DNA from: Lacrimispora amygdalina
GTDB lineage: Bacteria; Bacillota; Clostridia; Lachnospirales; Lachnospiraceae
DNA: 64,000 nucleotides
Direction of reading: 5' to 3'
NCBI RefSeq assembly: GCF_003432035.1
Contig: NZ_QOHO01000012.1
Span: 1-64,000 of the forward strand
Shown here: positions 1 through 64,000 of the stretch, one piece after another
Layout: the number at the start of each line of letters is the position of its first letter
Numbering within the stretch: position 1 is the stretch's first letter
Notes under the pieces: model-generated
Database searches by the model: none
Told to the model about the DNA's origin: nothing
The model's input: only the letters and a program-made list of their open reading frames with translations
Program-made: the position numbers and the translations under genes

Positions 1-15
1 TCTACTTTCTTTCAC
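1..15 (-). CDS. Possible start of a gene running off the left edge
   Basis: Read on the minus strand, GAAAGGAG is followed after seven bases by GTG and open codons (M-K-E-S-R) to the window edge. The spacing is ideal for a ribosome site, so a minus-strand gene may begin here with the 51-bp repeats in its 5' region. Only five codons are visible, so the product cannot be named. Confidence 0.3.
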
Positions 16-29
16 ACTAATTCTCCTTT

Positions 30-147
30 CATCTCTCCCGCCCATGAATTTTGGGCATAAAGGGATACCCGTAGGGTGTTCATCTCTCCCGCCCATGAAT
101 TTTGGGCATAAAGGGATACCCGTAGGGTGTTCATCTCTCCCGCCCAT
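30..147. repeat. 51-bp tandem repeat, two full units plus a partial third
   Basis: Units start at 30, 81 and 132 with an exact 51-base period; the first two are identical over their full length and the third matches only for its first 16 or so bases before diverging. Each unit holds a short inverted repeat, GCCCA...TGGGC, which could form a small hairpin; in the partial third copy the hairpin is kept as GCCC...GGGC although the loop differs. The block lies between a probable minus-strand gene start at 15 and the end of the CapA-like gene at 285. Confidence 0.85.
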
Positions 148-284
148 TTTTGAGGGCATATTCAGCTCGCATCGGCTGATAGGGAGACTTTAAACCATGG
201 AGTAAGTACAAGGTCAAGGAAAGTTAAAAAGGCGTAAGAATACGTAAGAAAACGGCGATTTGTTAATAGAATTGTAATCTTGCC

Positions 285-1643
285 TTATTCTGGAAGCGGA
301 TGAATGATTCCCTCAGTATCTATGGTAATTGAGGAAGAGAGCTGTTCCATAAACTGGAAAGCTTTCTGCTTTTTATCAGGGGAAACAACCAGATCGGTGC
401 TGCAGTTTTCCTGAATGCAGGGGATAAACTGCAGTTTATTAAGACCACTGGGAGTAATTACAGCCTCCATAAGACCGGTAGGTATGGTTCTGCTGTTAAA
501 CCAGAAATTACCCAGGCTGTATACAATGGGAACGCCCTGATAATATTCAATTCCCTGGAGAACATGAGGATGGCAGCCAATGACTAGTCCTGCACCATGG
601 TTAATGAGCTGACGGGCGAGATGCTGCTGGTCCTCCTCAAAGTAATTGGTGCCTTCCGTTCCCCAATGAATAAAGGCCACTACAAAATCGCTGTCTGACT
701 TGGCTTTTTCCACAGCAGCCAAGTAAAGATCAGGATTATCTGTTCTTAAAACCCCGGGACTGTCTGTACCGGCTTCCTTTGTAAAACGTATGGAACGTTC
801 TATCTGTGTGGCGCATACAAAGGAAATTTTCATACCGCCGGATATGAAATAAACAGGTTCTTTTGCCTCCTCAATGTTTCTTCCCGCACCTGCATATGGA
901 ATGCCTGCACCGGATAATGTGTCAAGTGTATCCAAAAGAGCTTCCGGTCCGTAATCATAAACATGATTATTAGCAAGAGACACCAGATCGGCTGACAGTG
1001 AATTTAAATTCTGAACCATGGAAGGGTCCGCACGGAAGGTGAAGGATTTTCCGGTCAGAGGGGCTCCTCTCCTGCTGTAACAAAATTCGTTGTTAATCAT
1101 CATAATATCTGCTGCAGCCATTCGTGCCCTTACATTGGGAAGAATGCAGGAATCAATGCCGCCTCTTGTATGGTACGCAGACATATTGGCGTATCCGTCG
1201 GCAAAGCTTATATCTCCTGCAAAGGACAATACCACCTGGTTGGGATCGGAAGATTCCTTCAGCCAGATCCGGTGGGAGCGTGCGGTGTCAGGCGAATTGA
1301 GAATGCCCGAATAGCGGTCTTTTAAAACAGAAAGGGAGCTTCCTGTCAGTTCATGCCATAGTCCGCCGCCATCAGAGTCCGGTTGAAAAGAGGCTGTGAG
1401 TCTGTCATAGACACTGGTTCCATATTGGGATTTAATAAAAGCCATAAAATCTTCGCTGATACCTTCCGGAAGCCTGTTCGTTTCCGCCTTTGATTCCTGT
1501 GAGGCTGGGGAAGTCTGGGAAGGCGAAGCAGCCCGGTCCGGTGTGGTCACATAGGTGGAAGGAAGAGGGAGGAAAGAAGATCTTGTACAACCGGTCAGCA
1601 GCATAAAGATGGCAGTCAGAATAAAAAATCGATTCCTGTTCAT
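285..1643 (-). CDS. CapA-family (PGA_cap) lipoprotein, metallophosphatase-like
   Basis: A 452-residue secreted lipoprotein. Residues 1-18 form a short signal peptide ending in the lipobox L-T-G-C, with Cys19 the lipidation site, followed by a Ser/Pro/Thr-rich linker to about residue 60. The CapA/PGA_cap fold follows: F-A-G-D-I-S near 141-146 (Asp144), N-N-E-F at 184-187, S-L-A-N-N-H at 222-227, H-W-G-T-E at 326-330 and G-C-H-P-H at 356-360, then V-Y-S-L-G-N-F. These are the metal and phosphate ligands of the calcineurin-like superfamily to which CapA belongs. The family is named for poly-gamma-glutamate capsule genes, but no capB or capC is nearby, so the substrate here is unknown. It appears to stand alone. 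Confidence 0.88.
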   Translation of the reverse strand: MNRNRFFILTAIFMLLTGCTRSSFLPLPSTYVTTPDRAASPSQTSPASQESKAETNRLPEGISEDFMAFIKSQYGTSVYDRLTASFQPDSDGGGLWHELTGSSLSVLKDRYSGILNSPDTARSHRIWLKESSDPNQVVLSFAGDISFADGYANMSAYHTRGGIDSCILPNVRARMAAADIMMINNEFCYSRRGAPLTGKSFTFRADPSMVQNLNSLSADLVSLANNHVYDYGPEALLDTLDTLSGAGIPYAGAGRNIEEAKEPVYFISGGMKISFVCATQIERSIRFTKEAGTDSPGVLRTDNPDLYLAAVEKAKSDSDFVVAFIHWGTEGTNYFEEDQQHLARQLINHGAGLVIGCHPHVLQGIEYYQGVPIVYSLGNFWFNSRTIPTGLMEAVITPSGLNKLQFIPCIQENCSTDLVVSPDKKQKAFQFMEQLSSSITIDTEGIIHPLPE

Positions 1644-1885
1644 ATTTTTTTTCTATGATATTTTGAAGCCAGATATCACACGTTTCCTTTCTTTTACATT
1701 TATAACGATGACAATCATTACTCCTTATAACGTTAAACGATAAAGGAGTATTTGACAAGAAGTATTAGAAAATTTCCCTGGACCTGTTCCTTATGTAACT
1801 TAATTACAGAAGATTAAACCAACTGTATATATAATAAAAAAACATAATAAGAAGCCACTAACTGACACAAAAAGGAGAGATATAT

Positions 1886-3289
1886 ATGAAAAAACAGCAG
1901 ATAGGGGTAATCGGTCTTGCAGTAATGGGAAAGAACCTTGCATTAAACATTGCTGATCACGGTTACTCAGTAGCAGTATATAACAGGACACCAGACAAAA
2001 CAAATGAATTATCCAAGGAGTATGGGGATAAAGACATCATGGGTTTCAACTCCCTGAAAGAATTTGCTAACTCCCTTGATACACCCCGAAGAATAATATT
2101 GATGGTGAAAGCCGGTGAAGCAGTAGATGATACCATTCATAAGCTGCTTCCTTATCTGGATAAAGGAGATATCCTCATGGATGGAGGCAATTCCTATTAT
2201 CTGGATACCATGCGAAGAAGTAAGGAACTGGAGGAAAAGGGATTTTATTATCTTGGAACCGGAATCTCCGGAGGAGAGGAAGGAGCCAGAAAAGGACCTG
2301 CCATTATGTCAGGAGGAGCCAGGGAAGCCTATGACCGGTTTGAACCGGTTTTGACTGCAATCTCTGCTAAGGTAGGGCAGGATGCCTGCAGTACTTATAT
2401 TGGTGAAAACGGCGCGGGACATTTTGTAAAAATGGTTCACAACGGAATAGAATACGCGGATATGCAATTAATCAGCGAGGCTTACTCCATTATGAAGCAT
2501 GTCCTGGGATTATCACCGGAGCAGCTGCATGATATCTTTGACCAGTGGAATCAGGGAGAATTGAACAGTTATCTTATTGCTATTACAGCAAAAATATTCC
2601 AGAAAAAGGATGAACCGGGCGGGGGTTATCTGGTGGATAAGATACTGGATGTGGCAGGACAGAAAGGTACGGGCAAATGGACGGGGCAGATATCTCTTGA
2701 TCTGGGTGCACCTACGCCCACGATTACTGCAGCAGTATATGAAAGATATCTTTCTGCCATGAAAGAGGAACGAGTAACAGCAAACAGGCTGCTTCGGGGG
2801 GCGGATACCCTGAAACAAAAACCAGAAGAGTTAATTGAATCAATACGAAAGGCTCTGTATGCAAGTAAAATCTGCGCTTATGCACAGGGCTTTGGATTAT
2901 TAAAAAATGCCTCCAGTCTGTATCATTGGAACTTATCCTATAGTGAAATTGCAAAAATTTTCCGGGGGGGCTGTATTATCAGAGCGCAGTTTCTGAATCA
3001 GATTACCCTGGCTTATGAAAAAAATCCTGAACTGAAAAACCTGTTATTTGAAGATTATTTTAGCGGTATCCTGAATAATTACCAGAAGGAATGGAGAGAG
3101 ACGATAACAACAGCCATAAACTATGGTATCCCGGTCCCGGGTTTTTCAAGTTCATTAGCATATTATGACAGTTACCGTTCAGCTGAACTGCCAATAAATC
3201 TGTTACAGGCACAGAGAGATTTCTTTGGGGCGCATACCTACGAGCGTAAGGATAAAGAGGGCATCTTCCATACACAATGGGAAGAGTAA
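1886..3289 (+). CDS. gnd: 6-phosphogluconate dehydrogenase (decarboxylating)
   Basis: Oxidatively decarboxylates 6-phosphogluconate to ribulose 5-phosphate, the last step of the oxidative pentose phosphate pathway, in the cytosol. At 467 residues it has the usual length. The N-terminal Rossmann motif G-x-A-x-M-G lies at 10-15, and N-R-T at 33-35 is the sequence typical of NADP-preferring enzymes. The catalytic block G-H-F-V-K-M-V-H-N-G-I-E-Y, with Lys182, Asn186 and Glu189, is intact, as is the substrate loop I-S-G-G-E-E-G-A-R near 127-135. AAAGGAGAG precedes the ATG at good spacing. It is the first gene of a three-gene operon with zwf, 28 bases downstream, and a cyclase-family gene. Confidence 0.97.
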   Translation: MKKQQIGVIGLAVMGKNLALNIADHGYSVAVYNRTPDKTNELSKEYGDKDIMGFNSLKEFANSLDTPRRIILMVKAGEAVDDTIHKLLPYLDKGDILMDGGNSYYLDTMRRSKELEEKGFYYLGTGISGGEEGARKGPAIMSGGAREAYDRFEPVLTAISAKVGQDACSTYIGENGAGHFVKMVHNGIEYADMQLISEAYSIMKHVLGLSPEQLHDIFDQWNQGELNSYLIAITAKIFQKKDEPGGGYLVDKILDVAGQKGTGKWTGQISLDLGAPTPTITAAVYERYLSAMKEERVTANRLLRGADTLKQKPEELIESIRKALYASKICAYAQGFGLLKNASSLYHWNLSYSEIAKIFRGGCIIRAQFLNQITLAYEKNPELKNLLFEDYFSGILNNYQKEWRETITTAINYGIPVPGFSSSLAYYDSYRSAELPINLLQAQRDFFGAHTYERKDKEGIFHTQWEE

Positions 3290-3317
3290 GGAAAAAAGTG
3301 GGAGAGGAGAGTTTAAA

Positions 3318-4820
3318 ATGAAAGAAGAATTACATCTGGCCAATGATAACTTATCCTCCATTTTTGTGATTTTTGGCGGTACTGGTGATCTGACACATCG
3401 TAAACTGATTCCGGCTTTCTATAATCTGGTGCGGGACAAATTGATCCCCGAACATTTTGCCATTGTAACCATAGGGAGAAGGGGCATGTCCCAGGAAGAA
3501 TATAAGCGGGATATTTATACAGCTGTCAATAAGTACTCAAGAAAAAAAATGGATGATGTAATCTGGAATCAATTACAGGCCATGATCCATTATTATCCGT
3601 TTGATTTTACCGATATATACGGATATCATGCGCTTAACAGCTATTTGCAGGATCTGGATCAGAAATTTCAGACAAATGGAAACAGGGTTTTTTATCTGGC
3701 TGTTGCACCAGAATATTTTGAAACGATTGTACAAGGACTTAAGAACAGTAATATGTCATGCTGTTCCAGGGATTTTAACAGGCTTGTTATAGAAAAACCC
3801 TTTGGCAAAGACCTAACAACGGCAAGAAATCTGAACAATAAGATATTAGAGGTATATCCGGAAACCAGCATCTATCGAATCGATCATTACCTGGGTAAAG
3901 AAATGATTCAGAATATCATGGTACTTCGCTTTGCTAACTCTGTTTTTGAAGCAGTCTGGAATAATAAGTATGTGGATAATATTCAGATATCCCTGACAGA
4001 AACACTGGGGGTTGGCTCAAGAGGCGGATATTATGAGCGGTCCGGTGCCATGAGGGATATGATACAGAATCATATTTTTCAAATACTGACTCTGATTGCC
4101 ATGGAGCCGCCAATTAATCTTCAGATGGATTCCATTCGTTCAGAAAAGCAGAAAGTTCTTGCAGCAATTGAAGACATATCGCCGGAGTTTCTAAAGAATA
4201 ATGTGATATTCGGACAATATGGGAAGGGTATAATTGAGGGAAAAGATGTACCGGCATACCGGGAAGAGAAAAATGTATCAGACAATTCTGACACGGAAAC
4301 CTTTGCAGCCATAAAGCTTCATATCAATAACTTTCGATGGGCAGGTACCCCGTTCTATGTCAGGACCGGCAAACGGCTTGCAAATGGAACAGCTGAAATA
4401 GTGGTTCAATTTAAAACCATGCCAAATATTCTTTACTTTAAGGATAAGGATATTCAGGAACCCAACCTCTTGATCCTTCGCATTCAGCCAAATGTAGGTG
4501 TCTACTTTCAGTTCAATACAAAGGATTATCATGCACATAGTGGAATTATACCGGCTAAAATGGATACAAGTACCCATAATCCCATTCAGGGGAATACCCC
4601 CGAAGCTTATGAACGGCTCATTTATGACATCCTCAGGGGAGATGCTTCCCTTTTCTCCAGATGGGATGAGGTTGAGTCCGCATGGATGGTGGCAGACCAG
4701 TTGATTCAATACAGAGAACAGGCAAAAATACATTTTCCCAATTATGCTGCGGGGTCCATGGGACCGGATGCTTCTTTTGAGCTTCTGGCTAAGGACGGAC
4801 GAAAATGGTGGAATATTTAA
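3318..4820 (+). CDS. zwf: Glucose-6-phosphate 1-dehydrogenase
   Basis: Oxidises glucose 6-phosphate to 6-phosphogluconolactone with NADP, the entry step of the oxidative pentose phosphate pathway. The 500-residue reading starts at the ATG preceded by GGAGAGGAG; a longer frame from 3225 overlaps gnd and lacks a ribosome site. Seen motifs are the nucleotide-binding G-G-T-G-D-L-T-H-R-K-L (20-30), E-K-P-F-G (159-163) and the active-site signature R-I-D-H-Y-L-G-K-E (187-195). Together with gnd this makes a dedicated NADPH-generating operon. The lactonase pgl, expected between these two reactions, is not present; an unrelated hydrolase family occupies the next position. Confidence 0.97.
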   Translation: MKEELHLANDNLSSIFVIFGGTGDLTHRKLIPAFYNLVRDKLIPEHFAIVTIGRRGMSQEEYKRDIYTAVNKYSRKKMDDVIWNQLQAMIHYYPFDFTDIYGYHALNSYLQDLDQKFQTNGNRVFYLAVAPEYFETIVQGLKNSNMSCCSRDFNRLVIEKPFGKDLTTARNLNNKILEVYPETSIYRIDHYLGKEMIQNIMVLRFANSVFEAVWNNKYVDNIQISLTETLGVGSRGGYYERSGAMRDMIQNHIFQILTLIAMEPPINLQMDSIRSEKQKVLAAIEDISPEFLKNNVIFGQYGKGIIEGKDVPAYREEKNVSDNSDTETFAAIKLHINNFRWAGTPFYVRTGKRLANGTAEIVVQFKTMPNILYFKDKDIQEPNLLILRIQPNVGVYFQFNTKDYHAHSGIIPAKMDTSTHNPIQGNTPEAYERLIYDILRGDASLFSRWDEVESAWMVADQLIQYREQAKIHFPNYAAGSMGPDASFELLAKDGRKWWNI

Positions 4821-4830
4821 GGAGGAACTT

Positions 4831-5472
4831 ATGAAAATAAATTATGACAAACTATACGATATATCCATGTTAATCAATCATGACATGCCGGTTTACAAAG
4901 GAAAGGAAGAAAAACGTCCTCTTCTTAAACCAGTCAGTGACTTTGCTTCCGGAACCGTGTATGAAAGTAAACTTGAAATGAATCTGCATACCGGCACTCA
5001 TTTAGACCGGACGCTCCATATGATACCTGAAGGAAATACCATTGAGACATTAGATTTTAAGGAACTGATCACGAAATGTAAGGTGCTTGATTTAACTTCT
5101 GTAAAGAACAAAATAACAGCGAAGGATCTTAGCAGCAAGGACATTGCCGATGGGGATTTTATTCTTTTAAAGACAAGAAATTCCTACGAAAAGGTTTTGG
5201 AAGGTGATTTTATCTATCTGGAGCAATCCGGTGCGGAGTATTTGGTAAATCACAGAATTAAGGGAGTCGGAATCGATGCTCTTGGCATTGAACGTGCCCA
5301 GCCAAGCCATGAAACCCACCTTCAGTTAATGGAAAAAGGAATTCATATTCTGGAAGGCTTACGCCTGAAAGAGATTGAGGAAGGTGAATATCTGCTGTTT
5401 GCATTACCGGTTAATATTGAAGGTGCAGAAGCAGCACCTGTAAGAGCGGTTTTAATGGATTTTAATAATTAA
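4831..5472 (+). CDS. Cyclase-family metal-dependent hydrolase (PF04199-like)
   Basis: A 213-residue protein of the cyclase/kynurenine formamidase family, whose members hydrolyse amides, lactams and related bonds with a divalent metal. The start is the ATG 5 bases after GGAGGA, ten bases past the zwf stop. The family metal motif H-x-G-T-H-x-D-x-P-x-H appears at 53-63 as H-T-G-T-H-L-D-R-T-L-H: all histidines and the Asp are kept, but the usual Pro is Thr and the preceding position is Arg. The C-terminal P-V-N-I-E-G-A-E-A-A-P-V-R block is also typical. Its place directly behind zwf, with no pgl in sight, suggests a role in the same pathway; that is inference. A strong hairpin terminator follows. 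Confidence 0.85.
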   Translation: MKINYDKLYDISMLINHDMPVYKGKEEKRPLLKPVSDFASGTVYESKLEMNLHTGTHLDRTLHMIPEGNTIETLDFKELITKCKVLDLTSVKNKITAKDLSSKDIADGDFILLKTRNSYEKVLEGDFIYLEQSGAEYLVNHRIKGVGIDALGIERAQPSHETHLQLMEKGIHILEGLRLKEIEEGEYLLFALPVNIEGAEAAPVRAVLMDFNN

Positions 5473-5482
5473 TTGCAGGAAA

Positions 5483-5525
5483 GGTGTAAATTATTCCGGA
5501 AAACAGAATAATTTACACCCTTTCT
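5483..5525. terminator. Bidirectional terminator between cyclase and kinase-like genes
   Basis: A perfect 14-bp inverted repeat (arms 5483-5496 and 5506-5519, beginning GGTGTAAATT) with a 9-base loop, followed by CTTTCTCT on the plus strand and flanked by A-rich sequence on the other side. It sits between convergent genes and can end both transcripts. Confidence 0.85.
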
Positions 5526-5543
5526 CTATAAAAATTTTCCCAT

Positions 5544-6128
5544 TTACTGTTTTGCTAAATTACAGATCGTCTCTACACAGGCATCAATTCCTAATTTCGA
5601 TGTATTGAAACTGATATCATAATAATCTGCCCCGCCAAATTCTGTATTGGTATAATATGCACAATTTTTTCTTCTCATTTTATCAATGATGGATATCTGT
5701 TCTTTAATTTTAGCTTCAGTCGCATCAGGCATTTTATCCTTCATGCGCTTTAAGCGCCAGTGAGAATCTGCGTGAACAAATACGTGTAAAGTATAATCAT
5801 ATTCCTTTAATATGGTATTTGCGTTTCGGCCAACGATTACGCAGTTTCCTTTTTCAGCAACTTTTTTGATAATATGACTCTGGGCATTAAAAAGCTTTTC
5901 GCTCAGCGGCTTATTGTAAAAATCAAAGAGGCTTTGTGCAAATCCGAAGTTGATGGGTACCTGTTCATCCCATTTCAGCAAGCTTTCAACATCTACGTTA
6001 GATTCTCTTGCCGCTTTCAGAATTAACTCTTTATCGTAAAATTCATACTTCATAATACTGGCTACTTTTCTTCCGATTTCTCCTCCGCCAGCTCCAAACT
6101 CACGACTGATTGTAATAATCTTTTTCAT
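5544..6128 (-). CDS. Cytidylate-kinase-like protein (AAA_26 family)
   Basis: A 194-residue P-loop protein of the 'cytidylate kinase-like' family. The N-terminus I-I-T-I-S-R-E-F-G-A-G-G-G-E-I-G-R-K-V-A matches that family's modified Walker A region, in which the canonical G-K-S/T is replaced by G-G-x-I-G-R. V-I-V-G-R-N-A-N occurs near the middle and a lid-like R-M-K-D-K-M and C-A-Y-Y-T segment in the second half. True CMP kinase is longer and carries a different substrate domain, so the nucleotide substrate here is unproven. The gene begins 21 bases after the ABC ATPase stop and is probably cotranscribed as the last gene of that operon. Confidence 0.8.
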   Translation of the reverse strand: MKKIITISREFGAGGGEIGRKVASIMKYEFYDKELILKAARESNVDVESLLKWDEQVPINFGFAQSLFDFYNKPLSEKLFNAQSHIIKKVAEKGNCVIVGRNANTILKEYDYTLHVFVHADSHWRLKRMKDKMPDATEAKIKEQISIIDKMRRKNCAYYTNTEFGGADYYDISFNTSKLGIDACVETICNLAKQ

Positions 6129-6149
6129 AGATTACTCCTTCAAAACAGA

Positions 6150-6890
6150 CTATAACACTTTATTTAGAAAATCAATGGTTCTGGGTTCTTGCGGGTTCAT
6201 AATAACTTCCTGGGCGGTCCCCTGTTCTACAATATAACCATCGTCCATAAATACAATTCTGTCCGCAACTTCTTTTGCAAAACCTATTTCATGTGTGACA
6301 ACAACCATGGTCATACCTTCCGCTGCAAGCTCTTTCATAACAGCCAGAACTTCCCCCACCATTTCAGGGTCCAGTGCTGAGGTGGGTTCATCAAAAAGCA
6401 TAATATCAGGATTCATGGCCAGTGATCTTGCAATTGCGATACGCTGCTTCTGTCCTCCTGAAAGCTGGGAGGGGTACGCATCTGCTTTCGCATCCAATCC
6501 GACACGGTTTAATAATTGCATGCCCTTTTCTTTCGCCTCTGTCTTAGTCATAAGCTTTAGTTCCACCGGAGCAAGCATGATATTCTCTAAAACAGTTTTA
6601 TGAGGAAAAAGATTGAAGTGCTGGAATACCATGCCAATATTCTCACGTACTTTATTTATATCGGTATGTTTGTCTGTAATATTCTTTCCATCCACGGTGA
6701 TGCTGCCGGCCGTGGCCGCCTCAAGCTGATTTAAGCACCGTAGAAACGTAGATTTACCGCTTCCGGAAGGCCCTAATAAAACCACGACCTCTCCTTCAAA
6801 AATATCAATACTCATGTCTTTCAGAACTTCTAATGCTCCGAAATTTTTCTTTAAATTCTCAACATGAATTTTAATCTTTCTATCTTCCAC
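6150..6890 (-). CDS. Polar amino acid ABC transporter, ATP-binding protein
   Basis: ATPase subunit, 246 residues, of a polar amino acid importer (HisP/GlnQ class). Walker [10 protein letters not shown] is at 40-48; the Q-loop F-Q-H-F-N-L-F, signature L-S-G-G-Q-K-Q-R, Walker [13 protein letters not shown] and switch H in V-V-T-H-E-I-G-F follow in order. The GTG start at 6890 is chosen because AAAGGAGGG lies six bases upstream; a longer frame to 6920 would translate that ribosome site as K-G-G-S and starts at an unsupported TTG. The start overlaps the permease stop by 11 bases, indicating translational coupling. The transported amino acid cannot be told from sequence. Confidence 0.93.
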
Positions 6891-7548
6891 GGTTGACCCT
6901 CCTTTCAACTCTTTTTGCAACTTTACTGAGAGTAATAATTACAACCATATACATAATGCCTACAATTGCCCAGGTTTCCAGACTCTTAAATGTATTTCCA
7001 CTGATTGTTTTACCCATATTAGTAAGTTCCGGGAATCCAATGACAGAAAGAATAGAGGTGTCTTTTAAAGTAATGATGAACTGATTGATGATAGACGGAA
7101 TCATTGTACGGACTGCCTGGGGAAGCACCACCAGCCGCATACTTTTTGCATAGTTTAAACCAAGACTCCGGCTGGCTTCCATCTGTCCTTTATCTACACT
7201 TTCAATACCTGCCCGGATAATCTCAGCCATATAAGCGCCGCAGTTCATGGCCAGAGCAATCGTACCTGCCTGAAGAGCTGTTAATCTGAAATCCTGTATT
7301 CCCATCATTTTTATTCCGGTTGGTACGCCAAAATATATGAAATAGGCCAGAACAATAAGCGGAACACCACGAACCCCATCAACATATGCGATACCAATAA
7401 AATTAAAAATGCGATTTTTCCCAACATTCATCAATGAAAAAACCAGACCGATTATCATGGCGAAAACCAACGATAACAACGTAAGCAGTAACGTTTTCCC
7501 CAATGCCTGCAGGAGCATAGGACCATACGTTTGAATGATCGTAATCAT
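6880..7548 (-). CDS. Polar amino acid ABC transporter, permease
   Basis: A 222-residue inner-membrane subunit of the HisM/GlnP class with about five transmembrane helices. The EAA loop that docks the ATPase reads [22 protein letters not shown] near the middle, followed by the typical [18 protein letters not shown] single permease presumably works as a homodimer. It lies between the binding protein, from which it is separated by 122 bases holding a stem-loop, and the overlapping ATPase gene. Confidence 0.93.
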
Positions 7549-7591
7549 AACTTAACCTCCGTATTCTTTATTAAACAAAGGATGATAACAA

Positions 7592-7625
7592 GAACGTGAG
7601 ATTCCTGTTACAGTCTCTCACGTTC
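7592..7625 (-). other. Intercistronic stem-loop between binding protein and permease
   Basis: A perfect 10-bp inverted repeat (GAACGTGAGA at 7592-7601, complement at 7616-7625) with a 14-base loop. On the minus strand it is not followed by a clear T-run, so it is more likely a 3' stabiliser or partial terminator that keeps binding-protein mRNA in excess over the permease, as is common in such operons. The function is inferred from position. Confidence 0.6.
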
Positions 7626-7670
7626 GTAATCAACTTTCCTATCCTTTTGTAAAGTTCCCCGAAATTATAA

Positions 7671-8498
7671 CTATTTTAAATACTTATTGATAATTTCGTC
7701 ATATTTTCCATTTGCTTTAATATTAGCAAGCCCTGCATTGAACTTATCCAGTAATTCCTGCTTATCTTTATTCATAATTGCAAATCCGTAAGGAGCACCT
7801 TCACTTTCCATTCCTTCAGGAATCATAAGCTTAAGTCCGCCTTCTTTAATGGAAGCTTTCATAATTGGTGAATCTTCCACACATGCCGCACTGTTACCAA
7901 GTATTACATCCTGATACATAGTTGGTGAATCATCAAAGACAGTTACTGTAAAACCATACTTTTCTTTCAGGCTGTTTGCAAAATCAGCACCAGCAGTACC
8001 GTTTTTAACTGCAACATTCTTACCCTTAAGATCTTCAAAGCTCTTAATGTCACTTCCTTCACCTACTACAAATGTCTGGGAGGCATTATAATATCCTTCA
8101 GAAAAAATCCACCCGGAATCAATACGTTCCTGTTTAATTGTGGCACCTGCAATAAGACCATCTGCCTGACCGGACTGAACAGCAGCAACTGCTGCATCCC
8201 AGCCAAGGCTCTGTAATTCATACTTAAATCCCTGGTCTTCTGCAATAGCAGCAAGCAAATCAACATCAATTCCTACAAATTCGTTCTTTTCATTGGTATA
8301 TTCAAATGGTTTGAAAACAGTATCGGTAGCAATAATCCATATTTTGTCATTTGCTGAGCCGTCAGAAGTCTTTGTTGTTTCATCTGCTTTTACAGATGTT
8401 TCTTTTGCAGTATCCTTCTTCTCAGGGGAACCGCAGCCTGTTAATAATACGCCACCAGTCAAAATTGTACATAAAACTAAAGCTAAAAATTTTTTCAT
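7671..8498 (-). CDS. Amino acid ABC transporter, substrate-binding lipoprotein
   Basis: A 275-residue extracellular solute-binding protein of family 3. The ATG at 8498 follows GAGGAG; a five-residue longer frame has no ribosome site of its own. Residues 1-21 are a signal peptide ending L-L-T-G-C with Cys22 as lipid anchor, then a Thr/Lys/Asp-rich linker. The mature domain holds F-K-P-F-E-Y, a family 3 hallmark near its start, and the D-V-D-L-L-A-A-I-A segment. It is the first gene of the importer operon and delivers ligand to the single permease. Confidence 0.93.
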   Translation of the reverse strand: MKKFLALVLCTILTGGVLLTGCGSPEKKDTAKETSVKADETTKTSDGSANDKIWIIATDTVFKPFEYTNEKNEFVGIDVDLLAAIAEDQGFKYELQSLGWDAAVAAVQSGQADGLIAGATIKQERIDSGWIFSEGYYNASQTFVVGEGSDIKSFEDLKGKNVAVKNGTAGADFANSLKEKYGFTVTVFDDSPTMYQDVILGNSAACVEDSPIMKASIKEGGLKLMIPEGMESEGAPYGFAIMNKDKQELLDKFNAGLANIKANGKYDEIINKYLK

Positions 8499-8565
8499 AA
8501 TTAATCTCCTCAATTATTTCATAATTTAAAACAGTAACAGTTTACATCATAACACTATAAAGGAT

Positions 8566-8594
8566 ATTATATATAATACCATTTATGTTGTCAA
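8566..8594 (-). promoter_or_regulatory. SigA-type promoter of the amino acid importer operon
   Basis: Minus-strand TTGACA (8589-8594) and TATAAT (8566-8571) are separated by exactly 17 bases, a full consensus match. It lies about 70 bases upstream of the binding-protein start. Confidence 0.85.
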
Positions 8595-8648
8595 TTTGTA
8601 AACGCTCGTCTGGCTATTATCCATATTTTACCATTAAGTATCAACTGC

Positions 8649-9581
8649 CTATATTCTCATAATTAATCCGCTGATTGTCATTCCGGCTGCTGTTCCGAAC
8701 AGAAGAATGGTATTTCCTTTTTTGATTCTTTTCTCTTCTAAGGCTAAACATAACATGTAAGGAATAGAAGCGGCAATCATATTTCCATAATCTTCAACAT
8801 GATTCATATATTTCCCTTCCTTAATACCTAACTTTTCCATAATTAAAGGCAACGCACGGCTTGCCTGATGAGGGATGATCAAATCTATATCTCCTAAAGA
8901 CATACCACTTTCTTTTTCCAATTGTTCTACAAACTCCGGGATTTTTTTAGCAACCAGTCTCAATACCTTAGGTCCGTTCATATCAAATAAATATTCATTT
9001 TTATTTTCTTCCGTATAGTGCCTTGGGTGAAGACTGCTGAGTCCTCCCCGTATTTCTGTGTCATGGACACCCTGGGTCCATGTCTTCCAAACACCAAACA
9101 TTACTCCTGATTCAGCGCTTTCGTCTTTTTCAACAATAACTGCAGCCGCCCCATCACTAAATAATTCATAGCTCTCCTTTTGTTCCGGATTAATACCAAG
9201 GGAAGCTGTTTCCGCCGACAGGATCAATACTCTGTTATACCGTCCTTCATGTACCATGTAAGAGATTGTATCAAGCGCTGTAATGAAGCTGGTACAGGTT
9301 GTATTAATGTCCATACAGGGAATTGGCCCTGAAGGTTCGAGTTTATCTAAGATAAGTGCTGCTGAACAGGGAATAGGCTGATAACCGACAGCACTTGCAT
9401 AAACAATTAAATCCATATCATCTATAGCACATTCTGCAGACAGAAGCGCCTTTTCAACAGCATTGACCGACATTGTGTAATGACTTTGTGTGTCATCCAT
9501 TCTATGACGTATATTATTGTCAAATCGTATAATTTTATTTCCTTTGTCTTTTCCATATCCGATAATTCTTAAATTCTTCAT
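8649..9581 (-). CDS. 3-oxoacyl-ACP synthase III-family condensing enzyme (FabH/OleA-like)
   Basis: A 310-residue thiolase-fold enzyme. The catalytic triad of the KAS III class is visible: Cys96 in T-T-C-T-S-F, His238 in I-I-P-H-Q-A-S and Asn267 in E-D-Y-G-N-M. The conserved S-D-G-A-A-A-V-I-V (142-150) and C-terminal G-T-A-A-G-M-T-I-S-G-L are also present. Such enzymes join an acyl thioester with malonyl-ACP or with a second acyl-CoA. It is the last gene of a five-gene minus-strand cluster in which its neighbours are an adenylating enzyme and an OleD-like reductase, so a specialised condensation is more likely than housekeeping fatty acid initiation. Its start overlaps the upstream gene by four bases (ATGA type). 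Confidence 0.87.
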   Translation of the reverse strand: MKNLRIIGYGKDKGNKIIRFDNNIRHRMDDTQSHYTMSVNAVEKALLSAECAIDDMDLIVYASAVGYQPIPCSAALILDKLEPSGPIPCMDINTTCTSFITALDTISYMVHEGRYNRVLILSAETASLGINPEQKESYELFSDGAAAVIVEKDESAESGVMFGVWKTWTQGVHDTEIRGGLSSLHPRHYTEENKNEYLFDMNGPKVLRLVAKKIPEFVEQLEKESGMSLGDIDLIIPHQASRALPLIMEKLGIKEGKYMNHVEDYGNMIAASIPYMLCLALEEKRIKKGNTILLFGTAAGMTISGLIMRI

Positions 9582-10870
9582 AATCTAATAACCCTCTTTA
9601 ACTTTTTATCAGTTGTATGTGTATATCTATCAAATGTCATGTCTATATCCATGCAGCCTAATCGTGATAATGTATTTGAAAACTCTGTCTTAATTTGTTT
9701 TTGTACTGATTGCTGATCGATATTCTTTTCATATTCTAATAAAATCCTTATAGCCTTTTTATTTTCCTGTATTACCTGATATTGCTTTATACCATTGACA
9801 TATAAGATACAACGGCTGATAATATCAGAAAATACTTTCGTATCATTGCCATTCTTATTTTCAAAAATAAATACATCATCTTCACGGCCTTCAATCTTCT
9901 CAAGAGCCATAAAATGACTTCCGCAAGGACACTTTTCTTTTTTATGCAATAAAACATCATTTAAACGGTATCTTACAATCGGCTGGGATCTTCTTGTAAA
10001 ATCAGTAATAACAGGAATAAAACGGTTTTCATCTATTTTTTCTTCTTCTATGAATACAATATCTTCATTAATATGCAACGTACCATATTCACAAGTGAAA
10101 CCCAAAAAGCCTTCGGTGCATTGATATACCTGATGGATGACATTTTGCCCAAATACACTTTTAAAGTATTCCTCATCCGTTTTTTCCAGAACCTCGGCAA
10201 CAGATATGACTTTTTTTAAATTCATATGAAGCTTACCTTCCTGTACAGCTTCAGCTAACAGAATTAGTACCGATGGAGGGGCAATTAGTATACTGGTATT
10301 TGACTGGTTTAGATTATGGATATGTTGTTCCAATGGTTTATAAATATCATAATAGGTAAAGCTAATTTTTCTTGTTTTCACATTTTCGTACAGTGTACTG
10401 TTTGCCCTTAAGAAAAAAGCAATTTCCTGCTTACCTATGGTATAGGGTAAAAATCGGCCTAAAATTGCACCTGTCCATATATCAGCTTCTTTCTGGCTTG
10501 CAATAAAAATCCCCTGATGTCCTGAAGTTCCAGAGGATAACCCTACAGTAAGACCATTTAACTTATTATTAAAGTTTCTGCCCTTTTCAGCAGATACCGC
10601 AAACTTTAAGGCTTCTTCTTTTTTTATATCTACACACACCAGCTCATCAAAATTCTCCATCATGACGGACTTATTTATTATGGGTAAAGAAAACAGATTA
10701 TCATTATCTTTCAGTATAGTTCTGTAATACAGAGAATATTTTTTAATATGCTTTAATAAATTTTTTATCTCCTTTTTTTGATATTTATGAATTGCTTCCC
10801 GGCTTCTGAATTTTTTTGAATTTCTGTATTTTAAGTAACTAAAAATGATCCTAAACTTATTGTGCGTCAT
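9578..10870 (-). CDS. F390-synthetase-related adenylate-forming enzyme
   Basis: A 430-residue member of the phenylacetate-CoA ligase/coenzyme F390 synthetase branch of ANL enzymes (TIGR02304-like). The phosphate-binding loop S-S-G-T-S-G-H-Q-G spans 112-120. The N-terminal F-R-S-R-E-A-I-H-K-Y-Q-K-K-E-I followed by an S-L-Y-Y-R segment is characteristic of the subfamily, as are Q-P-I-V-R-Y-R-L-N-D-V and the C-P-C-G-S-H-F-M-A-L-E-K-I-E-G-R-E-D-D hinge. The start at 10870 follows AGAGG; the six-residue longer ATG has no ribosome site. It should activate a carboxylate as an acyl-adenylate; in this context a beta-hydroxy or long-chain acid is plausible but unproven. It overlaps the MBL gene by 14 bases. 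Confidence 0.8.
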   Translation of the reverse strand: MTHNKFRIIFSYLKYRNSKKFRSREAIHKYQKKEIKNLLKHIKKYSLYYRTILKDNDNLFSLPIINKSVMMENFDELVCVDIKKEEALKFAVSAEKGRNFNNKLNGLTVGLSSGTSGHQGIFIASQKEADIWTGAILGRFLPYTIGKQEIAFFLRANSTLYENVKTRKISFTYYDIYKPLEQHIHNLNQSNTSILIAPPSVLILLAEAVQEGKLHMNLKKVISVAEVLEKTDEEYFKSVFGQNVIHQVYQCTEGFLGFTCEYGTLHINEDIVFIEEEKIDENRFIPVITDFTRRSQPIVRYRLNDVLLHKKEKCPCGSHFMALEKIEGREDDVFIFENKNGNDTKVFSDIISRCILYVNGIKQYQVIQENKKAIRILLEYEKNIDQQSVQKQIKTEFSNTLSRLGCMDIDMTFDRYTHTTDKKLKRVIRL

Positions 10871-11651
10871 TATATACCTCTTCTCCATGGGCGGAAATAA
10901 TTGAAACTCCCTTTAAAGCTGTTAATTTTTTTACCGTCTGTACGTAGGCCATATAATCATTCTGAATAAGTCTTGGTATCATACGCAGTCTGTATTTTAA
11001 AAAATCTGTTCCCCATACAGCATCAGCTACATAAAAAAGCTTTTTTTCCGGAATATATATACCGATCTGTCCATACGCATGGCCTTCTAACTCCATAAGC
11101 CAGACAGAACCATCTCCAAAAAGATCCTTGCCTTTAAAGCCCTTTAAAGGGGATTTATTATTAACACTTACTGACATAATTTGATTTTCCATACATTTTC
11201 CAATTTGATTTGGAAATACCAGTTCTTTGTATCTGGCACCAGTTATTTTTTTTCTGCATTTATCGCTCATGATTATTAAGGTATTTTTTATATCATGAAG
11301 TCCGCCGATATGGTCTGGATGAAGATGTGTTAAAATAATCATGGATAAATCACCTGGTTTAATGCCGTCTTTCCTTAACTGATATAAAATATGGTCTTTT
11401 TTTGTATAATAAGTTGGATTAATCAAATGATATAGCTTGGAAGTAAGTCCATTTTCGTATATTCTATGACTATAACCTGTATCTACAAGAATCTTACCGT
11501 ATGTCTTATGGTCTATTAGCATGACCCTGGCCCGAAAGATCACTTTTTTATGCTTTTTTATCTCTTTATACATCCGCTTTAAATCATTCATACAATATCC
11601 GCAGTTGTAGAACTTAATGCTTGTAATTTTGCTCTCGATACCATTTTGCAT
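10857..11651 (-). CDS. MBL-fold metallo-hydrolase
   Basis: A 264-residue metallo-beta-lactamase-fold protein with the dinuclear metal motif H-L-H-P-D-H at 109-114 and later ligands in G-H-A-Y-G, V-A-D-A-V-W-G and S-A-H-G. The N-terminal F-Y-N-C-G-Y-C (14-20) is shared with MBL proteins found beside F390-synthetase-like genes, which is why the start is set at 11651, before that motif, with AGGAAGG eleven bases upstream. The alternative ATG at 11591 would remove it. L-V-D-T-G-Y-S near 56-61 is the usual first strand of lactonase-like members. It overlaps the end of the upstream reductase gene by 38 bases. A thioesterase or lactonase step is possible; the substrate is not known. Confidence 0.83.
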   Translation of the reverse strand: MQNGIESKITSIKFYNCGYCMNDLKRMYKEIKKHKKVIFRARVMLIDHKTYGKILVDTGYSHRIYENGLTSKLYHLINPTYYTKKDHILYQLRKDGIKPGDLSMIILTHLHPDHIGGLHDIKNTLIIMSDKCRKKITGARYKELVFPNQIGKCMENQIMSVSVNNKSPLKGFKGKDLFGDGSVWLMELEGHAYGQIGIYIPEKKLFYVADAVWGTDFLKYRLRMIPRLIQNDYMAYVQTVKKLTALKGVSIISAHGEEVYNDAQ

Positions 11652-12609
11652 ACTTTTTAATACCTTCCTCAATGGTATAAACCGGTTTATATTCCAGTTC
11701 ATTTTTGGCCTTTTCTATATTTAAGGTCTGGCTAAAACCCAAAGTCATTAATGTATACCTCGTAAAAACCGGTTCTCTTTTTATCTTCATTATTTTGTAG
11801 AACCATTCAATGATCCCTACTATTTTAGACATAGCAGAATAATTTAATTTTAGAAACCTTGGATTTTGTCCAAGTTCTTTTAAAAATATCGATAGAATTT
11901 TTTTGAAAGCCATAGGCTCATCATTGGTTATGTTATAAACGGCACCGTCAATACCGTTTACAGTCATGGCCAGCCAAATACTATGAGCAGCGTTTTCAAC
12001 GTAAGTAATATCTACGAGGTTATCTCCGTTATTAAAGACAGGAATACCTATTACTTTATTTGCACGCATTAATCTGGGAATAATACTTGTATCACCTATA
12101 CCAAACAGTCCCCGTGGGCGGATTATAACTTTTTCAAAGGTACTGGTCTTAAAATCACTGATAGCTCTTTCTGCAAGAATTTTCGTCTGAATATAATAAT
12201 TCAACTCACTATTCCAGGCAACCTGGGTTTCTTTAATAAAATGCTGGTCTTTATTTCTTGTATAAATGCTGGGGGAAGAAATAAAGACTAATCGCTTTAC
12301 TTTATATCTTTCACATGCGTTTAATACATGTTGCGTCCCTTTCACATTTGCATTATAAAAGTCCTTTTCATACCCCCAGGCAGAAGATAAGGCGCCTGCA
12401 TGGACTACATATTCGCAGCCCCTTACCGCAGATAAAACATCACGCAGGCTTTCTAAGTTTCCCTTAATAAATGTTACGTTATCATTTTCAAGTTCGGCTC
12501 CCTTAACTGCATTTCTTCCAAATGCAGTTACTGTATAGCCTTTTTCTGTCAATAATTCCACAACATACTTTCCTAAAAATCCAGTGGCGCCTGTAACGCA
12601 AACTCTCAT
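11614..12609 (-). CDS. NAD(P)-dependent epimerase/reductase, OleD/3-beta-HSD-like
   Basis: A 331-residue extended short-chain dehydrogenase. The dinucleotide motif T-G-A-T-G-F-L-G lies at 7-14 and the catalytic Y-x-x-x-K appears as Y-I-Q-T-K around residue 140, with the preceding Ser in F-I-S-S-P-S. The overall sequence resembles 3-beta-hydroxysteroid dehydrogenase-like reductases such as OleD, which reduce a beta-keto acid to a beta-hydroxy acid, more than sugar-nucleotide epimerases. Its start overlaps the glycosyltransferase stop by four bases. In this cluster it would act on the product of the condensing enzyme; that is inference. Confidence 0.83.
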   Translation of the reverse strand: MRVCVTGATGFLGKYVVELLTEKGYTVTAFGRNAVKGAELENDNVTFIKGNLESLRDVLSAVRGCEYVVHAGALSSAWGYEKDFYNANVKGTQHVLNACERYKVKRLVFISSPSIYTRNKDQHFIKETQVAWNSELNYYIQTKILAERAISDFKTSTFEKVIIRPRGLFGIGDTSIIPRLMRANKVIGIPVFNNGDNLVDITYVENAAHSIWLAMTVNGIDGAVYNITNDEPMAFKKILSIFLKELGQNPRFLKLNYSAMSKIVGIIEWFYKIMKIKREPVFTRYTLMTLGFSQTLNIEKAKNELEYKPVYTIEEGIKKYAKWYREQNYKH

Positions 12610-13769
12610 AATGATGTTCCTCCAACTTTTTCATATCTGACCGAACCATCTTTATTTATCATGACCTTATTGTTTCTCCAAATGACCATTCCAGGCTTAA
12701 TCAGGCTATTTATATAATGGAGGGGCTGTAAATAAGCACTTATTATTTCAAATAGTATTATTTTTAAAGGTTCCTTTATTTTGAAGTATTGGCGCCGCTG
12801 ATAATAATTTAGAAAAGCAATCAGCACCTGAATACCAAAAATAATTGGAAGAATCCTGAAATTCCTGATTATTAATGTATATATGAAAATAAGTAAGGGT
12901 AAAGCAGTTGGTACTACAATTGTTAACAATGTGGATAACTGGAGTTTTTCTGCCATATATACATTGGCAAATACCATCCATCGTCTCATCAGATTCATGT
13001 AATGACTGAAGTTCTCAATAGTGGTTCCAACAGAACAGGGGCATGTGCTCTGAATAATTTGAATATTCTTATTACGCAATATTTTTGCTATTTCATACTC
13101 ATCTGATAGTTTGTCCTCAATTTTTTCAAAAATATTTAAATGAATAAACGTATCTTTTTTAGCCATATAAAACATGCCATTTAAACTGCCTACAGCACCC
13201 AGACCTGCTATTACCAGATACGTTAATAAGGTATTCCCATTAACAAATCCCACAACTAAATTTGTCAAGAAATCATATCCCATACGGTAATACGGCAGTC
13301 CAGTAATCACACAATCCTGCCTGTTAAGCTTATCTTTTAATTTATAAAGCTGGTTAAATGAAAGAATCACATCATCATCTGCTGCAATAAAAAATTCTCT
13401 TGCATAAGAAAGTGCTAACTTTTGTTTAAATACTTTTTCGTTTTTTTCTTTGGGTATATCTTTTGCAGTGATAATTTTTATATCTTTCCCTGTTTCTTCT
13501 TTTATATTTTTAACAATTCTGCCGGCTTCCTGATCGTTTTCATCTACGATCCAGATAAAATTTGCTTTTCCTCCATTTTTAACATTTGTCTTCAGGCAAT
13601 ATTCCAGATTACAATCACCTGATACAATTGGCTGAATTACAGAAAACTCATCCCCGTTCTCTTTTAAGGTTCCTGTTATCTGCTGACTGTAATAGTAGCT
13701 CTTTGCCATCATAAATCGCACGATATATAGCAGCAAATGCAAGCTGATTATAATAATTAATAAATTCAT
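12606..13769 (-). CDS. Membrane glycosyltransferase, family 2, ceramide-glucosyltransferase-like (HpnI-like)
   Basis: A 387-residue membrane-bound GT-A enzyme. Helix one spans roughly 2-20, two or more hydrophobic segments lie at the C-terminus. The donor-site acidic motif A-A-D-D-D-V is at 129-134, and M-R-R-W-M-V-F provides the R/Q-x-x-R-W acceptor-side motif of ceramide glucosyltransferases and HpnI. These proteins transfer a sugar to a lipid at the inner membrane. The ATG at 13769, five bases after AGGTGG, is preferred to a GTG three codons earlier. It is the first gene of the cluster and implies that the end product is a glycosylated lipid. Confidence 0.83.
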   Translation of the reverse strand: MNLLIIIISLHLLLYIVRFMMAKSYYYSQQITGTLKENGDEFSVIQPIVSGDCNLEYCLKTNVKNGGKANFIWIVDENDQEAGRIVKNIKEETGKDIKIITAKDIPKEKNEKVFKQKLALSYAREFFIAADDDVILSFNQLYKLKDKLNRQDCVITGLPYYRMGYDFLTNLVVGFVNGNTLLTYLVIAGLGAVGSLNGMFYMAKKDTFIHLNIFEKIEDKLSDEYEIAKILRNKNIQIIQSTCPCSVGTTIENFSHYMNLMRRWMVFANVYMAEKLQLSTLLTIVVPTALPLLIFIYTLIIRNFRILPIIFGIQVLIAFLNYYQRRQYFKIKEPLKIILFEIISAYLQPLHYINSLIKPGMVIWRNNKVMINKDGSVRYEKVGGTSL

Positions 13770-14163
13770 ACCATCCACCTGTCTCTTTACTTTTTATTAT
13801 CTTATCAGATTGTCTGAGAGAAAGATATAAAAAATATGTAGATTTGGTGATAAAATGATCAAATGTAATTAAGCCATTTAGAAGCCATTAAGATTTTCTG
13901 CTCATAATAAACTTATCAAGTGAAAGAGGAGAGGGATGTCACACAAAAATGGCAGTTAATAAAATAAAATCAATGATGGATAAATTGGAGAGGAAGTGAG
14001 CAGCCACGACAGCAGCTATATGATGAAAATGAAATTCCCGAAAAAATAAGAATAATTGCTTTATCTGATGGTAATATAATACCACAAAAACAACTTTTTT
14101 TCAAGTCTTGTAATTCCCCTGCGACAGGCGTAAACTGTGAATTTATCAGAAAGGAGTACGATT
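13770..14163. other. Intergenic region with a decayed small-peptide reading frame
   Basis: This divergent spacer drives the lipid cluster leftward and the DUF pair rightward. At 13949-13999 a plus-strand frame reads MAVNKIKSMMDKLERK and stops; a frame shifted by one continues from 13998 to about 14087 with L-Y-D-E-N-E-I-P-E-K-I-R in its middle. The join looks like an old frameshift in a roughly 45-residue peptide gene, with some resemblance to AgrD-type autoinducer precursors, but no cysteine is seen. No convincing consensus promoter was found. Confidence 0.35.
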
Positions 14164-14625
14164 ATGGATCATGATAAATGGCTGTTACCGGGAGATGACA
14201 GGGCATCACTGGCAAAATTAAATGCTGCAAATGAATATACCGGACAGTTTGGTCTTAAGCTGTCAGAGGAAGATGCAGCACTGCTTTTAACCGAAAGAAA
14301 AAATATTTTAAAAAAACAGGAGAGGGTGGAATTTGGTGAAGGGATTCTGCCGAAGCTTATCTTTGCCTTCTGTGATTCGCCGTATATTTATCAGGATAAC
14401 TATACGGATACCCTGGGGCGTCTTCAGGAGATATTTTATTTGTATAAAAATGAAACTCTGGACGAAATACCCGACGATGAACTGATTGAATTCATGAAAG
14501 AGCAGTTTGACGGTCCCTGTCAGGGGTCTGTGGATTATCTGGAAGATACCTCTTTGGAGGTATTTGCCCGGAAGTCCAGATTTGGTCTGCATGACAGCAG
14601 GGAAGAAGATGATGATGAGATATAG
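14164..14625 (+). CDS. Protein of unknown function (DUF6323-like)
   Basis: A 153-residue soluble acidic protein; the start is the ATG after AAAGGAGTACGATT, nine codons inside the longest frame. I recognise it as the DUF6323 type found in Lachnospiraceae, with L-S-E-E-D-A-A-L-L-L-T-E-R near residue 30-42, F-C-D-S-P-Y-I-Y and a Glu/Asp-rich C-terminus (E-E-D-D-D-E-I). No enzymatic motif or membrane segment is visible. Its last bases overlap the start of the next gene, which is of equally unknown function, so the two are expressed together. Confidence 0.75.
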   Translation: MDHDKWLLPGDDRASLAKLNAANEYTGQFGLKLSEEDAALLLTERKNILKKQERVEFGEGILPKLIFAFCDSPYIYQDNYTDTLGRLQEIFYLYKNETLDEIPDDELIEFMKEQFDGPCQGSVDYLEDTSLEVFARKSRFGLHDSREEDDDEI

Positions 14626-15472
14626 CAAAGAGGAACTTATGCCTGTTGTGGCAAAGCTGGCAGCACGCTATACAGGGAATGAAAGTACGTCAGTTACTTA
14701 TGAAAAGGCCCGTCAGCTGATGGGAGCCGTAATTTATTGTATTGAAGTATATGAGAAAGCAGGGGCCGGCGATGAGGGACTTGTTGCAGCACATTCTTCC
14801 CTGTCTGCAGATACGGTCTACAGGCAGGGTTATGAAATACTCCTAAATAAGGTTGCTGAAATCAGGCAGAATTATAACCTCATGATGAAGGAGTTTCGGC
14901 ATTATGGTAACCGGTGCTGTTATGATACCTTTCAAAAAGGCTTACCTGGATTTTTCCTGTATTACGATCCGCGTTTTGATCCTGTGAACCATATATTAAC
15001 GCTGGATTATCCGGTGCTGGTTCCGTTAGAATCCCGGTGTGGAGCTGATCTTATGGAAGTTTATGTAAACTGCGCATATATGGAACAGAAGTTTTTGGGA
15101 AAACTGCCTGAAGAGTATATCCGATATGTGCTGAATGCCTATTCCGGTGATTATGAAGAACTGATTATGAATCTGGCATCCATTGTGTTAAGAAATATAA
15201 TAGGCTGCCGGATAGCAGGAAAACCCATTGATTTAATTGGATATTCCCAGGAGGAAATGACACGTCTTGAGAATTTTATCAGTGGAAACACAAGAGAGGA
15301 TTTAGAGGAGCATTTAAAGAGATACGTGGATGAACTGATGGACTTTGCATATGAGGGTAATAAAGAACTGGGAAATTATTTAAAAGAGGATATGAGAAAT
15401 TACAGCTTTGAATTAAAGCACGCACGAAACTATCACTGCCTTCAGACAGTACTGGCAGTGGAACACAGTTAA
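14615..15472 (+). CDS. Protein of unknown function (DUF6179-like)
   Basis: A 285-residue soluble protein paired with the preceding gene. Three in-frame ATG codons lie together at 14609, 14612 and 14615, within the 3' end of the upstream gene; the last gives the best spacing from GGGAAG and the N-terminus M-R-Y-S-K-E-E-L. The sequence has helical character with Y-E-K-A-R-Q-L-M near residue 28 and F-L-Y-Y-D-P-R-F-D in the middle, resembling DUF6179 proteins. I see no catalytic motif. Translational coupling to the DUF6323-like gene suggests the two products act together. A strong bidirectional terminator follows. Confidence 0.75.
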   Translation: MRYSKEELMPVVAKLAARYTGNESTSVTYEKARQLMGAVIYCIEVYEKAGAGDEGLVAAHSSLSADTVYRQGYEILLNKVAEIRQNYNLMMKEFRHYGNRCCYDTFQKGLPGFFLYYDPRFDPVNHILTLDYPVLVPLESRCGADLMEVYVNCAYMEQKFLGKLPEEYIRYVLNAYSGDYEELIMNLASIVLRNIIGCRIAGKPIDLIGYSQEEMTRLENFISGNTREDLEEHLKRYVDELMDFAYEGNKELGNYLKEDMRNYSFELKHARNYHCLQTVLAVEHS

Positions 15473-15517
15473 AAATATACCGGAATGCCCTTTAGGAAGG
15501 CTTCCGGTATATTTTTT
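15471..15517. terminator. Bidirectional terminator
   Basis: A 15-bp perfect inverted repeat (15471-15485 and 15502-15516, with core ATACCGGAA) whose ends are A5 and T5 tracts, placed between the convergent DUF6179-like and activase genes. It can terminate in both directions. Confidence 0.9.
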
Positions 15518-15531
15518 ACATAAACGGAGCA

Positions 15532-18500
15532 TTATTCATGTCCGTGAGCAGAATTCTGTTCTTTTAAAAGATTCTTCTGTGCAGTTGAAAGCATGAGCTT
15601 AATACGGTTTAACTGATTTACCTCACTGGCACCCGGATCATAATCCACAGCAATGATGTTGGAATCAGGATATGCTTTTCTTAACTCCTTGATCACGCCT
15701 TTTCCCACAATATGATTGGGGAGGCAGCCAAAAGGCTGGGTGCACACAATATTATTGGTGCCGGTATGGATCAGTTCCAGCATCTCTCCGGTTAAAAACC
15801 AGCCCTCTCCGGTCTGATTGCCGATGGAGACAAAGCCGTCAGCCATATCAGCAAGGTTTCCGATATGAGCCGGAGCAGTAAAGTTCTTACTCTTTTCCAG
15901 CTCCCGTTTGGCAGTCTTGCGGAAGAATTCCAAAAGGGAAATTCCCATATTAGACAGAAATGCAGTGGATTTTTTCCCTCCCAGAAAATCTGCCTTAAAG
16001 TTTGTGTTATAAAAGCAGTACAGTAAAAAGTCCATTAAATCCGGCATAACGGCCTCTGCACCTTCTGCCTCCAGCAGTTCTACAATCCGGTTATTGGCAA
16101 GAGGAGAAAACTTCACCAGAATCTCACCCACGATACCAACCTTTGGCTTTTTCACGGAGGTTCTTGGCAGATTGTCAAAATCTCTGATGATGCCCTTAAT
16201 GTTACGTGAGAACTCCATCATATCAGCGGACTTCTTTGACAGGGATACAATACAGCGCTCTTTCCATTTTTCATGAAGGGAGTTAGCTGAACCAGGTATT
16301 TTTTCGTATGGCCGTGTGGCATACAGCACTCTCATAAACACATCTCCGTATACCACTGCCTGCATCGCTTTCGTCAGCAGCGGCAGTGAGATGGTAAAGC
16401 CGGGATTGGACTCCATATTGCCCGCATTGACTGAAATTACAGGTACCTGGCTCATGCCTGACTTATCAAGCGCTCTTCGGATAAATCCGATATAGTTGGA
16501 AGCACGGCAGCCGCCTCCGGTCTGGCTCATAAACACGGCAGTCCGGTCTAAATCATATTTGCCGGAAAGAAGTGCTTCCATGATCTGGCCGACTACGATG
16601 AGGGAGGGGTAGCAGGCATCGTTATTTACGTATTTTAAGCCTGTATCAATGGCAGAACGGTTATCATTCTGCAGAACCTCAACGCGGTAGCCGAATGCCC
16701 GGATCGCGGGCTGTAAAAGGTCAAAATGCAGAGGAGACATCTGAGGGCAAAGAATGGTATATTCTTTTTTCATCTCCCTGGTAAACACGACTCTGTTATA
16801 AGCGCTGGAGACCACTTTATGCTCAAAATGCCGCTTGTCACGGACCTTTAGGGCTGCGATAAGTGAACGGACACGGATTCTTGCAGCACCTAAGTTATTT
16901 ACTTCGTCTATTTTTAATACCGTATAAATTTTACCGGAACCGGTCAGGATATCATTAACCTGATCCGTGGTAACGGCATCCAGACCACAGCCAAAGGAAT
17001 TAAGCTGTATTAAGTCTAAGTTGTCTTCTTTTTTCACCAGGCTGGCAGCCCGGTAAAGCCGGGTATGATACATCCACTGGTCCGTTACCACCAGCGGCCG
17101 TTCAATGTCAGCAAGATGAGAGATGGAATCCTCAGTCAGCACTGCAAATCCATAGGAGGTAATCAGTTCCGGAATTCCGTGATTGATTTCCGGGTCAACG
17201 TGATAAGGCCTGCCGGCCAGTACGATGCCGTGCCTGTTATTCTCCTTTAACCACTGTAAGGTTTCCTCCCCTTTTTTCTCCATATCCGTACGGGATGCCA
17301 TGAGTTCCAGCCAGGCCCTATGGGAAGCGTCAGCAACTTCCGATGCAGGGATGCCAAATTCCCTGGTAAAGAATTCCGTTAAGCGTCTGGTTAATACTTC
17401 TTCATTGGTAAAAGCCATAAATGGATTTAAGAAACGGACCGATTCTGTTTTAATTCCTTCTACGTTATTTTTAATGTTTTCCGCGTAGGAGGTGACAATG
17501 GGGCAGTTAAAGTGATTGCCCGCATCCGGACTTTCGTTCCTCTCGTATGGTATGCAGGGATAAAAAATGGTTTTGATTCCCTGCTTAATCAGCCATTCCA
17601 CATGACCATGGGCGATTTTCGCCGGATAACATTCTGATTCACTGGGGATGGACTCAATTCCCAGTTCATAGATCTTTCTGGTGGACTGGGGGGACAGTAT
17701 GGTCCTGAACTTTAACGTATGGAAAAATACTGCCCAGAAGGGGTAATTCTCATACAGGTTTAAAACCCTGGGTATTCCGATAACTCCCCGTGTGGCAAGA
17801 TCCGCACTTAACGGCTCATAATCAAACATACGGTGGTTTTTATAATCGAACAGGTTGGGGATCTCCCTCCTTGTTTTTTCCTTCCCAAGTCCCCGCTCAC
17901 AGCGGTTTCCGGAGATAAACTGGCGTCCACCGTCAAACCGGTTTATGGTAAGGACGCAGTTGTTGGTGCAGCCCCTGCACCGGCTCATTGAAGTTTCGTA
18001 GTGGAGAGCCAGAATCTTGTCAAGATCCAGCATGGAGGTTTTTTCAGTCCCGTCATAACGCTCTCTTGCAATTAAGGCAGCTCCGAATGCTCCCATAATT
18101 CCGGCGATGTCGGGCCTTACAGCCTCACAGCCGGAGATTTTTTCAAAACTGCGGAGTACTGCGTTGTTATAAAATGTACCGCCCTGAACCACCACATGTT
18201 TTCCCAGATCGGAGGCGCTTGTTATTTTAATTACCTTAAATAATGCGTTTTTAATAACCGAATACGCAAGTCCGGCTGAAATATCAGAAACTTCAGCCCC
18301 TTCTTTCTGAGCCTGTTTCACATTGGAATTCATAAAAACAGTACATCTGGTTCCTAAGTCTGTGGGGTTTTTGGCAAACAGTGCCTCGGTTGCAAAATCC
18401 TCCACTTTATAGTTTAAGGAATTGGCAAAAGTTTCAATAAAGGAGCCGCATCCGGAAGAACAGGCCTCATTTAACTGGACGCTGTCTACCGTGTTATTCT

Positions 18501-19797
18501 TAATCCGAATGCACTTCATATCCTGTCCGCCGATATCTAAAATACAATCCACGTCCGGCTCAAAAAATGCTGCCGCATAGTAGTGGGAAATAGTCTCAAC
18601 TTCTCCCTCGTCAAGAAGAAAAGCAGCCTTTAATAAAGCCTCTCCGTATCCGGTTGAGCAGGACCAGACTATCTGGCTGTCTGACGTCATCTGTTCCTTT
18701 ATTTCTTTCATGGCGCGGACGGCAGTTGACAGCGGGGATCCGTTGTTGCTGCTGTAAAAGCTGTAAAGCAGGGTTCCGTCTTCTCCAACCACTGCAACCT
18801 TTGTGGTGGTGGAACCTGCATCAATTCCCAAAAAGCACTTGCCGTGATAGGCGGATAACTCGCTCTTTTTCACGCAGTGACTGTTGTGGCGGCTGATAAA
18901 TCTATCGTAATCTTCCTGACCGGCAAACAATGGTTCCATTCGTTTCACTTCAAAATCCATCTGAATACCATTTGACAATCGGGAAATCATATCTTCAAGA
19001 GAGATTTTTGCATCAGTCTTTCCTTCAGTGCTCATGGCAGCGCCGATGGCAGCAAAGAGATGGGAATGATCGGGAGCAATAATCGCGTCTCCTGTAAGAT
19101 TTAAAGTGCGGATAAAGGCTCCCCGCAGTTCAGGAAGAAAGTGAAGGGGGCCTCCTAAGAACGCCACGTTGCCTCTGATGGGCTTACCGCATGCCAGGCC
19201 GCTTATAGTCTGGTTTACCACTGCCTGAAAAATAGATGCTGCCAGATCCTCTCTGGTAGCTCCCTCATTAATAAGAGGCTGAATATCCGTTTTGGCAAAT
19301 ACGCCGCATCGTGCAGCGATTGGATAGATGGCCTTGTAGTTCGCAGCATATTCATCAAGACCTTTGGCATCCGTCTGCAACAGTGCGGCCATCTGATCGA
19401 TAAAGGAACCGGTGCCTCCGGCACAGATTCCGTTCATTCTCTGGTCAATGCCGCCGGTAAAATAAATAATTTTAGCATCTTCTCCCCCCAGCTCGATTGC
19501 TACGTCGGTCTGCGGGGCATAATCCTTAAGGGAGGCGGCTACTGCCACCACTTCCTGTATGAACGGGGTTTTTAAATGTCTGGACAGTGTAAGACCGCCG
19601 GATCCGGTTATGGCCGGGAGAAGATCCATGGGCCCTAACTGATCGTAGGCCTTCTTTAGAAGGCCTGCAAGTGTTTCCTGTATGTTTGCAAAATGCCGCT
19701 CGTAATCAGCGAACAATAGCTGCTCATCTTTGTCTAAAATAGCAATCTTTACGGTAGTGGAACCGATATCGATTCCTAAAGTATTGTATGTATTCAT
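15532..19797 (-). CDS. Acyl-CoA dehydratase activase fusion (BadF/HgdC ATPases + DUF2229 + HgdB-like)
   Basis: A 1421-residue protein with two ASKHA ATPase domains of the 2-hydroxyglutaryl-CoA dehydratase activator type. The first begins G-I-D-I-G-S-T-T at 8-15 with Cys125 in C-A-G-G-T-G-S-F and Cys164; the second begins G-I-D-A-G-S-T-T at 324-331 with C-S-S-G-C-G-S-F near 445. A Cys-rich R-C-R-G-C-T-N-N-C follows at about 600, then a DUF2229-like region and a C-terminal part resembling the dehydratase beta subunit (C-P-Q-M-S-P and S-Q-T-G-G-G-C-R). The cysteines suggest [4Fe-4S] clusters and ATP-driven electron transfer, as in HgdC. Large proteins of this kind are common in Clostridia, but their target is not established. 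No dehydratase subunits are adjacent. Its ribosome site is unusual and is listed separately. Confidence 0.88.
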
Positions 19798-19835
19798 ATG
19801 TGCGGGGTTAACCCCTGCCTCCTTTTACGTAAAAG
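19798..19835 (-). promoter_or_regulatory. Unusual ribosome site with a palindrome between SD and ATG
   Basis: On the minus strand AAAGGAGG is followed by CAGGGGTTAACCCCGCACAT and then ATG, a distance of about 20 bases instead of 5-9. The perfect palindrome GGGG-TTAA-CCCC (19804-19815) fills the gap; if folded it would bring the Shine-Dalgarno to normal range. A second perfect palindrome, CTTTTACGTAAAAG (19822-19835), overlaps the SD. No other ribosome site or earlier in-family start is visible. Confidence 0.6.
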
Positions 19836-19925
19836 TAAGTTGCTGACTCACCGGACATCAGTTTAACATAAAATAAGAAATAAAACAATTGTCTGGGCAT
19901 GCTAAAAATATGTTAAACTTAGTAA

Positions 19926-19947
19926 AATTTGTGTAAGTTCACAAATT
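19926..19947. promoter_or_regulatory. Inverted repeat upstream of the corA promoter
   Basis: A perfect 8-bp inverted repeat, AATTTGTG and CACAAATT, with a 6-base spacer, ends 15 bases before the -35 box of corA. This looks like a protein-binding operator; the regulator is unknown. Confidence 0.5.
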
Positions 19948-19962
19948 GAGGTGGCTTTTCGT

Positions 19963-19991
19963 TTGACAAAAATGATTTGGGAAATTATAAT
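19963..19991 (+). promoter_or_regulatory. SigA-type promoter of corA
   Basis: TTGACA (19963-19968) and TATAAT (19986-19991) with a 17-base spacer, a perfect consensus, about 55 bases before the corA ATG. Confidence 0.88.
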
Positions 19992-20047
19992 GTATAAGTC
20001 AAAGTCCGCCAAAGTATGCAGAAAAGTCCGTAGAAGGGGGAAAAGCC

Positions 20048-20989
20048 ATGATTCAGATTTATAAAACAGAAGACGGCCTGATTCATCAAAAGGATGAGCT
20101 TTCTCCGGGGTGCTGGATAGCACTAACCAATCCTACAGCTACGGAGATACTGGAAATCGCTGATACCTACCGTATCGATCCGGATGATTTAAGGGCTCCT
20201 CTTGATGAGGAAGAGCGTTCCCGTATTGAGACAGAGAATAATTACACATTGATTCTTGTTGACGTCCCTACCATTGAGGAAAGGGGCGGAAAAGACTGGT
20301 ATGTGACAATACCTATGGGAATCATTACCACTGATGAAGCGATCATAACGGTGTGCCTGGAAGAAACCACGGTGTTAAACGCCTTTATGGATGGAAGAGT
20401 CAGGGATTTTCACACTTATATGAAGACCCGTTTTATTCTCCAGATTCTTTATAAGAACGCATCGTTATACTTACAGTATTTAAGAGTAATTGATAAAAAA
20501 AGTGCTGTTGTAGAAGAGAAACTTCATAAGTCCACCAAGAACCGGGAGCTGATTGAGCTTTTGGAACTGGAAAAGAGTCTGGTGTATTTTACCACATCCT
20601 TACGTTCCAATGAAGTGGTGCTGGAAAAGCTCATGAGGAATGAGAAGATCAAGAAATATCCGGAGGATACGGAACTTCTTGAGGATGTCATTGTTGAGAA
20701 TAAACAGGCGATTGAGATGGCCAATATCTACAGCGGAATACTAAGCGGAACCATGGATGCATTTGCTTCCGTTATTTCCAACAACTTAAATATTGTTATG
20801 AAATTTCTGGCAACGATTACCATTGTTATGTCCATACCGACTATGGTTGCAAGCTTTTATGGCATGAATGTGAATCCTGCCGGTGTGCCGTTTGCGGACA
20901 GCCCATATGGTTTCTGGATTGTTTTGGGTCTTACATTGATACTTACATTGAGTGTTGCCTGGATTTTTTCCAAAAAGGATTTGTTTTAG
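20048..20989 (+). CDS. corA: CorA-family divalent cation transporter
   Basis: A 313-residue magnesium/cobalt channel-type transporter. The long cytoplasmic N-terminal domain is followed by a helical stalk (about 150-240) and two C-terminal transmembrane helices near 255-275 and 290-308. The selectivity motif Y-G-M-N lies in the loop at the end of the first helix (F-Y-G-M-N-V-N-P), as in all CorA proteins. The protein functions as a homopentamer in the membrane. AGAAGGGGG precedes the ATG. It leads a run of plus-strand genes ending with pyk; the rhomboid-like gene begins 18 bases after its stop. Confidence 0.93.
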   Translation: MIQIYKTEDGLIHQKDELSPGCWIALTNPTATEILEIADTYRIDPDDLRAPLDEEERSRIETENNYTLILVDVPTIEERGGKDWYVTIPMGIITTDEAIITVCLEETTVLNAFMDGRVRDFHTYMKTRFILQILYKNASLYLQYLRVIDKKSAVVEEKLHKSTKNRELIELLELEKSLVYFTTSLRSNEVVLEKLMRNEKIKKYPEDTELLEDVIVENKQAIEMANIYSGILSGTMDAFASVISNNLNIVMKFLATITIVMSIPTMVASFYGMNVNPAGVPFADSPYGFWIVLGLTLILTLSVAWIFSKKDLF

Positions 20990-21007
20990 CTTAGGAAGGT
21001 TGAACGC

Positions 21008-21856
21008 ATGAAATTTTTTTATAATCTGGAACGCAGATTCAGAAAATATGCCATTCCGAATCTCATGTACTATATCATCGGCATGTATGGAACCGGACTG
21101 TTTTTACAGCTTTTCGCGCCGGAATTTTATTTGCAGTATTTAGCTCTCGATGCACAAAAGATTCTAAGCGGTCAGGTTTGGAGAGTTGTTACCTTTATCA
21201 TTTATCCGCCGGGCGGTGGAAGTCTTTTCGGAAGTCTGATCGGCATGTATCTTTATTATATGCTGGGAGTTAATTTAGAGAGAATCTGGGGGGCCTTCCG
21301 GTTTAACGTATACTTCTTTATGGGAGTAATTGGTCATGTGGCAGCCGCTTTGGTTGTTTACATCTTTTTCAGACAGAGAATTTATCTGACAACGGAATTT
21401 TTAAATTATTCTCTGTTTTTTGCTTTTGCTGCGACATTCCCCGACCTGGAATTTCTTCTGTTTTTTGTGATTCCCATTAAGGCCAAATGGATGGCAATGT
21501 TTAATGGAATCTATTTCCTCTATGAGTTTATTATGGGAAATATGGCAACCAGGGTTACGATTGTCATGTCGCTGATTAACTTTTTTGTGTTTTTCCTTCT
21601 GACCCGGGATTTAAACCGGATTAATCCGAGGGAAATAAAAAGAAAGCAGAATTTTCACCGTCAGATGAAAATAATGCCCCAGGGAGGAACCCATCATAAG
21701 TGCGCCGTCTGCGGACGGACCGAAAAAGATTCTCCGAACCTGGAATTCCGGTATTGTTCAAAATGTGAAGGCAGTCTTGAGTACTGTTCCGAGCATTTGT
21801 ATACACATAAACATGTAACATCGGACAACCCCACAACCGGTGATACGACCAACTAG
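21008..21856 (+). CDS. Rhomboid-like membrane protein with C-terminal zinc ribbon
   Basis: A 282-residue polytopic membrane protein. The first ~200 residues hold five or six hydrophobic helices with a rhomboid-like layout, including G-Q-V-W-R-V-V-T-F near 57-65 and W-G-A-F-R-F-N. The catalytic G-x-S-G serine loop is not seen at the expected helix, where the sequence reads N-Y-S-L-F-F-A-F-A-A, so it is probably an inactive rhomboid relative. The C-terminal tail carries a zinc-ribbon pattern: C-A-V-C-G-R, then Y-C-S-K-C, then Y-C-S-E-H and H-K-H. The combination suggests a cytosolic metal-bound head on a membrane scaffold. Located between corA and pyk; function unknown. Confidence 0.75.
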   Translation: MKFFYNLERRFRKYAIPNLMYYIIGMYGTGLFLQLFAPEFYLQYLALDAQKILSGQVWRVVTFIIYPPGGGSLFGSLIGMYLYYMLGVNLERIWGAFRFNVYFFMGVIGHVAAALVVYIFFRQRIYLTTEFLNYSLFFAFAATFPDLEFLLFFVIPIKAKWMAMFNGIYFLYEFIMGNMATRVTIVMSLINFFVFFLLTRDLNRINPREIKRKQNFHRQMKIMPQGGTHHKCAVCGRTEKDSPNLEFRYCSKCEGSLEYCSEHLYTHKHVTSDNPTTGDTTN

Positions 21857-21871
21857 CTACGGAGGATAATA

Positions 21872-23308
21872 ATGAAGAGAACCAAAATTATTTGCACGAT
21901 GGGACCAAACACAAATGACCGCGCACTGATGAAAGCACTTGCTGAGCACGGAATGGATATTGCCAGATTTAACTTCTCACATGGTGATTATGAGGAACAG
22001 AAAGCACGTCTTGATATGTTAAAGAGTATTCGTGAGGAATTAGGTCTTCCGATCGCAGCTCTTCTCGATACAAAAGGACCGGAGATTCGTACCGGGCTTT
22101 TAAAAGATGGTAAAAAGGTAACCTTAAAAGAAGGCGATACCTATGTTCTCACAACAGAAGAGATTGTCGGAGATGAGACGAAAGGTCATATCAATTACGA
22201 CGGATTGAATGATGATGTGACTGCCGGAAACCGCATTCTGATTGATGATGGTCTGATTGAACTTGAGGTCTTAGACGTTAAGGGCTGCGAAATCATCTGC
22301 AGAATTGTAAACGGCGGCGAACTGGGTGAGAGAAAGGGAGTGAACGTTCCCAATGTTAAGATAAAACTTCCGGCTCTTACCGATAAGGACAAAGCAGATA
22401 TCCGTTTTGGTATCGAACAGGGCTTTGACTTTATTGCTGCTTCCTTTGTACGTACGGCAGATGCTGTGCGTGAAATCAAGGATATTCTGGCAGAGCATGG
22501 TTCTGATATTGCAGTTATTGCAAAGATTGAGAATGCGGAAGGAATTGAAAACCTGGATGAAATCATTGAAGTCAGCGATGGAATCATGGTAGCACGCGGT
22601 GACATGGGAGTTGAAATTCCTGCACAGGAAGTTCCGTTTATCCAGAAGAGCATTATAGAAAAATGCAATGAAGCCTGCAAACCGGTTATTACTGCAACCC
22701 AGATGCTGGATTCCATGATCCGCAATCCGCGTCCGACCAGAGCAGAAGTAACTGACGTAGCCAATGCAGTTTATGACGGAACCGATGCAGTTATGCTTTC
22801 CGGCGAAACCGCTATGGGAAAATATCCGGTAGAGGCACTTTCCATGATGGCTTCCATCGTTGAGGAGACAGAGAAGCACTTAGATTATACCGGATACAGA
22901 GAGCGTAAGGTATCAGCAGTCAATAAGCAGAATGTATCCAATGCAGTGTGCTACTCTTCTGTATCCACCGCTCATGATTTAGGCGCAAAGGTGATAGTTG
23001 CCCCAAGTATTACCGGTTTTACCACAAGACTTTTATCCAAGTGGAGACCTGAAAACTTAATTATCGGTTTATCTCCCAGTGCGTCAGCTCTTCGCCAGAT
23101 GCAGCTTTACTGGGGAGTCGTACCGGTTCAGGCAAGACGTGCCGAGTCTACTGACGTTTTAATCTATTCCTCACTGGAACTGTTAAAATCAAAAGAGATT
23201 ATTAAGGAAGATGACATTGTGGTTGTAACCGCAGGTGTTGTGAGCCCTGCAAGAAAGCATGAGCCTGCAGCACATACCAATATCATGCGTGTTGTAACTG
23301 TAGATTAA
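21872..23308 (+). CDS. pyk: Pyruvate kinase
   Basis: Converts phosphoenolpyruvate and ADP to pyruvate and ATP, the final step of glycolysis. The 478-residue protein has the normal length without the extra C-terminal PEP-utiliser domain found in Bacillus enzymes. It starts M-K-R-T-K-I-I-C-T-M-G-P, with the substrate loop D-T-K-G-P-E-I-R-T-G near 66-75, the signature I-A-K-I-E-N-A-E-G with catalytic Lys and metal-binding Glu near 220, and M-V-A-R-G-D-M-G-V-E. GGAGGATAATA precedes the ATG. It follows the rhomboid-like gene by 15 bases. Confidence 0.97.
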   Translation: MKRTKIICTMGPNTNDRALMKALAEHGMDIARFNFSHGDYEEQKARLDMLKSIREELGLPIAALLDTKGPEIRTGLLKDGKKVTLKEGDTYVLTTEEIVGDETKGHINYDGLNDDVTAGNRILIDDGLIELEVLDVKGCEIICRIVNGGELGERKGVNVPNVKIKLPALTDKDKADIRFGIEQGFDFIAASFVRTADAVREIKDILAEHGSDIAVIAKIENAEGIENLDEIIEVSDGIMVARGDMGVEIPAQEVPFIQKSIIEKCNEACKPVITATQMLDSMIRNPRPTRAEVTDVANAVYDGTDAVMLSGETAMGKYPVEALSMMASIVEETEKHLDYTGYRERKVSAVNKQNVSNAVCYSSVSTAHDLGAKVIVAPSITGFTTRLLSKWRPENLIIGLSPSASALRQMQLYWGVVPVQARRAESTDVLIYSSLELLKSKEIIKEDDIVVVTAGVVSPARKHEPAAHTNIMRVVTVD

Positions 23309-23389
23309 TGGTTTTTTACAGTATTTCTGAATATTTATACAAAAAAGTGTAGACAAAAGAGTCTATCCCCGGTACAATGTAGCTTACCA

Positions 23390-23437
23390 GCAGATGTGCC
23401 GGAGAGGGCTCTTTTCTGCATATGGTAACGTTATGAG
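23390..23437 (+). other. Leader hairpin upstream of the decarboxylase gene
   Basis: In the 143-base gap after pyk, TACCA-GCAGA pairs with TCTGC-ATA-TGGTA to form a broken hairpin about 25 bases before the ribosome site of the next gene. No T-run follows, so it is not a classical terminator. It matches no riboswitch I know, and a translational role is only a possibility. Confidence 0.35.
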
Positions 23438-23451
23438 AGGAGAGGAAAACG

Positions 23452-24726
23452 ATGGAGAAAAGACCATTTGTAACCAGAGAGCAATTAGAAGAAATTGTGA
23501 AAGAATATCCAACTCCCTTTCATTTATACGATGAAAAGGGCATCAGGGAGAATGCGCAGAAATTAAAAGACGCGTTTGCCTGGAATAAGGGATACCGGGA
23601 ATATTTTGCGGTGAAGGCAACTCCCAACCCGTTTATTTTAAATATATTAAAAGAGTTTGGATGCGGAGCGGACTGTTCCTCTATGACGGAGCTTATGATG
23701 TCTGAAGCCATTGGATTTTCCGGTTCCGACATCATGTTTTCATCCAATGACACGCCTGCAGAGGAATTTCAGTTTGCAGACCGGATCGGAGGCATCATCA
23801 ATCTGGATGATATCACCCATATTGATTTTCTTGAAAAAGCCATTGGACATATTCCGGAAACCATCAGCTGCCGTTACAATCCGGGCGGAATTTTTAAGAT
23901 CAGCAATGATATTATGGACAATCCCGGAGATGCCAAGTATGGTATGACAACAGAACAGATCTTTGAGGCATTTCGTATTTTAAAAAGCAGGGGGGCGAAG
24001 AAATTCGGAATTCATGCGTTCCTTGCAAGCAACACGGTGACTACGGAGTATTATCCTCTTCTTGCAAAAGTGCTATTTGAACTTGCAGTAAAGTTAAAGA
24101 AGGAAACAGGAGCAGAGGTTACGTTTATCAATCTTTCCGGAGGAATCGGAATCCCTTATCATCCCGGTCAGGAACCCAATGACATTCTGGCCATAGGCGA
24201 GGGAGTAAGAAAGGTATTTGAAGAAGTGCTGATTCCGGAAGGCATGGGAGACGTGGCAATCTATACAGAGCTTGGACGCTTTATGTTAGGACCTTACGGC
24301 GCACTGGTAACCAGGGCAATTCATGAAAAACACACCCATAAGGAATATGTGGGAGTAGATGCCTGTGCGGTAAATCTTATGAGACCTGCCATGTACGGTG
24401 CTTACCATCACATAACGGTTATGGGAAAAGAGGACGCCCCCTGCAGCCATAAGTATGATGTGGTGGGATCTCTTTGTGAGAACAATGACAAGTTTGCCAT
24501 TGACCGCATGCTGCCGGAGATTACCAGAGGAGACCTGCTTTTTATCCATGATACAGGCGCTCATGGGTATGCCATGGGATATAATTACAATGGAAAATTA
24601 AAGTCTGCAGAGCTGCTGCTGAAAGCGGATGGATCTGTGGAGCTGATCCGCAGGGCAGAGACTCCCAGGGATTATTTTGCAACATTTGACTGCTTTGATG
24701 TGCTTAAGAATGTGAAATACGAATAA
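23452..24726 (+). CDS. lysA: Diaminopimelate decarboxylase-type PLP enzyme
   Basis: A 424-residue fold-type III PLP decarboxylase, related to LysA, which converts meso-diaminopimelate to L-lysine. Lys55 in Y-F-A-V-K-A-T-P-N-P is the PLP Schiff-base residue. The glycine loop I-N-L-S-G-G-I-G-I-P and E-L-G-R-F-M-L-G-P-Y-G follow, and the substrate Cys-like stretch V-G-S-L-C-E-N-N-D-K-F is near the C-terminus. The start follows GAGAGGAGAGG. The family also contains amino acid and polyamine decarboxylases with similar motifs, so substrate assignment is by resemblance. It stands alone between pyk and tandem terminators. Confidence 0.88.
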   Translation: MEKRPFVTREQLEEIVKEYPTPFHLYDEKGIRENAQKLKDAFAWNKGYREYFAVKATPNPFILNILKEFGCGADCSSMTELMMSEAIGFSGSDIMFSSNDTPAEEFQFADRIGGIINLDDITHIDFLEKAIGHIPETISCRYNPGGIFKISNDIMDNPGDAKYGMTTEQIFEAFRILKSRGAKKFGIHAFLASNTVTTEYYPLLAKVLFELAVKLKKETGAEVTFINLSGGIGIPYHPGQEPNDILAIGEGVRKVFEEVLIPEGMGDVAIYTELGRFMLGPYGALVTRAIHEKHTHKEYVGVDACAVNLMRPAMYGAYHHITVMGKEDAPCSHKYDVVGSLCENNDKFAIDRMLPEITRGDLLFIHDTGAHGYAMGYNYNGKLKSAELLLKADGSVELIRRAETPRDYFATFDCFDVLKNVKYE

Positions 24727-24751
24727 TAGTATGAAATAAAAGAGGATGAGG

Positions 24752-24784
24752 TCCCGTTTTCAGATATCTGAGAACGGGATTTTA
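24752..24784 (+). terminator. Terminator after the decarboxylase gene
   Basis: TCCCGTTTTCAG pairs with CTGAGAACGGGA around a four-base loop (24752-24779), followed by TTTTATT. One G-T pair interrupts an otherwise perfect 12-bp stem. Confidence 0.88.
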
Positions 24785-24797
24785 TTCCGTAATACAG

Positions 24798-24830
24798 AAA
24801 AATCCCCATGTCACAGACACAGGGATTTTT
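24798..24830. terminator. Second hairpin terminator
   Basis: AAAAATCCC (24798-24806) and GGGATTTTT (24822-24830) form a 9-bp stem ending in a T5 run on either strand. It sits 15 bases after the first terminator as a backup. Confidence 0.7.
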
Positions 24831-25111
24831 CTTAGGATTTTCGGATTTTCAAAAAGGGTGAAAGGATAATTGTTACGTTGTGCATTTCTTATGTGTTAAG
24901 TATATCACACCAGTTCTGGAAAAGTTTGTATATTGTTTGAATAGATTATGAAGATTTTCTTAACTTTAATGATTTACATAAAAGTCAGATGTGATTGAGA
25001 CCTTATCATTTAAGTATGGGTGAAGTTGAAATTAATATTGATTATCAGTTAATTTGGTGATATTTTACTAATAAGATGAAAATATTAAAGAATAACAAGG
25101 AGCGGGTACAG
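24831..25111. other. AT-rich spacer without a recognisable gene
   Basis: Between the tandem terminators and the acetyltransferase start I find no reading frame with a ribosome site, no RNA structure and no perfect consensus promoter. The stretch is strongly AT-rich, with a run of T/A-rich hexamers that might include the acetyltransferase promoter. Confidence 0.4.
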
Positions 25112-25603
25112 TTGAAGATTAAAGTAAGAGAATACAATGCTGATGATGTCAATGCCATGATTCATATATGGAATGAAGTTGTTGAGGAGGGAATTGCTTT
25201 TCCGCAGGAAGATCTGCTGACATGGGAAACCGGCTGCGCCTTTTTTAAATCACAAACGTGTTGTTGTGTGGCAGAAGACATCGAAATCAGTAAGATATAT
25301 GGCCTTTATATCCTTCACCCAAACAATGTAGGAAGATGCGGGCATATTTGTAATGCCAGTTACGCGGTAAGCTCTGAGAGCAGAGGATTACATATTGGAG
25401 AAAAGTTAGTAACAGACTGCCTTATAAAAGCCAGGCAGCATGGATTTAAAATAATGCAATTCAATGCTGTGGTTTCAACAAATACTCGTGCAAGGCATTT
25501 ATATGAACGGCTCGGTTTTATACAACTTGGGACAATTCCGGGAGGATTTCACATGAAAGATGGTCATTATGAAGATATTTGTCCTTATTATTATATTTTA
25601 TAG
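25112..25603 (+). CDS. GNAT-family N-acetyltransferase
   Basis: A 163-residue acetyl-CoA-dependent acyltransferase. A TTG start at 25112 is chosen because AAGGAGCGGG lies at ideal distance, and the resulting M-K-I-K-V-R-E-Y-N-A-D-D-V is a typical GNAT N-terminus; the ATG at 25076 has no ribosome site. The acetyl-CoA loop appears as S-R-G-L-H-I-G-E-K-L near 103-112, and N-T-R-A-R-H-L-Y-E-R-L-G-F is the conserved C-terminal helix. The acceptor substrate cannot be predicted, though the phosphinothricin-type acetyltransferase subgroup has this layout. Confidence 0.85.
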   Translation: MKIKVREYNADDVNAMIHIWNEVVEEGIAFPQEDLLTWETGCAFFKSQTCCCVAEDIEISKIYGLYILHPNNVGRCGHICNASYAVSSESRGLHIGEKLVTDCLIKARQHGFKIMQFNAVVSTNTRARHLYERLGFIQLGTIPGGFHMKDGHYEDICPYYYIL

Positions 25604-25699
25604 TTATGATTAAAATTCCTGCCTGCATTTAGTCTGGAAAAGAAACCATGGGAAGCGTACCGGAATATCTTAATAAAAAAAGGAATCAGGTAGCGGACT

Positions 25700-26590
25700 G
25701 TGAATCAGGTAAGAGAAGTGATACACTGTGACAGTGCCATCCGCATGGGACTAACCGGGCGTGGTATTGGTATTGCAGTTCTTGATACGGGAATTTACCT
25801 TCATGAGGATCTTGAACATAGATTGGCAGCTTTTGTGGATATTGTTCACCGCAGGCGGGAGCCCTACGATGACAATGGCCATGGTACTCATATATCCGGA
25901 ATTATTGCAGGAGAGGGCAGAGCCTCCAATGGACTTTATATGGGGGTTGCCCCGGAGAGCCACATTATTATGCTGAAAGTATTGGACAAAAAAGGAAATG
26001 GTTACGCTTCAGATGTGCTTTCCGGGCTGAAGTGGATCCGTGACAACAGGGAGAGGTACGGAATCCGGATTGTAAATATATCGGTTGGTTCCTTTTCAAA
26101 AAAAGGAATGACAGAAAATTCGGTTCTGGTGAGAGGTGTGAATGCAGCCTGGGATGACGGGCTGGTGGTATGTGTGGCAGCAGGAAACATGGGACCCGGT
26201 ACGAATACCATCACAACACCGGGGATTAGCCGTAAGGTGATTACGGTAGGGTGTTCCGATGACTATAAAGAGGTAAATGTGATGGGAAACCGGATGATTG
26301 ACTATTCCGGCAGAGGTCCCACCGGAGCCTGTATCTGTAAACCGGAGATCATTGCGCCTGGAGCCGGAATTATAAGCTGCTCCAATGAACCGGGGCAGTA
26401 TCAGACCAAAAGCGGAACCTCCATGTCCACTCCCCTGGTCTCAGGGGCCATTGCACTTCTGCTGCAGAAATATCCATATATGAGCAACCGGGATGTGAAG
26501 CTCATGTTAAGAGAACGGGCTGTGGATATCGGGCTTCCCATGAATCAGCAGGGCTGGGGTATGCTTGATGTGGAAAAACTGCTGCTGTAA
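25700..26590 (+). CDS. Intracellular subtilisin-like serine peptidase (S8)
   Basis: A 296-residue S8 family peptidase. The triad is complete: Asp29 in A-V-L-D-T-G-I, His61 in N-G-H-G-T-H-I-S-G and Ser in S-G-T-S-M-S-T-P near residue 243. The oxyanion Asn is in V-A-A-G-N-M-G-P. The only start in frame is the GTG at 25700, since a stop codon lies three codons upstream. With neither signal peptide nor long propeptide, it resembles intracellular subtilisins, which process cytosolic proteins. It is a single gene with its own terminator, just upstream of recA. Confidence 0.92.
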   Translation: MNQVREVIHCDSAIRMGLTGRGIGIAVLDTGIYLHEDLEHRLAAFVDIVHRRREPYDDNGHGTHISGIIAGEGRASNGLYMGVAPESHIIMLKVLDKKGNGYASDVLSGLKWIRDNRERYGIRIVNISVGSFSKKGMTENSVLVRGVNAAWDDGLVVCVAAGNMGPGTNTITTPGISRKVITVGCSDDYKEVNVMGNRMIDYSGRGPTGACICKPEIIAPGAGIISCSNEPGQYQTKSGTSMSTPLVSGAIALLLQKYPYMSNRDVKLMLRERAVDIGLPMNQQGWGMLDVEKLLL

Positions 26591-26640
26591 AAACCGGATA
26601 CGAACCGCCTTTTATATAAGGGCGGTCCGTATCCGGTTTT
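26589..26640. terminator. Long hairpin terminator after the subtilase gene
   Basis: AAAACCGGATACG and CGTATCCGGTTTT pair, with an inner ACCGCC/GGCGGT stem, making a ~20-bp two-part stem around an AT-rich loop. T4 follows on the plus strand and A4 precedes it. Confidence 0.88.
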
Positions 26641-26654
26641 GAGAAAGAAAAAAC

Positions 26655-26718
26655 TTGCTAAGCCCAAATCTCTGTGCTATAGTAAAACAGAAGTCGTAAG
26701 GCAGTCTGCCTTTTTTTA
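26655..26718 (+). promoter_or_regulatory. Promoter followed at once by a short hairpin and T-run
   Basis: TTGCTA (26655-26660) and TATAGT (26678-26683) are 17 bases apart. Transcription would start near 26690, yet a hairpin AGGCA-GTC-TGCCT with T7 follows at 26699-26717. Any transcript would be only some 30 bases unless it reads through towards recA. It may be a decoy, a relic or a tiny RNA. Confidence 0.4.
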
Positions 26719-26822
26719 TTCTCCATTCAGGCGTTTCGCCCTAATTTCCAAAGTAACCATAATAAGTTGACCGCTAAGACAGGAGTGTGATGCGTATGAT
26801 TGAAGAAGGATGAAAATACAGG

Positions 26823-26851
26823 TTGACATTTGCCTGGAAGTATACTATCAT
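26823..26851 (+). promoter_or_regulatory. Promoter of recA
   Basis: TTGACA (26823-26828) with TATCAT (26846-26851) at 17-base spacing. The predicted start point is about 8 bases before the LexA box, so bound LexA would block clearance. Confidence 0.75.
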
Positions 26852-26865
26852 TATAAATAGAAAAA

Positions 26866-26877
26866 GAACGTTTGTTC
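26866..26877. promoter_or_regulatory. LexA (SOS) box
   Basis: GAAC-GTTT-GTTC, matching the Gram-positive LexA consensus GAAC-N4-GTTC with flanking A and G as in CGAAC-N4-GTTCG except for the first base. It lies between the recA promoter and its ribosome site, 15 bases before the start codon. Confidence 0.88.
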
Positions 26878-26892
26878 GTGTTGGAGGAAAAG

Positions 26893-27978
26893 ATGAATAA
26901 AGATGATAAGCTGAAAGCACTGGATGCCGCACTTACCCAGATAGAGAAAGCATATGGAAAAGGATCTGTCATGAAGCTGGGGGATTCAGGAACGAATATG
27001 AATGTGGAGACCATACCTACCGGAGCGTTAAGCCTGGACATTGCACTTGGTCTTGGCGGAATTCCAAAGGGAAGAGTCGTGGAGATCTATGGACCGGAAT
27101 CCAGTGGTAAGACCACAGTTGCTCTTCATATGGTAGCAGAGGTTCAGAAGCGGGGAGGCATCGCAGGCTTTATCGATGCGGAACACGCACTTGACCCCGT
27201 TTATGCAAAGAATATAGGTGTCGATATAGACAATTTATATATTTCCCAGCCGGATAACGGAGAGCAGGCTCTTGAGATTACGGAAACCATGGTCCGGTCC
27301 GGAGCCGTGGATATTATCATTGTAGACTCTGTAGCAGCCCTCGTGCCCAAAGCTGAGATTGAGGGAGACATGGGAGATTCCCACGTAGGTCTCCAGGCAA
27401 GACTGATGTCACAGGCTCTCAGAAAACTTACTGCTGTTATCAGTAAGTCCAACTGTATTGTTTTATTCATTAACCAGCTTCGTGAGAAGGTTGGAGTTAT
27501 GTTTGGCAGTCCTGAGACAACCACAGGCGGCCGCGCTCTTAAATTCTACGCCTCCGTCCGTATGGATATCCGTAAGATTGAGACCTTAAAGCAGGGTGGC
27601 GACATGGTAGGTAACAGAGCCCGGGTGAAGGTGGTGAAGAACAAGATTGCTCCGCCATTTAAAGAGGCTGAATTTGATATCATGTTCGGAAAGGGAATTT
27701 CCAAAGAAGGAGATATTCTGGATTTAGCTGTAAAAGAAAACATTGTAGAAAAAAGCGGTGCATGGTTCGCTTATAATAACGTAAAGATCGGCCAGGGAAG
27801 AGAAAATTCCAAGATTTATCTTCAGGACAATCCAGCCGTTTGTCTGGAGATCGAGAACAAGGTCCGCGTTAAGTATGGTCTGGCAGAGGAAAAAGCAATT
27901 GCAGGGGACCGTGCCCCGGAAAAGGAAAGCAAGCGGATTAAGCCTGAGGAAGATAAGACCGGAGCAGGGAAAGAATAA
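26893..27978 (+). CDS. recA: Recombinase RecA
   Basis: The DNA strand-exchange protein and SOS coprotease, 361 residues. The start is the ATG after GGAGGAAA; a longer frame at 26872 runs through the LexA box. The Walker A motif G-P-E-S-S-G-K-T-T is at about 65-73 and Walker [10 protein letters not shown] near 140-149; the L2 region F-I-N-Q-L-R-E-K and [11 protein letters not shown] are conserved. The C-terminal 30 residues are a charged Glu/Lys tail, as is usual. A LexA box covers the transcription start, and recX follows after 84 bases that contain a small hairpin. Confidence 0.98.
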
Positions 27979-28062
27979 TACTTCGAAGTCTGTTCCCTCT
28001 TCTGACAGGGAAGTGCAGGGGACAGGACAGAGACAGAATGATCAAAAGGATAAGGGGCATAT

Positions 28063-28671
28063 ATGACAGTAACAGAGATTTTGCCCGTCGATAAACGCAG
28101 GAGTAAAGTCATTCTTGATGATGACTTTACTCTTGTTCTTTATAGAGGGGAATTAAAGCGATATTCCATAGAGGTAGGAAATGAGATCCCGGGAGAGGTT
28201 TATCAGGAGATTGTTAAGGAAATTCTGTGTAAGAGAGCCAGGGAACGGGTTCTGTTTCTTTTAAAATCATCCGATAAGACGGAGCAGGAACTGAGAAGAA
28301 AGTTAAAGGAAGGATATTATCCCCAGGAAGCCATTGATTATGCCATTGATTTCCTAAAGGAGCATCGCTTCATCAATGATCAGGAGTATGCAAGAAGATA
28401 TGTGGAATTTAATTCCAGAAGAAAGAGTGAAAGACAGATTCAGTTTGAACTTCAGAGAAAAGGTCTGGACAAGGAAATGATTGGAGATACTCTAAAGGAG
28501 CAGCCCGTAGATGAGGCTGCCATAGTCAGAGAATATATCAGGAAAAAGCGTTTATTTCCGGAACAGATGGACGCCAGGGAGAAGAGCAAAGTGATGGCAT
28601 CTCTTGGCAGAAAAGGTTTCTCTTATGAAGCGGTAAGCCGGGTTTTAGGTGAAATTTTTGTCGATGACTGA
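28063..28671 (+). CDS. recX: Regulatory protein RecX
   Basis: A 202-residue inhibitor of RecA filament growth. Three tandem three-helix RecX repeats are recognisable, with R-A-R-E-R-V-L-F-L-L-K-S-S-D-K-T-E-Q-E-L and L-K-E-H-R-F-I-N-D-Q-E-Y-A-R-R-Y-V-E (the family hallmark) in the first two. The start ATG follows AAGGGG. Its position 84 bases after recA is conserved in many Firmicutes. A 6-bp hairpin at 27993-28012 in the gap (TTCCCT/AGGGAA) could lower recX expression relative to recA. Confidence 0.93.
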   Translation: MTVTEILPVDKRRSKVILDDDFTLVLYRGELKRYSIEVGNEIPGEVYQEIVKEILCKRARERVLFLLKSSDKTEQELRRKLKEGYYPQEAIDYAIDFLKEHRFINDQEYARRYVEFNSRRKSERQIQFELQRKGLDKEMIGDTLKEQPVDEAAIVREYIRKKRLFPEQMDAREKSKVMASLGRKGFSYEAVSRVLGEIFVDD

Positions 28672-28718
28672 CAATAGTGAAAATGTGTATAAGTATACCG
28701 GAAACAGAGGCGAAATAC

Positions 28719-28747
28719 TTGACATAATGTATAAAACAGTTTAAAAT
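28719..28747 (+). promoter_or_regulatory. Promoter of rny
   Basis: TTGACA (28719-28724), a 17-base spacer and TAAAAT (28742-28747), about 50 bases before the GTG start. Confidence 0.8.
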
Positions 28748-28796
28748 TGTAGTGTTGTATTGTTGTACAATGAAAATAAAATAAGGAGGTGCTCCT

Positions 28797-30356
28797 GTGT
28801 CAGTATCAGTATTCACGGCTGCATTGATTTCGATCATTGCATCAGTAGTAGTTGCTTTTATTGCCTGGTCTGCTGCGACCGCATATCGTAAGAACACTTA
28901 CGAAAGCAAAATTGGCTCTGCAGAAGAAAAATCCCGGGAAATAATAGATGAAGCATTAAAGACCGCTGAGACAAAGAAGCGTGAAGCTCTCCTTGAGGCG
29001 AAAGAAGAGTCTTTAAAGACTAAGAACGAACTGGAAAAGGTAACCAGGGAGAGAAGAGCTGAGCTTCAACGTTATGAAAGACGAGTATTAAGCAAGGAAG
29101 AAAACTTGGACAAGAAGTCTGAGACTATGGAAAAACGAGAAGCAGGTCTTGCTGCTCGAGAGGAAGCCCTGAATAAGAGAAATTCCGAAGTGGAATCTCT
29201 TTATGAAAAAGGCATTCAGGAACTGGAAAAAATTTCCGGACTTACCTCCGAACAGGCAAAAGAATATCTTTTAAAATCTGTTGAAGATGATGTTAAACAT
29301 GACACTGCGAAATTAATTAAGGAACTGGAAAACAAAGCAAAAGAAGAAGCTGATAAGAAAGCAAAAGAATATGTGGTTACTGCCATTCAAAGATGTGCGG
29401 CTGACCATGTGGCAGAGACAACCGTTTCAGTTGTTCAGCTTCCCAATGACGAGATGAAAGGCCGTATTATCGGTAGAGAAGGCCGTAATATCCGTACGTT
29501 AGAAACCCTGACGGGTGTGGAATTAATTATTGATGATACCCCGGAGGCAGTTGTTTTATCCGGATTTGATCCGGTTCGTAGAGAAGTAGCGAGAATCGCG
29601 TTGGAACGCCTCATTGTGGATGGACGTATTCACCCAGCCAGAATCGAGGAGATGGTGGAGAAGGCGCAAAAAGAAGTTGAGACCAATATGCGTGAGGAAG
29701 GAGAAGCTGCCGCTCTTGAAGTAGGCATTCACGGGCTTCATCCCGAACTCATACGTTTGCTTGGCAAGCTGAAATACAGAACAAGCTATGGACAGAATGC
29801 ATTAAAGCATTCCATTGAGGTCGCTCAGTTATCCGGGCTGTTAGCCGGAGAGATCGGTCTTGATATCCGTATGGCAAAACGTGCCGGTTTATTACATGAT
29901 ATTGGAAAAGCTGTGGATCATGAGATGGAAGGTTCTCATATTCAGCTGGGTCTGGAGTTATGTAAGAAATACAAAGAATCCGCAATCGTATTGAACACCG
30001 TGGAATCACATCATGGAGATGTAGAACCACAGAGTCTGATTGCATGCATCGTTCAGGCTGCAGATACCATTTCTGCTGCAAGACCTGGTGCCAGAAGGGA
30101 GACTCTGGAAACATATACAAACAGATTAAAACAGTTAGAAGATATCACCAACTCCTTTAAGGGAGTGGACAAGTCCTTTGCCATTCAGGCAGGACGCGAA
30201 GTTCGGATTATGGTAGTTCCTGATCAGATTAACGATGATGATATGGTACTTTTGGCCCGTGATATTTCTAAGAAGATTGAAGATTCCTTAGAGTATCCGG
30301 GACAGATTAAGGTTAACGTGATCCGGGAGTCCAGAGTTACAGATTACGCGAAGTAA
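28797..30356 (+). CDS. rny: Ribonuclease Y
   Basis: The membrane-anchored endoribonuclease that starts bulk mRNA decay in Firmicutes, 519 residues. The GTG start follows AAGGAGGT. Residues 4-28 are an N-terminal transmembrane helix, then a long Glu/Lys-rich coiled coil to about 200. The KH domain holds [12 protein letters not shown], and the HD domain carries [12 protein letters not shown] with the metal-binding His-Asp. All domains are intact and the length is normal. It has its own promoter and a hairpin terminator downstream. Confidence 0.97.
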
Positions 30357-30361
30357 AATAG

Positions 30362-30409
30362 TGCCCTAAAACCGTATACTTATTCTGGTGCGGCTTTAGG
30401 GCATATTTC
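30362..30409 (+). terminator. Terminator after rny
   Basis: TGCCCTAAA pairs with TTTAGGGCA (outer arms ending at 30362 and 30403), with an inner ACCG/CGGC extension, and TATTTC follows. The tail is weak but the stem is strong. Confidence 0.75.
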
Positions 30410-30427
30410 ATGTCAGGAGGATGATAC

Positions 30428-31858
30428 GTGAAACGTCGGATAAAAGTACTGTTAAGCTGCGTACTGATTTGCCAGCTGTTTCTTATGACCGTTTATGCAA
30501 AACCGGATTGGCCGTCTGATACGGGGATTCAGGCAGAAGCGGGAATTGTGATTGATGCAGATACAGGCACCGTTATCTTTGGACAAAATATACACGCCGC
30601 TTATCCGCCGGCAAGTATTACGAAGATACTGACTGCTTTAATAGTCCTGGAAAACAGTGATCTGACCGATATGGTGACATTTTCAAAGGACTCTGTCTAC
30701 AATGTGGAAGAAGGAAGCGGGAATAAACTGAATGTCACCAATGGGGATACGCTGTCTGTAGAGGATTGCCTGTATTCTCTTATACTGCATTCCTGCAACC
30801 AGGCTGCCAATGCTCTGGCGGAGCATGTGGGAGGAAGCAGAGAAGGATTTGTCAAAATGATGAATGACAAACTGGCGGAGCTTGGATGCACAGAAAGCCA
30901 TTTTGAAAATCCATCAGGATTGAATGGAGACACCCAGTATGTGACTGCATATGATATGGCACTGATCGCCCGTGCTGCTTATAATAATAAAAAACTGGTG
31001 GAGATCAGTTCTGCCGTCAGCCATAACATTCCTCCCACTGCCAATAATCCGGAGGGACTGACCATTTATAATGAACACAGGCTGGTAAAGACCACGGATG
31101 AATCCAGCGAATTTTATTATCCAGCGGCTGTTGCAGGAAAAACCGGCTATCTGATTAAAGCCGGCAATACCCTTGTGACTTATGCGGAAAAAGATGGGAG
31201 AAGACTGATTTCCGTCATCTTAAAAGGCAGTCCAAGGCAGTATTTTATTGATGGAAAGAACCTCCTTGAATTTGGATTTACCCAGTTTGAAAATCTTCCG
31301 GTAACAGGCAATGAAACGGAATATACCGCCGGGGATGCCCCTGTTTCCATTGGAACGAAAAGTTATCAGCCTTCGGACCTTGAACTGGAGCCAGACGCGG
31401 CAGTTACCGTACCCAAGGGGGCAGAGTTTTCTGAGATTGACAGGGAACTGGTCACGGACTTGCCGGCCGGGAGCCCAAAAGGCGCGGTGGCTCTCATCCG
31501 CTATACTTATAATGACAGGGCAGTTGGACAGGCGTACTTATTTGCAAAGGCCGAAGAGGAGTCCCAGAGTGAACCGCCTGCGAAAGAGTCTTCCGGGGAA
31601 CATGAGGAAGATACAAAGGCGGACGCAACTAACAATTCAAAAAAGGGATTTGGAGTTTTTGGAACTCTTTCCATTGCCGCCGCAGCTTTTGCTATAGCAG
31701 CAGGGACAGCATTTGCAGTGAAGAAGAAAAGAAAAGAGTCCAAAGAAATTGCACTCCGGAGAGAAGAACGAAGACGCCGCCTTAAGGAAGAAGGCGATGC
31801 GGAGGACTTCGAACGCATTTTAAATGAACGCAGAAATAATAAGAAAAAAACAAAATAA
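30428..31858 (+). CDS. D-alanyl-D-alanine carboxypeptidase (DacA/PBP5 family, S11)
   Basis: Trims the terminal D-Ala from peptidoglycan pentapeptides outside the membrane. The 476-residue protein has a signal peptide cleaved near V-Y-A-K at residue 24. The penicillin-binding motifs are complete: Ser63-x-x-Lys66 in P-P-A-S-I-T-K, S-C-N at 122-124 and K-T-G at 238-240. A beta-rich domain follows to about 380, then an acidic linker, a C-terminal transmembrane segment near 410-432 and a strongly basic cytoplasmic tail. This single-span C-terminus differs from the amphipathic anchor of classical PBP5. The GTG start follows AGGAGG; a terminator closes the unit. Confidence 0.93.
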   Translation: MKRRIKVLLSCVLICQLFLMTVYAKPDWPSDTGIQAEAGIVIDADTGTVIFGQNIHAAYPPASITKILTALIVLENSDLTDMVTFSKDSVYNVEEGSGNKLNVTNGDTLSVEDCLYSLILHSCNQAANALAEHVGGSREGFVKMMNDKLAELGCTESHFENPSGLNGDTQYVTAYDMALIARAAYNNKKLVEISSAVSHNIPPTANNPEGLTIYNEHRLVKTTDESSEFYYPAAVAGKTGYLIKAGNTLVTYAEKDGRRLISVILKGSPRQYFIDGKNLLEFGFTQFENLPVTGNETEYTAGDAPVSIGTKSYQPSDLELEPDAAVTVPKGAEFSEIDRELVTDLPAGSPKGAVALIRYTYNDRAVGQAYLFAKAEEESQSEPPAKESSGEHEEDTKADATNNSKKGFGVFGTLSIAAAAFAIAAGTAFAVKKKRKESKEIALRREERRRRLKEEGDAEDFERILNERRNNKKKTK

Positions 31859-31865
31859 GAAAATG

Positions 31866-31899
31866 AAAAAGACCAGCTGGGGAAGCTGGTCTTTTTTCG
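31866..31899 (+). terminator. Terminator after the carboxypeptidase gene
   Basis: AAAGACCAGCT and AGCTGGTCTTT pair around a short loop, followed by T6. A strong intrinsic terminator. Confidence 0.93.
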
Positions 31900-32266
31900 G
31901 AGAAGGTATTTCGTTTCTTATGGGGTGTAGCAAAAACTATATAATGTATTGGGGGGGGGTTACATGTAATAATATACCCCATATTTCTTTAAAAGTGTTA
32001 ACAAACATTAACAAAATTAAAAAATAAAATTGTGCATATTATCTTGCTTTATTCATGGGATTGTGGAAAAAACATAGATTTATATAGGAATGTCCGGATC
32101 TCTTGTGCTATATACCGTCTTATGCGTAAATGAATTATTTGGAAAAAACAGGGCTGGTATGGTAAAATATATAAAAACAACTTGTGCAATGGTGCGTACA
32201 AGTTATAAATTGTAAGTAAGAGGATGACTGGTTCACTCTCATGGAAAAATCAGGAGGTAGAAATCA
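31900..32266 (+). promoter_or_regulatory. Regulatory spacer of the arabinose operon
   Basis: The left half has a G9 run at 31951-31959 flanked by a distant inverted repeat, TATGGGGT (about 31919) and ACCCCATA (about 31975). The right half holds the operon promoter: TTGGAA (32139-32144), 18 bases, TAAAAT (32163-32168). At the predicted start point lies an inverted repeat, AACTTGT (32179-32185) and ACAAGTT (32198-32204), centred on GCAATGGTGCGT. The right half-site CGTACAAGTT resembles the AraR half-site CGTACAAAT. AGGAGGT precedes the first gene. Confidence 0.6.
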
Positions 32267-32920
32267 ATGAGGTTTTTTGTAGACACGGCGAACATTGAAG
32301 AAATCAGAAAAGCCAATGAGATGGGAATTATCTGCGGGGTTACCACCAATCCGTCTTTGATTGCCAAAGAAGGAAGGGATTTTAAACAGGTGATAGAAGA
32401 GATTGCATCCATCGTGGATGGACCCATCAGCGGCGAAGTGAAAGCAACTACTGCAGATGCAGCAGGGATGATAGAAGAGGGAAGGCAGATTGCAGCCATT
32501 CATCCCAATATGGTTGTTAAGATCCCCATGACTTCAGAAGGATTAAAGGCAGTTAAAGTGCTGACAGGGGCAGGCATAAAGACCAATGTGACTCTGGTAT
32601 TTTCAGCAGCCCAGGCTCTTCTGGCAGCAAGGGCAGGAGCCACCTATGTGTCTCCTTTCTTAGGAAGACTTGATGATATTTCAATGCCTGGAATTGATCT
32701 GATTGAAGAGATCACTGAAATATTTTCAATTCATGAGATTGAGACAGAGATCATAGCTGCCAGCATACGCAATCCCATCCATGTGATTGACTGTGCCAAA
32801 GCAGGCGCGGACATCGCTACCGTACCTTATCCGGTGTTAGAACAGATGACCAGACATCCGTTAACGGATCAGGGAATTAAGAAATTTCAGGATGATTACC
32901 GTAAGGTATTCGGAGAATAA
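32267..32920 (+). CDS. fsa: Transaldolase-like fructose-6-phosphate aldolase
   Basis: A 217-residue class I aldolase of the small transaldolase (TalC/FSA) family. It is either a transaldolase linking sedoheptulose 7-phosphate and glyceraldehyde 3-phosphate, or a fructose-6-phosphate aldolase; family members do both. Lys85 in M-V-V-K-I-P-M-T is the Schiff-base lysine, and [10 protein letters not shown] and Y-V-S-P-F-L-G-R are conserved. As first gene of the arabinose operon it plausibly serves transaldolase to feed pentose phosphate from arabinose into glycolysis, which favours that role. The start follows CAGGAGGTAG. Confidence 0.9.
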
Positions 32921-32937
32921 AACTTATTATCGTTTAG

Positions 32938-34473
<1,536 letters not shown>

Positions 34474-34497
34474 ATCAAACAGGAGGGGGTTATACAT

Positions 34498-35991
34498 ATG
34501 AAACAAAAAGCGTATCAATTCTGGTTTGCAACAGGCTCTCAGGATCTTTACGGAGAAGCCTGCTTAAGGGATGTAGCAGAACATGCAGGGATTATAACCG
34601 GGAGGCTTAACGCTTCCGGAATCCTTCCCTATGAAGTGGTTTTAAAGCCTGTACTCATTGATAATGCATCCATACGGTCTCTGTTCCGGCAGGCAAATGA
34701 CGATGAGAACTGCGCAGGTGTCATCACCTGGATGCACACCTTTTCTCCGGCAAAGTCATGGATCTTAGGTCTGCAGGAATACAGAAAACCCCTGCTTCAT
34801 TTACATACCCAGTTTAACCAGGAAATTCCTTATGATTCCATTGATATGGATTTCATGAACGAGAACCAGTCCGCCCATGGAGACCGGGAATTCGGACATA
34901 TGGTGACCAGGATGGGACTGGTAAGAAAGGTGATTGCCGGTTTCTGGGATGATGATTCGGTAAAAAGAAGAATTGCGTCCTGGATGAGGACTGCAGTGGG
35001 AATTGTGGAAAGCAGCCATATCCGTGTGGTGCGTTTTGCAGACAATATGAGGAATGTAGCAGTAACGGAAGGAGATAAGGTAGAGGCTCAGGTGAAATTC
35101 GGCTGGGAGATCGATGCTTATCCGGTTACTGAAGCTGCAGATTATGTTCAGGATGTAAAAGCGGGAGATGTGTCTGCACTTGTGGAAGAGTACTATGACC
35201 GCTATGACATATTGCTGGAAGGAAGAGATCCTGAGGAGTTTAAAAAACATGTGGCAGTTCAGGCACAGATTGAGCTTGGATTTGAGGCGTTCTTAAGAGA
35301 AAAGGATTATCAGGCGATTGTTACCCATTTCGGCGATTTAGGGTCCTTAAAACAGCTTCCAGGCCTTGCAATCCAGCGTCTGATGGAAAAGGGGTACGGC
35401 TTCGGCGGAGAAGGAGACTGGAAAACAGCAGCTATGGTGCGCTTAATGAAGCTGATGACGGAGGGCACAAAGGATGCGAAGGGAACTTCTTTCATGGAGG
35501 ATTATACTTATAATCTGGTTCCGGGAAAAGAAGGGATTCTTCAGGCTCATATGCTGGAAGTCTGCCCATCCATTGCAGAGGGAAGAGCAGGCATCAAAGT
35601 AAACCCCCTGTCCATGGGTGACAGGGAAGACCCTGCAAGACTTGTATTTACTGCAAAAGAGGGCAGAGGAGTTGCAGCTTCCCTCATTGATTTAGGAACC
35701 CGGTTCCGTCTTATTATTAATACTGTCAACTGTAAAAAGGTAGAAAAGCCCATGCCAAAGCTTCCGGTTGCAACTGCATTCTGGACTCCGGAGCCAAATT
35801 TAATAACCGGTGCGGAATGCTGGATTTTAGCTGGTGGTGCCCATCATACGGCATTTACTTACGATCTGACTGCAGAGCAGCTGGGTGACTGGGCCGAAGC
35901 CATGGGAATTGAAGCTGTATACATTGACGAGAATACAAATGTCCGGGATTTTAAAAATGAACTGAGATGGAATTTGGCGGCATACCGCTGA
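34498..35991 (+). CDS. araA: L-arabinose isomerase
   Basis: Converts L-arabinose to L-ribulose in the cytosol using Mn. At 497 residues it has standard length. The N-terminus [22 protein letters not shown] and L-H-L-H-T-Q-F-N are typical; the metal-site glutamates are in G-F-G-G-E-G-D-W and S-F-M-E-D-Y-T-Y, and the C-terminal histidines in G-G-A-H-H-T-A. A strong GGAGGGGG ribosome site lies just upstream. araB follows after 28 bases. Confidence 0.97.
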
Positions 35992-36019
35992 TGCTGATAG
36001 AAAGTTTGAGGGGGTTTCT

Positions 36020-37621
36020 ATGGATAACGAAACATTAATCGCAGCAATCCGGGAAGGAAATACTGCACTGGGAATCGAACTTGGGTCCACCAGAATCAAA
36101 GCAGTTCTGGTAGATGAGAACCATAATCCCATCGCCACCGGCGGCCATGACTGGGAGAACCGCTACGAAAACGGAATCTGGACCTATGGCATCACAGATA
36201 TATGGGAAGGTGTTCAGGACAGCTATAAAAAGATGGCCAGAGAAGTAAAAGAAAAATATGGGGTAACCCTTACTTCCATTGGAGCCATTGGATTTTCTGC
36301 CATGATGCACGGTTATATGGCATTTGATAAAAATGGGGACTTACTGGTTCCATTCCGGACATGGAGAAATACCATGACGGAAGAGGCGGCCAGCCAGCTG
36401 ACGGAGCTTTTTTCTTTCCACATTCCTCAAAGATGGAGCATTGCCCATTTATACCAGGCTGTTTTAAATGGTGAGGACCATGTCTCTGATATTGATTACC
36501 TGATTACTCTGGAAGGGTATGTCCACTGGAAGCTGACCGGAAAGAGAGTTTTAGGCATTGGTGACTGCGCCGGAATGTTTCCTGTGGACAGCCAGACAAA
36601 AGATTTTAATAAGCACATGATCAGCCAGTTTGATGAACTTATCTCTGACAGGAACCTGCCGTGGAAGCTGAGGGATATTATGCCTGAAGTTCTGACTGCA
36701 GGTGAAGCGGCAGGTGTGCTGACACCAGAGGGAGCAGCACTACTTGATGTAAGCGGGAACTTAAAACCCGGCATTCCTCTCTGCCCGCCGGAAGGTGATG
36801 CAGGAACAGGAATGACAGCTACCAACTCTGTTGCAAGGAGAACTGGAAATGTATCTGCAGGAACCAGTGTTTTTGCCATGGTGGTTCTGGAAAAGGAACT
36901 TTCCAGAGTTTATGAAGAACTTGACCTCGTTACCACACCGGCAGGGGATGCTGTTGCCATGGTCCACTGCAATAACTGTACTTCCGACTTGAATGCATGG
37001 GTATCCTTATTTGAGGAATTTGCCGGGACCATGGGCATGAAGCCGGATAAGAATGAACTCTTTACCGCTCTTTACAGGAAAGCGTTAGAGGGGGAGAAAG
37101 ATGGCGGCGGACTTTTGTCCTACGGGTATTTGTCAGGAGAACACATCACTCATTTTGAAGAGGGAAGGCCGTTATTTGTTCGCACTCCCAACAGCAGATT
37201 TAATCTGGCGAATTTTATGAGAGTCCACCTTTACACCGCTTTAGGAGCCTTAAATATGGGAATGGAGATTCTGTTTAAAGAGGGTGTGAAGCTGGATGTG
37301 CTTCTTGGCCACGGAGGTCTGTTTAAGACCAGAGAAACGGGGCAGAGGATCATGGCGGCGGCTGTAGGAGTTCCTGTTTCTGTAATGGAAACAGCCGGAG
37401 AAGGCGGAGCCTGGGGAGCAGCACTGCTTGCCTCCTATCTCCTTCGTAAGAAGGAAGGGGAGACTTTGGATCAGTACCTTTCAGAACGTGTATTTAAGGA
37501 TATGGCGGGTGAAACCATGGAACCGGATCCGGAAGATGCAGCAGGATTTCAGTCATTTATGGAACGGTATAAAAATGGGCTTGCAATTGAACGTGCAGCT
37601 GTGGACAGCTTATACTCATAG
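36020..37621 (+). CDS. araB: L-ribulokinase (FGGY family)
   Basis: A 533-residue sugar kinase that phosphorylates L-ribulose to L-ribulose 5-phosphate. The first ATP-binding motif is [10 protein letters not shown] near 18-27; the second FGGY signature region contains [11 protein letters not shown] and [10 protein letters not shown]. The sequence belongs to the AraB-like clade common in Clostridia, which differs from the Escherichia coli enzyme; xylulokinase is the main alternative, but the position between araA and araD settles it. GAGGGGG lies nine bases before the ATG. Confidence 0.92.
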
Positions 37622-37642
37622 GGAAAGGATTTAGGCGATAAG

Positions 37643-38335
37643 ATGCTGGAAGAACTGAAATTAAGTGTATATGAAGCAAATATGGAACTGCCCCGGAGAG
37701 GGCTGATTACTTACACCTGGGGAAATGTCAGCGGCATTGACCGGGAAAAGGGTTTGTTTGTCATTAAACCAAGCGGAGTGGATTATGATAAGCTGAAACC
37801 GGAGGATATGGTAGTCATGGATTTAGACGGCAATCAGGTGGAGGGGGAGCTAAATCCTTCCTCTGATACCGCCACCCATCTGGAACTGTACCGGGCATTT
37901 GATAAGATAGGCGGGATTGTACATACCCATTCCCCAATGGCAACCTCCTGGGCCCAGGCAGGCAGAGCACTGCCCTGCTATGGCACCACCCATGCGGATT
38001 ATTTCTATGGAGAGATTCCATGCGCAAGGAATTTAACTCAGGAAGAGATTGATGAAGGTTATGAAAAAAATACGGGAACTGTGATCATAGAGACTTTTCA
38101 AGGACTTGACCCCATGCATGTTCCGGCGGTATTGTGCAAAAATCATGGCCCGTTTACCTGGGGAACGGATGCGGCCAATGCAGTTCACAATGCAGTAGTG
38201 TTAGAAGAGATTGCCAAAATGAATTTAATGACAGAGCTGTTAAATCCAGCAGTAAAACCAGCACCCCAGTCCATGCAGGATAAACATTTTATGAGAAAGC
38301 ACGGACCGGATGCCTATTATGGGCAGAAAAAATAA
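37643..38335 (+). CDS. araD: L-ribulose-5-phosphate 4-epimerase
   Basis: A 230-residue class II aldolase-fold epimerase converting L-ribulose 5-phosphate to D-xylulose 5-phosphate. The zinc ligands are in V-H-T-H-S (about 93-97) and the later H in C-K-N-H-G-P-F; N-V-S-G-I-D and K-P-S-G-V line the phosphate site. It completes the pathway from arabinose to the pentose phosphate pool. The ribosome site is modest (AAAGGATTTAGGCGATAAG). araR starts 15 bases downstream. Confidence 0.96.
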
Positions 38336-38350
38336 CAAGGAGTCCTTACA

Positions 38351-39454
38351 GTGTCGGACAGCGGAAAAACAAAGTATTACGTATTAATGGAAGAACTGAA
38401 AAAAGAAATTATCTCCGGAGAGAAGAAGCCGGGAGACCGCCTTCCTTCGGAGAATCAGCTTTCGGAGGTCTTCCATATCAGCCGTCATACGGTGAGAAAA
38501 GCCCTGTCCATACTGGAACAGGAAGGCTACATTGAAGCGGAACATGGCAGAGGTACCTTTGTGTCCAGAAAAGCGGGAAGGAAAAAAGGGTCGGGCAATA
38601 TAGCGGTGATTACCACCTATTTGTCCGACTATATTTTCCCGCGGCTGATTCAGGGAATCGACCAGGTGCTGACGGAAAACGGTTACAGTATCATTATTAA
38701 AAATACGGGGAACAGCAGATTAAAAGAGAGCAGATGTTTAGAAGAAATACTGGAAAAGGACGTGGACGGACTCATTATTGAACCAAGTAAGAGTGAGATT
38801 CTCTGCGGCCACAGGGGACTGTATGACAAGCTGGATTTTTATAAAATACCTTATGTGTTTATACAGGGCTATTACACCCAGATGAAGAACAAGCCCCATA
38901 TCAGGCTTGATGACTGTCTGGGCGGATATCTGGTGACGAAGTATCTTCTTGATCTTGGGCATGAACATATACTGGGAATTTTTAAGGCAGATGACAGCCA
39001 GGGAAGAGACAGGCACAAAGGCTTCGTAAACGCTCTCCAGGAAAGCGGGTTTTCCTATGATCCGGACATGGTAATCTGGTACCATACAGAGGACCGGTCT
39101 GCCAAGCCATCGGAGGTTTTAAAGATCATGCTGGAGGAAAAGGTCCCTGTTGACGGGATTGTGTGCTACAACGACCAGATTGCTTTTGAGGTCATTAAGA
39201 CCATAGAGAAAGAAGGGATTTCTGTGCCTGATGAGATCTCTGTTACCGGGTATGACAATTCCTTTATCGCAGAAAACGGTATGGTGAAGCTGACCACCAT
39301 TGCCCACCCCCAGGAACGGCTTGGTGCAATGGCGGCAGAGCTGCTTTTGGAAAAGATCCATGGAATTCCGGACGAGGAGAGCCGGGTGGAACGGGTATTA
39401 AAGCCGGAGCTTGTAATCCGGGAGTCCTGCAAAGACCGGAGAAAGGGCAGGTAA
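38351..39454 (+). CDS. araR: Arabinose operon repressor AraR (GntR HTH + LacI-type sensor)
   Basis: A 367-residue regulator. An N-terminal GntR winged helix (6-75; L-P-S-E-N-Q-L-S, S-R-H-T-V-R-K-A-L-S, G-R-G-T-F-V) is fused to a LacI/periplasmic-binding-like sensor domain, the hallmark of AraR. The sensor probably binds L-arabinose, releasing the protein from DNA. The start is GTG after AAGGAG. It is the last gene of the operon it presumably represses, giving autoregulation, and a candidate operator lies at 32179-32204. Its stop is four bases from the stop of the convergent MFS gene. Confidence 0.93.
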   Translation: MSDSGKTKYYVLMEELKKEIISGEKKPGDRLPSENQLSEVFHISRHTVRKALSILEQEGYIEAEHGRGTFVSRKAGRKKGSGNIAVITTYLSDYIFPRLIQGIDQVLTENGYSIIIKNTGNSRLKESRCLEEILEKDVDGLIIEPSKSEILCGHRGLYDKLDFYKIPYVFIQGYYTQMKNKPHIRLDDCLGGYLVTKYLLDLGHEHILGIFKADDSQGRDRHKGFVNALQESGFSYDPDMVIWYHTEDRSAKPSEVLKIMLEEKVPVDGIVCYNDQIAFEVIKTIEKEGISVPDEISVTGYDNSFIAENGMVKLTTIAHPQERLGAMAAELLLEKIHGIPDEESRVERVLKPELVIRESCKDRRKGR

Positions 39455-39458
39455 CCGT

Positions 39459-40760
39459 TCAGTATTTCTTCAGCTTTCCCATGTAAAAAACACAGCCTAA
39501 GATCAGGGACCCGGACAGCAGGAAGAGAATCTGCATTCCGCTGACTGGAAGGTCTCCGATCTGAAAGGAAGGGAGTATGGTCAGCAGACTGGCACCCAAA
39601 AGTGTGGAGAAGAAGCCGCAAAGCCCTGCATAGGATGAATTGGCGCTGACATATAAAACCCTTTTTTCTTCCGGTGCATAATGATATTGCAGGTTAAATA
39701 CGGATATTGCAATTCCGCCCCATGCCGCGCCGGATAAGGCCTGCAAAACCGGCTGAAGGGCGTAGCAGGTATCAGGAGTCATAAAAAGCCAGCTTATATG
39801 GATAAAACCCAGCAGTCCCATGGATAGCCTTCCTGCAAGAAGCCAGGAGGTGGCATCTGCCAGTTTTCCCCAAAGCCAGGCGGCCAGAATCCGGACGGTG
39901 GATGAAATCAGTCCAAGGAATGTAATATAAGTATAATCCATCTTCAGTCCGGTAACCATGTATACGCTGAAAAAAGGACCGGCGATCTGCAGTGCCAGAT
40001 TCCAGAATATATAAGTGAACATAACCTTCCGGTATTTTAAGTCGGCAAGTGGCGCAAGAAGGACATCCTTTAATTTCTGCCTGTGCGGAGTACTTTCCGG
40101 TTCCCTGATAGTTGACAGGCACCAGAAATCTGTACAGGCAATGAGAAGAACGGTAGCTCCGACCACAAAAAATCCGGTTTGTTCCATGCCGCTGTTACGA
40201 AACCAGTCCATGATCCGACCCATAATAAGGCTTAATATTGTGGAGAATGCAAAAGCGAAGGAATCCTTTCTTCCCAGATAATCTCCTCTGATATTCTGCG
40301 GAACCAGCTGGAGAATCCAGTTGCCGGTTCCGGTACCAATGGACGCACCGAAAAAGTGAGCGATACCATAAAGAATAACCACTGCTGTCAGACGAATCAC
40401 CGGCTGTGTGATAAACAGCGGCAGAAAGAACATCAGAGAGAGAAGCAGTCTGTGAACAAAGGAAAAGCTTACAATCAGTCCTTTTTTTCTTCTGAGGCTT
40501 TCTAAGAGAATGGAAGAAAACATCTGGAGGCTGCACAGAAGAATGGGAATGGAACCAATGATGCCGTTTAAGGAGTCATCGGCTCCCAGTGAACTGGCGT
40601 ATCCGGAGAGGAACGCACCTGTGGTGAGCGTAACGATGCCATTGGCACAGCATCCTTCGGCAATAAAAAAATTTCTTCCTTTTGAAAAATCTGCGGCTGT
40701 CATGGGTGGTATTTCCTGGCTGGAAAACGCGGATTTTTTTCTGATCAAATCTGTAACCAT
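39459..40760 (-). CDS. MFS transporter
   Basis: A major facilitator with about twelve hydrophobic segments, up to 433 residues. The ATG at 40760 has no ribosome site; AGGA precedes an internal ATG at 40703, which would give 414 residues and the N-terminus M-T-A-A-D-F-S-K-G-R-N-F-F. Either may be used. The loop after helix two includes R-R-K-K-G, and L-G-R-K-D is in the first half. It is convergent with araR and divergent from an AraC regulator that may control it. The substrate is unknown; a sugar or oligosaccharide is plausible from context only. Confidence 0.82.
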   Translation of the reverse strand: MVTDLIRKKSAFSSQEIPPMTAADFSKGRNFFIAEGCCANGIVTLTTGAFLSGYASSLGADDSLNGIIGSIPILLCSLQMFSSILLESLRRKKGLIVSFSFVHRLLLSLMFFLPLFITQPVIRLTAVVILYGIAHFFGASIGTGTGNWILQLVPQNIRGDYLGRKDSFAFAFSTILSLIMGRIMDWFRNSGMEQTGFFVVGATVLLIACTDFWCLSTIREPESTPHRQKLKDVLLAPLADLKYRKVMFTYIFWNLALQIAGPFFSVYMVTGLKMDYTYITFLGLISSTVRILAAWLWGKLADATSWLLAGRLSMGLLGFIHISWLFMTPDTCYALQPVLQALSGAAWGGIAISVFNLQYHYAPEEKRVLYVSANSSYAGLCGFFSTLLGASLLTILPSFQIGDLPVSGMQILFLLSGSLILGCVFYMGKLKKY

Positions 40761-40768
40761 ATTATCGA

Positions 40769-40785
40769 AACGGCAAATCTGCCGT
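40769..40785. promoter_or_regulatory. Inverted repeat in the MFS-AraC divergent region
   Basis: ACGGCA and TGCCGT separated by AATC (40770-40785), a palindrome lying 10 bases upstream of the MFS ATG at 40760. It could be an operator or a 5' leader hairpin that hides the ribosome site of that ATG. Confidence 0.45.
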
Positions 40786-40936
40786 GTTCCCCTTTTCTTT
40801 TATTCGTAAATCTGCTATCCTTTTTAAAGAAATGAAAATACTTTCTCTATATTGCCAGTTTGAGTCAAAGGTTACAAGAGGAAAAAGAAGCGAAAAACTG
40901 GATGATTCCGACTTGAAGACGACAGGGGGGCGACAC

Positions 40937-41752
40937 ATGGAACATTACTTACATCTAAAGGCAGTTCTTCCGGTGAGGGCATTAAATGCAGGATATCTGG
41001 TTACGGGGGGGAAGGGACGGCACGCAGACCGTGTCATGGATTCCTTTGAAATCATCTATGTCAATTCCGGTGTGCTTGGAATTGCGGAAGAGGATGTGGA
41101 ATATGAAGTGGAGGAGGGGGAAGCCCTGATTCTCTTTCCGGGAAGACATCACTGGGGGACCAGGGAGTTTGATAAAGACTTAAATTTTTACTGGCTCCAT
41201 TTTCATTTGGAGGAGAAGGCAGAAGAAACAGGAACAGACATTATGTCTCTTCCCCAGCTCATTCGGATTGGAAAGCCGCAGCAGTTTGAAGAACTGTTCC
41301 GCCGGTTTATCAAGAGACAGAACGTATGCAGGGAAGACAGAACCATATTAAATCTGGTCCTTTTGGAGCTTCTGTGCGAGTTGAGCGATTCACTTTCTCC
41401 GATGGAGATAAACGGGCAGAAGGTGCTTCTGGCCAATCAGGCGGCGCAGTATATCAGAAACCACTTAAAGGAACCATTATCGGCTTCCATATTAGCGGAA
41501 CATCTGGAATGCAGCCCGGATTATTTAGGGCGGACGTATCATTCTGTTTATGGTAAGACTCTGACGGAAGGAATCCATGAAGCCCGGCTTAATAAGGCAT
41601 GCAGAATGTTGATTGAGACAAACTTAACCGGCAGTGAGATCGCTTACCGGTGCGGATATGAAGATGTGGATTACTTCAGAAGAATTTTTAAAAAATATAT
41701 GAGTATGACAGCAAAGGAATACCGGCAGACCTATAGTGTTATCGAACGGTAG
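40937..41752 (+). CDS. AraC-family transcriptional regulator
   Basis: A 271-residue regulator with an N-terminal AraC_binding cupin domain (about 15-140) and a C-terminal double helix-turn-helix (about 170-268) ending in C-G-Y-E-D-V-D-Y-F-R-R-I-F-K-K-Y. The start M-E-H-Y-L-H-L-K follows AGGGGGG; a 51-residue longer frame is unsupported. Divergent from the MFS gene, it is a likely activator of it. The ligand, probably a sugar, cannot be inferred. Confidence 0.9.
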   Translation: MEHYLHLKAVLPVRALNAGYLVTGGKGRHADRVMDSFEIIYVNSGVLGIAEEDVEYEVEEGEALILFPGRHHWGTREFDKDLNFYWLHFHLEEKAEETGTDIMSLPQLIRIGKPQQFEELFRRFIKRQNVCREDRTILNLVLLELLCELSDSLSPMEINGQKVLLANQAAQYIRNHLKEPLSASILAEHLECSPDYLGRTYHSVYGKTLTEGIHEARLNKACRMLIETNLTGSEIAYRCGYEDVDYFRRIFKKYMSMTAKEYRQTYSVIER

Positions 41753-41755
41753 AAG

Positions 41756-41792
41756 GCGGCGGCAGGGAGATGAACTTACCTTGCCGCTTTTC
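41756..41792. terminator. Possible terminator between convergent AraC genes
   Basis: GGCGGC-GGCAGG pairs imperfectly with CCTTGCCGC around a 12-base loop and T4 follows on the plus strand. It overlaps the last codons of the minus-strand AraC gene. Confidence 0.5.
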
Positions 41793-42621
41793 TGTATTCT
41801 GCGGGAGAGATTCCGGCTGTCTTTTTAAAAATACGGCTGAAATAGAGGGGATTTTCATAGCCAACAATTCCGCCTATTTCACCGATGCTGTAATCCGTGC
41901 TTTCTAAAAGTTCCTTGGCCTTCCTGATCCGTATATCGGTTAAATATCTTCCGGGAGGCATTCCTGCATATTCCTTGAAGCTTCGGATAAACCAGCAGGT
42001 GCTCATATGAAGCTGTTTTGCATACGCTTCAACTTCGATATTCTTCGCCAGATTCTCATGAAAAAAACGGACTGCTTTTTCCATTTCTTTCTGAATTTCT
42101 GTTTTCTTAAAGCCGCCTTCTTCTCTGATTCGTTTCAGAAGGAGAAAAAGCTGCTTTAAATAAAGTGCTGACAGTTCCTCGAAGGAGGGACGAGTAAGCT
42201 GTACTTCCCGGATTACGGACAGGAACAGTTCCTGGTATTTGGAAGATATTCCGGTATACAGAACCTGGTTTTCGGTAAAACCGGCTTCCCTGGTAAGAGA
42301 TGCTGCCTCGCTGCCTGTGAAGTGGAGCCAGTAAACTTCCGGTTTGTCGTTTATATAGTAGGCATACTGCTGGGGAGTATGGGGGAGATATAAAACCATA
42401 CTGCCTTCTGAAACTTCAGTGGCGGTTCCGTCAATGGTAAAAAAAGCTTTTCCTGCCGCAATATAAAGCAGTTGATAGTCTGAACGGCCGAGAGGACGAA
42501 AGGTTGACATAACAGGGAGAGAAACCAGACGGTATACTCCGCAGCTGTTGACCCTTAAGGGGATTTTTGTATTTTCCAGTTCATCATCCGTTAAATTCAT
42601 ATAGCCAGTATTTGTGTACAT
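41776..42621 (-). CDS. AraC-family transcriptional regulator
   Basis: A 281-residue regulator, cupin-type sensor domain (about 25-150) followed by two helix-turn-helix motifs, with the signature I-G-G-I-V-G-Y-E-N-P-L-Y-F-S-R-I-F-K-K near the C-terminus and P-A-E-Y-R-K at the end. AAAGGAG lies at good spacing from the ATG. It is convergent with the other AraC gene and has no close target; lacZ, about 3.4 kb away, is one candidate by function only. Confidence 0.9.
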   Translation of the reverse strand: MYTNTGYMNLTDDELENTKIPLRVNSCGVYRLVSLPVMSTFRPLGRSDYQLLYIAAGKAFFTIDGTATEVSEGSMVLYLPHTPQQYAYYINDKPEVYWLHFTGSEAASLTREAGFTENQVLYTGISSKYQELFLSVIREVQLTRPSFEELSALYLKQLFLLLKRIREEGGFKKTEIQKEMEKAVRFFHENLAKNIEVEAYAKQLHMSTCWFIRSFKEYAGMPPGRYLTDIRIRKAKELLESTDYSIGEIGGIVGYENPLYFSRIFKKTAGISPAEYRKAAR

Positions 42622-42831
42622 GAAGGGAATCTCCTTTCAGCTGTATTGTATCATTTTATCCATCTTTTGTCTAATGTGGCGGGCGCACTTTGAATATGAG
42701 AATATATGATAGTCAGCAGCAGCTTAGATTTGCCTGAAGAGATTGTGAAAGGAATATAGCACGTTGATAACTTAATATTGATAGTTAGTGAGCCGATATC
42801 ACTTTTAGTGAATATTATACGGGGAGAAAAA

Positions 42832-42969
42832 ATGGGATATTATACAGTTGTGTTGATGTGCGTTGTTGGACTTCTGGCGTTTAACGAAATTAATTCGTTG
42901 AAAAGAGAGATTCGAAATCAAGAGGAACGTCTAAGCCAATTAGAAAAATTGATGAAAAGTGAAGATTAA
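42832..42969 (+). CDS. Small membrane protein with C-terminal coiled coil
   Basis: A 45-residue protein starting at the ATG after GGGGAG; a longer frame from 42778 lacks a ribosome site. Residues 3-16 are hydrophobic (Y-T-V-V-L-M-C-V-V-G-L-L-A-F), a possible membrane helix, and 20-42 are a charged heptad-like helix with E-R-L-S-Q-L-E-K-L. Such single-pass microproteins often bind membrane partners. I do not recognise it and its neighbours give no function. Minor evidence only: the codon use looks coding and the ribosome site is good. Confidence 0.6.
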   Translation: MGYYTVVLMCVVGLLAFNEINSLKREIRNQEERLSQLEKLMKSED

Positions 42970-43095
42970 CAGATAACTCTATTCTATATACACAAAACTA
43001 TTAACTATCAGTATAAGCTGGTAATTTTTTAGTGCCAGAAGGAGGAAAGAGAAAAAATTATCCAGAATCAATTTATATGGCTGCTGAGAGATAAC

Positions 43096-43130
43096 AAAAA
43101 CCCCGCCAATCCTTAAAAAGAACTGACGGG
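43096..43130 (-). terminator. Terminator of the cupin gene
   Basis: On the minus strand CCCGTCA pairs with TGGCGGG (one G-T pair) around an A/T-rich loop and is followed by GTTTTTG. It begins seven bases past the cupin stop. Confidence 0.75.
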
Positions 43131-43136
43131 CAATCA

Positions 43137-43616
43137 TTAATAATGATTTACATCTGCTTCTGCAACAGCTTTTGTTTGGTGAATAGTGCCCCAAGGGTGA
43201 TGTGGAGGTGCATAAATAGAGAATAATTTTAAAGGAACCTCGCCGGTATTAAACACATTGTGCCAGATTCTTGCGGGAATAAAAATAGCACTGCCAGTAA
43301 AAATGGGCTGTTGAAAATATAAACAATCCTTTTGATTACCCATTTGAACTACACCGTGACCGGATTCAATATACAAAAATTGATCATCATCCGGATGAAT
43401 CTCTAATCCTATTTCGCCACCAACCTGGATGCTCATTAAGGTGAGTTGTAAATGCTCACCTGTCCATAAGGCAGTGCGAAAAGTGTCATTATTCACGGTA
43501 GCCTTGCTAATATCAATAGTGAAAGGATATGGTCCGTAATCGGTAGGCACCAAAGATGGAGATCTAAAGTAGGCGTTATCTGGGTTGTTGGAAGTAGCAT
43601 TATTGTAGTTTAACAT
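43137..43616 (-). CDS. Cupin-domain protein
   Basis: A 159-residue single-domain cupin. The first motif reads G-G-E-I-G-L-E-I-H-P-D-D-D-Q-F-L-Y-I-E-S-G, containing the expected Glu and a single His at the metal-binding positions, and the second P-A-R-I-W-H-N-V-F-N-T-G carries the last His. Such proteins are often mannose isomerase-like or bind small ligands; enzymatic function is not predictable. The C-terminal P-P-H-H-P-W-G-T is also conserved in this group. GAGG precedes the start. It is a single gene divergent from marR. Confidence 0.88.
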   Translation of the reverse strand: MLNYNNATSNNPDNAYFRSPSLVPTDYGPYPFTIDISKATVNNDTFRTALWTGEHLQLTLMSIQVGGEIGLEIHPDDDQFLYIESGHGVVQMGNQKDCLYFQQPIFTGSAIFIPARIWHNVFNTGEVPLKLFSIYAPPHHPWGTIHQTKAVAEADVNHY

Positions 43617-43938
43617 TTTTGCCTCAAAAGTATAAATTTGTAAATTATATGAAATTTGATCAAAGATATGCCTGAATTATATGATGGATTGAGAAAATTA
43701 CAAAAGATTGCAGAGCAGACACAGCCAGATATTTGGTTACCTTTTATATGTCTGATCATACTAATAATTTAAGATGTATATTATTAGGTCGTGAATGAAT
43801 ACTGGAATACCAATTTAAAACGTAGTCATGTGTATTTTGCTTGTCAACACTGAATTAAAAATTCAGTGTTGACAAGGTAGAAGTCTACCATTATAATATA
43901 AAGGTAGAAGCAAACCTATTATGAAAGGGGTGAATGCA
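43617..43938 (+). promoter_or_regulatory. MarR-gene control region
   Basis: TTGACA (43869-43874), a 17-base spacer and TATAAT (43892-43897) make a perfect promoter. The spacer is a 14-base palindrome, GGTAGA-AG-TCTACC (43876-43889); a related imperfect site occurs at 43902-43918 (AGGTAGAAGCAAACCTA) just after the start point. Upstream is a perfect 17-bp inverted repeat with a 3-base loop, 43840-43876, whose right arm contains the -35 box. Further left, 43662-43770 holds a weak 35-codon frame (M-P-E-L-Y-D-G-L) without a ribosome site, perhaps a gene remnant. Confidence 0.75.
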
Positions 43939-44391
43939 ATGAAACGTGATGATATGATTCCCCACGATTTTTATATTAAAAATATAGCTCATGTGTTACG
44001 TTATAAAAACGACCAAAAGCTGGCAGCATATGATATTACCGAACCACAAGCACGCCTTTTGGGGCACATTGATGGAGCGCAAAGATCAGGGCAGGAAATT
44101 AGCCGCAGATACTTGAGTGGAGCCATGCAGATTTCCGGTCCATCTGTGACCAGTTTACTCAACAGTTTAGAAAAGAATGGATTTATTATACGACGTTCAG
44201 GTAATGAGGATGGCAGGACTATATTGATAGAACTTACTGAAAAGGCGAAGGTGCTTCTTTATGAAATGTCCGGCATTCTCAATGCAATAGCGGATGAATT
44301 GCTGGCTGGATTTTCAGAGGAGGAGAAAGTTGTCTACTTAAAGTTTTTAAAACGAACTTATGATAATTTAGGTATAGAATCACACATATAA
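43939..44391 (+). CDS. MarR-family transcriptional regulator
   Basis: A 150-residue winged-helix regulator. The start at 43939 is chosen because AAAGGGGTG precedes it; an ATG six codons earlier would overlap that site. The DNA-binding part includes the recognition helix S-G-P-S-V-T-S-L-L-N-S-L-E-K-N-G-F and the wing R-S-G-N-E-D-G-R-T-I-L-I-E-L. It is followed by a MATE-family efflux gene, and both promoters carry near-identical palindromes based on GTAGAA, so it is likely a ligand-released repressor of itself and of the pump. Confidence 0.9.
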   Translation: MKRDDMIPHDFYIKNIAHVLRYKNDQKLAAYDITEPQARLLGHIDGAQRSGQEISRRYLSGAMQISGPSVTSLLNSLEKNGFIIRRSGNEDGRTILIELTEKAKVLLYEMSGILNAIADELLAGFSEEEKVVYLKFLKRTYDNLGIESHI

Positions 44392-44407
44392 AACAGCACC
44401 TTATTTT

Positions 44408-44498
44408 TTGAAATGTAAGTAGAATTCTACATAATATACGCCAAATTGAATGGATAAATATTGAATAAACAGCCGGCAAATAGGTAGAATTCAACCTA
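44408..44498 (+). promoter_or_regulatory. Promoter and MarR-type operators of the MATE gene
   Basis: TTGAAA (44408-44413) and an ATAATA/TAATAT box near 44431-44437 enclose the perfect palindrome GTAGAATTCTAC (44419-44430) in their spacer. A second site, TAGGTAGAATTCAACCTA (44481-44498), palindromic except for one pair, lies between start point and ribosome site. The layout mirrors that at marR. Confidence 0.72.
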
Positions 44499-44521
44499 TG
44501 ATTAAAGGAGGAAATTACTAA

Positions 44522-45907
44522 ATGGAAAACTCAAAAAAAGACTCACTATATTATCTTGAAAAGGCACCCGTACCGAAAGCAATCGCCCACATGGCAATAC
44601 CCATGATTTTAGGCATGGTTGTCAATATGATTTATAACATTACAGACGCTTACTTTATTGGAAGGTTGGGAAGTACATCCATGCTGGCCTCCATTACACT
44701 TGCTTTGCCGTTTACAACCATTCTTATGGCGCTTGGAGAAGTTTTTGGAACAGGAGGCAGTACATATATTTCTAGATTGCTAGGAGAGAAAAACATTGAG
44801 GGCGTAAAAAAAGCTTCGTCAGTAAACCTTTATCTTTCTCTACTTTCAGGAGTAGTATTTATGCTAATTTGCCTCCCTGCATTATCCCATGTATTGAAAG
44901 TGTTAGGAGCTACCGGAGAAACGCTGTTCCACACAAAAGACTATATCCTTACTTTCGTAATCGGAAGTCCGTTTGTAACCACCAATTTTACACTGGCGCA
45001 AACGGTCAGGGGTGAAGGTGCTTCAACCGAATCTATGATTGGAATGATTATCAGCGTAGTTGTTAATATCATTCTTGACCCGATATTCATTTTTCTTTTT
45101 CATATGGATGTGATGGGGGCGGCTGTAGCAACTGTTATCGGCAATACATGTGCCGTTGCATATTATATTTACTACCTCAAAAGTAAAAGTCCTGTTCAGA
45201 GCGTCAGCGTTAAAGATTTTAAACCTACAAAAGAAATAATCTTTAGCATTTTTAAGATTGGTATGTCCGCTTTTCTGCTGTCTGGCTTCTTAATTGTATC
45301 AAGCCTTATGTTTAACAATTACGCAGTCATGTATGGCGACTATGTTGTTGCGGCTTTTGGCGTTGCAAACCGTATATGCCAAATATCTGATTTTATAGGT
45401 ATGGGTATATATATGGGCGTTATTCCGCTGATTGCGTTTTCTTACTCTTCTAACAATATGGAACGATTATACAAAGTCTTAAAAACAACATTGCTCTATC
45501 TCGTCAGCATTATTCTGGTTATTGCAGCTGTATTATTTGTATTCCGCACTCAGGTTCTTGAAATGTTCAGCACTGATGAAGCCGTTATAACTGTTGGCAC
45601 GACTATTCTTGCAGCTTTATTGGTCTCTACCTTGTTTGCAGGCATATCAGGTTTTTTTACCAGTATGTATCAGGCGTTTGGAGAAGGCGTTCAGTCTAAC
45701 ATTATGTCCGTGGCCAGAGGAGTTGCCCTAATCCCCATTATTATTATTGGAAACAATCTGTTTCAATTAAACGGGGTAATATGGTCTATGACAGCCTCTG
45801 AAATAATCGCCTGTACTGTTGGAGTGATTTTGTGGATTTCATCCAGGAAAAAAATCATGAATGCCTCGCTGAAAGAACGTATGACATTTAATCCCGATGA
45901 AATATAA
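44522..45907 (+). CDS. MATE-family efflux transporter
   Basis: A 461-residue multidrug and toxin extrusion protein with twelve hydrophobic segments in two homologous halves. The N-terminal P-V-P-K-A-I-A-H-M-A-I-P-M-I-L-G and Y-N-I-T-D-A-Y-F-I-G-R-L-G are typical of the DinF/NorM-like clostridial branch. Exporters of this family use sodium or proton gradients to remove cationic drugs. AAAGGAGG lies at ideal spacing. The gene appears controlled by the adjacent MarR protein through shared operators. Confidence 0.93.
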   Translation: MENSKKDSLYYLEKAPVPKAIAHMAIPMILGMVVNMIYNITDAYFIGRLGSTSMLASITLALPFTTILMALGEVFGTGGSTYISRLLGEKNIEGVKKASSVNLYLSLLSGVVFMLICLPALSHVLKVLGATGETLFHTKDYILTFVIGSPFVTTNFTLAQTVRGEGASTESMIGMIISVVVNIILDPIFIFLFHMDVMGAAVATVIGNTCAVAYYIYYLKSKSPVQSVSVKDFKPTKEIIFSIFKIGMSAFLLSGFLIVSSLMFNNYAVMYGDYVVAAFGVANRICQISDFIGMGIYMGVIPLIAFSYSSNNMERLYKVLKTTLLYLVSIILVIAAVLFVFRTQVLEMFSTDEAVITVGTTILAALLVSTLFAGISGFFTSMYQAFGEGVQSNIMSVARGVALIPIIIIGNNLFQLNGVIWSMTASEIIACTVGVILWISSRKKIMNASLKERMTFNPDEI

Positions 45908-45988
45908 GATTCGGAGTATCATTTTGTGCATGTTTTGTCTAAACAAAGATATGGATTTTTGACTCTGTCCTTTTATAATAAGAGATAA

Positions 45989-49078
<3,090 letters not shown>

Positions 49079-49134
49079 ATACGAAATACCAAAATATGAA
49101 AGACAGGGGAGATGCATGAGCACCTCCCCTCAAA

Positions 49135-49964
49135 CTATTTTTCTAAAATTACTGCAATTGTGGGGCTTTCCTTATTCCATGGAGTACCAGATACGTCTGC
49201 ATATGTACCACAGACTTTAAAGCCTGATTCTTCCGCCTCTTTTATCAGAGCCTCTTCTGAATAACAGGTATTCCAGAGATAATAAACTGAAGCTTCTGTT
49301 TTTGAAATAATAACGTATTGATCCAGTGTTACATGTTCCGGATACTTGCAGCATCTCTTTAATTCAGCATATTCATCCTCCCGCCAGAAACCGTTGCTTT
49401 GAAGAATATCCCATATCTGTTTTTCCTGGAAGCTGTCGTATTCATTTAAGGAAAAAACATCAAACAAAAATTTACCACCGGGTTTTAAATGATCGTAAAC
49501 CTGTTTTAAAACGGTTTTTCTTTTCTCAGGGGAAAGAGCACCATAATCACAGTAAATCATTACTGCAAAATCAAACGTATGGTTTAATTCAAGGGAAAGA
49601 TAGTTCTGGCAGGTATAATTGATGTTTAACTTTTTTTAGCTGCTGATTTTTTTGCATAATCAATGGAACGTGAGGAAAAATCCACTCCGGTTACCTGAAA
49701 TCCGGATTTTGCAAAGAATTCTCCATAAATTCCGGGACCGCACCCTAAATCCAGCAGCAGGGGATAGTCTTTGGGCGGAACAGTTCTGGCAATCCATTCC
49801 GCTGATTTTTGAATAAAATCCATCTTTCGGCTGGCACCGCTAAATTCCGGATCCAGATGGGCCTTCAGCATTTGTTTGGAAATGTATTCATCTTCCCAGA
49901 AAGGAATACTGGTTTCCTGATATAATTCAGGACGTTTTAATAAATCTTTGATTTCATACAGCAT
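49135..49964 (-). pseudogene. Class I SAM-dependent methyltransferase, frameshifted
   Basis: The N-terminal frame (49626-49964, 112 residues) holds SAM motif I, L-L-L-D-L-G-C-G-P-G-I-Y-G, and the acidic V-D-F-S motif II, then stops shortly after A-A-K-K-S. The C-terminal frame (down to 49135) resumes in another frame with L-N-I-N-Y-T-C-Q-N-Y and D-F-A-V-M-I-Y-C-D-Y-G-A-L, the normal motif IV region, and continues to the end of the domain. The break is in an A7 run at 49631-49637 (minus sense): one more A would restore a single 276-residue protein. It may be a real mutation, a slippage-tolerant gene or a sequencing error. AAGGAGG precedes the start at 49964. Confidence 0.8.
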
Positions 49965-49995
49965 AGTGAGCGCCTCCTTATAAATTGGTAAAATA

Positions 49996-50025
49996 AACAG
50001 CCGCGGACATTACTCCGCGGCTGTT
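49996..50025. terminator. Perfect GC-rich hairpin upstream of the methyltransferase
   Basis: AACAGCCGCGGA and TCCGCGGCTGTT form a perfect 12-bp stem with a 6-base loop. On the minus strand TATTTTACC follows, so it may terminate or attenuate transcription just before the methyltransferase ribosome site. Confidence 0.75.
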
Positions 50026-50071
50026 CTTAATCGATAAAGAAAAGACTGAGAGTAAATAAAATCAAAAAGCA

Positions 50072-50214
50072 GGCACAAAAATTAGGCTGACAATTCAGCT
50101 TTTAATTTTCGTCTGTTCCATTGATTTTTTTACTCTTTTCCAGCTATATCCATGTCAGTGAATTTATAACATCTGATACACCGGATTTTCTTCACCTCTT
50201 TTTATTATTTTTAC
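50072..50214 (-). ncRNA. Candidate small RNA or attenuated leader
   Basis: A consensus promoter (TTGACA 50244-50249, 17 bases, TAAGAT 50221-50226) starts transcription near 50214, ten bases past thiW. About 105 bases later a terminator-like hairpin occurs at 50077-50109 (AAAATTA-GCTGA pairing with TCAGC-TAATTTT), followed by T-rich sequence. Between them TCCGG...CTGGA and TGTATCAG...CTGACA can pair. A 21-codon frame from GTG 50195 to 50130 (M-K-K-I-R-C-I-R-C-Y) exists but lacks a spaced ribosome site. It could be a small RNA or the leader of the methyltransferase gene. Confidence 0.5.
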
Positions 50215-50220
50215 CTTTTA

Positions 50221-50249
50221 ATCTTATTGCAGGATACACGTTTTGTCAA
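50221..50249 (-). promoter_or_regulatory. Promoter of the candidate small RNA
   Basis: Minus-strand TTGACA (50244-50249) and TAAGAT (50221-50226) spaced by 17 bases, directly downstream of thiW. Confidence 0.75.
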
Positions 50250-50259
50250 TGATAGATCA

Positions 50260-50811
50260 TCAGTTAATCAGCTGGCGGAGATAGGAAAGCAGACCCAGCC
50301 TGCGAAGGGTTTCTAATAAAAAGGCGGCGAATAAAGTTCCGCATACTGTGCTCATGAGAAAAGGAACTACAAAAAAGAAAACTGCAACTTCCTTTCCCAA
50401 TATCAGCACTGCAACCGGATAGCTGAGAAGAGCGCCGATCAGCCCGGTTCCTGTAATTTCACCCACATAGGCCAAAAGAAGTTTTCCGGTTTTTTGAAAC
50501 AGCAGCGCACTAAGGTAAGCCCCCACCATGCTTCCGGGGAAGGCAAGAAGCGTTCCGGTACCGGATAAGTTTCTGATGAGAGATGAGGCAAATGCCATGG
50601 CAACACCGTAGGCAGGGCCTAGAAATACTCCTGCAAGGACATTAACCAGGTGCTGAATCGGAAAGCATTTAGAGGCTCCAATGGGAATGGAAAAGCCGGA
50701 AAGTGAAACGGTGAGCGCCACAAGCATTCCGCCGGCTGCAAGTTTTTTTATGTAAACTCCTGCAGAGGTGTGAGAGACAGCTGCTTTGTTTAAATTTGTT
50801 TTGGAATTCAT
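50260..50811 (-). CDS. thiW: ThiW, S component of a thiazole/thiamine-precursor ECF transporter
   Basis: A 183-residue membrane protein with five to six helices, matching ThiW, the predicted substrate-specific subunit for the hydroxyethylthiazole precursor in energy-coupling-factor uptake. Conserved parts include P-I-G-A-S-K-C-F-P-I-Q-H-L-V-N-V-L-A-G-V-F-L-G-P near 49-71 and S-L-I-R-N-L-S-G-T-G-T near 78-88. The energising A1/A2/T subunits are encoded elsewhere. The gene starts 25 bases after thiC and is controlled by the same TPP riboswitch. Confidence 0.92.
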   Translation of the reverse strand: MNSKTNLNKAAVSHTSAGVYIKKLAAGGMLVALTVSLSGFSIPIGASKCFPIQHLVNVLAGVFLGPAYGVAMAFASSLIRNLSGTGTLLAFPGSMVGAYLSALLFQKTGKLLLAYVGEITGTGLIGALLSYPVAVLILGKEVAVFFFVVPFLMSTVCGTLFAAFLLETLRRLGLLSYLRQLIN

Positions 50812-50836
50812 GTTTTTTCCTCCTTATAAGTCAATA

Positions 50837-52144
50837 TCATTCATCATAGATGTTGACAATTTCCCCGTCTAATATCCGGTTCATATTTTTCATTGCGCAG
50901 AAATTACCGCACATGGAACAGGTATCTTCTTTTTCCGGTTTGGAAGATGCACGATATCTTCTTGCTTTTTCCGGATCAATGGCCAGATCAAACATAGCTT
51001 CCCAGTCCAGCCGTTTTCTTGCGTCACTCATCTGGTAATCCCAGTCTTTCGCACCCTTAATGCCTTTTGCCAGATCAGCAGCATGGGCTGCAATCCGTGC
51101 AGAGATAATGCCTTCCTTCACATCATCTGCATCGGGAAGCCTTAAGTGTTCCGCGGGCGTTACGTAGCAGAGGAAAGAAGCTCCGGCAGCAGCAGCTATG
51201 GCCCCTCCGATAGCTGCGGTAATGTGATCATATCCAGGAGCAATGTCAGTGACGAGCGGCCCCAGTACATAGAAAGGTGCACCCTTGCAGATGGTCTCCT
51301 GGATTTTCATATTGGCGGCGATCTGGTCCAGGGGCATATGTCCTGGTCCTTCTATAATTACCTGTACATCCTTTTCCCAGGCACGGCGGGTCAGTTCCCC
51401 AAGGGTAACCAGCTCTTCAATCTGTGAAATATCGGAAGCATCCGCAATACAGCCAGGACGGCAGGCGTCTCCAAGGCTTAATGTCACATCATGTTCCCGG
51501 CAGATTTCCAGAATACGGTCAAAATGCTCATAGAATGGATTTTCATTTCCAGTCATCTCCATCCAGGCAAAAATGATGGAACCGCCTCTGGATACGATAT
51601 TAGTCAGGCGTTTTGCCTCTTTAAAACGGTGTGCTGTCTGCTTGTTGATGCCTACGTGAATGGTCATGAAATCCACCCCGTCAAGGGCATGCATTTCCAC
51701 AATCTGAATCCACTCCTCAGACGTTATCTCCTTAAGTGGCTTATGATAATAAACAACGGCATCGTAAATGGGCACCGTTCCAATCATGGCCGGGCATTCT
51801 TCTGTCAGCCGTTTCCTGAATTTCCTGGTATCTCCAAAGGAACTTAAATCCATGATGGATTCAGCTCCCAGTGAAACCGCATCCTCTACCTTTTTTAATT
51901 CCAGATCCATGTCATTTAAATCTCTGGAAGTTCCAAGATTTACATTAATTTTTGTTTTCAGCATGGAACCGATGGCATTTGGCTCCAGGCAGGTATGGTG
52001 TTTGTTGGCAGGAATAACTGCCTTACCTTGTGCAATCAGCTGTATAAGCTCCTCCGGTTTAATCCCTTCTTTTTTCGCTGTGATTTCCATTTCCCGCGTC
52101 AGAATGCCTTTTCTTGCGGCATCCATCTGTGTGGTGTAATTCAT
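50837..52144 (-). CDS. thiC: Phosphomethylpyrimidine synthase ThiC
   Basis: A radical-SAM enzyme of 435 residues that rearranges aminoimidazole ribotide into hydroxymethylpyrimidine phosphate for thiamine. The C-terminal cluster motif C-x-x-C-x-x-x-x-C is seen as C-S-M-C-G-N-F-C, slightly compressed but typical of the short ThiC form, followed by A-M-K. E-G-P-G-H-M-P and the N-terminal T-Q-M-D-A-A-R-K-G are conserved. The start follows AAGGAGG. thiW lies immediately downstream and a TPP riboswitch upstream. Confidence 0.96.
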
Positions 52145-52188
52145 ATGTAGTCCTCCTTCATTATTTGGAGGGATTTACGGCTCTGGAC

Positions 52189-52221
52189 AAAAAAAGAGCC
52201 CATACCAACAGGTACAGGCCC
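52189..52221 (-). terminator. Riboswitch-controlled terminator upstream of thiC
   Basis: On the minus strand GGGCCTGTACC and GGTATGGGCTC pair with two G-T pairs around a 4-base loop and are followed by T7. It follows the TPP aptamer and would end transcription when TPP is bound. Confidence 0.88.
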
Positions 52222-52235
52222 AGATCAATACATCC

Positions 52236-52330
52236 GTCTCGTATAAATCCCTACGTTGGCATTACCCAAATCAGGTTATAAAGGTCGAAGTTTGATAACT
52301 TCCTCTCAGCCCGCATACGAGCTCCCTCTT
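52236..52330 (-). ncRNA. TPP riboswitch (thi box)
   Basis: The minus-strand sequence carries the conserved cores C-T-G-A-G-A near 52305, A-C-C-T-G-A-T in the middle and T-A-A-T-G-C-C-A with CGTAGGGA at the 3' side. Arms CTCGTAT (52315-52321) and ATACGAG (52238-52244) form P1. The terminator at 52189-52221 is the expression platform. Confidence 0.93.
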
Positions 52331-52338
52331 GTGGCACT

Positions 52339-52367
52339 AGTGTAGCACCGGTCTAAATGGATGTCAA
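52339..52367 (-). promoter_or_regulatory. Promoter of the thiC riboswitch transcript
   Basis: Minus-strand TTGACA (52362-52367) and TACACT (52339-52344) with a 17-base spacer, just upstream of the aptamer and 28 bases after the trpA stop. Confidence 0.75.
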
Positions 52368-52395
52368 GTGGAATTTGCTTAATCCAAGTGGGGGA

Positions 52396-53169
52396 TCAAC
52401 CGGTTATTGCAGATTTCATCTGTCTTATGTAGCTGCAAATTGGTTCCACACAGTCTTTTCCATGCATGGCAGCCAGCTTTACAATGGCGCTTCCCACGAT
52501 AATACCATCTGCATAGTTACTTAACTCTTTCGCCTGTTCCGGTGTGGAAATTCCAAAGCCTATGGCACAGGGAATATCTTTGGAATCCTTTACAAGAGAA
52601 ACCATATCTTTGATGTCAGAGGTGATTTCCTTTCTCACACCTGTTACGCCCATGGAAGAAACACAGTAAACAAATCCCTCTGCTTCCGAAGCAATGGCCG
52701 TAATTCGTTCCTTAGACGTGGGAGCGATCAGGGAAATTAAGTCAATTCCGTACTTTTGGCAGATGGGATGAAGTTCATCCTTTTCTTCAAACGGCATATC
52801 GGGTACGATAAGAGCATCAATGCCGCATTCTGCCGCATTTTTAATGAAACGCTCGCTTCCATATACAAATATGGGGTTAATATAAGTCATAAATGCCAGG
52901 GGCACATTCGTTTTTTGCCGAATACGGGTGACGGTTTCAAAAATTTTATCTGCGGTAGTGCCGGATGCAAGAGCGCGCTGGTCTGCTTCCTGAATCACGA
53001 TTCCCTCTGCAACCGGATCAGAAAAAGGAATTCCCAGTTCTATGATATCGGCACCTGCTTTAGCCATGGCAGGAACCAGCTGCTCTGTAATTGCAAGGTC
53101 CGGGTCACCGGCTGTAATAAACGGGATAAATGCTTTTCCTTTTGCAAATGCTTCACTGATTCTACTCAT
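52396..53169 (-). CDS. trpA: Tryptophan synthase, alpha subunit
   Basis: Cleaves indole-3-glycerol phosphate to indole and glyceraldehyde 3-phosphate in the alpha2-beta2 synthase. The 257-residue TIM barrel has the catalytic Glu in [13 protein letters not shown] (Glu41 region) and the catalytic Asp in the M-T-Y-I-N-P-I region, plus the phosphate loop G-F-G-I-S-T-P. It overlaps the trpB stop by eight bases and is the last gene of the operon. No clear terminator is visible before the thiC promoter. Confidence 0.96.
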
Positions 53170-54346
53170 AGATTTCTACCCCCTTGTAACGTGCAATTGC
53201 GGCCACATCCTTGTCTCCGCGGCCGGATAAGTTAATGACGATGACCTGGTCTTTTCCCATGGAAGGTGCAGCCTTTCTGGCATAAGCCACCGCATGGGCG
53301 CTTTCAATGGCAGGGATGATTCCTTCCTTCCGGGATAAATATTCAAATGCGTCCACCGCCTCATCGTCGGTGACAGGAACATAATCGGCCCTTCCGGTAT
53401 CAAACAGTGCGGCGTGCTCCGGTCCGATTCCCGGATAGTCAAGTCCTGCTGAGATGGAGTAAACCGGAGCGATCTGTCCGTATTCATCCTGGCAGAAGTA
53501 GGATTTCATACCGTGGAAGATTCCTACGGTTCCGGTGGAAATGGTGGCAGCATTTTTATCTGTATCAATGCCGTGACCGGCAGCCTCACAGCCCACCAGC
53601 TTAACAGAGGTATCTCCAATAAAATCATAAAACAGGCCCATGGCATTGCTTCCACCGCCCACACAGGCGATCAGCATGTCGGGAAGCTTTCCCTCAGCTT
53701 TTAAGATCTGCTCCCTGACTTCCTTTCCGATGATGCTCTGGAAATCCCGCACAATAGTGGGAAATGGGTGAGGCCCCATGACGGAACCCAGGACATAGTG
53801 GGTGTCCTCCACCCGGTTGGTCCATTCCCTAAGAGTTTCATTTACCGCATCCTTTAAGGTCTGCGTACCGCTGGTAACCGGATGAACCTTTGCACCCAGA
53901 AGCTCCATACGGAATACATTTAATGCCTGCCGGTCCGTATCCTCTTTTCCCATGAAGATTTCACATTCCATCCCCATTAAGGCTGCGGCAGTAGCAGTAG
54001 CCACTCCGTGCTGGCCGGCACCGGTTTCTGCGATGACACGGGTTTTTCCCATTTTTTTTGCAAGAAGAACCTGGCCCAGTGCATTGTTGATTTTGTGGGA
54101 TCCGGTGTGGTTTAAATCTTCCCGTTTTAGATAAATCTTTGCACCTCCAAGATCCTCTGTCATTTTCTCTGCGTAGTAAAGCAGAGAAGGCCTTCCTGTG
54201 TAGGTTTCATGCAGTGTCTTTAACTCTGCCAGAAATTCTTCATCCTGCATACAGGCATTGTAGGCTTTCTCCAGTTCCGTCACTGCATTCATCAGCGTTT
54301 CGGGGATAAATTGTCCGCCGTGCTGTCCAAATCTTCCTTTTGACAT
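53162..54346 (-). CDS. trpB: Tryptophan synthase, beta subunit
   Basis: PLP-dependent enzyme joining indole and serine, 394 residues. Lys in [12 protein letters not shown] (about 86) is the PLP lysine; [10 protein letters not shown] and G-G-G-S-N-A-M-G are the substrate and phosphate loops. The N-terminus [17 protein letters not shown] fits the family, with TAAGGAG upstream. That ribosome site and the first 18 codons lie inside the 3' end of trpF, a 55-base overlap. Confidence 0.97.
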
Positions 54347-54975
54347 AATTTTCCACTCCTTACTGTTTGTATGATTTTTTTGATTTTTTCCGGGTCTTTT
54401 CTGCCGTTTGTTTCAGCCAGACTGCTGACATCCAGACAGAATGCTTTCGTTTTAAGCGCTTCCTCTATGTTTTCCATGCCGATGCCCCCTGCCAGAAACC
54501 AGGGTTTCTTAATCGCCGGAATCATGGACCAGTCAAAACATGTTCCGCTGCCTCCCTGAATTCCCTTTACATAGGAGTCCAGAAGAAGGTAGTCCGCAGA
54601 AAGCTTTTCCGCTTCAGAAATATCAGCCGCGGACCGGACACGGATTGCTTTCATAATGGGGACCGGACGGTCTAATCTGTTTTTCAGTTCCAGAATATCC
54701 GGCTCACGTTCCTCCCCATGAAGCTGAATCATCTGAATTACATTACTTTTTACCAGGGAAATGATCTCGTCTGCAGGGCTGTTTACGAAGACTCCTACAG
54801 CCGGTATTTCAGGAAGAAGGTCATTTCTTAAAAGCTCAGCCTGCCTGAAATTAAGCTGCCGCTTTCCCGGGGCAAAAACAAACCCGATGTAATCCGGCTT
54901 ATAGCAGTTGACAGCAAGCACATCCTCTTTTCGTGTGAGGCCGCATATCTTGATTTTCTTATTAGAATTCATCAT
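54292..54975 (-). CDS. trpF: Phosphoribosylanthranilate isomerase
   Basis: Isomerises N-(5'-phosphoribosyl)anthranilate to the ribulose form, 227 residues. The catalytic Cys is in K-I-C-G-L-T-R, followed by [16 protein letters not shown] and the phosphate loop G-G-I-G-M-E-N follow. The usual fold ends near [13 protein letters not shown]; about 25 further residues form an unusual tail coded over the start of trpB. Overlap with trpC upstream is 14 bases. Confidence 0.93.
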
Positions 54976-55768
54976 TGGCAGCGTTCCTCATTTCCTGCAG
55001 AATCTTTTTCTTGTCAGGAGAGCGCATCAGGCTTTCTCCGATCAAGACTCCGTTTACACCTGCCTGATACAGCCGCTTTACATCATCGGCGTTCTGTATC
55101 CCGCTTTCAGCAATGAATGCGGTTCCTGCAGGCACCAGGCTCCTTAAACGGATAGAATTTTCAAAGTCAACCTGAAATGTCTTTAAGTTCCGGTTATTGA
55201 CTCCGATCAGGCGGGCTCCTGCACAAAGTGCGCTGTAGATTTCTTCTTCATCGTGAGCTTCCACAAGTGCGCTGAGTCCAAGGCTGTCACAGATTTTGAT
55301 GTATTCTTTCAGCTGTCCGGTATTAAGAAGAGCACAGATAAGAAGAACTGCCGAGGCGCCAAGCACCTTGGCTTCCAGTATCTGATAAGGATCTACGGTA
55401 AAATCCTTTCTTAACAGAGGGAGGGAAACACACTGGCTGATTTCGGTTAAATATTCCCCTTTTCCCAGAAAGTATTCCGGCTCTGTCAGTACGGAAACGG
55501 CGTCTGCGCCGGCTGCTTCATACTCCATGGCAATTTCCCTGTAAGGAAAATCCGGTGCGATCATTCCCTTTGAGGGAGAGGCACGCTTTACTTCACAGAT
55601 AAAGGAGATTCCGGGAGAGGAGATCACCCTCTCAAATGAGAAATCAGATTCCCTCTGCCCAGTGTCAAAGGCACGGTATGCCATCTTCTCCATCTTACTG
55701 AGCGGAATCGTTTTTTTCGCTTCCTCCGCCCGCTTTTTTGAGGCTGCGGCCAGGGTATCAAGGATCAT
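54962..55768 (-). CDS. trpC: Indole-3-glycerol-phosphate synthase
   Basis: Closes the indole ring from 1-(o-carboxyphenylamino)-1-deoxyribulose 5-phosphate, 268 residues, TIM barrel. The family signature F-I-C-E-V-K-R-A-S-P-S-K-G (about 55-67) carries the catalytic Glu and Lys; L-L-R-K-D-F and G-V-N-N-R-N-L-K are intact. It is a separate gene here rather than fused to trpF. Start and trpD stop overlap as ATGA. Confidence 0.96.
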   Translation of the reverse strand: MILDTLAAASKKRAEEAKKTIPLSKMEKMAYRAFDTGQRESDFSFERVISSPGISFICEVKRASPSKGMIAPDFPYREIAMEYEAAGADAVSVLTEPEYFLGKGEYLTEISQCVSLPLLRKDFTVDPYQILEAKVLGASAVLLICALLNTGQLKEYIKICDSLGLSALVEAHDEEEIYSALCAGARLIGVNNRNLKTFQVDFENSIRLRSLVPAGTAFIAESGIQNADDVKRLYQAGVNGVLIGESLMRSPDKKKILQEMRNAANDEF

Positions 55769-56784
55769 AAAGCCACCTCATTCACCGCTTTTACAAATTC
55801 TTCCAGTTTTGCAGCAGCTTTTCCGGAATCAATTAAGTCGGAAGCAGTTTGAATGCAGTCGGATATGGTGCAGTTGTCAATGCCAAGATAAAGACTGAGG
55901 GCGGAATTTAAAACCACGATATCCCGTTTTGGACCGCGAAGTGTTCCCTCTAAAATTTCCTTTGTAATTTTGGCATTATCGGAAGGGGTTCCGCCCAGTA
56001 AGTCGGAAAGGCTGCTGCGGGTTAAGGAAAACTGCTCCGGAGTAATTTCATACGGAATCAGTTCCCCGAAACGGATTTCACAGACATGGGTTGGACCCGT
56101 TACGGTTGCTTCATCCAGTCCGTCTGATCCGCAGACAACCAGCCCCCGTTTTACTCCTAAGTTGCTTAATACCTGGGCAAGGGGTTCCACCAGCTTTTTA
56201 TCGTATACACCTAAAAGCTGCATGGTGGCGCCTGCCGGGTTTGATAAAGGTCCGAGTATGTTAAAGATGGTACGGACTCCAAGCTCTTTTCTGACAGGAC
56301 CTGCATATTTCATGGAAGAATGATGGACCTGTGCAAAGAGAAAACACATTCCCGTCTCTTTTAAAACCTTACCAGACTGTTCTGCCGTAAGATTTAAGTT
56401 GACACCCAGCTGCTCCAAAACGTCTGCAGCGCCGCTTTTGCTGGAAACGCTTCTGTTCCCGTGCTTTGCAACCGGGACACCTCCTGCAGCCACTACAAAG
56501 GCGCTGGTGGTGGAGATGTTAAAGGTTCCCACCTCATCGCCTCCTGTGCCAACAATATCAATAACCGGAAAATCAGGTGCAAGTTTCAGTGCTTTTTCCC
56601 GCATAACTGTGGCGCAGGCCGTGATCTCGTCAATGGTTTCGCCCTTCATACGCAGAGCCGTTAAAAATGCCGCCATCTGGGCCGGAGTGGTTTCCCCGCT
56701 CATAATTTCATTCATAACCTCTCTTGCAGCCTGAAAGCTCAAGTCCTGCCCTTCAATTACATCGTGGATTGCTTCTTGAATCAT
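55765..56784 (-). CDS. trpD: Anthranilate phosphoribosyltransferase
   Basis: Transfers phosphoribose from PRPP to anthranilate, 339 residues. The diphosphate-binding loop G-T-G-G-D is at about 81-85, with K-H-G-N-R-S-V-S-S-K-S-G-A-A-D following, both diagnostic of TrpD. AAAGGAGG precedes the ATG; the gap to trpG is 14 bases. Length is standard and no glutamine amidotransferase domain is fused. Confidence 0.97.
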   Translation of the reverse strand: MIQEAIHDVIEGQDLSFQAAREVMNEIMSGETTPAQMAAFLTALRMKGETIDEITACATVMREKALKLAPDFPVIDIVGTGGDEVGTFNISTTSAFVVAAGGVPVAKHGNRSVSSKSGAADVLEQLGVNLNLTAEQSGKVLKETGMCFLFAQVHHSSMKYAGPVRKELGVRTIFNILGPLSNPAGATMQLLGVYDKKLVEPLAQVLSNLGVKRGLVVCGSDGLDEATVTGPTHVCEIRFGELIPYEITPEQFSLTRSSLSDLLGGTPSDNAKITKEILEGTLRGPKRDIVVLNSALSLYLGIDNCTISDCIQTASDLIDSGKAAAKLEEFVKAVNEVAL

Positions 56785-56798
56785 TGGGTTTGCCTCCT

Positions 56799-57368
56799 TT
56801 ATATAATGGTCAGAAAATTTTTTAATATGGTCATTCCATCTGGTGTGAGTATGGATTCGGGGTGAAACTGCAGTCCATAGACTGCATACTCTTTATGTTT
56901 GACTGCCATGACTTCACCGATGGAGTCAGTTCCGATCACTGACAGGCTCTCAGGAAGGGATTCCTTTTCTGCTATCAGAGAATGGTATCTGGCAGCAGGT
57001 ATCGTATCTGGAAGTCCTTTAAAAATGGGATCTGAGGTATCAATATCAATCAGACTCTGCTTCCCGTGCATCAGTTTTTTTGCGTGGGAGATATTTGCCC
57101 CGTAAACCTCACAGATCCCCTGGTGCCCCAGACAGACACCAAGAATTGGAACGGTTCCGGCAAGCTCCTTTACCACTGTCTCGCACACACCGGCATCCTT
57201 TGGATATCCCGGACCTGGAGAGAGTATGATATGGGAAGGGTGCAAGAGGCGGATTTCCTCCACAGTCAGTTCGTCATTTCTTATGACTTTAATATCCGGT
57301 TCAATGGAACCGAACAGCTGGACCAGATTATAGGAGAAGCTGTCATAATTATCAATCAGCAGTATCAT
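56799..57368 (-). CDS. trpG: Anthranilate synthase, glutamine amidotransferase subunit
   Basis: Supplies ammonia to TrpE, 189 residues, class I amidotransferase. The nucleophile Cys is in G-V-C-L-G-H-Q-G-I, and His-Glu in Q-F-H-P-E-S near the C-terminus; D-N-Y-D-S-F-S-Y-N-L at the start is typical. Its ATG overlaps the trpE stop (ATGA). In many Firmicutes a TrpG-like protein also serves PabA function; no pab genes are in this window. Confidence 0.96.
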   Translation of the reverse strand: MILLIDNYDSFSYNLVQLFGSIEPDIKVIRNDELTVEEIRLLHPSHIILSPGPGYPKDAGVCETVVKELAGTVPILGVCLGHQGICEVYGANISHAKKLMHGKQSLIDIDTSDPIFKGLPDTIPAARYHSLIAEKESLPESLSVIGTDSIGEVMAVKHKEYAVYGLQFHPESILTPDGMTILKNFLTII

Positions 57369-58849
57369 CAGTCATTCACCTCCCCAGCCGTTTCAATTGC
57401 GTGGATTACAGCCTTTGCCTTGTTTCCTGATTCTTCATATTCCAGCTCCGGAACACTGTCAGCCACAATCCCGCCGCCGGCCTGAACGGTTACTGTTCCA
57501 TTTTTCTTCACAGCCATTCGTATGGCAATGCAGGTATCCATGTTTCCGGTAAAATCAATGTACCCAAGCGCACCTCCGTAGATGCCTCGCGGCTCCATCT
57601 CCAGCTCCTCGATGATCTCACAGGCACGTATCTTTGGTGCACCGGAGAGTGTACCGGCGGGCAGTACCGCCTCGATTGCGGAGAATCCGTCACAGTCTGG
57701 CCGTATGTCGGCCTCTACCTGGGAACAGATGTGCATAATCCGGGAGAACCGGTGGATCATCTTGTATCCGGTGACTTCAACTGTGGAAAACTTTGCAATT
57801 TTTCCCAGATCATTCCGCCCTAAATCCACAAGCATGTTGTGTTCGGACAGTTCCTTTTCATCGGCAAGCAGCTCTTCTTCCAGCTGTCTGTCTTCCTCAT
57901 CACTGCTTCCCCTGGGTCTGGAGCCGGCAACCGGGAAGGTAGTCAGTCTGCCGTCCTTCAGACGGACTAATGTCTCCGGAGAAGTGCTGATAATCTCTGT
58001 CTCATCCATGTGGAGATAAACCATGTAAGGGGAAGGGTTTGTGGTCCGCAGCACCCGGTAAGCATTTAAGAGGCTGTCGTGATATTCGCTTTTAAACTGT
58101 CTGGATAAGACAGCCTGAAAAATGTCACCGTCCACAATGTATTCCTTAGCTTTTTCCACCATATGGCAGTATTCCTCTTTGGAAACGTTGCAGTAAAAAT
58201 CCGGCCTGCCCTGTACGGCTGATTGTTTCAGGGGAGTATTTTCCCCGATCATGCGTGCGATATTTTCCAGTCTTGCACAGGCGGTTCCATAGTTTTCCAT
58301 AATCCGGTCGGTCTTCATATTTACCACGATGCATATTTTCTGTTTCAGATGATCATAGGCAATCACTGTGTCAAACAGCATCAGATCAAAGTCGCTGCAG
58401 TCGCCTTTTTTGATGGACAGGACAGGCTCAGCATATCCAATCATGCTGTAAGCGAAATAACCGACGAAGCCTCCGGTAAAGGGTGGGAGTCCGGGAATCT
58501 TAGGGGAACGGTATTCCTTTAGCAGTTCCCTAAGAACCTCAAAGGGAGTGTCCGATCTAAAAACCTCATCCTGAGCAGCTCCCGTGATGCTGTCGTAACG
58601 GCGTATGGTGACCACATGGTCCTGGCAGCTGACCTTCATGACAGGGTCATAACCAAGAAAGGAGTAGCGTCCCCAGGTTTCGCCGCCCTCAATGCTTTCT
58701 AACAGAAAGTGTTTTCTGCTTAATGCCCCGATTTTTCTCAGCAGAGTGATGGGGGTTACAATGTCTGCAAAAATTTCCCGGCAGACTGGTATGACAGGGT
58801 AGGAAGCGCCAAGCGCTTCGATCTCCCTGCAATCCGGTGTGATAGTCAT
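57368..58849 (-). CDS. trpE: Anthranilate synthase, component I
   Basis: Forms anthranilate from chorismate, 493 residues. The start at 58849 follows AAAGGAGC; a longer frame reaching into the T-box is not supported. The N-terminal feedback region includes L-L-E-S-I-E-G-G-E, consistent with the tryptophan-sensing L-L-E-S motif, and the catalytic half has R-D-G-E-like G-S-R-P-R-G, L-V-D-L-G-R-N-D and G-A-P-K-I-R-A-C-E. First gene of the operon; expression depends on the T-box leader. Confidence 0.97.
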   Translation of the reverse strand: MTITPDCREIEALGASYPVIPVCREIFADIVTPITLLRKIGALSRKHFLLESIEGGETWGRYSFLGYDPVMKVSCQDHVVTIRRYDSITGAAQDEVFRSDTPFEVLRELLKEYRSPKIPGLPPFTGGFVGYFAYSMIGYAEPVLSIKKGDCSDFDLMLFDTVIAYDHLKQKICIVVNMKTDRIMENYGTACARLENIARMIGENTPLKQSAVQGRPDFYCNVSKEEYCHMVEKAKEYIVDGDIFQAVLSRQFKSEYHDSLLNAYRVLRTTNPSPYMVYLHMDETEIISTSPETLVRLKDGRLTTFPVAGSRPRGSSDEEDRQLEEELLADEKELSEHNMLVDLGRNDLGKIAKFSTVEVTGYKMIHRFSRIMHICSQVEADIRPDCDGFSAIEAVLPAGTLSGAPKIRACEIIEELEMEPRGIYGGALGYIDFTGNMDTCIAIRMAVKKNGTVTVQAGGGIVADSVPELEYEESGNKAKAVIHAIETAGEVND

Positions 58850-58879
58850 AATACTGGCTCCTTTCCTGAATAAGAATTT

Positions 58880-59198
58880 TTTTAATAAAAAAAGCTCCCG
58901 TCCCTCTTCCATAATTCTATGGATAAGAGGGACGGAAGCTTGTAGTGACTCGTTCCGCGGTACCACCCTGATTGGAGAAGATAGACTTCTCCCGCTTATA
59001 ACACACCAACATGTGCCTCCCCTTGATAACGGATAGGAAACCCGTCAGCATCTACTACCGGAGATAAACACCGGTTTCAAGCCGCCCTCGCAGGTCCATT
59101 CAGACCAGACATCAACGCTTCCTTTCACCAACCGGAAGCTCTCTGTGCATGATGAAGAGATCTTACTTACTCCTGCTCAACAGTTTATTACTTTGCTT
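58880..59198 (-). ncRNA. T-box leader of the trp operon (tryptophan, UGG)
   Basis: On the minus strand the T-box core GGGTGGTACCGCGGAA (58953-58968) is followed by a terminator whose arms are CCGTCCCTCTT/AAGAGGGACGG (58898-58908 and 58925-58935) with a T7 run at 58887-58893. Within stem I the specifier loop GAA-TGG-ACC shows TGG at 59096-59098, the Trp codon. Uncharged tRNA-Trp should stabilise the antiterminator and allow trpE transcription. Confidence 0.92.
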
Positions 59199-59204
59199 TG
59201 CTAC

Positions 59205-59233
59205 AGTATATGAGATTAAAATGAAAATGTCAA
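59205..59233 (-). promoter_or_regulatory. Promoter of the trp operon
   Basis: Minus-strand TTGACA (59228-59233), 17 bases, TATACT (59205-59210), ahead of the T-box. Confidence 0.88.
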
Positions 59234-59299
59234 TACGTTATTTGAAATTTAATTTATTCAGATCAACACATCAATCGACAGGAGGCAAAACACAAGTGT

Positions 59300-60130
59300 T
59301 TATTCTTCACTCATTATTACCCTTTCTATGTGCATGGCTAAATAACCGATTTCCACTTCTTTTATTTCCAGTTTTAATGCGATGCTTAACTCGTCACAGA
59401 TTGTAGTTGCTATCGTAAAGGACTCCGGAATTTTAAATTCCAGATAGTCATTGATATTCAACTTTAATTCTTCGTTCTTTACGATTCTGGCTACCATATA
59501 TTTTACATGGTTCATAAGCCTGTTATAAGACAGAGACATTACATCGATCTTACAATTTTTTTTATTTTCAATGATGTTGATACATCTTCTTACCGCCTCA
59601 GCCATCTTTATCGAGATTGAAGTGTGAACATCCTCTTTAGCTGCATGAATGTGCAGGGAAACATATCCGATCTCATCATCATCTATATCAATGTTCTTTT
59701 CTTTTTTTAAAATATCCCGTAAAATCAATGCTGCCTTAAATTCGCTATGGAATAAAGCCTTTATATCTTCTGTGAGAGGATTATATATCTGCTCCCCATT
59801 CTGAATTCTCTGTACCGCAAATGAAATATGATCCGCCATTGGAAACAGGATGCTCCGGTCAAGATTTCCAACCCTTTTCTCTGCCTCATCTAAAATTGCA
59901 TTGGCATATTCAAAGTATTCAGGTGAAACGCTCTTAACCAGTTCTCTGTTCGTACCTCGTTCTGACTTTTCCTGTAAAGAGTAAACAGAGCAATCCTCTG
60001 GTGCCTCAAAGCGTTCCGATACCTTTTTCCCAAATCCAATTCCTTTTCCCAATAAAATATATTCTTTATTATCAGTCATATCAATTGCGATTATACTGTT
60101 GTGATTTAATATCTTACTTATGCGGTACAT
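59300..60130 (-). CDS. licT: PRD-containing antiterminator (LicT/BglG family)
   Basis: A 276-residue RNA-binding antiterminator. The N-terminal CAT domain starts M-Y-R-I-S-K-I-L-N-H-N-S and includes G-K-G-I-G-F-G-K-K; two PTS regulation domains follow with the conserved histidines in D-H-I-S-F and L-H-I-H-A-A type motifs. The start at 60130 gives the classical length. Phosphorylation by the PTS controls dimerisation and RNA binding. It lies 95 bases after the PTS gene, whose leader has the matching RAT site. Confidence 0.92.
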   Translation of the reverse strand: MYRISKILNHNSIIAIDMTDNKEYILLGKGIGFGKKVSERFEAPEDCSVYSLQEKSERGTNRELVKSVSPEYFEYANAILDEAEKRVGNLDRSILFPMADHISFAVQRIQNGEQIYNPLTEDIKALFHSEFKAALILRDILKKEKNIDIDDDEIGYVSLHIHAAKEDVHTSISIKMAEAVRRCINIIENKKNCKIDVMSLSYNRLMNHVKYMVARIVKNEELKLNINDYLEFKIPESFTIATTICDELSIALKLEIKEVEIGYLAMHIERVIMSEE

Positions 60131-60225
60131 ATCGTAAACGCCATCCTCTCTGTATGAATTGTTTTCCATTTTATCATGAATAAAACCGAAAGAATAGACA
60201 ATTACAATATGCATTTCACAAATAC

Positions 60226-62352
60226 TTATTCAAAAGTATCCACAGCAAATAATGGTTCGCCTGCTTTAACCTTACCATTTGCAATTAGTCTAATCTCCTG
60301 ATTATCCTTAAGTTCTGTGCAGATGACAGGAGAGCATATAGATGGTGCTGCTGTTTTTAAGTACTCCAAATCAATTTTAAGGAGCTTATCCCCTTTCTTT
60401 ACCTTCTGTCCATTTTCCACAAATACTTGAAAACCTTTTCCAGCAAGTTTGACCGTATCGATTCCTACATGGATAATCATTGTGACACCAAGGTCCGTTT
60501 GATAACCTATCGCATGTTTAGTCTCAAATACGAAGCAGACTTCTCCATCTTCGGGTGCAGTAACTATTTCTTCTGTTGGTGTAACGACTGCACCATCTCC
60601 CATCATTTTTCCAGCAAATCCTTCGTCGGGTGCAGTGGTTAGATCTGCAGCCTCTCCTGTAATCGGGCTGGAAATGATTATGGAACTGATCACCTTTTTA
60701 TCTTTTTTCGATTTTACGCTTTCTGACGAATCGTGGTTTTCTGTATAATCAAAGTCTGCCTCCTCTGGTGCAGTCTCTAAATAGTCCTCAAAATTTGACT
60801 TGATAATGGTCACTCTCGGACCATATATAATCTGTACGCCGTTTCCTTTATGCACGACTCCGCTGGCACCTGTTGCCTTTAACACATCATCGTTAACAAG
60901 ATTTCCGTCTGTTACTGTGCAGCGGAGTCTTGTCGCACAACAATCCACTGAAGTTATATTCTTCTTTCCTCCAAGGCCTTTTAAGATGCCTGCTGAAACA
61001 ACGTCCTGCGGGGGCTCATTGTTTCCATTTTTTTGAGCATTTACATCGGCTCTTGTATACAGCTTTATTTCTTCCTGCTTATCACGGCCTGGTGTCTTTA
61101 AATCAAATTTCCTGATTAAGTATGAGAAGAGAATATAATAAAAGAGGAAATATCCAATCCCTACTATTACAATCCATATCCAGCTGGTCTTTGCATTTCC
61201 CTGAAGGATACCAAATAAGAACATATCAATAAATCCGCCGGAAAAGGTCATGCCTACACCAACTCCACACATATGCATGATCATATAAGCTGCTCCTGCC
61301 AAAACACAATGAATCCCGTAAAGTAACGGAGCAACAAATAAGAACGTAAATTCAAGAGGCTCCGTGATACCTGTAAGCATTGAGGTAAGTGCTGCTGACA
61401 ATAATAATCCTCCAACAACCTTTTTGTTTTCGGGTCTTGCAGTATGGTACATGGCAAGTGCTGCTCCTGGAAGTCCAAAAATCATAAGCGGGAATTTTCC
61501 TGACATAAAACGTGTAGCCGAAACCGCAAAATGTTTTACAGTGGGATCTGTAAGCTGGGCAAAGAAAATATTCTGCGCACCTTCGATCATTTTACCTGAA
61601 ACCTCTAACCTTCCACCAATACTTGTCTGCCAGAATGGCAGGTAAAATACATGATGAAGACCAAATGGTATCAGAAGCCTTTCCATAAACCCATAAACCC
61701 ATGTTCCGGCATAACCACTATTTAAAACAATGTTTCCTACTTCAAATATTCCCATCTGAACAACCGGCCAGACATAATACATGAGAATACCTACAAAAAC
61801 ATATACCACTCCCGAAATAATCGGTACAAATCGTGTTCCGCCAAAAAATGACAGAACCTGCGGAAGCTGTATCTTATAAAATTTATTATGAAGTGCTGCT
61901 ACTCCTAAACCTACAATAATGCCTCCAAAAACACCCATCTGCAATGATGGAATACCGCAAACGGAAGTTGTAGCACCTGCTAAAAGACCTTCTCCATTAT
62001 CATGAATACTGATTAATGAGCTGATAGAAGCATGCATAATAAAAAATGCAATTGTCGCAGCCAAAGCTGCAACTTCCTTCTCTTTATTTGCCATACCGAT
62101 CGCAACGCCTATTGCAAAGATAATTGGTAAATTTGAAAATACTATATTACCTGCACTATTCATGATCTGTAACAATGCATTGAGAACGGTTCCTTCGCCC
62201 ATGAACGTTGTAAGCCCATAGGCGTCTAACATGGTTTTATTAGTAAAAGAACCACCTATTCCAAGCAGCAGACCAGCAACCGGTAAAATTGCTATTGGTA
62301 ACATAAATGATCTGCCAATTCTTTGTAATACTCCAAAAATCTTGTCCTTCAT
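60226..62352 (-). CDS. PTS transporter EIICBA, glucose family
   Basis: A 708-residue phosphotransferase permease with all domains in one chain. EIIC (1-430) has the N-terminal K-I-F-G-V-L-Q-R-I-G-R-S-F-M-L-P-I and G-I-T-E-P-L-E-F (328-335). EIIB (about 455-530) has phospho-Cys472 in C-C-A-T-R-L-R. EIIA (about 560-708) has phospho-His628 in M-I-I-H-V-G-I-D and His613. GlcNAc and glucose permeases share this layout, so the sugar is uncertain. The start follows GAAAGGAG; a 20-residue longer frame lacks support. Expression is governed by the RAT/terminator leader and LicT. Confidence 0.93.
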   Translation of the reverse strand: MKDKIFGVLQRIGRSFMLPIAILPVAGLLLGIGGSFTNKTMLDAYGLTTFMGEGTVLNALLQIMNSAGNIVFSNLPIIFAIGVAIGMANKEKEVAALAATIAFFIMHASISSLISIHDNGEGLLAGATTSVCGIPSLQMGVFGGIIVGLGVAALHNKFYKIQLPQVLSFFGGTRFVPIISGVVYVFVGILMYYVWPVVQMGIFEVGNIVLNSGYAGTWVYGFMERLLIPFGLHHVFYLPFWQTSIGGRLEVSGKMIEGAQNIFFAQLTDPTVKHFAVSATRFMSGKFPLMIFGLPGAALAMYHTARPENKKVVGGLLLSAALTSMLTGITEPLEFTFLFVAPLLYGIHCVLAGAAYMIMHMCGVGVGMTFSGGFIDMFLFGILQGNAKTSWIWIVIVGIGYFLFYYILFSYLIRKFDLKTPGRDKQEEIKLYTRADVNAQKNGNNEPPQDVVSAGILKGLGGKKNITSVDCCATRLRCTVTDGNLVNDDVLKATGASGVVHKGNGVQIIYGPRVTIIKSNFEDYLETAPEEADFDYTENHDSSESVKSKKDKKVISSIIISSPITGEAADLTTAPDEGFAGKMMGDGAVVTPTEEIVTAPEDGEVCFVFETKHAIGYQTDLGVTMIIHVGIDTVKLAGKGFQVFVENGQKVKKGDKLLKIDLEYLKTAAPSICSPVICTELKDNQEIRLIANGKVKAGEPLFAVDTFE

Positions 62353-62435
62353 TAATAAGACTCCTTTCAACTTCTTAATTATAATTATCTTTGATTTTGA
62401 AATGCTTATCATGAAGCTTTTTCGTTTCCGGACAC

Positions 62436-62511
62436 AAAAAAAGCACTAACCAGCATAAACATTCCAAAAATATTCATGCATAGTTAATGCCTGATTAATC
62501 AGTAACACACT
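62436..62511 (-). promoter_or_regulatory. RAT antiterminator and terminator of the PTS gene
   Basis: The minus-strand RAT at 62482-62511 contains TTACTGATTAATCAGGCA, close to the LicT consensus. Its 3' part (GCATTAAC, 62483-62490) also pairs with GTTAGTGC (62443-62450) to form a terminator followed by T7 (62436-62442), so RAT and terminator are mutually exclusive. Confidence 0.9.
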
Positions 62512-62522
62512 ATAACTGCTTA

Positions 62523-62551
62523 ATTATATATTATTATCTCAATTTTGTCAA
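62523..62551 (-). promoter_or_regulatory. Promoter of the PTS gene
   Basis: Minus-strand TTGACA (62546-62551) and TATAAT (62523-62528), 17-base spacer, a perfect consensus. Confidence 0.9.
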
Positions 62552-62647
62552 TCAATATCTTCTTTCGTTTTCACGTCATTGACATTTGAAAAAATGGTGT
62601 TAGAATGGTGCTAATTGATAGCAGTAAAAAAAGCAGGAGGATATCAG

Positions 62648-63442
62648 ATGGCGAAAATAGGAATCATTGGAATAGGAAATATGGGATATGCAATCGCAAA
62701 AGGCTTGCTGAAACAATATGAGAAAGAGGACATTGTTTTTACTGATGTAAATCAGGACCGCTGCAGGGAAGTAGCAGAAGAACTTGGAATTGACTGGGCG
62801 GAATCTAACCAGGAATGTGCGGGTCTTGCAAAATATATCGTTCTTGCGGTAAAACCCCAGTATATGGATCCGGTATTGGCAGAACTTCGTGATGTGGTAA
62901 CAGAAAAAAATGTTATGATGTCCATTGCACCCGGAATCACCACGGACCAGTTAAAGGAAAAGCTGGGAGAGGGAAAACGAGTGGTTCGTGCCATGCCCAA
63001 TACTCCTGCGCTGCTGGGCGAAGGCATGACCGGAGTCTGCTATGATGATAAGGTTTTCACAGAGGAAGAGAAAACTGCCATTGCCGGAATTTTCAGTTCC
63101 CTGGGCAAGATGAGGATCGTGGAAGAGCGGCTGATGAATGCAGTGGTCTGTGTCAGCGGCAGTTCTCCTGCTTATGTCTATATGTTTATTGAGGCTCTGG
63201 CTGACAGCGCAGTAAAGTATGGCCTGCCAAGGGATGCAGCCTATGAGATGGCAGCACAGGCAGTAGCAGGAAGTGCCAGAATGGTGCTGGAAACAGGGGA
63301 GCATCCGGGAGCACTCAAAGACAAGGTCTGTTCCCCGGGAGGAACCACCATTGCCGCAGTCTCTGCTTTAGAGGAATATGGTTTCCGCAATGCGGTGATA
63401 AAGGCATCCGATGCCTGTTTTAAGAAATGTGAGAAGATATAG
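62648..63442 (+). CDS. proC: Pyrroline-5-carboxylate reductase
   Basis: Reduces pyrroline 5-carboxylate to L-proline with NAD(P)H, 264 residues. The Rossmann motif I-G-I-I-G-I-G-N-M-G lies at 4-13; V-V-R-A-M-P-N-T-P-A and the C-terminal S-P-G-G-T-T-I-A-A (about 222-230) are diagnostic. The start follows GGAGGATATCAG; an 11-residue longer frame is not supported. The Nudix gene begins 27 bases after its stop. Confidence 0.97.
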   Translation: MAKIGIIGIGNMGYAIAKGLLKQYEKEDIVFTDVNQDRCREVAEELGIDWAESNQECAGLAKYIVLAVKPQYMDPVLAELRDVVTEKNVMMSIAPGITTDQLKEKLGEGKRVVRAMPNTPALLGEGMTGVCYDDKVFTEEEKTAIAGIFSSLGKMRIVEERLMNAVVCVSGSSPAYVYMFIEALADSAVKYGLPRDAAYEMAAQAVAGSARMVLETGEHPGALKDKVCSPGGTTIAAVSALEEYGFRNAVIKASDACFKKCEKI

Positions 63443-63469
63443 GACGATGACAGGAAAGGAGAAGCTATC

Positions 63470-64000
63470 ATGGATCAGCTTCCGGTAAAACGATTAAACA
63501 GAACCTTTAAATATCAGGGGAGCATTTTGAAAATTTACGAAGATACAGTGGATGCAAACGGACATCTGGCGCACTGGGATTTTATTCATCATATTGGGGC
63601 GGCAGCAGTAGTTCCGGTCACAAAAGATGGAACCATACTTATGGTCAGGCAGTACCGCAATGCACTGGACCGCTATACTCTGGAAGTCCCGGCGGGAGCA
63701 CTGAATTATCCGGAGGAGCCGAAGATTGACTGTGCCCATAGAGAACTGGAGGAAGAGACCGGATTTAAGACAGAAAAAGAGAAGCTGGAATTTCTCATAA
63801 GAGTCAACACTACGGTTGCATTCTGTGATGAAGTAATTGATATTTTTGTGGCACGGGATTTAGAGCCGTCCAGACAAAATTTAGATGAAGATGAATATAT
63901 TGAAGTGGAAGAATGGACAGTAAAAGATCTGGAAGAAAAGATCTATCAGGGAGAGATTACAGACGGAAAGACCATTGGGGCGATTCTGGCATATGCCAGG
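63470..64000 (+). CDS. Nudix hydrolase (ADP-ribose pyrophosphatase-like), cut by window edge
   Basis: The first 177 residues of a Nudix protein; no stop is reached before 64000. AAAGGAGAAGCTATC precedes the ATG. The Nudix box reads G-A-L-N-Y-P-E-E-P-K-I-D-C-A-H-R-E-L-E-E-E-T-G-F, one residue longer than the canonical spacing before the catalytic R-E-x-x-E-E. The P-A-G preceding it and A-A-A-V-V-P-V-T-K-D-G resemble ADP-ribose pyrophosphatases. Few residues are likely missing, as family members are 175-210 long. Probably cotranscribed with proC. Confidence 0.88.
   Translation, partial: MDQLPVKRLNRTFKYQGSILKIYEDTVDANGHLAHWDFIHHIGAAAVVPVTKDGTILMVRQYRNALDRYTLEVPAGALNYPEEPKIDCAHRELEEETGFKTEKEKLEFLIRVNTTVAFCDEVIDIFVARDLEPSRQNLDEDEYIEVEEWTVKDLEEKIYQGEITDGKTIGAILAYAR

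Follow-up and report, generated by a model that had tools for sequence, protein, structure and literature searches.

Among the described systems closest to the locus considered here, PQS biosynthesis employs PqsA to activate an acid, PqsD for malonyl extension and PqsE as a thioesterase. The condensing enzymes MxnB and CorB, the nearest characterised KAS III proteins by profile score, are stand-alone, chain-fusing ketosynthases of myxopyronin and corallopyronin biosynthesis that serve type I PKS assembly lines and form alpha-pyrones (PMC4578411 and PMC5724707), and MxnB is described as 12-fold faster with carrier-protein substrates than with NAC thioesters (PMC5724707). F390 synthetase appears within a fatty-acid gene cluster of Desulfotalea that is apparently not the four-gene core reported below (PMC2649909), and among the genes listed as missing from another strain (PMC5467263).

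We analysed a 64,000-nucleotide stretch of Lacrimispora amygdalina DNA (the window), in which a first-pass annotation had proposed a five-gene lipid or glycolipid cluster with parallels to OleA, OleC and OleD. A search of the open-access literature (PMC) found no paper on this cluster, and the database names of its genes ('F390 synthetase-related', 'beta-ketoacyl-ACP synthase III', 'hypothetical protein') do not reveal that the core genes belong together. In our reading, to which we assign a probability of roughly 0.5, the five genes combine a single copy of a four-enzyme core that moves horizontally, and probably serves to make a lipid, with an added glycosyltransferase. Should a lipid be made, it would act at the surface or as a signal, and the open-access literature yielded no description of it.

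Organization of the locus

Five intact, overlapping ORFs lie on the minus strand between 8649 and 13778 (Table 1). For three of the genes we adopted ATG codons inside the ORF (10870, 11651 and 13769) as starts, which agree with the beginnings of relatives. With these starts the overlaps are those originally claimed—4 bases between glycosyltransferase and SDR, 38 between SDR and MBL, 14 between MBL and ligase, and 4 between ligase and KAS III—and the layout bears out a single operon. The promoter scan behind the upstream site returned 32 sites against 28.1 (sd 5.4) in shuffles. A flanking solute-binding-protein gene, used to compare the insertion site, had a match in 3 of 25 genomes.

Table 1. 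Features of the locus, with positions in the window
Feature	Position	Strand	Basis or remark
KAS III-type condensing enzyme, 310 aa, deletion type	8649..9581	-	W32/R36 segment of FabH missing; Ile70 at the OleA Glu position
PaaK-fold adenylate-forming enzyme, TIGR02304 'F390 synthetase-related'	9578..10870	-	ATG 10870; alternative longer start ATG 10888
MBL-fold metallohydrolase, AHL-lactonase-like	10857..11651	-	ATG 11651; alternative longer start ATG 11702
Extended SDR, OleD / 3-beta-HSD-like ketoreductase	11614..12609	-	
Membrane GT2/GT21 glycosyltransferase, ceramide-glucosyltransferase-like, variable fifth gene	12606..13769	-	ATG 13769; alternative GTG 13778
Promoter-like site, TTGAAA-17-TATTAT with TG, upstream of operon	14076..14104	-	consensus match only

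A four-gene core recurs across phyla

The KAS III, SDR, MBL and ligase genes stand together in 72 of the 80 closest genome loci retained and in 7 of 8 loci from the plasmid collection. The core was found across seven phyla, and its carriers (Acholeplasma, Saccharibacteria, Fusobacterium, Paenibacillus, Microbacterium and some E. coli) have very different envelopes. A seven-gene relative is at least 80% present in 671 of 5426 complete E. coli genomes, and the ligase family is widespread: among the 594 pattern-matched stretches listed, 592 encode a relative (at least 592 in total). Two weak TIGR02304 relatives (290 and 282 bits) occur without the core, and no further KAS III was found in the Saccharibacteria genome that carries it. 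Because the core recurs as a unit, the cluster represents more than a chance assembly. Across 56 thinned loci, moreover, the distance matrices of the four core proteins correlate in all six pairs (r 0.76–0.86), with 0 of 1000 permutations reaching the observed correlation for each pair.

The first gene-clustering pass merged the SDR with the MBL, probably through overlapping or fused frames; it was therefore used for finding accessory genes only, and counts were taken from separate neighbourhood surveys. These surveys upheld one half of the earlier proposal, that the genes recur together elsewhere, and revised the other: the recurring unit comprises four genes rather than five, because a GT21-type gene lies near 7 of 39 window-type and 1 of 50 other-type loci. 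Five genes as a conserved unit were accordingly rejected.

The condensing enzymes form a clade of their own

The window KAS III matches PF08541 (85 bits, cut-off 26.6) and carries the triad C96-H238-N267, with C-H-N present in 90/90 cluster rows. In our trees, the cluster proteins form a single branch apart from 15–16 FabH-like rows and 3 OleA sequences, the latter on a long separate branch; the 15 FabH-like rows, most of them from cluster-bearing genomes, stand apart from the cluster proteins (100/94). MxnB and CorB side with the cluster KAS III rather than with FabH (99/96), adjacent to but not nested within the branch formed by 65 cluster rows (99/88). Profile comparison with solved relatives, among which 4V2P is MxnB and 3S23 is OleA, gave 273 and 261 bits for MxnB/CorB, 239 for the best FabH and ~104 for OleA. 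The window protein does not reach the cut-off of the fabH model TIGR00747 (158.9 bits against 292.1); its best model, PRK07204 (NF005541), gives 298.4 bits, below the cut-off of 402, and a cluster member from Paenibacillus scores 483.5 bits to the same model. Judged by sequence, the cluster KAS III is a separate clade, neither FabH nor OleA. The comparison with FabH by phylogeny, which the first-pass annotation had put forward, gave no grouping with FabH, and a housekeeping FabH was rejected on these trees.

A further distinction lies in the segment that contains FabH W32/R36, which is missing from the alignment in the window protein and in 39 of 90 cluster KAS III; these deletion-type proteins constitute one clade (100/100). 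Both W and R are present in 16/16 FabH-like rows. The other-type proteins keep W32 in 44/51 cases and an R at Arg36 in 2/51, the replacement being mostly K or A. Since Arg36 is rarely kept in the other type too, it is the deletion, and not a weakening of CoA contacts as such, that sets the sugar branch apart. The motif E-[IV]-R-G-G-G, considered as a trait common to MxnB and the cluster, was rejected: it occurs in 34/90 cluster rows and is absent from the window.

Sequence features of the SDR, MBL and ligase

The catalytic residues noted in the first-pass annotation were confirmed in all components and are conserved among relatives above the score thresholds. In the SDR (PF01370, 127 bits, cut-off 20.9), Y139 and K143 are found in 92/92 relatives. 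Its best NCBIfam matches are two OleD-type reductases (208–210 bits, with an OleD equivalog cut-off of 580), followed by HpnA, named hopanoid-associated sugar epimerase (146 bits). Among solved structures, the best match is sterol-4-alpha-carboxylate 3-dehydrogenase (104 bits), ahead of an unnamed SDR (65 bits) and dTDP-glucose dehydratase (63).

The MBL protein (PF00753, 61 bits, cut-off 22.7) retains the metal ligands H126, H128, D130 and H131 in 95/95 relatives and H208, D227 and H272 in 91/91. Its best solved profile matches, at ~93 bits, are 6cgy, deposited as a beta-lactamase, and then AHL lactonases including GcL. All lactonase equivalog scores stay below their cut-offs, the best being 4-pyridoxolactonase (51/325 bits) and AttM (47/390 bits), and the MBL sequence does not separate thioesterase from lactonase activity.

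The ligase exceeds the cut-off of TIGR02304 (499.4 bits against 251.9) and has a PaaK-like fold (TM ~0.7), with BT_0428, PaaK1, AjiA1, NatL2 and ClxA as top folds; no PqsA relatives were found among these top matches. The SSGTSG loop is kept in 96–98 of 98 relatives per residue and K429 in 93/93, and Cys266, Cys320, Cys322 and Lys429 are conserved in the family.

Exchangeable partner genes

The glycosyltransferase belongs to GT21 (PF13506, 62.5 bits, cut-off 21.7), and its residues D82, D134-D136, D226, R266 and W267 occur in 9/9 aligned rows. The GT21 family is marked by a (Q/R)xxRW motif, the Q/R of which is Leu263 in the window protein. Profile comparison with the PDB, at E up to 0.1, retrieved two distinct sequences, both ceramide glucosyltransferase (E 2e-10), in agreement with the likeness first suggested from the sequence.

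Glycosyltransferases of some kind occur in 34/39 deletion-type loci versus 1/50 other-type loci, the survey having used five GT queries, by which none was found in 49/50 other-type loci. The converse holds for an ATP-grasp gene, found in 0/39 and 43/50, respectively. The glycosyltransferases of the deletion lineage come from three different families, with GT1 and GT4 as alternatives to GT21 in other loci, although in the two loci checked (L056 and L061) the GT4 neighbouring a Microbacterium-type cluster is encoded on the opposite strand, and it may be unrelated to the cluster. Because the link between deletion and glycosyltransferase is essentially one lineage event, these counts are not independent. 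As the fifth component of the locus, the glycosyltransferase is interchangeable. Partner sets elsewhere consist of an ATP-grasp enzyme, frequently accompanied by a protein weakly resembling GNAT; a sulfotransferase; or a PAP2 phosphatase together with a desaturase and a fatty-acid hydroxylase, both of which are partners in some loci. An ACP gene lies near 5/39 deletion-type loci, each also with FabD, FabF or ACC subunits nearby; in the other 34/39, the window included, none was found within 8 kb.

Proposed pathway and alternative readings

These observations support a pathway leading to an acyl or glycolipid product, as initially envisaged. We propose, at even odds, a carrier-protein-dependent core of condensation, reduction, release and activation, whose product would be glycosylated in the window lineage. 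The KAS III would take acyl chains bound to a carrier protein, instead of acyl-CoA, and join one to a malonyl- or beta-ketoacyl-carrier protein. The SDR would then reduce the new ketone to a hydroxyl, and the MBL would hydrolyse the thioester (or a lactone) to release a free hydroxy acid, which the PaaK-like enzyme could adenylate and transfer to an acceptor (CoA, ACP, an amine or a hydroxyl); adenylation may instead come first rather than last. Finally, the membrane glycosyltransferase would add a sugar, yielding a glycolipid. In other lineages this last step would be replaced by the ATP-grasp enzyme, often with the weakly GNAT-like protein, by the sulfotransferase, or by the PAP2 phosphatase, hydroxylase and desaturase.

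The ligase might alternatively activate an acid to which the KAS III adds malonyl, with the MBL as thioesterase and the SDR as reductase, so that the end product would be a signal or a small acid (beta-hydroxy or keto) and not a membrane lipid. Ligation of aryl or acyl acids is a frequent activity in the PaaK family, and PqsE is a detectable but weak relative of the MBL (28 bits). We nevertheless consider this PQS-like route unlikely: the KAS III profile gives 140 bits to 3h76 ('PQS biosynthetic enzyme'), which we take to be PqsD, against the far higher score for MxnB; the best MBL relatives are lactonases; and the partners in some loci (GT21, ACP, ACC, FabD, FabF, fatty-acid hydroxylase and desaturase) point to long acyl chains. 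PqsD and PqsE were rejected as nearest relatives on the profile scores. Doubtful to a greater degree is a surface-polysaccharide or capsule module in which the SDR would epimerise sugars, while the role of the KAS III and the ligase would be limited to decorating a glycan with acyl groups. The SDR does fall in the broad epimerase family PF01370 and matches HpnA, a glycosyltransferase is present, and the GT1 and GT4 enzymes found in its stead likewise transfer sugars; yet the best matches of the SDR are the OleD-type reductases in NCBIfam and the sterol dehydrogenase among solved structures, and 49/50 other-type loci gave no glycosyltransferase with the five GT queries.

Slightly less probable again is an Ole-type pathway of head-to-head fatty condensation, reduction and beta-lactone or olefin formation, with the MBL in place of OleB. 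One of the three parallels originally drawn holds at the level of homology: the SDR aligns with OleD at 29% identity (E 1e-50), though it scores well below the equivalog cut-off. The set of condensing, hydrolase, adenylating and SDR activities is analogous, and the MBL is lactonase-like. The OleA and OleC parallels fail. The Glu base of OleA (E117, E in 3/3 OleA) is replaced by I in 69/90 and L in 21/90 cluster KAS III, Ile70 in the window; the tree separates the two groups; and the window protein scores 77 bits to PRK09258 (cut-off 285), against 463 for a real OleA. The ligase, PaaK-like in fold, has no significant similarity to OleC (E 0.022), with the reference OleC itself at 1008 bits to a cut-off of 900, and Pfam found no OleB-type alpha/beta hydrolase among the five genes. 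Homology to OleA and OleC was rejected on the Glu position and the OleC alignment. An extra fatty-acid initiation enzyme, a FabH paralogue with unrelated neighbours, would fit the C-H-N triad and the fold family of KAS III but is very improbable, given the separate branch, the recurrence and co-evolution of the core genes, the loss of the W32/R36 segment and a separate FabH-like gene (on C18) in the same genome.

Returning to the carrier-protein-dependent core, we tentatively extend it, at somewhat less than an even chance, to an undescribed bacterial lipid family. Its scaffold would come from a portable core, with an MxnB-like KAS III joining the chains and the MBL releasing them, that moves between phyla, and its head groups would be lineage-specific: one branch would carry sugars and the other ATP-grasp-dependent conjugates, with sulfate or hydroxylated and desaturated chains in Proteobacteria, including ~1/8 of complete E. 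coli genomes. The sugar-branch KAS III would have become carrier-protein-only by losing a former CoA-contact segment.

Comparison with known systems

The locus resembles OleABCD in the homology of its SDR to OleD and in its overall set of activities, and differs in lacking the OleA Glu and OleB and in having a ligase that is not OleC. It shares with PQS biosynthesis the logic of ligase, KAS III and MBL, whereas its KAS III and MBL have closer relatives than PqsD-type proteins and PqsE, and a PqsA relative is not among the top folds. With PaaK, F390 synthetase, NatL2, AjiA1 and ClxA, the ligase has in common its TIGR02304 membership and PaaK-like fold; the TIGR02304 name rests on a resemblance to F390 synthetase, although the ligase lies far below the cut-off of the F390 synthetase model TIGR03335 (19 bits against 459). 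The glycosyltransferase is likened to ceramide glucosyltransferase and HpnI by its PF13506 score and by 39 bits to the HpnI model, far below the cut-off of 310 bits; in contrast to those two systems, Pfam found no serine palmitoyltransferase or hopanoid gene among the five genes. The cluster KAS III and MxnB/CorB alike have no Glu base, the position being V94 in MxnB/CorB (PMC4578411) and Ile or Leu in the cluster, but MxnB/CorB keep in the alignments the segment that the window's KAS III lineage lost, and the cluster KAS III, unlike MxnB/CorB, is partnered by an SDR, an MBL hydrolase and a PaaK-like ligase.

Organization of the operon in the window

Five genes run along the minus strand from 13778 to 8649 with head-to-tail overlaps, and the values of 4, 38, 14 and 4 bases given for these overlaps in the first-pass annotation were reproduced with the starts listed in the table. 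The five-gene block is AT-rich, with a G+C content of 32–36% in the 1-kb windows between 9 and 14 kb; the 8–9 kb window stands at 35%, and the remaining 1-kb windows of the first 24 kb at 37–47%. The host genome is a 5.94-Mb draft, in which the window lies on contig C24. A neighboring amino-acid ABC transporter binding protein has matches in just 3 of the 25 genomes searched, one of them from another family at 87% identity, and its gene may be a recent acquisition too. On the other side of the operon lies an ORF of 1421 aa, which presumably resembles a fused protein of the 2-hydroxyacyl-CoA dehydratase activator type.

Features of the operon (in transcription order) and two neighboring genes
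Feature	Position	Strand	Product
Gene 1	start 13769	minus	membrane GT2/GT21 glycosyltransferase
Gene 2	start 12609	minus	extended SDR
Gene 3	start 11651	minus	MBL-fold hydrolase
Gene 4	start 10870	minus	TIGR02304 adenylate-forming enzyme (ligase)
Gene 5	start 9581	minus	KAS III
Neighbor	7671–8513		amino-acid ABC transporter binding protein
Neighbor	15532–19797	minus	ORF of 1421 aa

Recurrence of a four-gene unit

A ligase profile matched at least 594 stretches of a genome collection, 592 of which encode a relative; the best 80 were kept, which by their record titles come from nine phyla. In a six-frame HMM survey, KAS III was detected near 74 of these 80 loci, the SDR near 77 and the MBL near 79, and the full core of four genes was recovered on one strand within 7 kb at 72 of the 80, a set biased by comprising the closest ligase relatives. 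These 72 loci represent seven phyla: Bacillota, Actinomycetota, Fusobacteriota, Mycoplasmatota, Campylobacterota, Saccharimonadota, and Pseudomonadota. Among the misses, three loci (L071, L083, L117) are interrupted by contig ends, and at L097 KAS III lies beyond the 7-kb limit; the same survey found no KAS III near two cyanobacterial loci (L074, L084), no MBL at L098, and no SDR at L106. In a plasmid collection, 7 of 8 loci examined (out of 83 records) held the whole core, with KAS III more than 7 kb distant at the eighth (L037).

Whole genomes not chosen by similarity were also sampled: among 195 relatives, 6 had a TIGR02304 match above the cut-off, as did 9 among 398 genomes from the phylum, and the window's genome is included in both figures. 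Of the 13 carriers besides the window's, 12 were examined (G496 was left out) and 10 have the core, although three of these ten loci (L147, L149, L151) are probably on the same contigs as L046, L049, and L059; the core was not found in the other two, both with weak TIGR02304 scores (290 and 282 bits). Pairwise distances of the four core proteins across 56 thinned loci are correlated (r 0.76–0.86), and for none of the six protein pairs did any of 1000 permutations reach the observed value. In the KAS III tree, members of Bacillota, Actinomycetota, Fusobacteriota, Mycoplasmatota, Campylobacterota, and Saccharimonadota are intermingled in one lineage, suggesting that the unit has moved horizontally. 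The unit that recurs consists of four genes, with the glycosyltransferase outside it.

Phylogeny and possible carrier-protein use of KAS III

KAS III trees of 112 rows and of 85 rows (five long-branch rows removed) were midpoint-rooted for drawing only. Cluster KAS III form a single branch in both (99/96 and 99/88, respectively), separate from three OleA. The FabH-like rows, one being E. coli FabH and the rest, mostly from cluster-bearing genomes, being labeled by similarity to it, form a separate group, which includes two other KAS III in the 112-row tree (98/97) and only these rows in the 85-row tree (100/94); a further long-branch KAS III (L182) lies beside the cluster and OleA in the 112-row tree. 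Once added, MxnB and CorB, the stand-alone ketosynthases of myxopyronin and corallopyronin, group with the cluster rows to the exclusion of FabH (99/96). These two are likewise the best solved matches of the cluster KAS III profile (MxnB, 4v2p, 273 bits; CorB, 261), ahead of FabH (239 bits and below), 3h76, which we take to be PqsD (140), and OleA (3s21/3s23, about 104); literature passages confirm the MxnB and OleA entry codes. According to passages of PMC5724707, MxnB fuses two beta-keto chains, both carrier-protein-bound, and is 12-fold faster with carrier-protein substrates than with NAC thioesters. The nearest named model for the window KAS III is PRK07204.

A segment of 18 alignment columns bearing W32 and R36 of E. 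coli FabH, presumably CoA contacts, is absent from 39 of the 90 cluster KAS III, including that of the window, and these 39 form one clade (100/100, 112-row tree). Both residues are kept in 16/16 FabH-like rows; the 51 cluster rows of the other type have W in 44, R in 2, K in 28, and A in 13, and the rarity of R suggests that this type, too, may have weakened CoA contacts. An ACP gene lies near 5 of the 39 deletion-type loci, each with FabD, FabF or ACC subunits nearby, and none was found within 8 kb in the remaining 34. We infer that KAS III of the deletion lineage is carrier-protein-dependent, which fits the ACP genes at five loci and a search of a Saccharibacteria genome (L045) that found no KAS III match besides the cluster copy.

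The window's genome carries another KAS III gene (323 aa) within G000:C96:28000-44000 (L152), beside genes labeled by eye as a GT1-like glycosyltransferase, enoyl-CoA hydratase-like proteins, and a 2-oxoacid oxidoreductase-like pair; this is perhaps a second, unrelated metabolite cluster.

Partner genes across lineages

Partner genes were counted within 8 kb of the ligase using five glycosyltransferase queries, setting aside 7 further loci that are not represented in the KAS III tree. As the deletion type is one clade, the counts describe lineages rather than independent events: 34 of its 39 loci have a glycosyltransferase match (GT21-like in 7, GT1-like or GT4-like in the rest) and 0 of 39 an ATP-grasp gene within that distance, and the 50 other-type loci have ATP-grasp in 43, the c4 gene in 28, and a glycosyltransferase in 1. 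At that sole locus (L057, Paenibacillus caui) both GT21 and GT1 queries gave matches and ATP-grasp gave none. The nearest model for the ATP-grasp partner is PRK06849, below its cut-off. The c4 family bears a weak resemblance to GNAT: of three members scanned, one matched Pfam PF13480, below cut-off, and in Paenibacillus urinalis the downstream neighbor is annotated as GNAT.

Proteobacterial versions have yet other partners: those of E. coli and Burkholderia include a PAP2 phosphatase, a fatty-acid hydroxylase (PF04116; 67 of 475 bits against the OlsE model), and a desaturase, and those of Paracoccus and Ketogulonicigenium a sulfotransferase and a TetR regulator. Among 5426 complete E. coli genomes, 671 carry at least 80% of the seven-gene E. 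coli version; in one strain it is bordered by narI on one side and by two tRNA-Tyr genes, upstream of purU, on the other, and searches of the open-access literature found no paper on it. At the E. coli loci L038 and L184 this version adjoins narGHJI. At L045, from a small Candidatus Saccharibacteria assembly (0.9 Mb), ACP- and acetyl-CoA-carboxylase-like genes come after the core. The c12 family (215–223 aa; L048, L055, L090, L034, L148, L057), of which the one member scanned had no Pfam or NCBIfam match, accompanies the core in Enterococcus and Fusobacterium, among others.

Predicted functions and working order

The ligase exceeds the TIGR02304 cut-off and has an SSGTSG loop and a Lys429 that are both conserved among relatives; its predicted model (mean pLDDT 87.9) most resembles PaaK-type ligases, at a TM of about 0.70. 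In PMC9823363, a table of transposon mutants from a plant-pathogenic Pseudomonas includes a gene (IYO_RS29540), possibly of this family, under the name coenzyme F390 synthetase. All seven metal ligands are present in the MBL, whose profile has its best solved matches, at about 93 bits, in 6cgy (deposited as a beta-lactamase) and AHL lactonases, with PqsE far behind at 28 bits; in a scan with NCBIfam-type models, none of the lactonase models listed was matched above its cut-off. The glycosyltransferase carries GT21-type motifs, and its profile retrieved only ceramide glucosyltransferases among solved proteins (E 2e-10, with E up to 0.1 considered), the single sequence retrieving no match; hyaluronan synthases are the best structural match of its predicted model (pLDDT 87; library to April 2026).

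The most likely working order, a predicted one, would begin with condensation on a carrier protein, followed by reduction of the ketone, release by hydrolysis, adenylation and transfer, and finally glycosylation at the membrane. Where adenylation falls in this order is the least certain point, and an order resembling PqsA/PqsD/PqsE logic, with activation first, is kept as a rival. For the four-gene unit, no described pathway was found in the open-access literature other than preprints; the cluster genes themselves belong to named or nearly named families.

Comparison with the Ole system

The first-pass annotation had likened the cluster to OleA, OleC, and OleD, with an MBL replacing OleB. The SDR is OleD-like, at 29% identity, and the parallel fails for the other two: the ligase gave no significant alignment with OleC (E 0.022), and the OleA Glu117 position is E in 3/3 OleA, I in 69/90 cluster KAS III (Ile70 in the window), and L in 21/90. 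Passages of PMC4578411 define this position and report Val there in MxnB and CorB. The three OleA rows come from genomes whose OleD exceeds its cut-off. Neighboring genes confirm an Ole cluster at L137, where OleC (1008 vs 900 bits) and OleA (463 vs 285 bits for PRK09258) exceed their cut-offs alongside an OleB-like protein that matches haloalkane dehalogenases. The window cluster is classed as a probable variant of KAS III-based lipid biosynthesis rather than as an Ole system.
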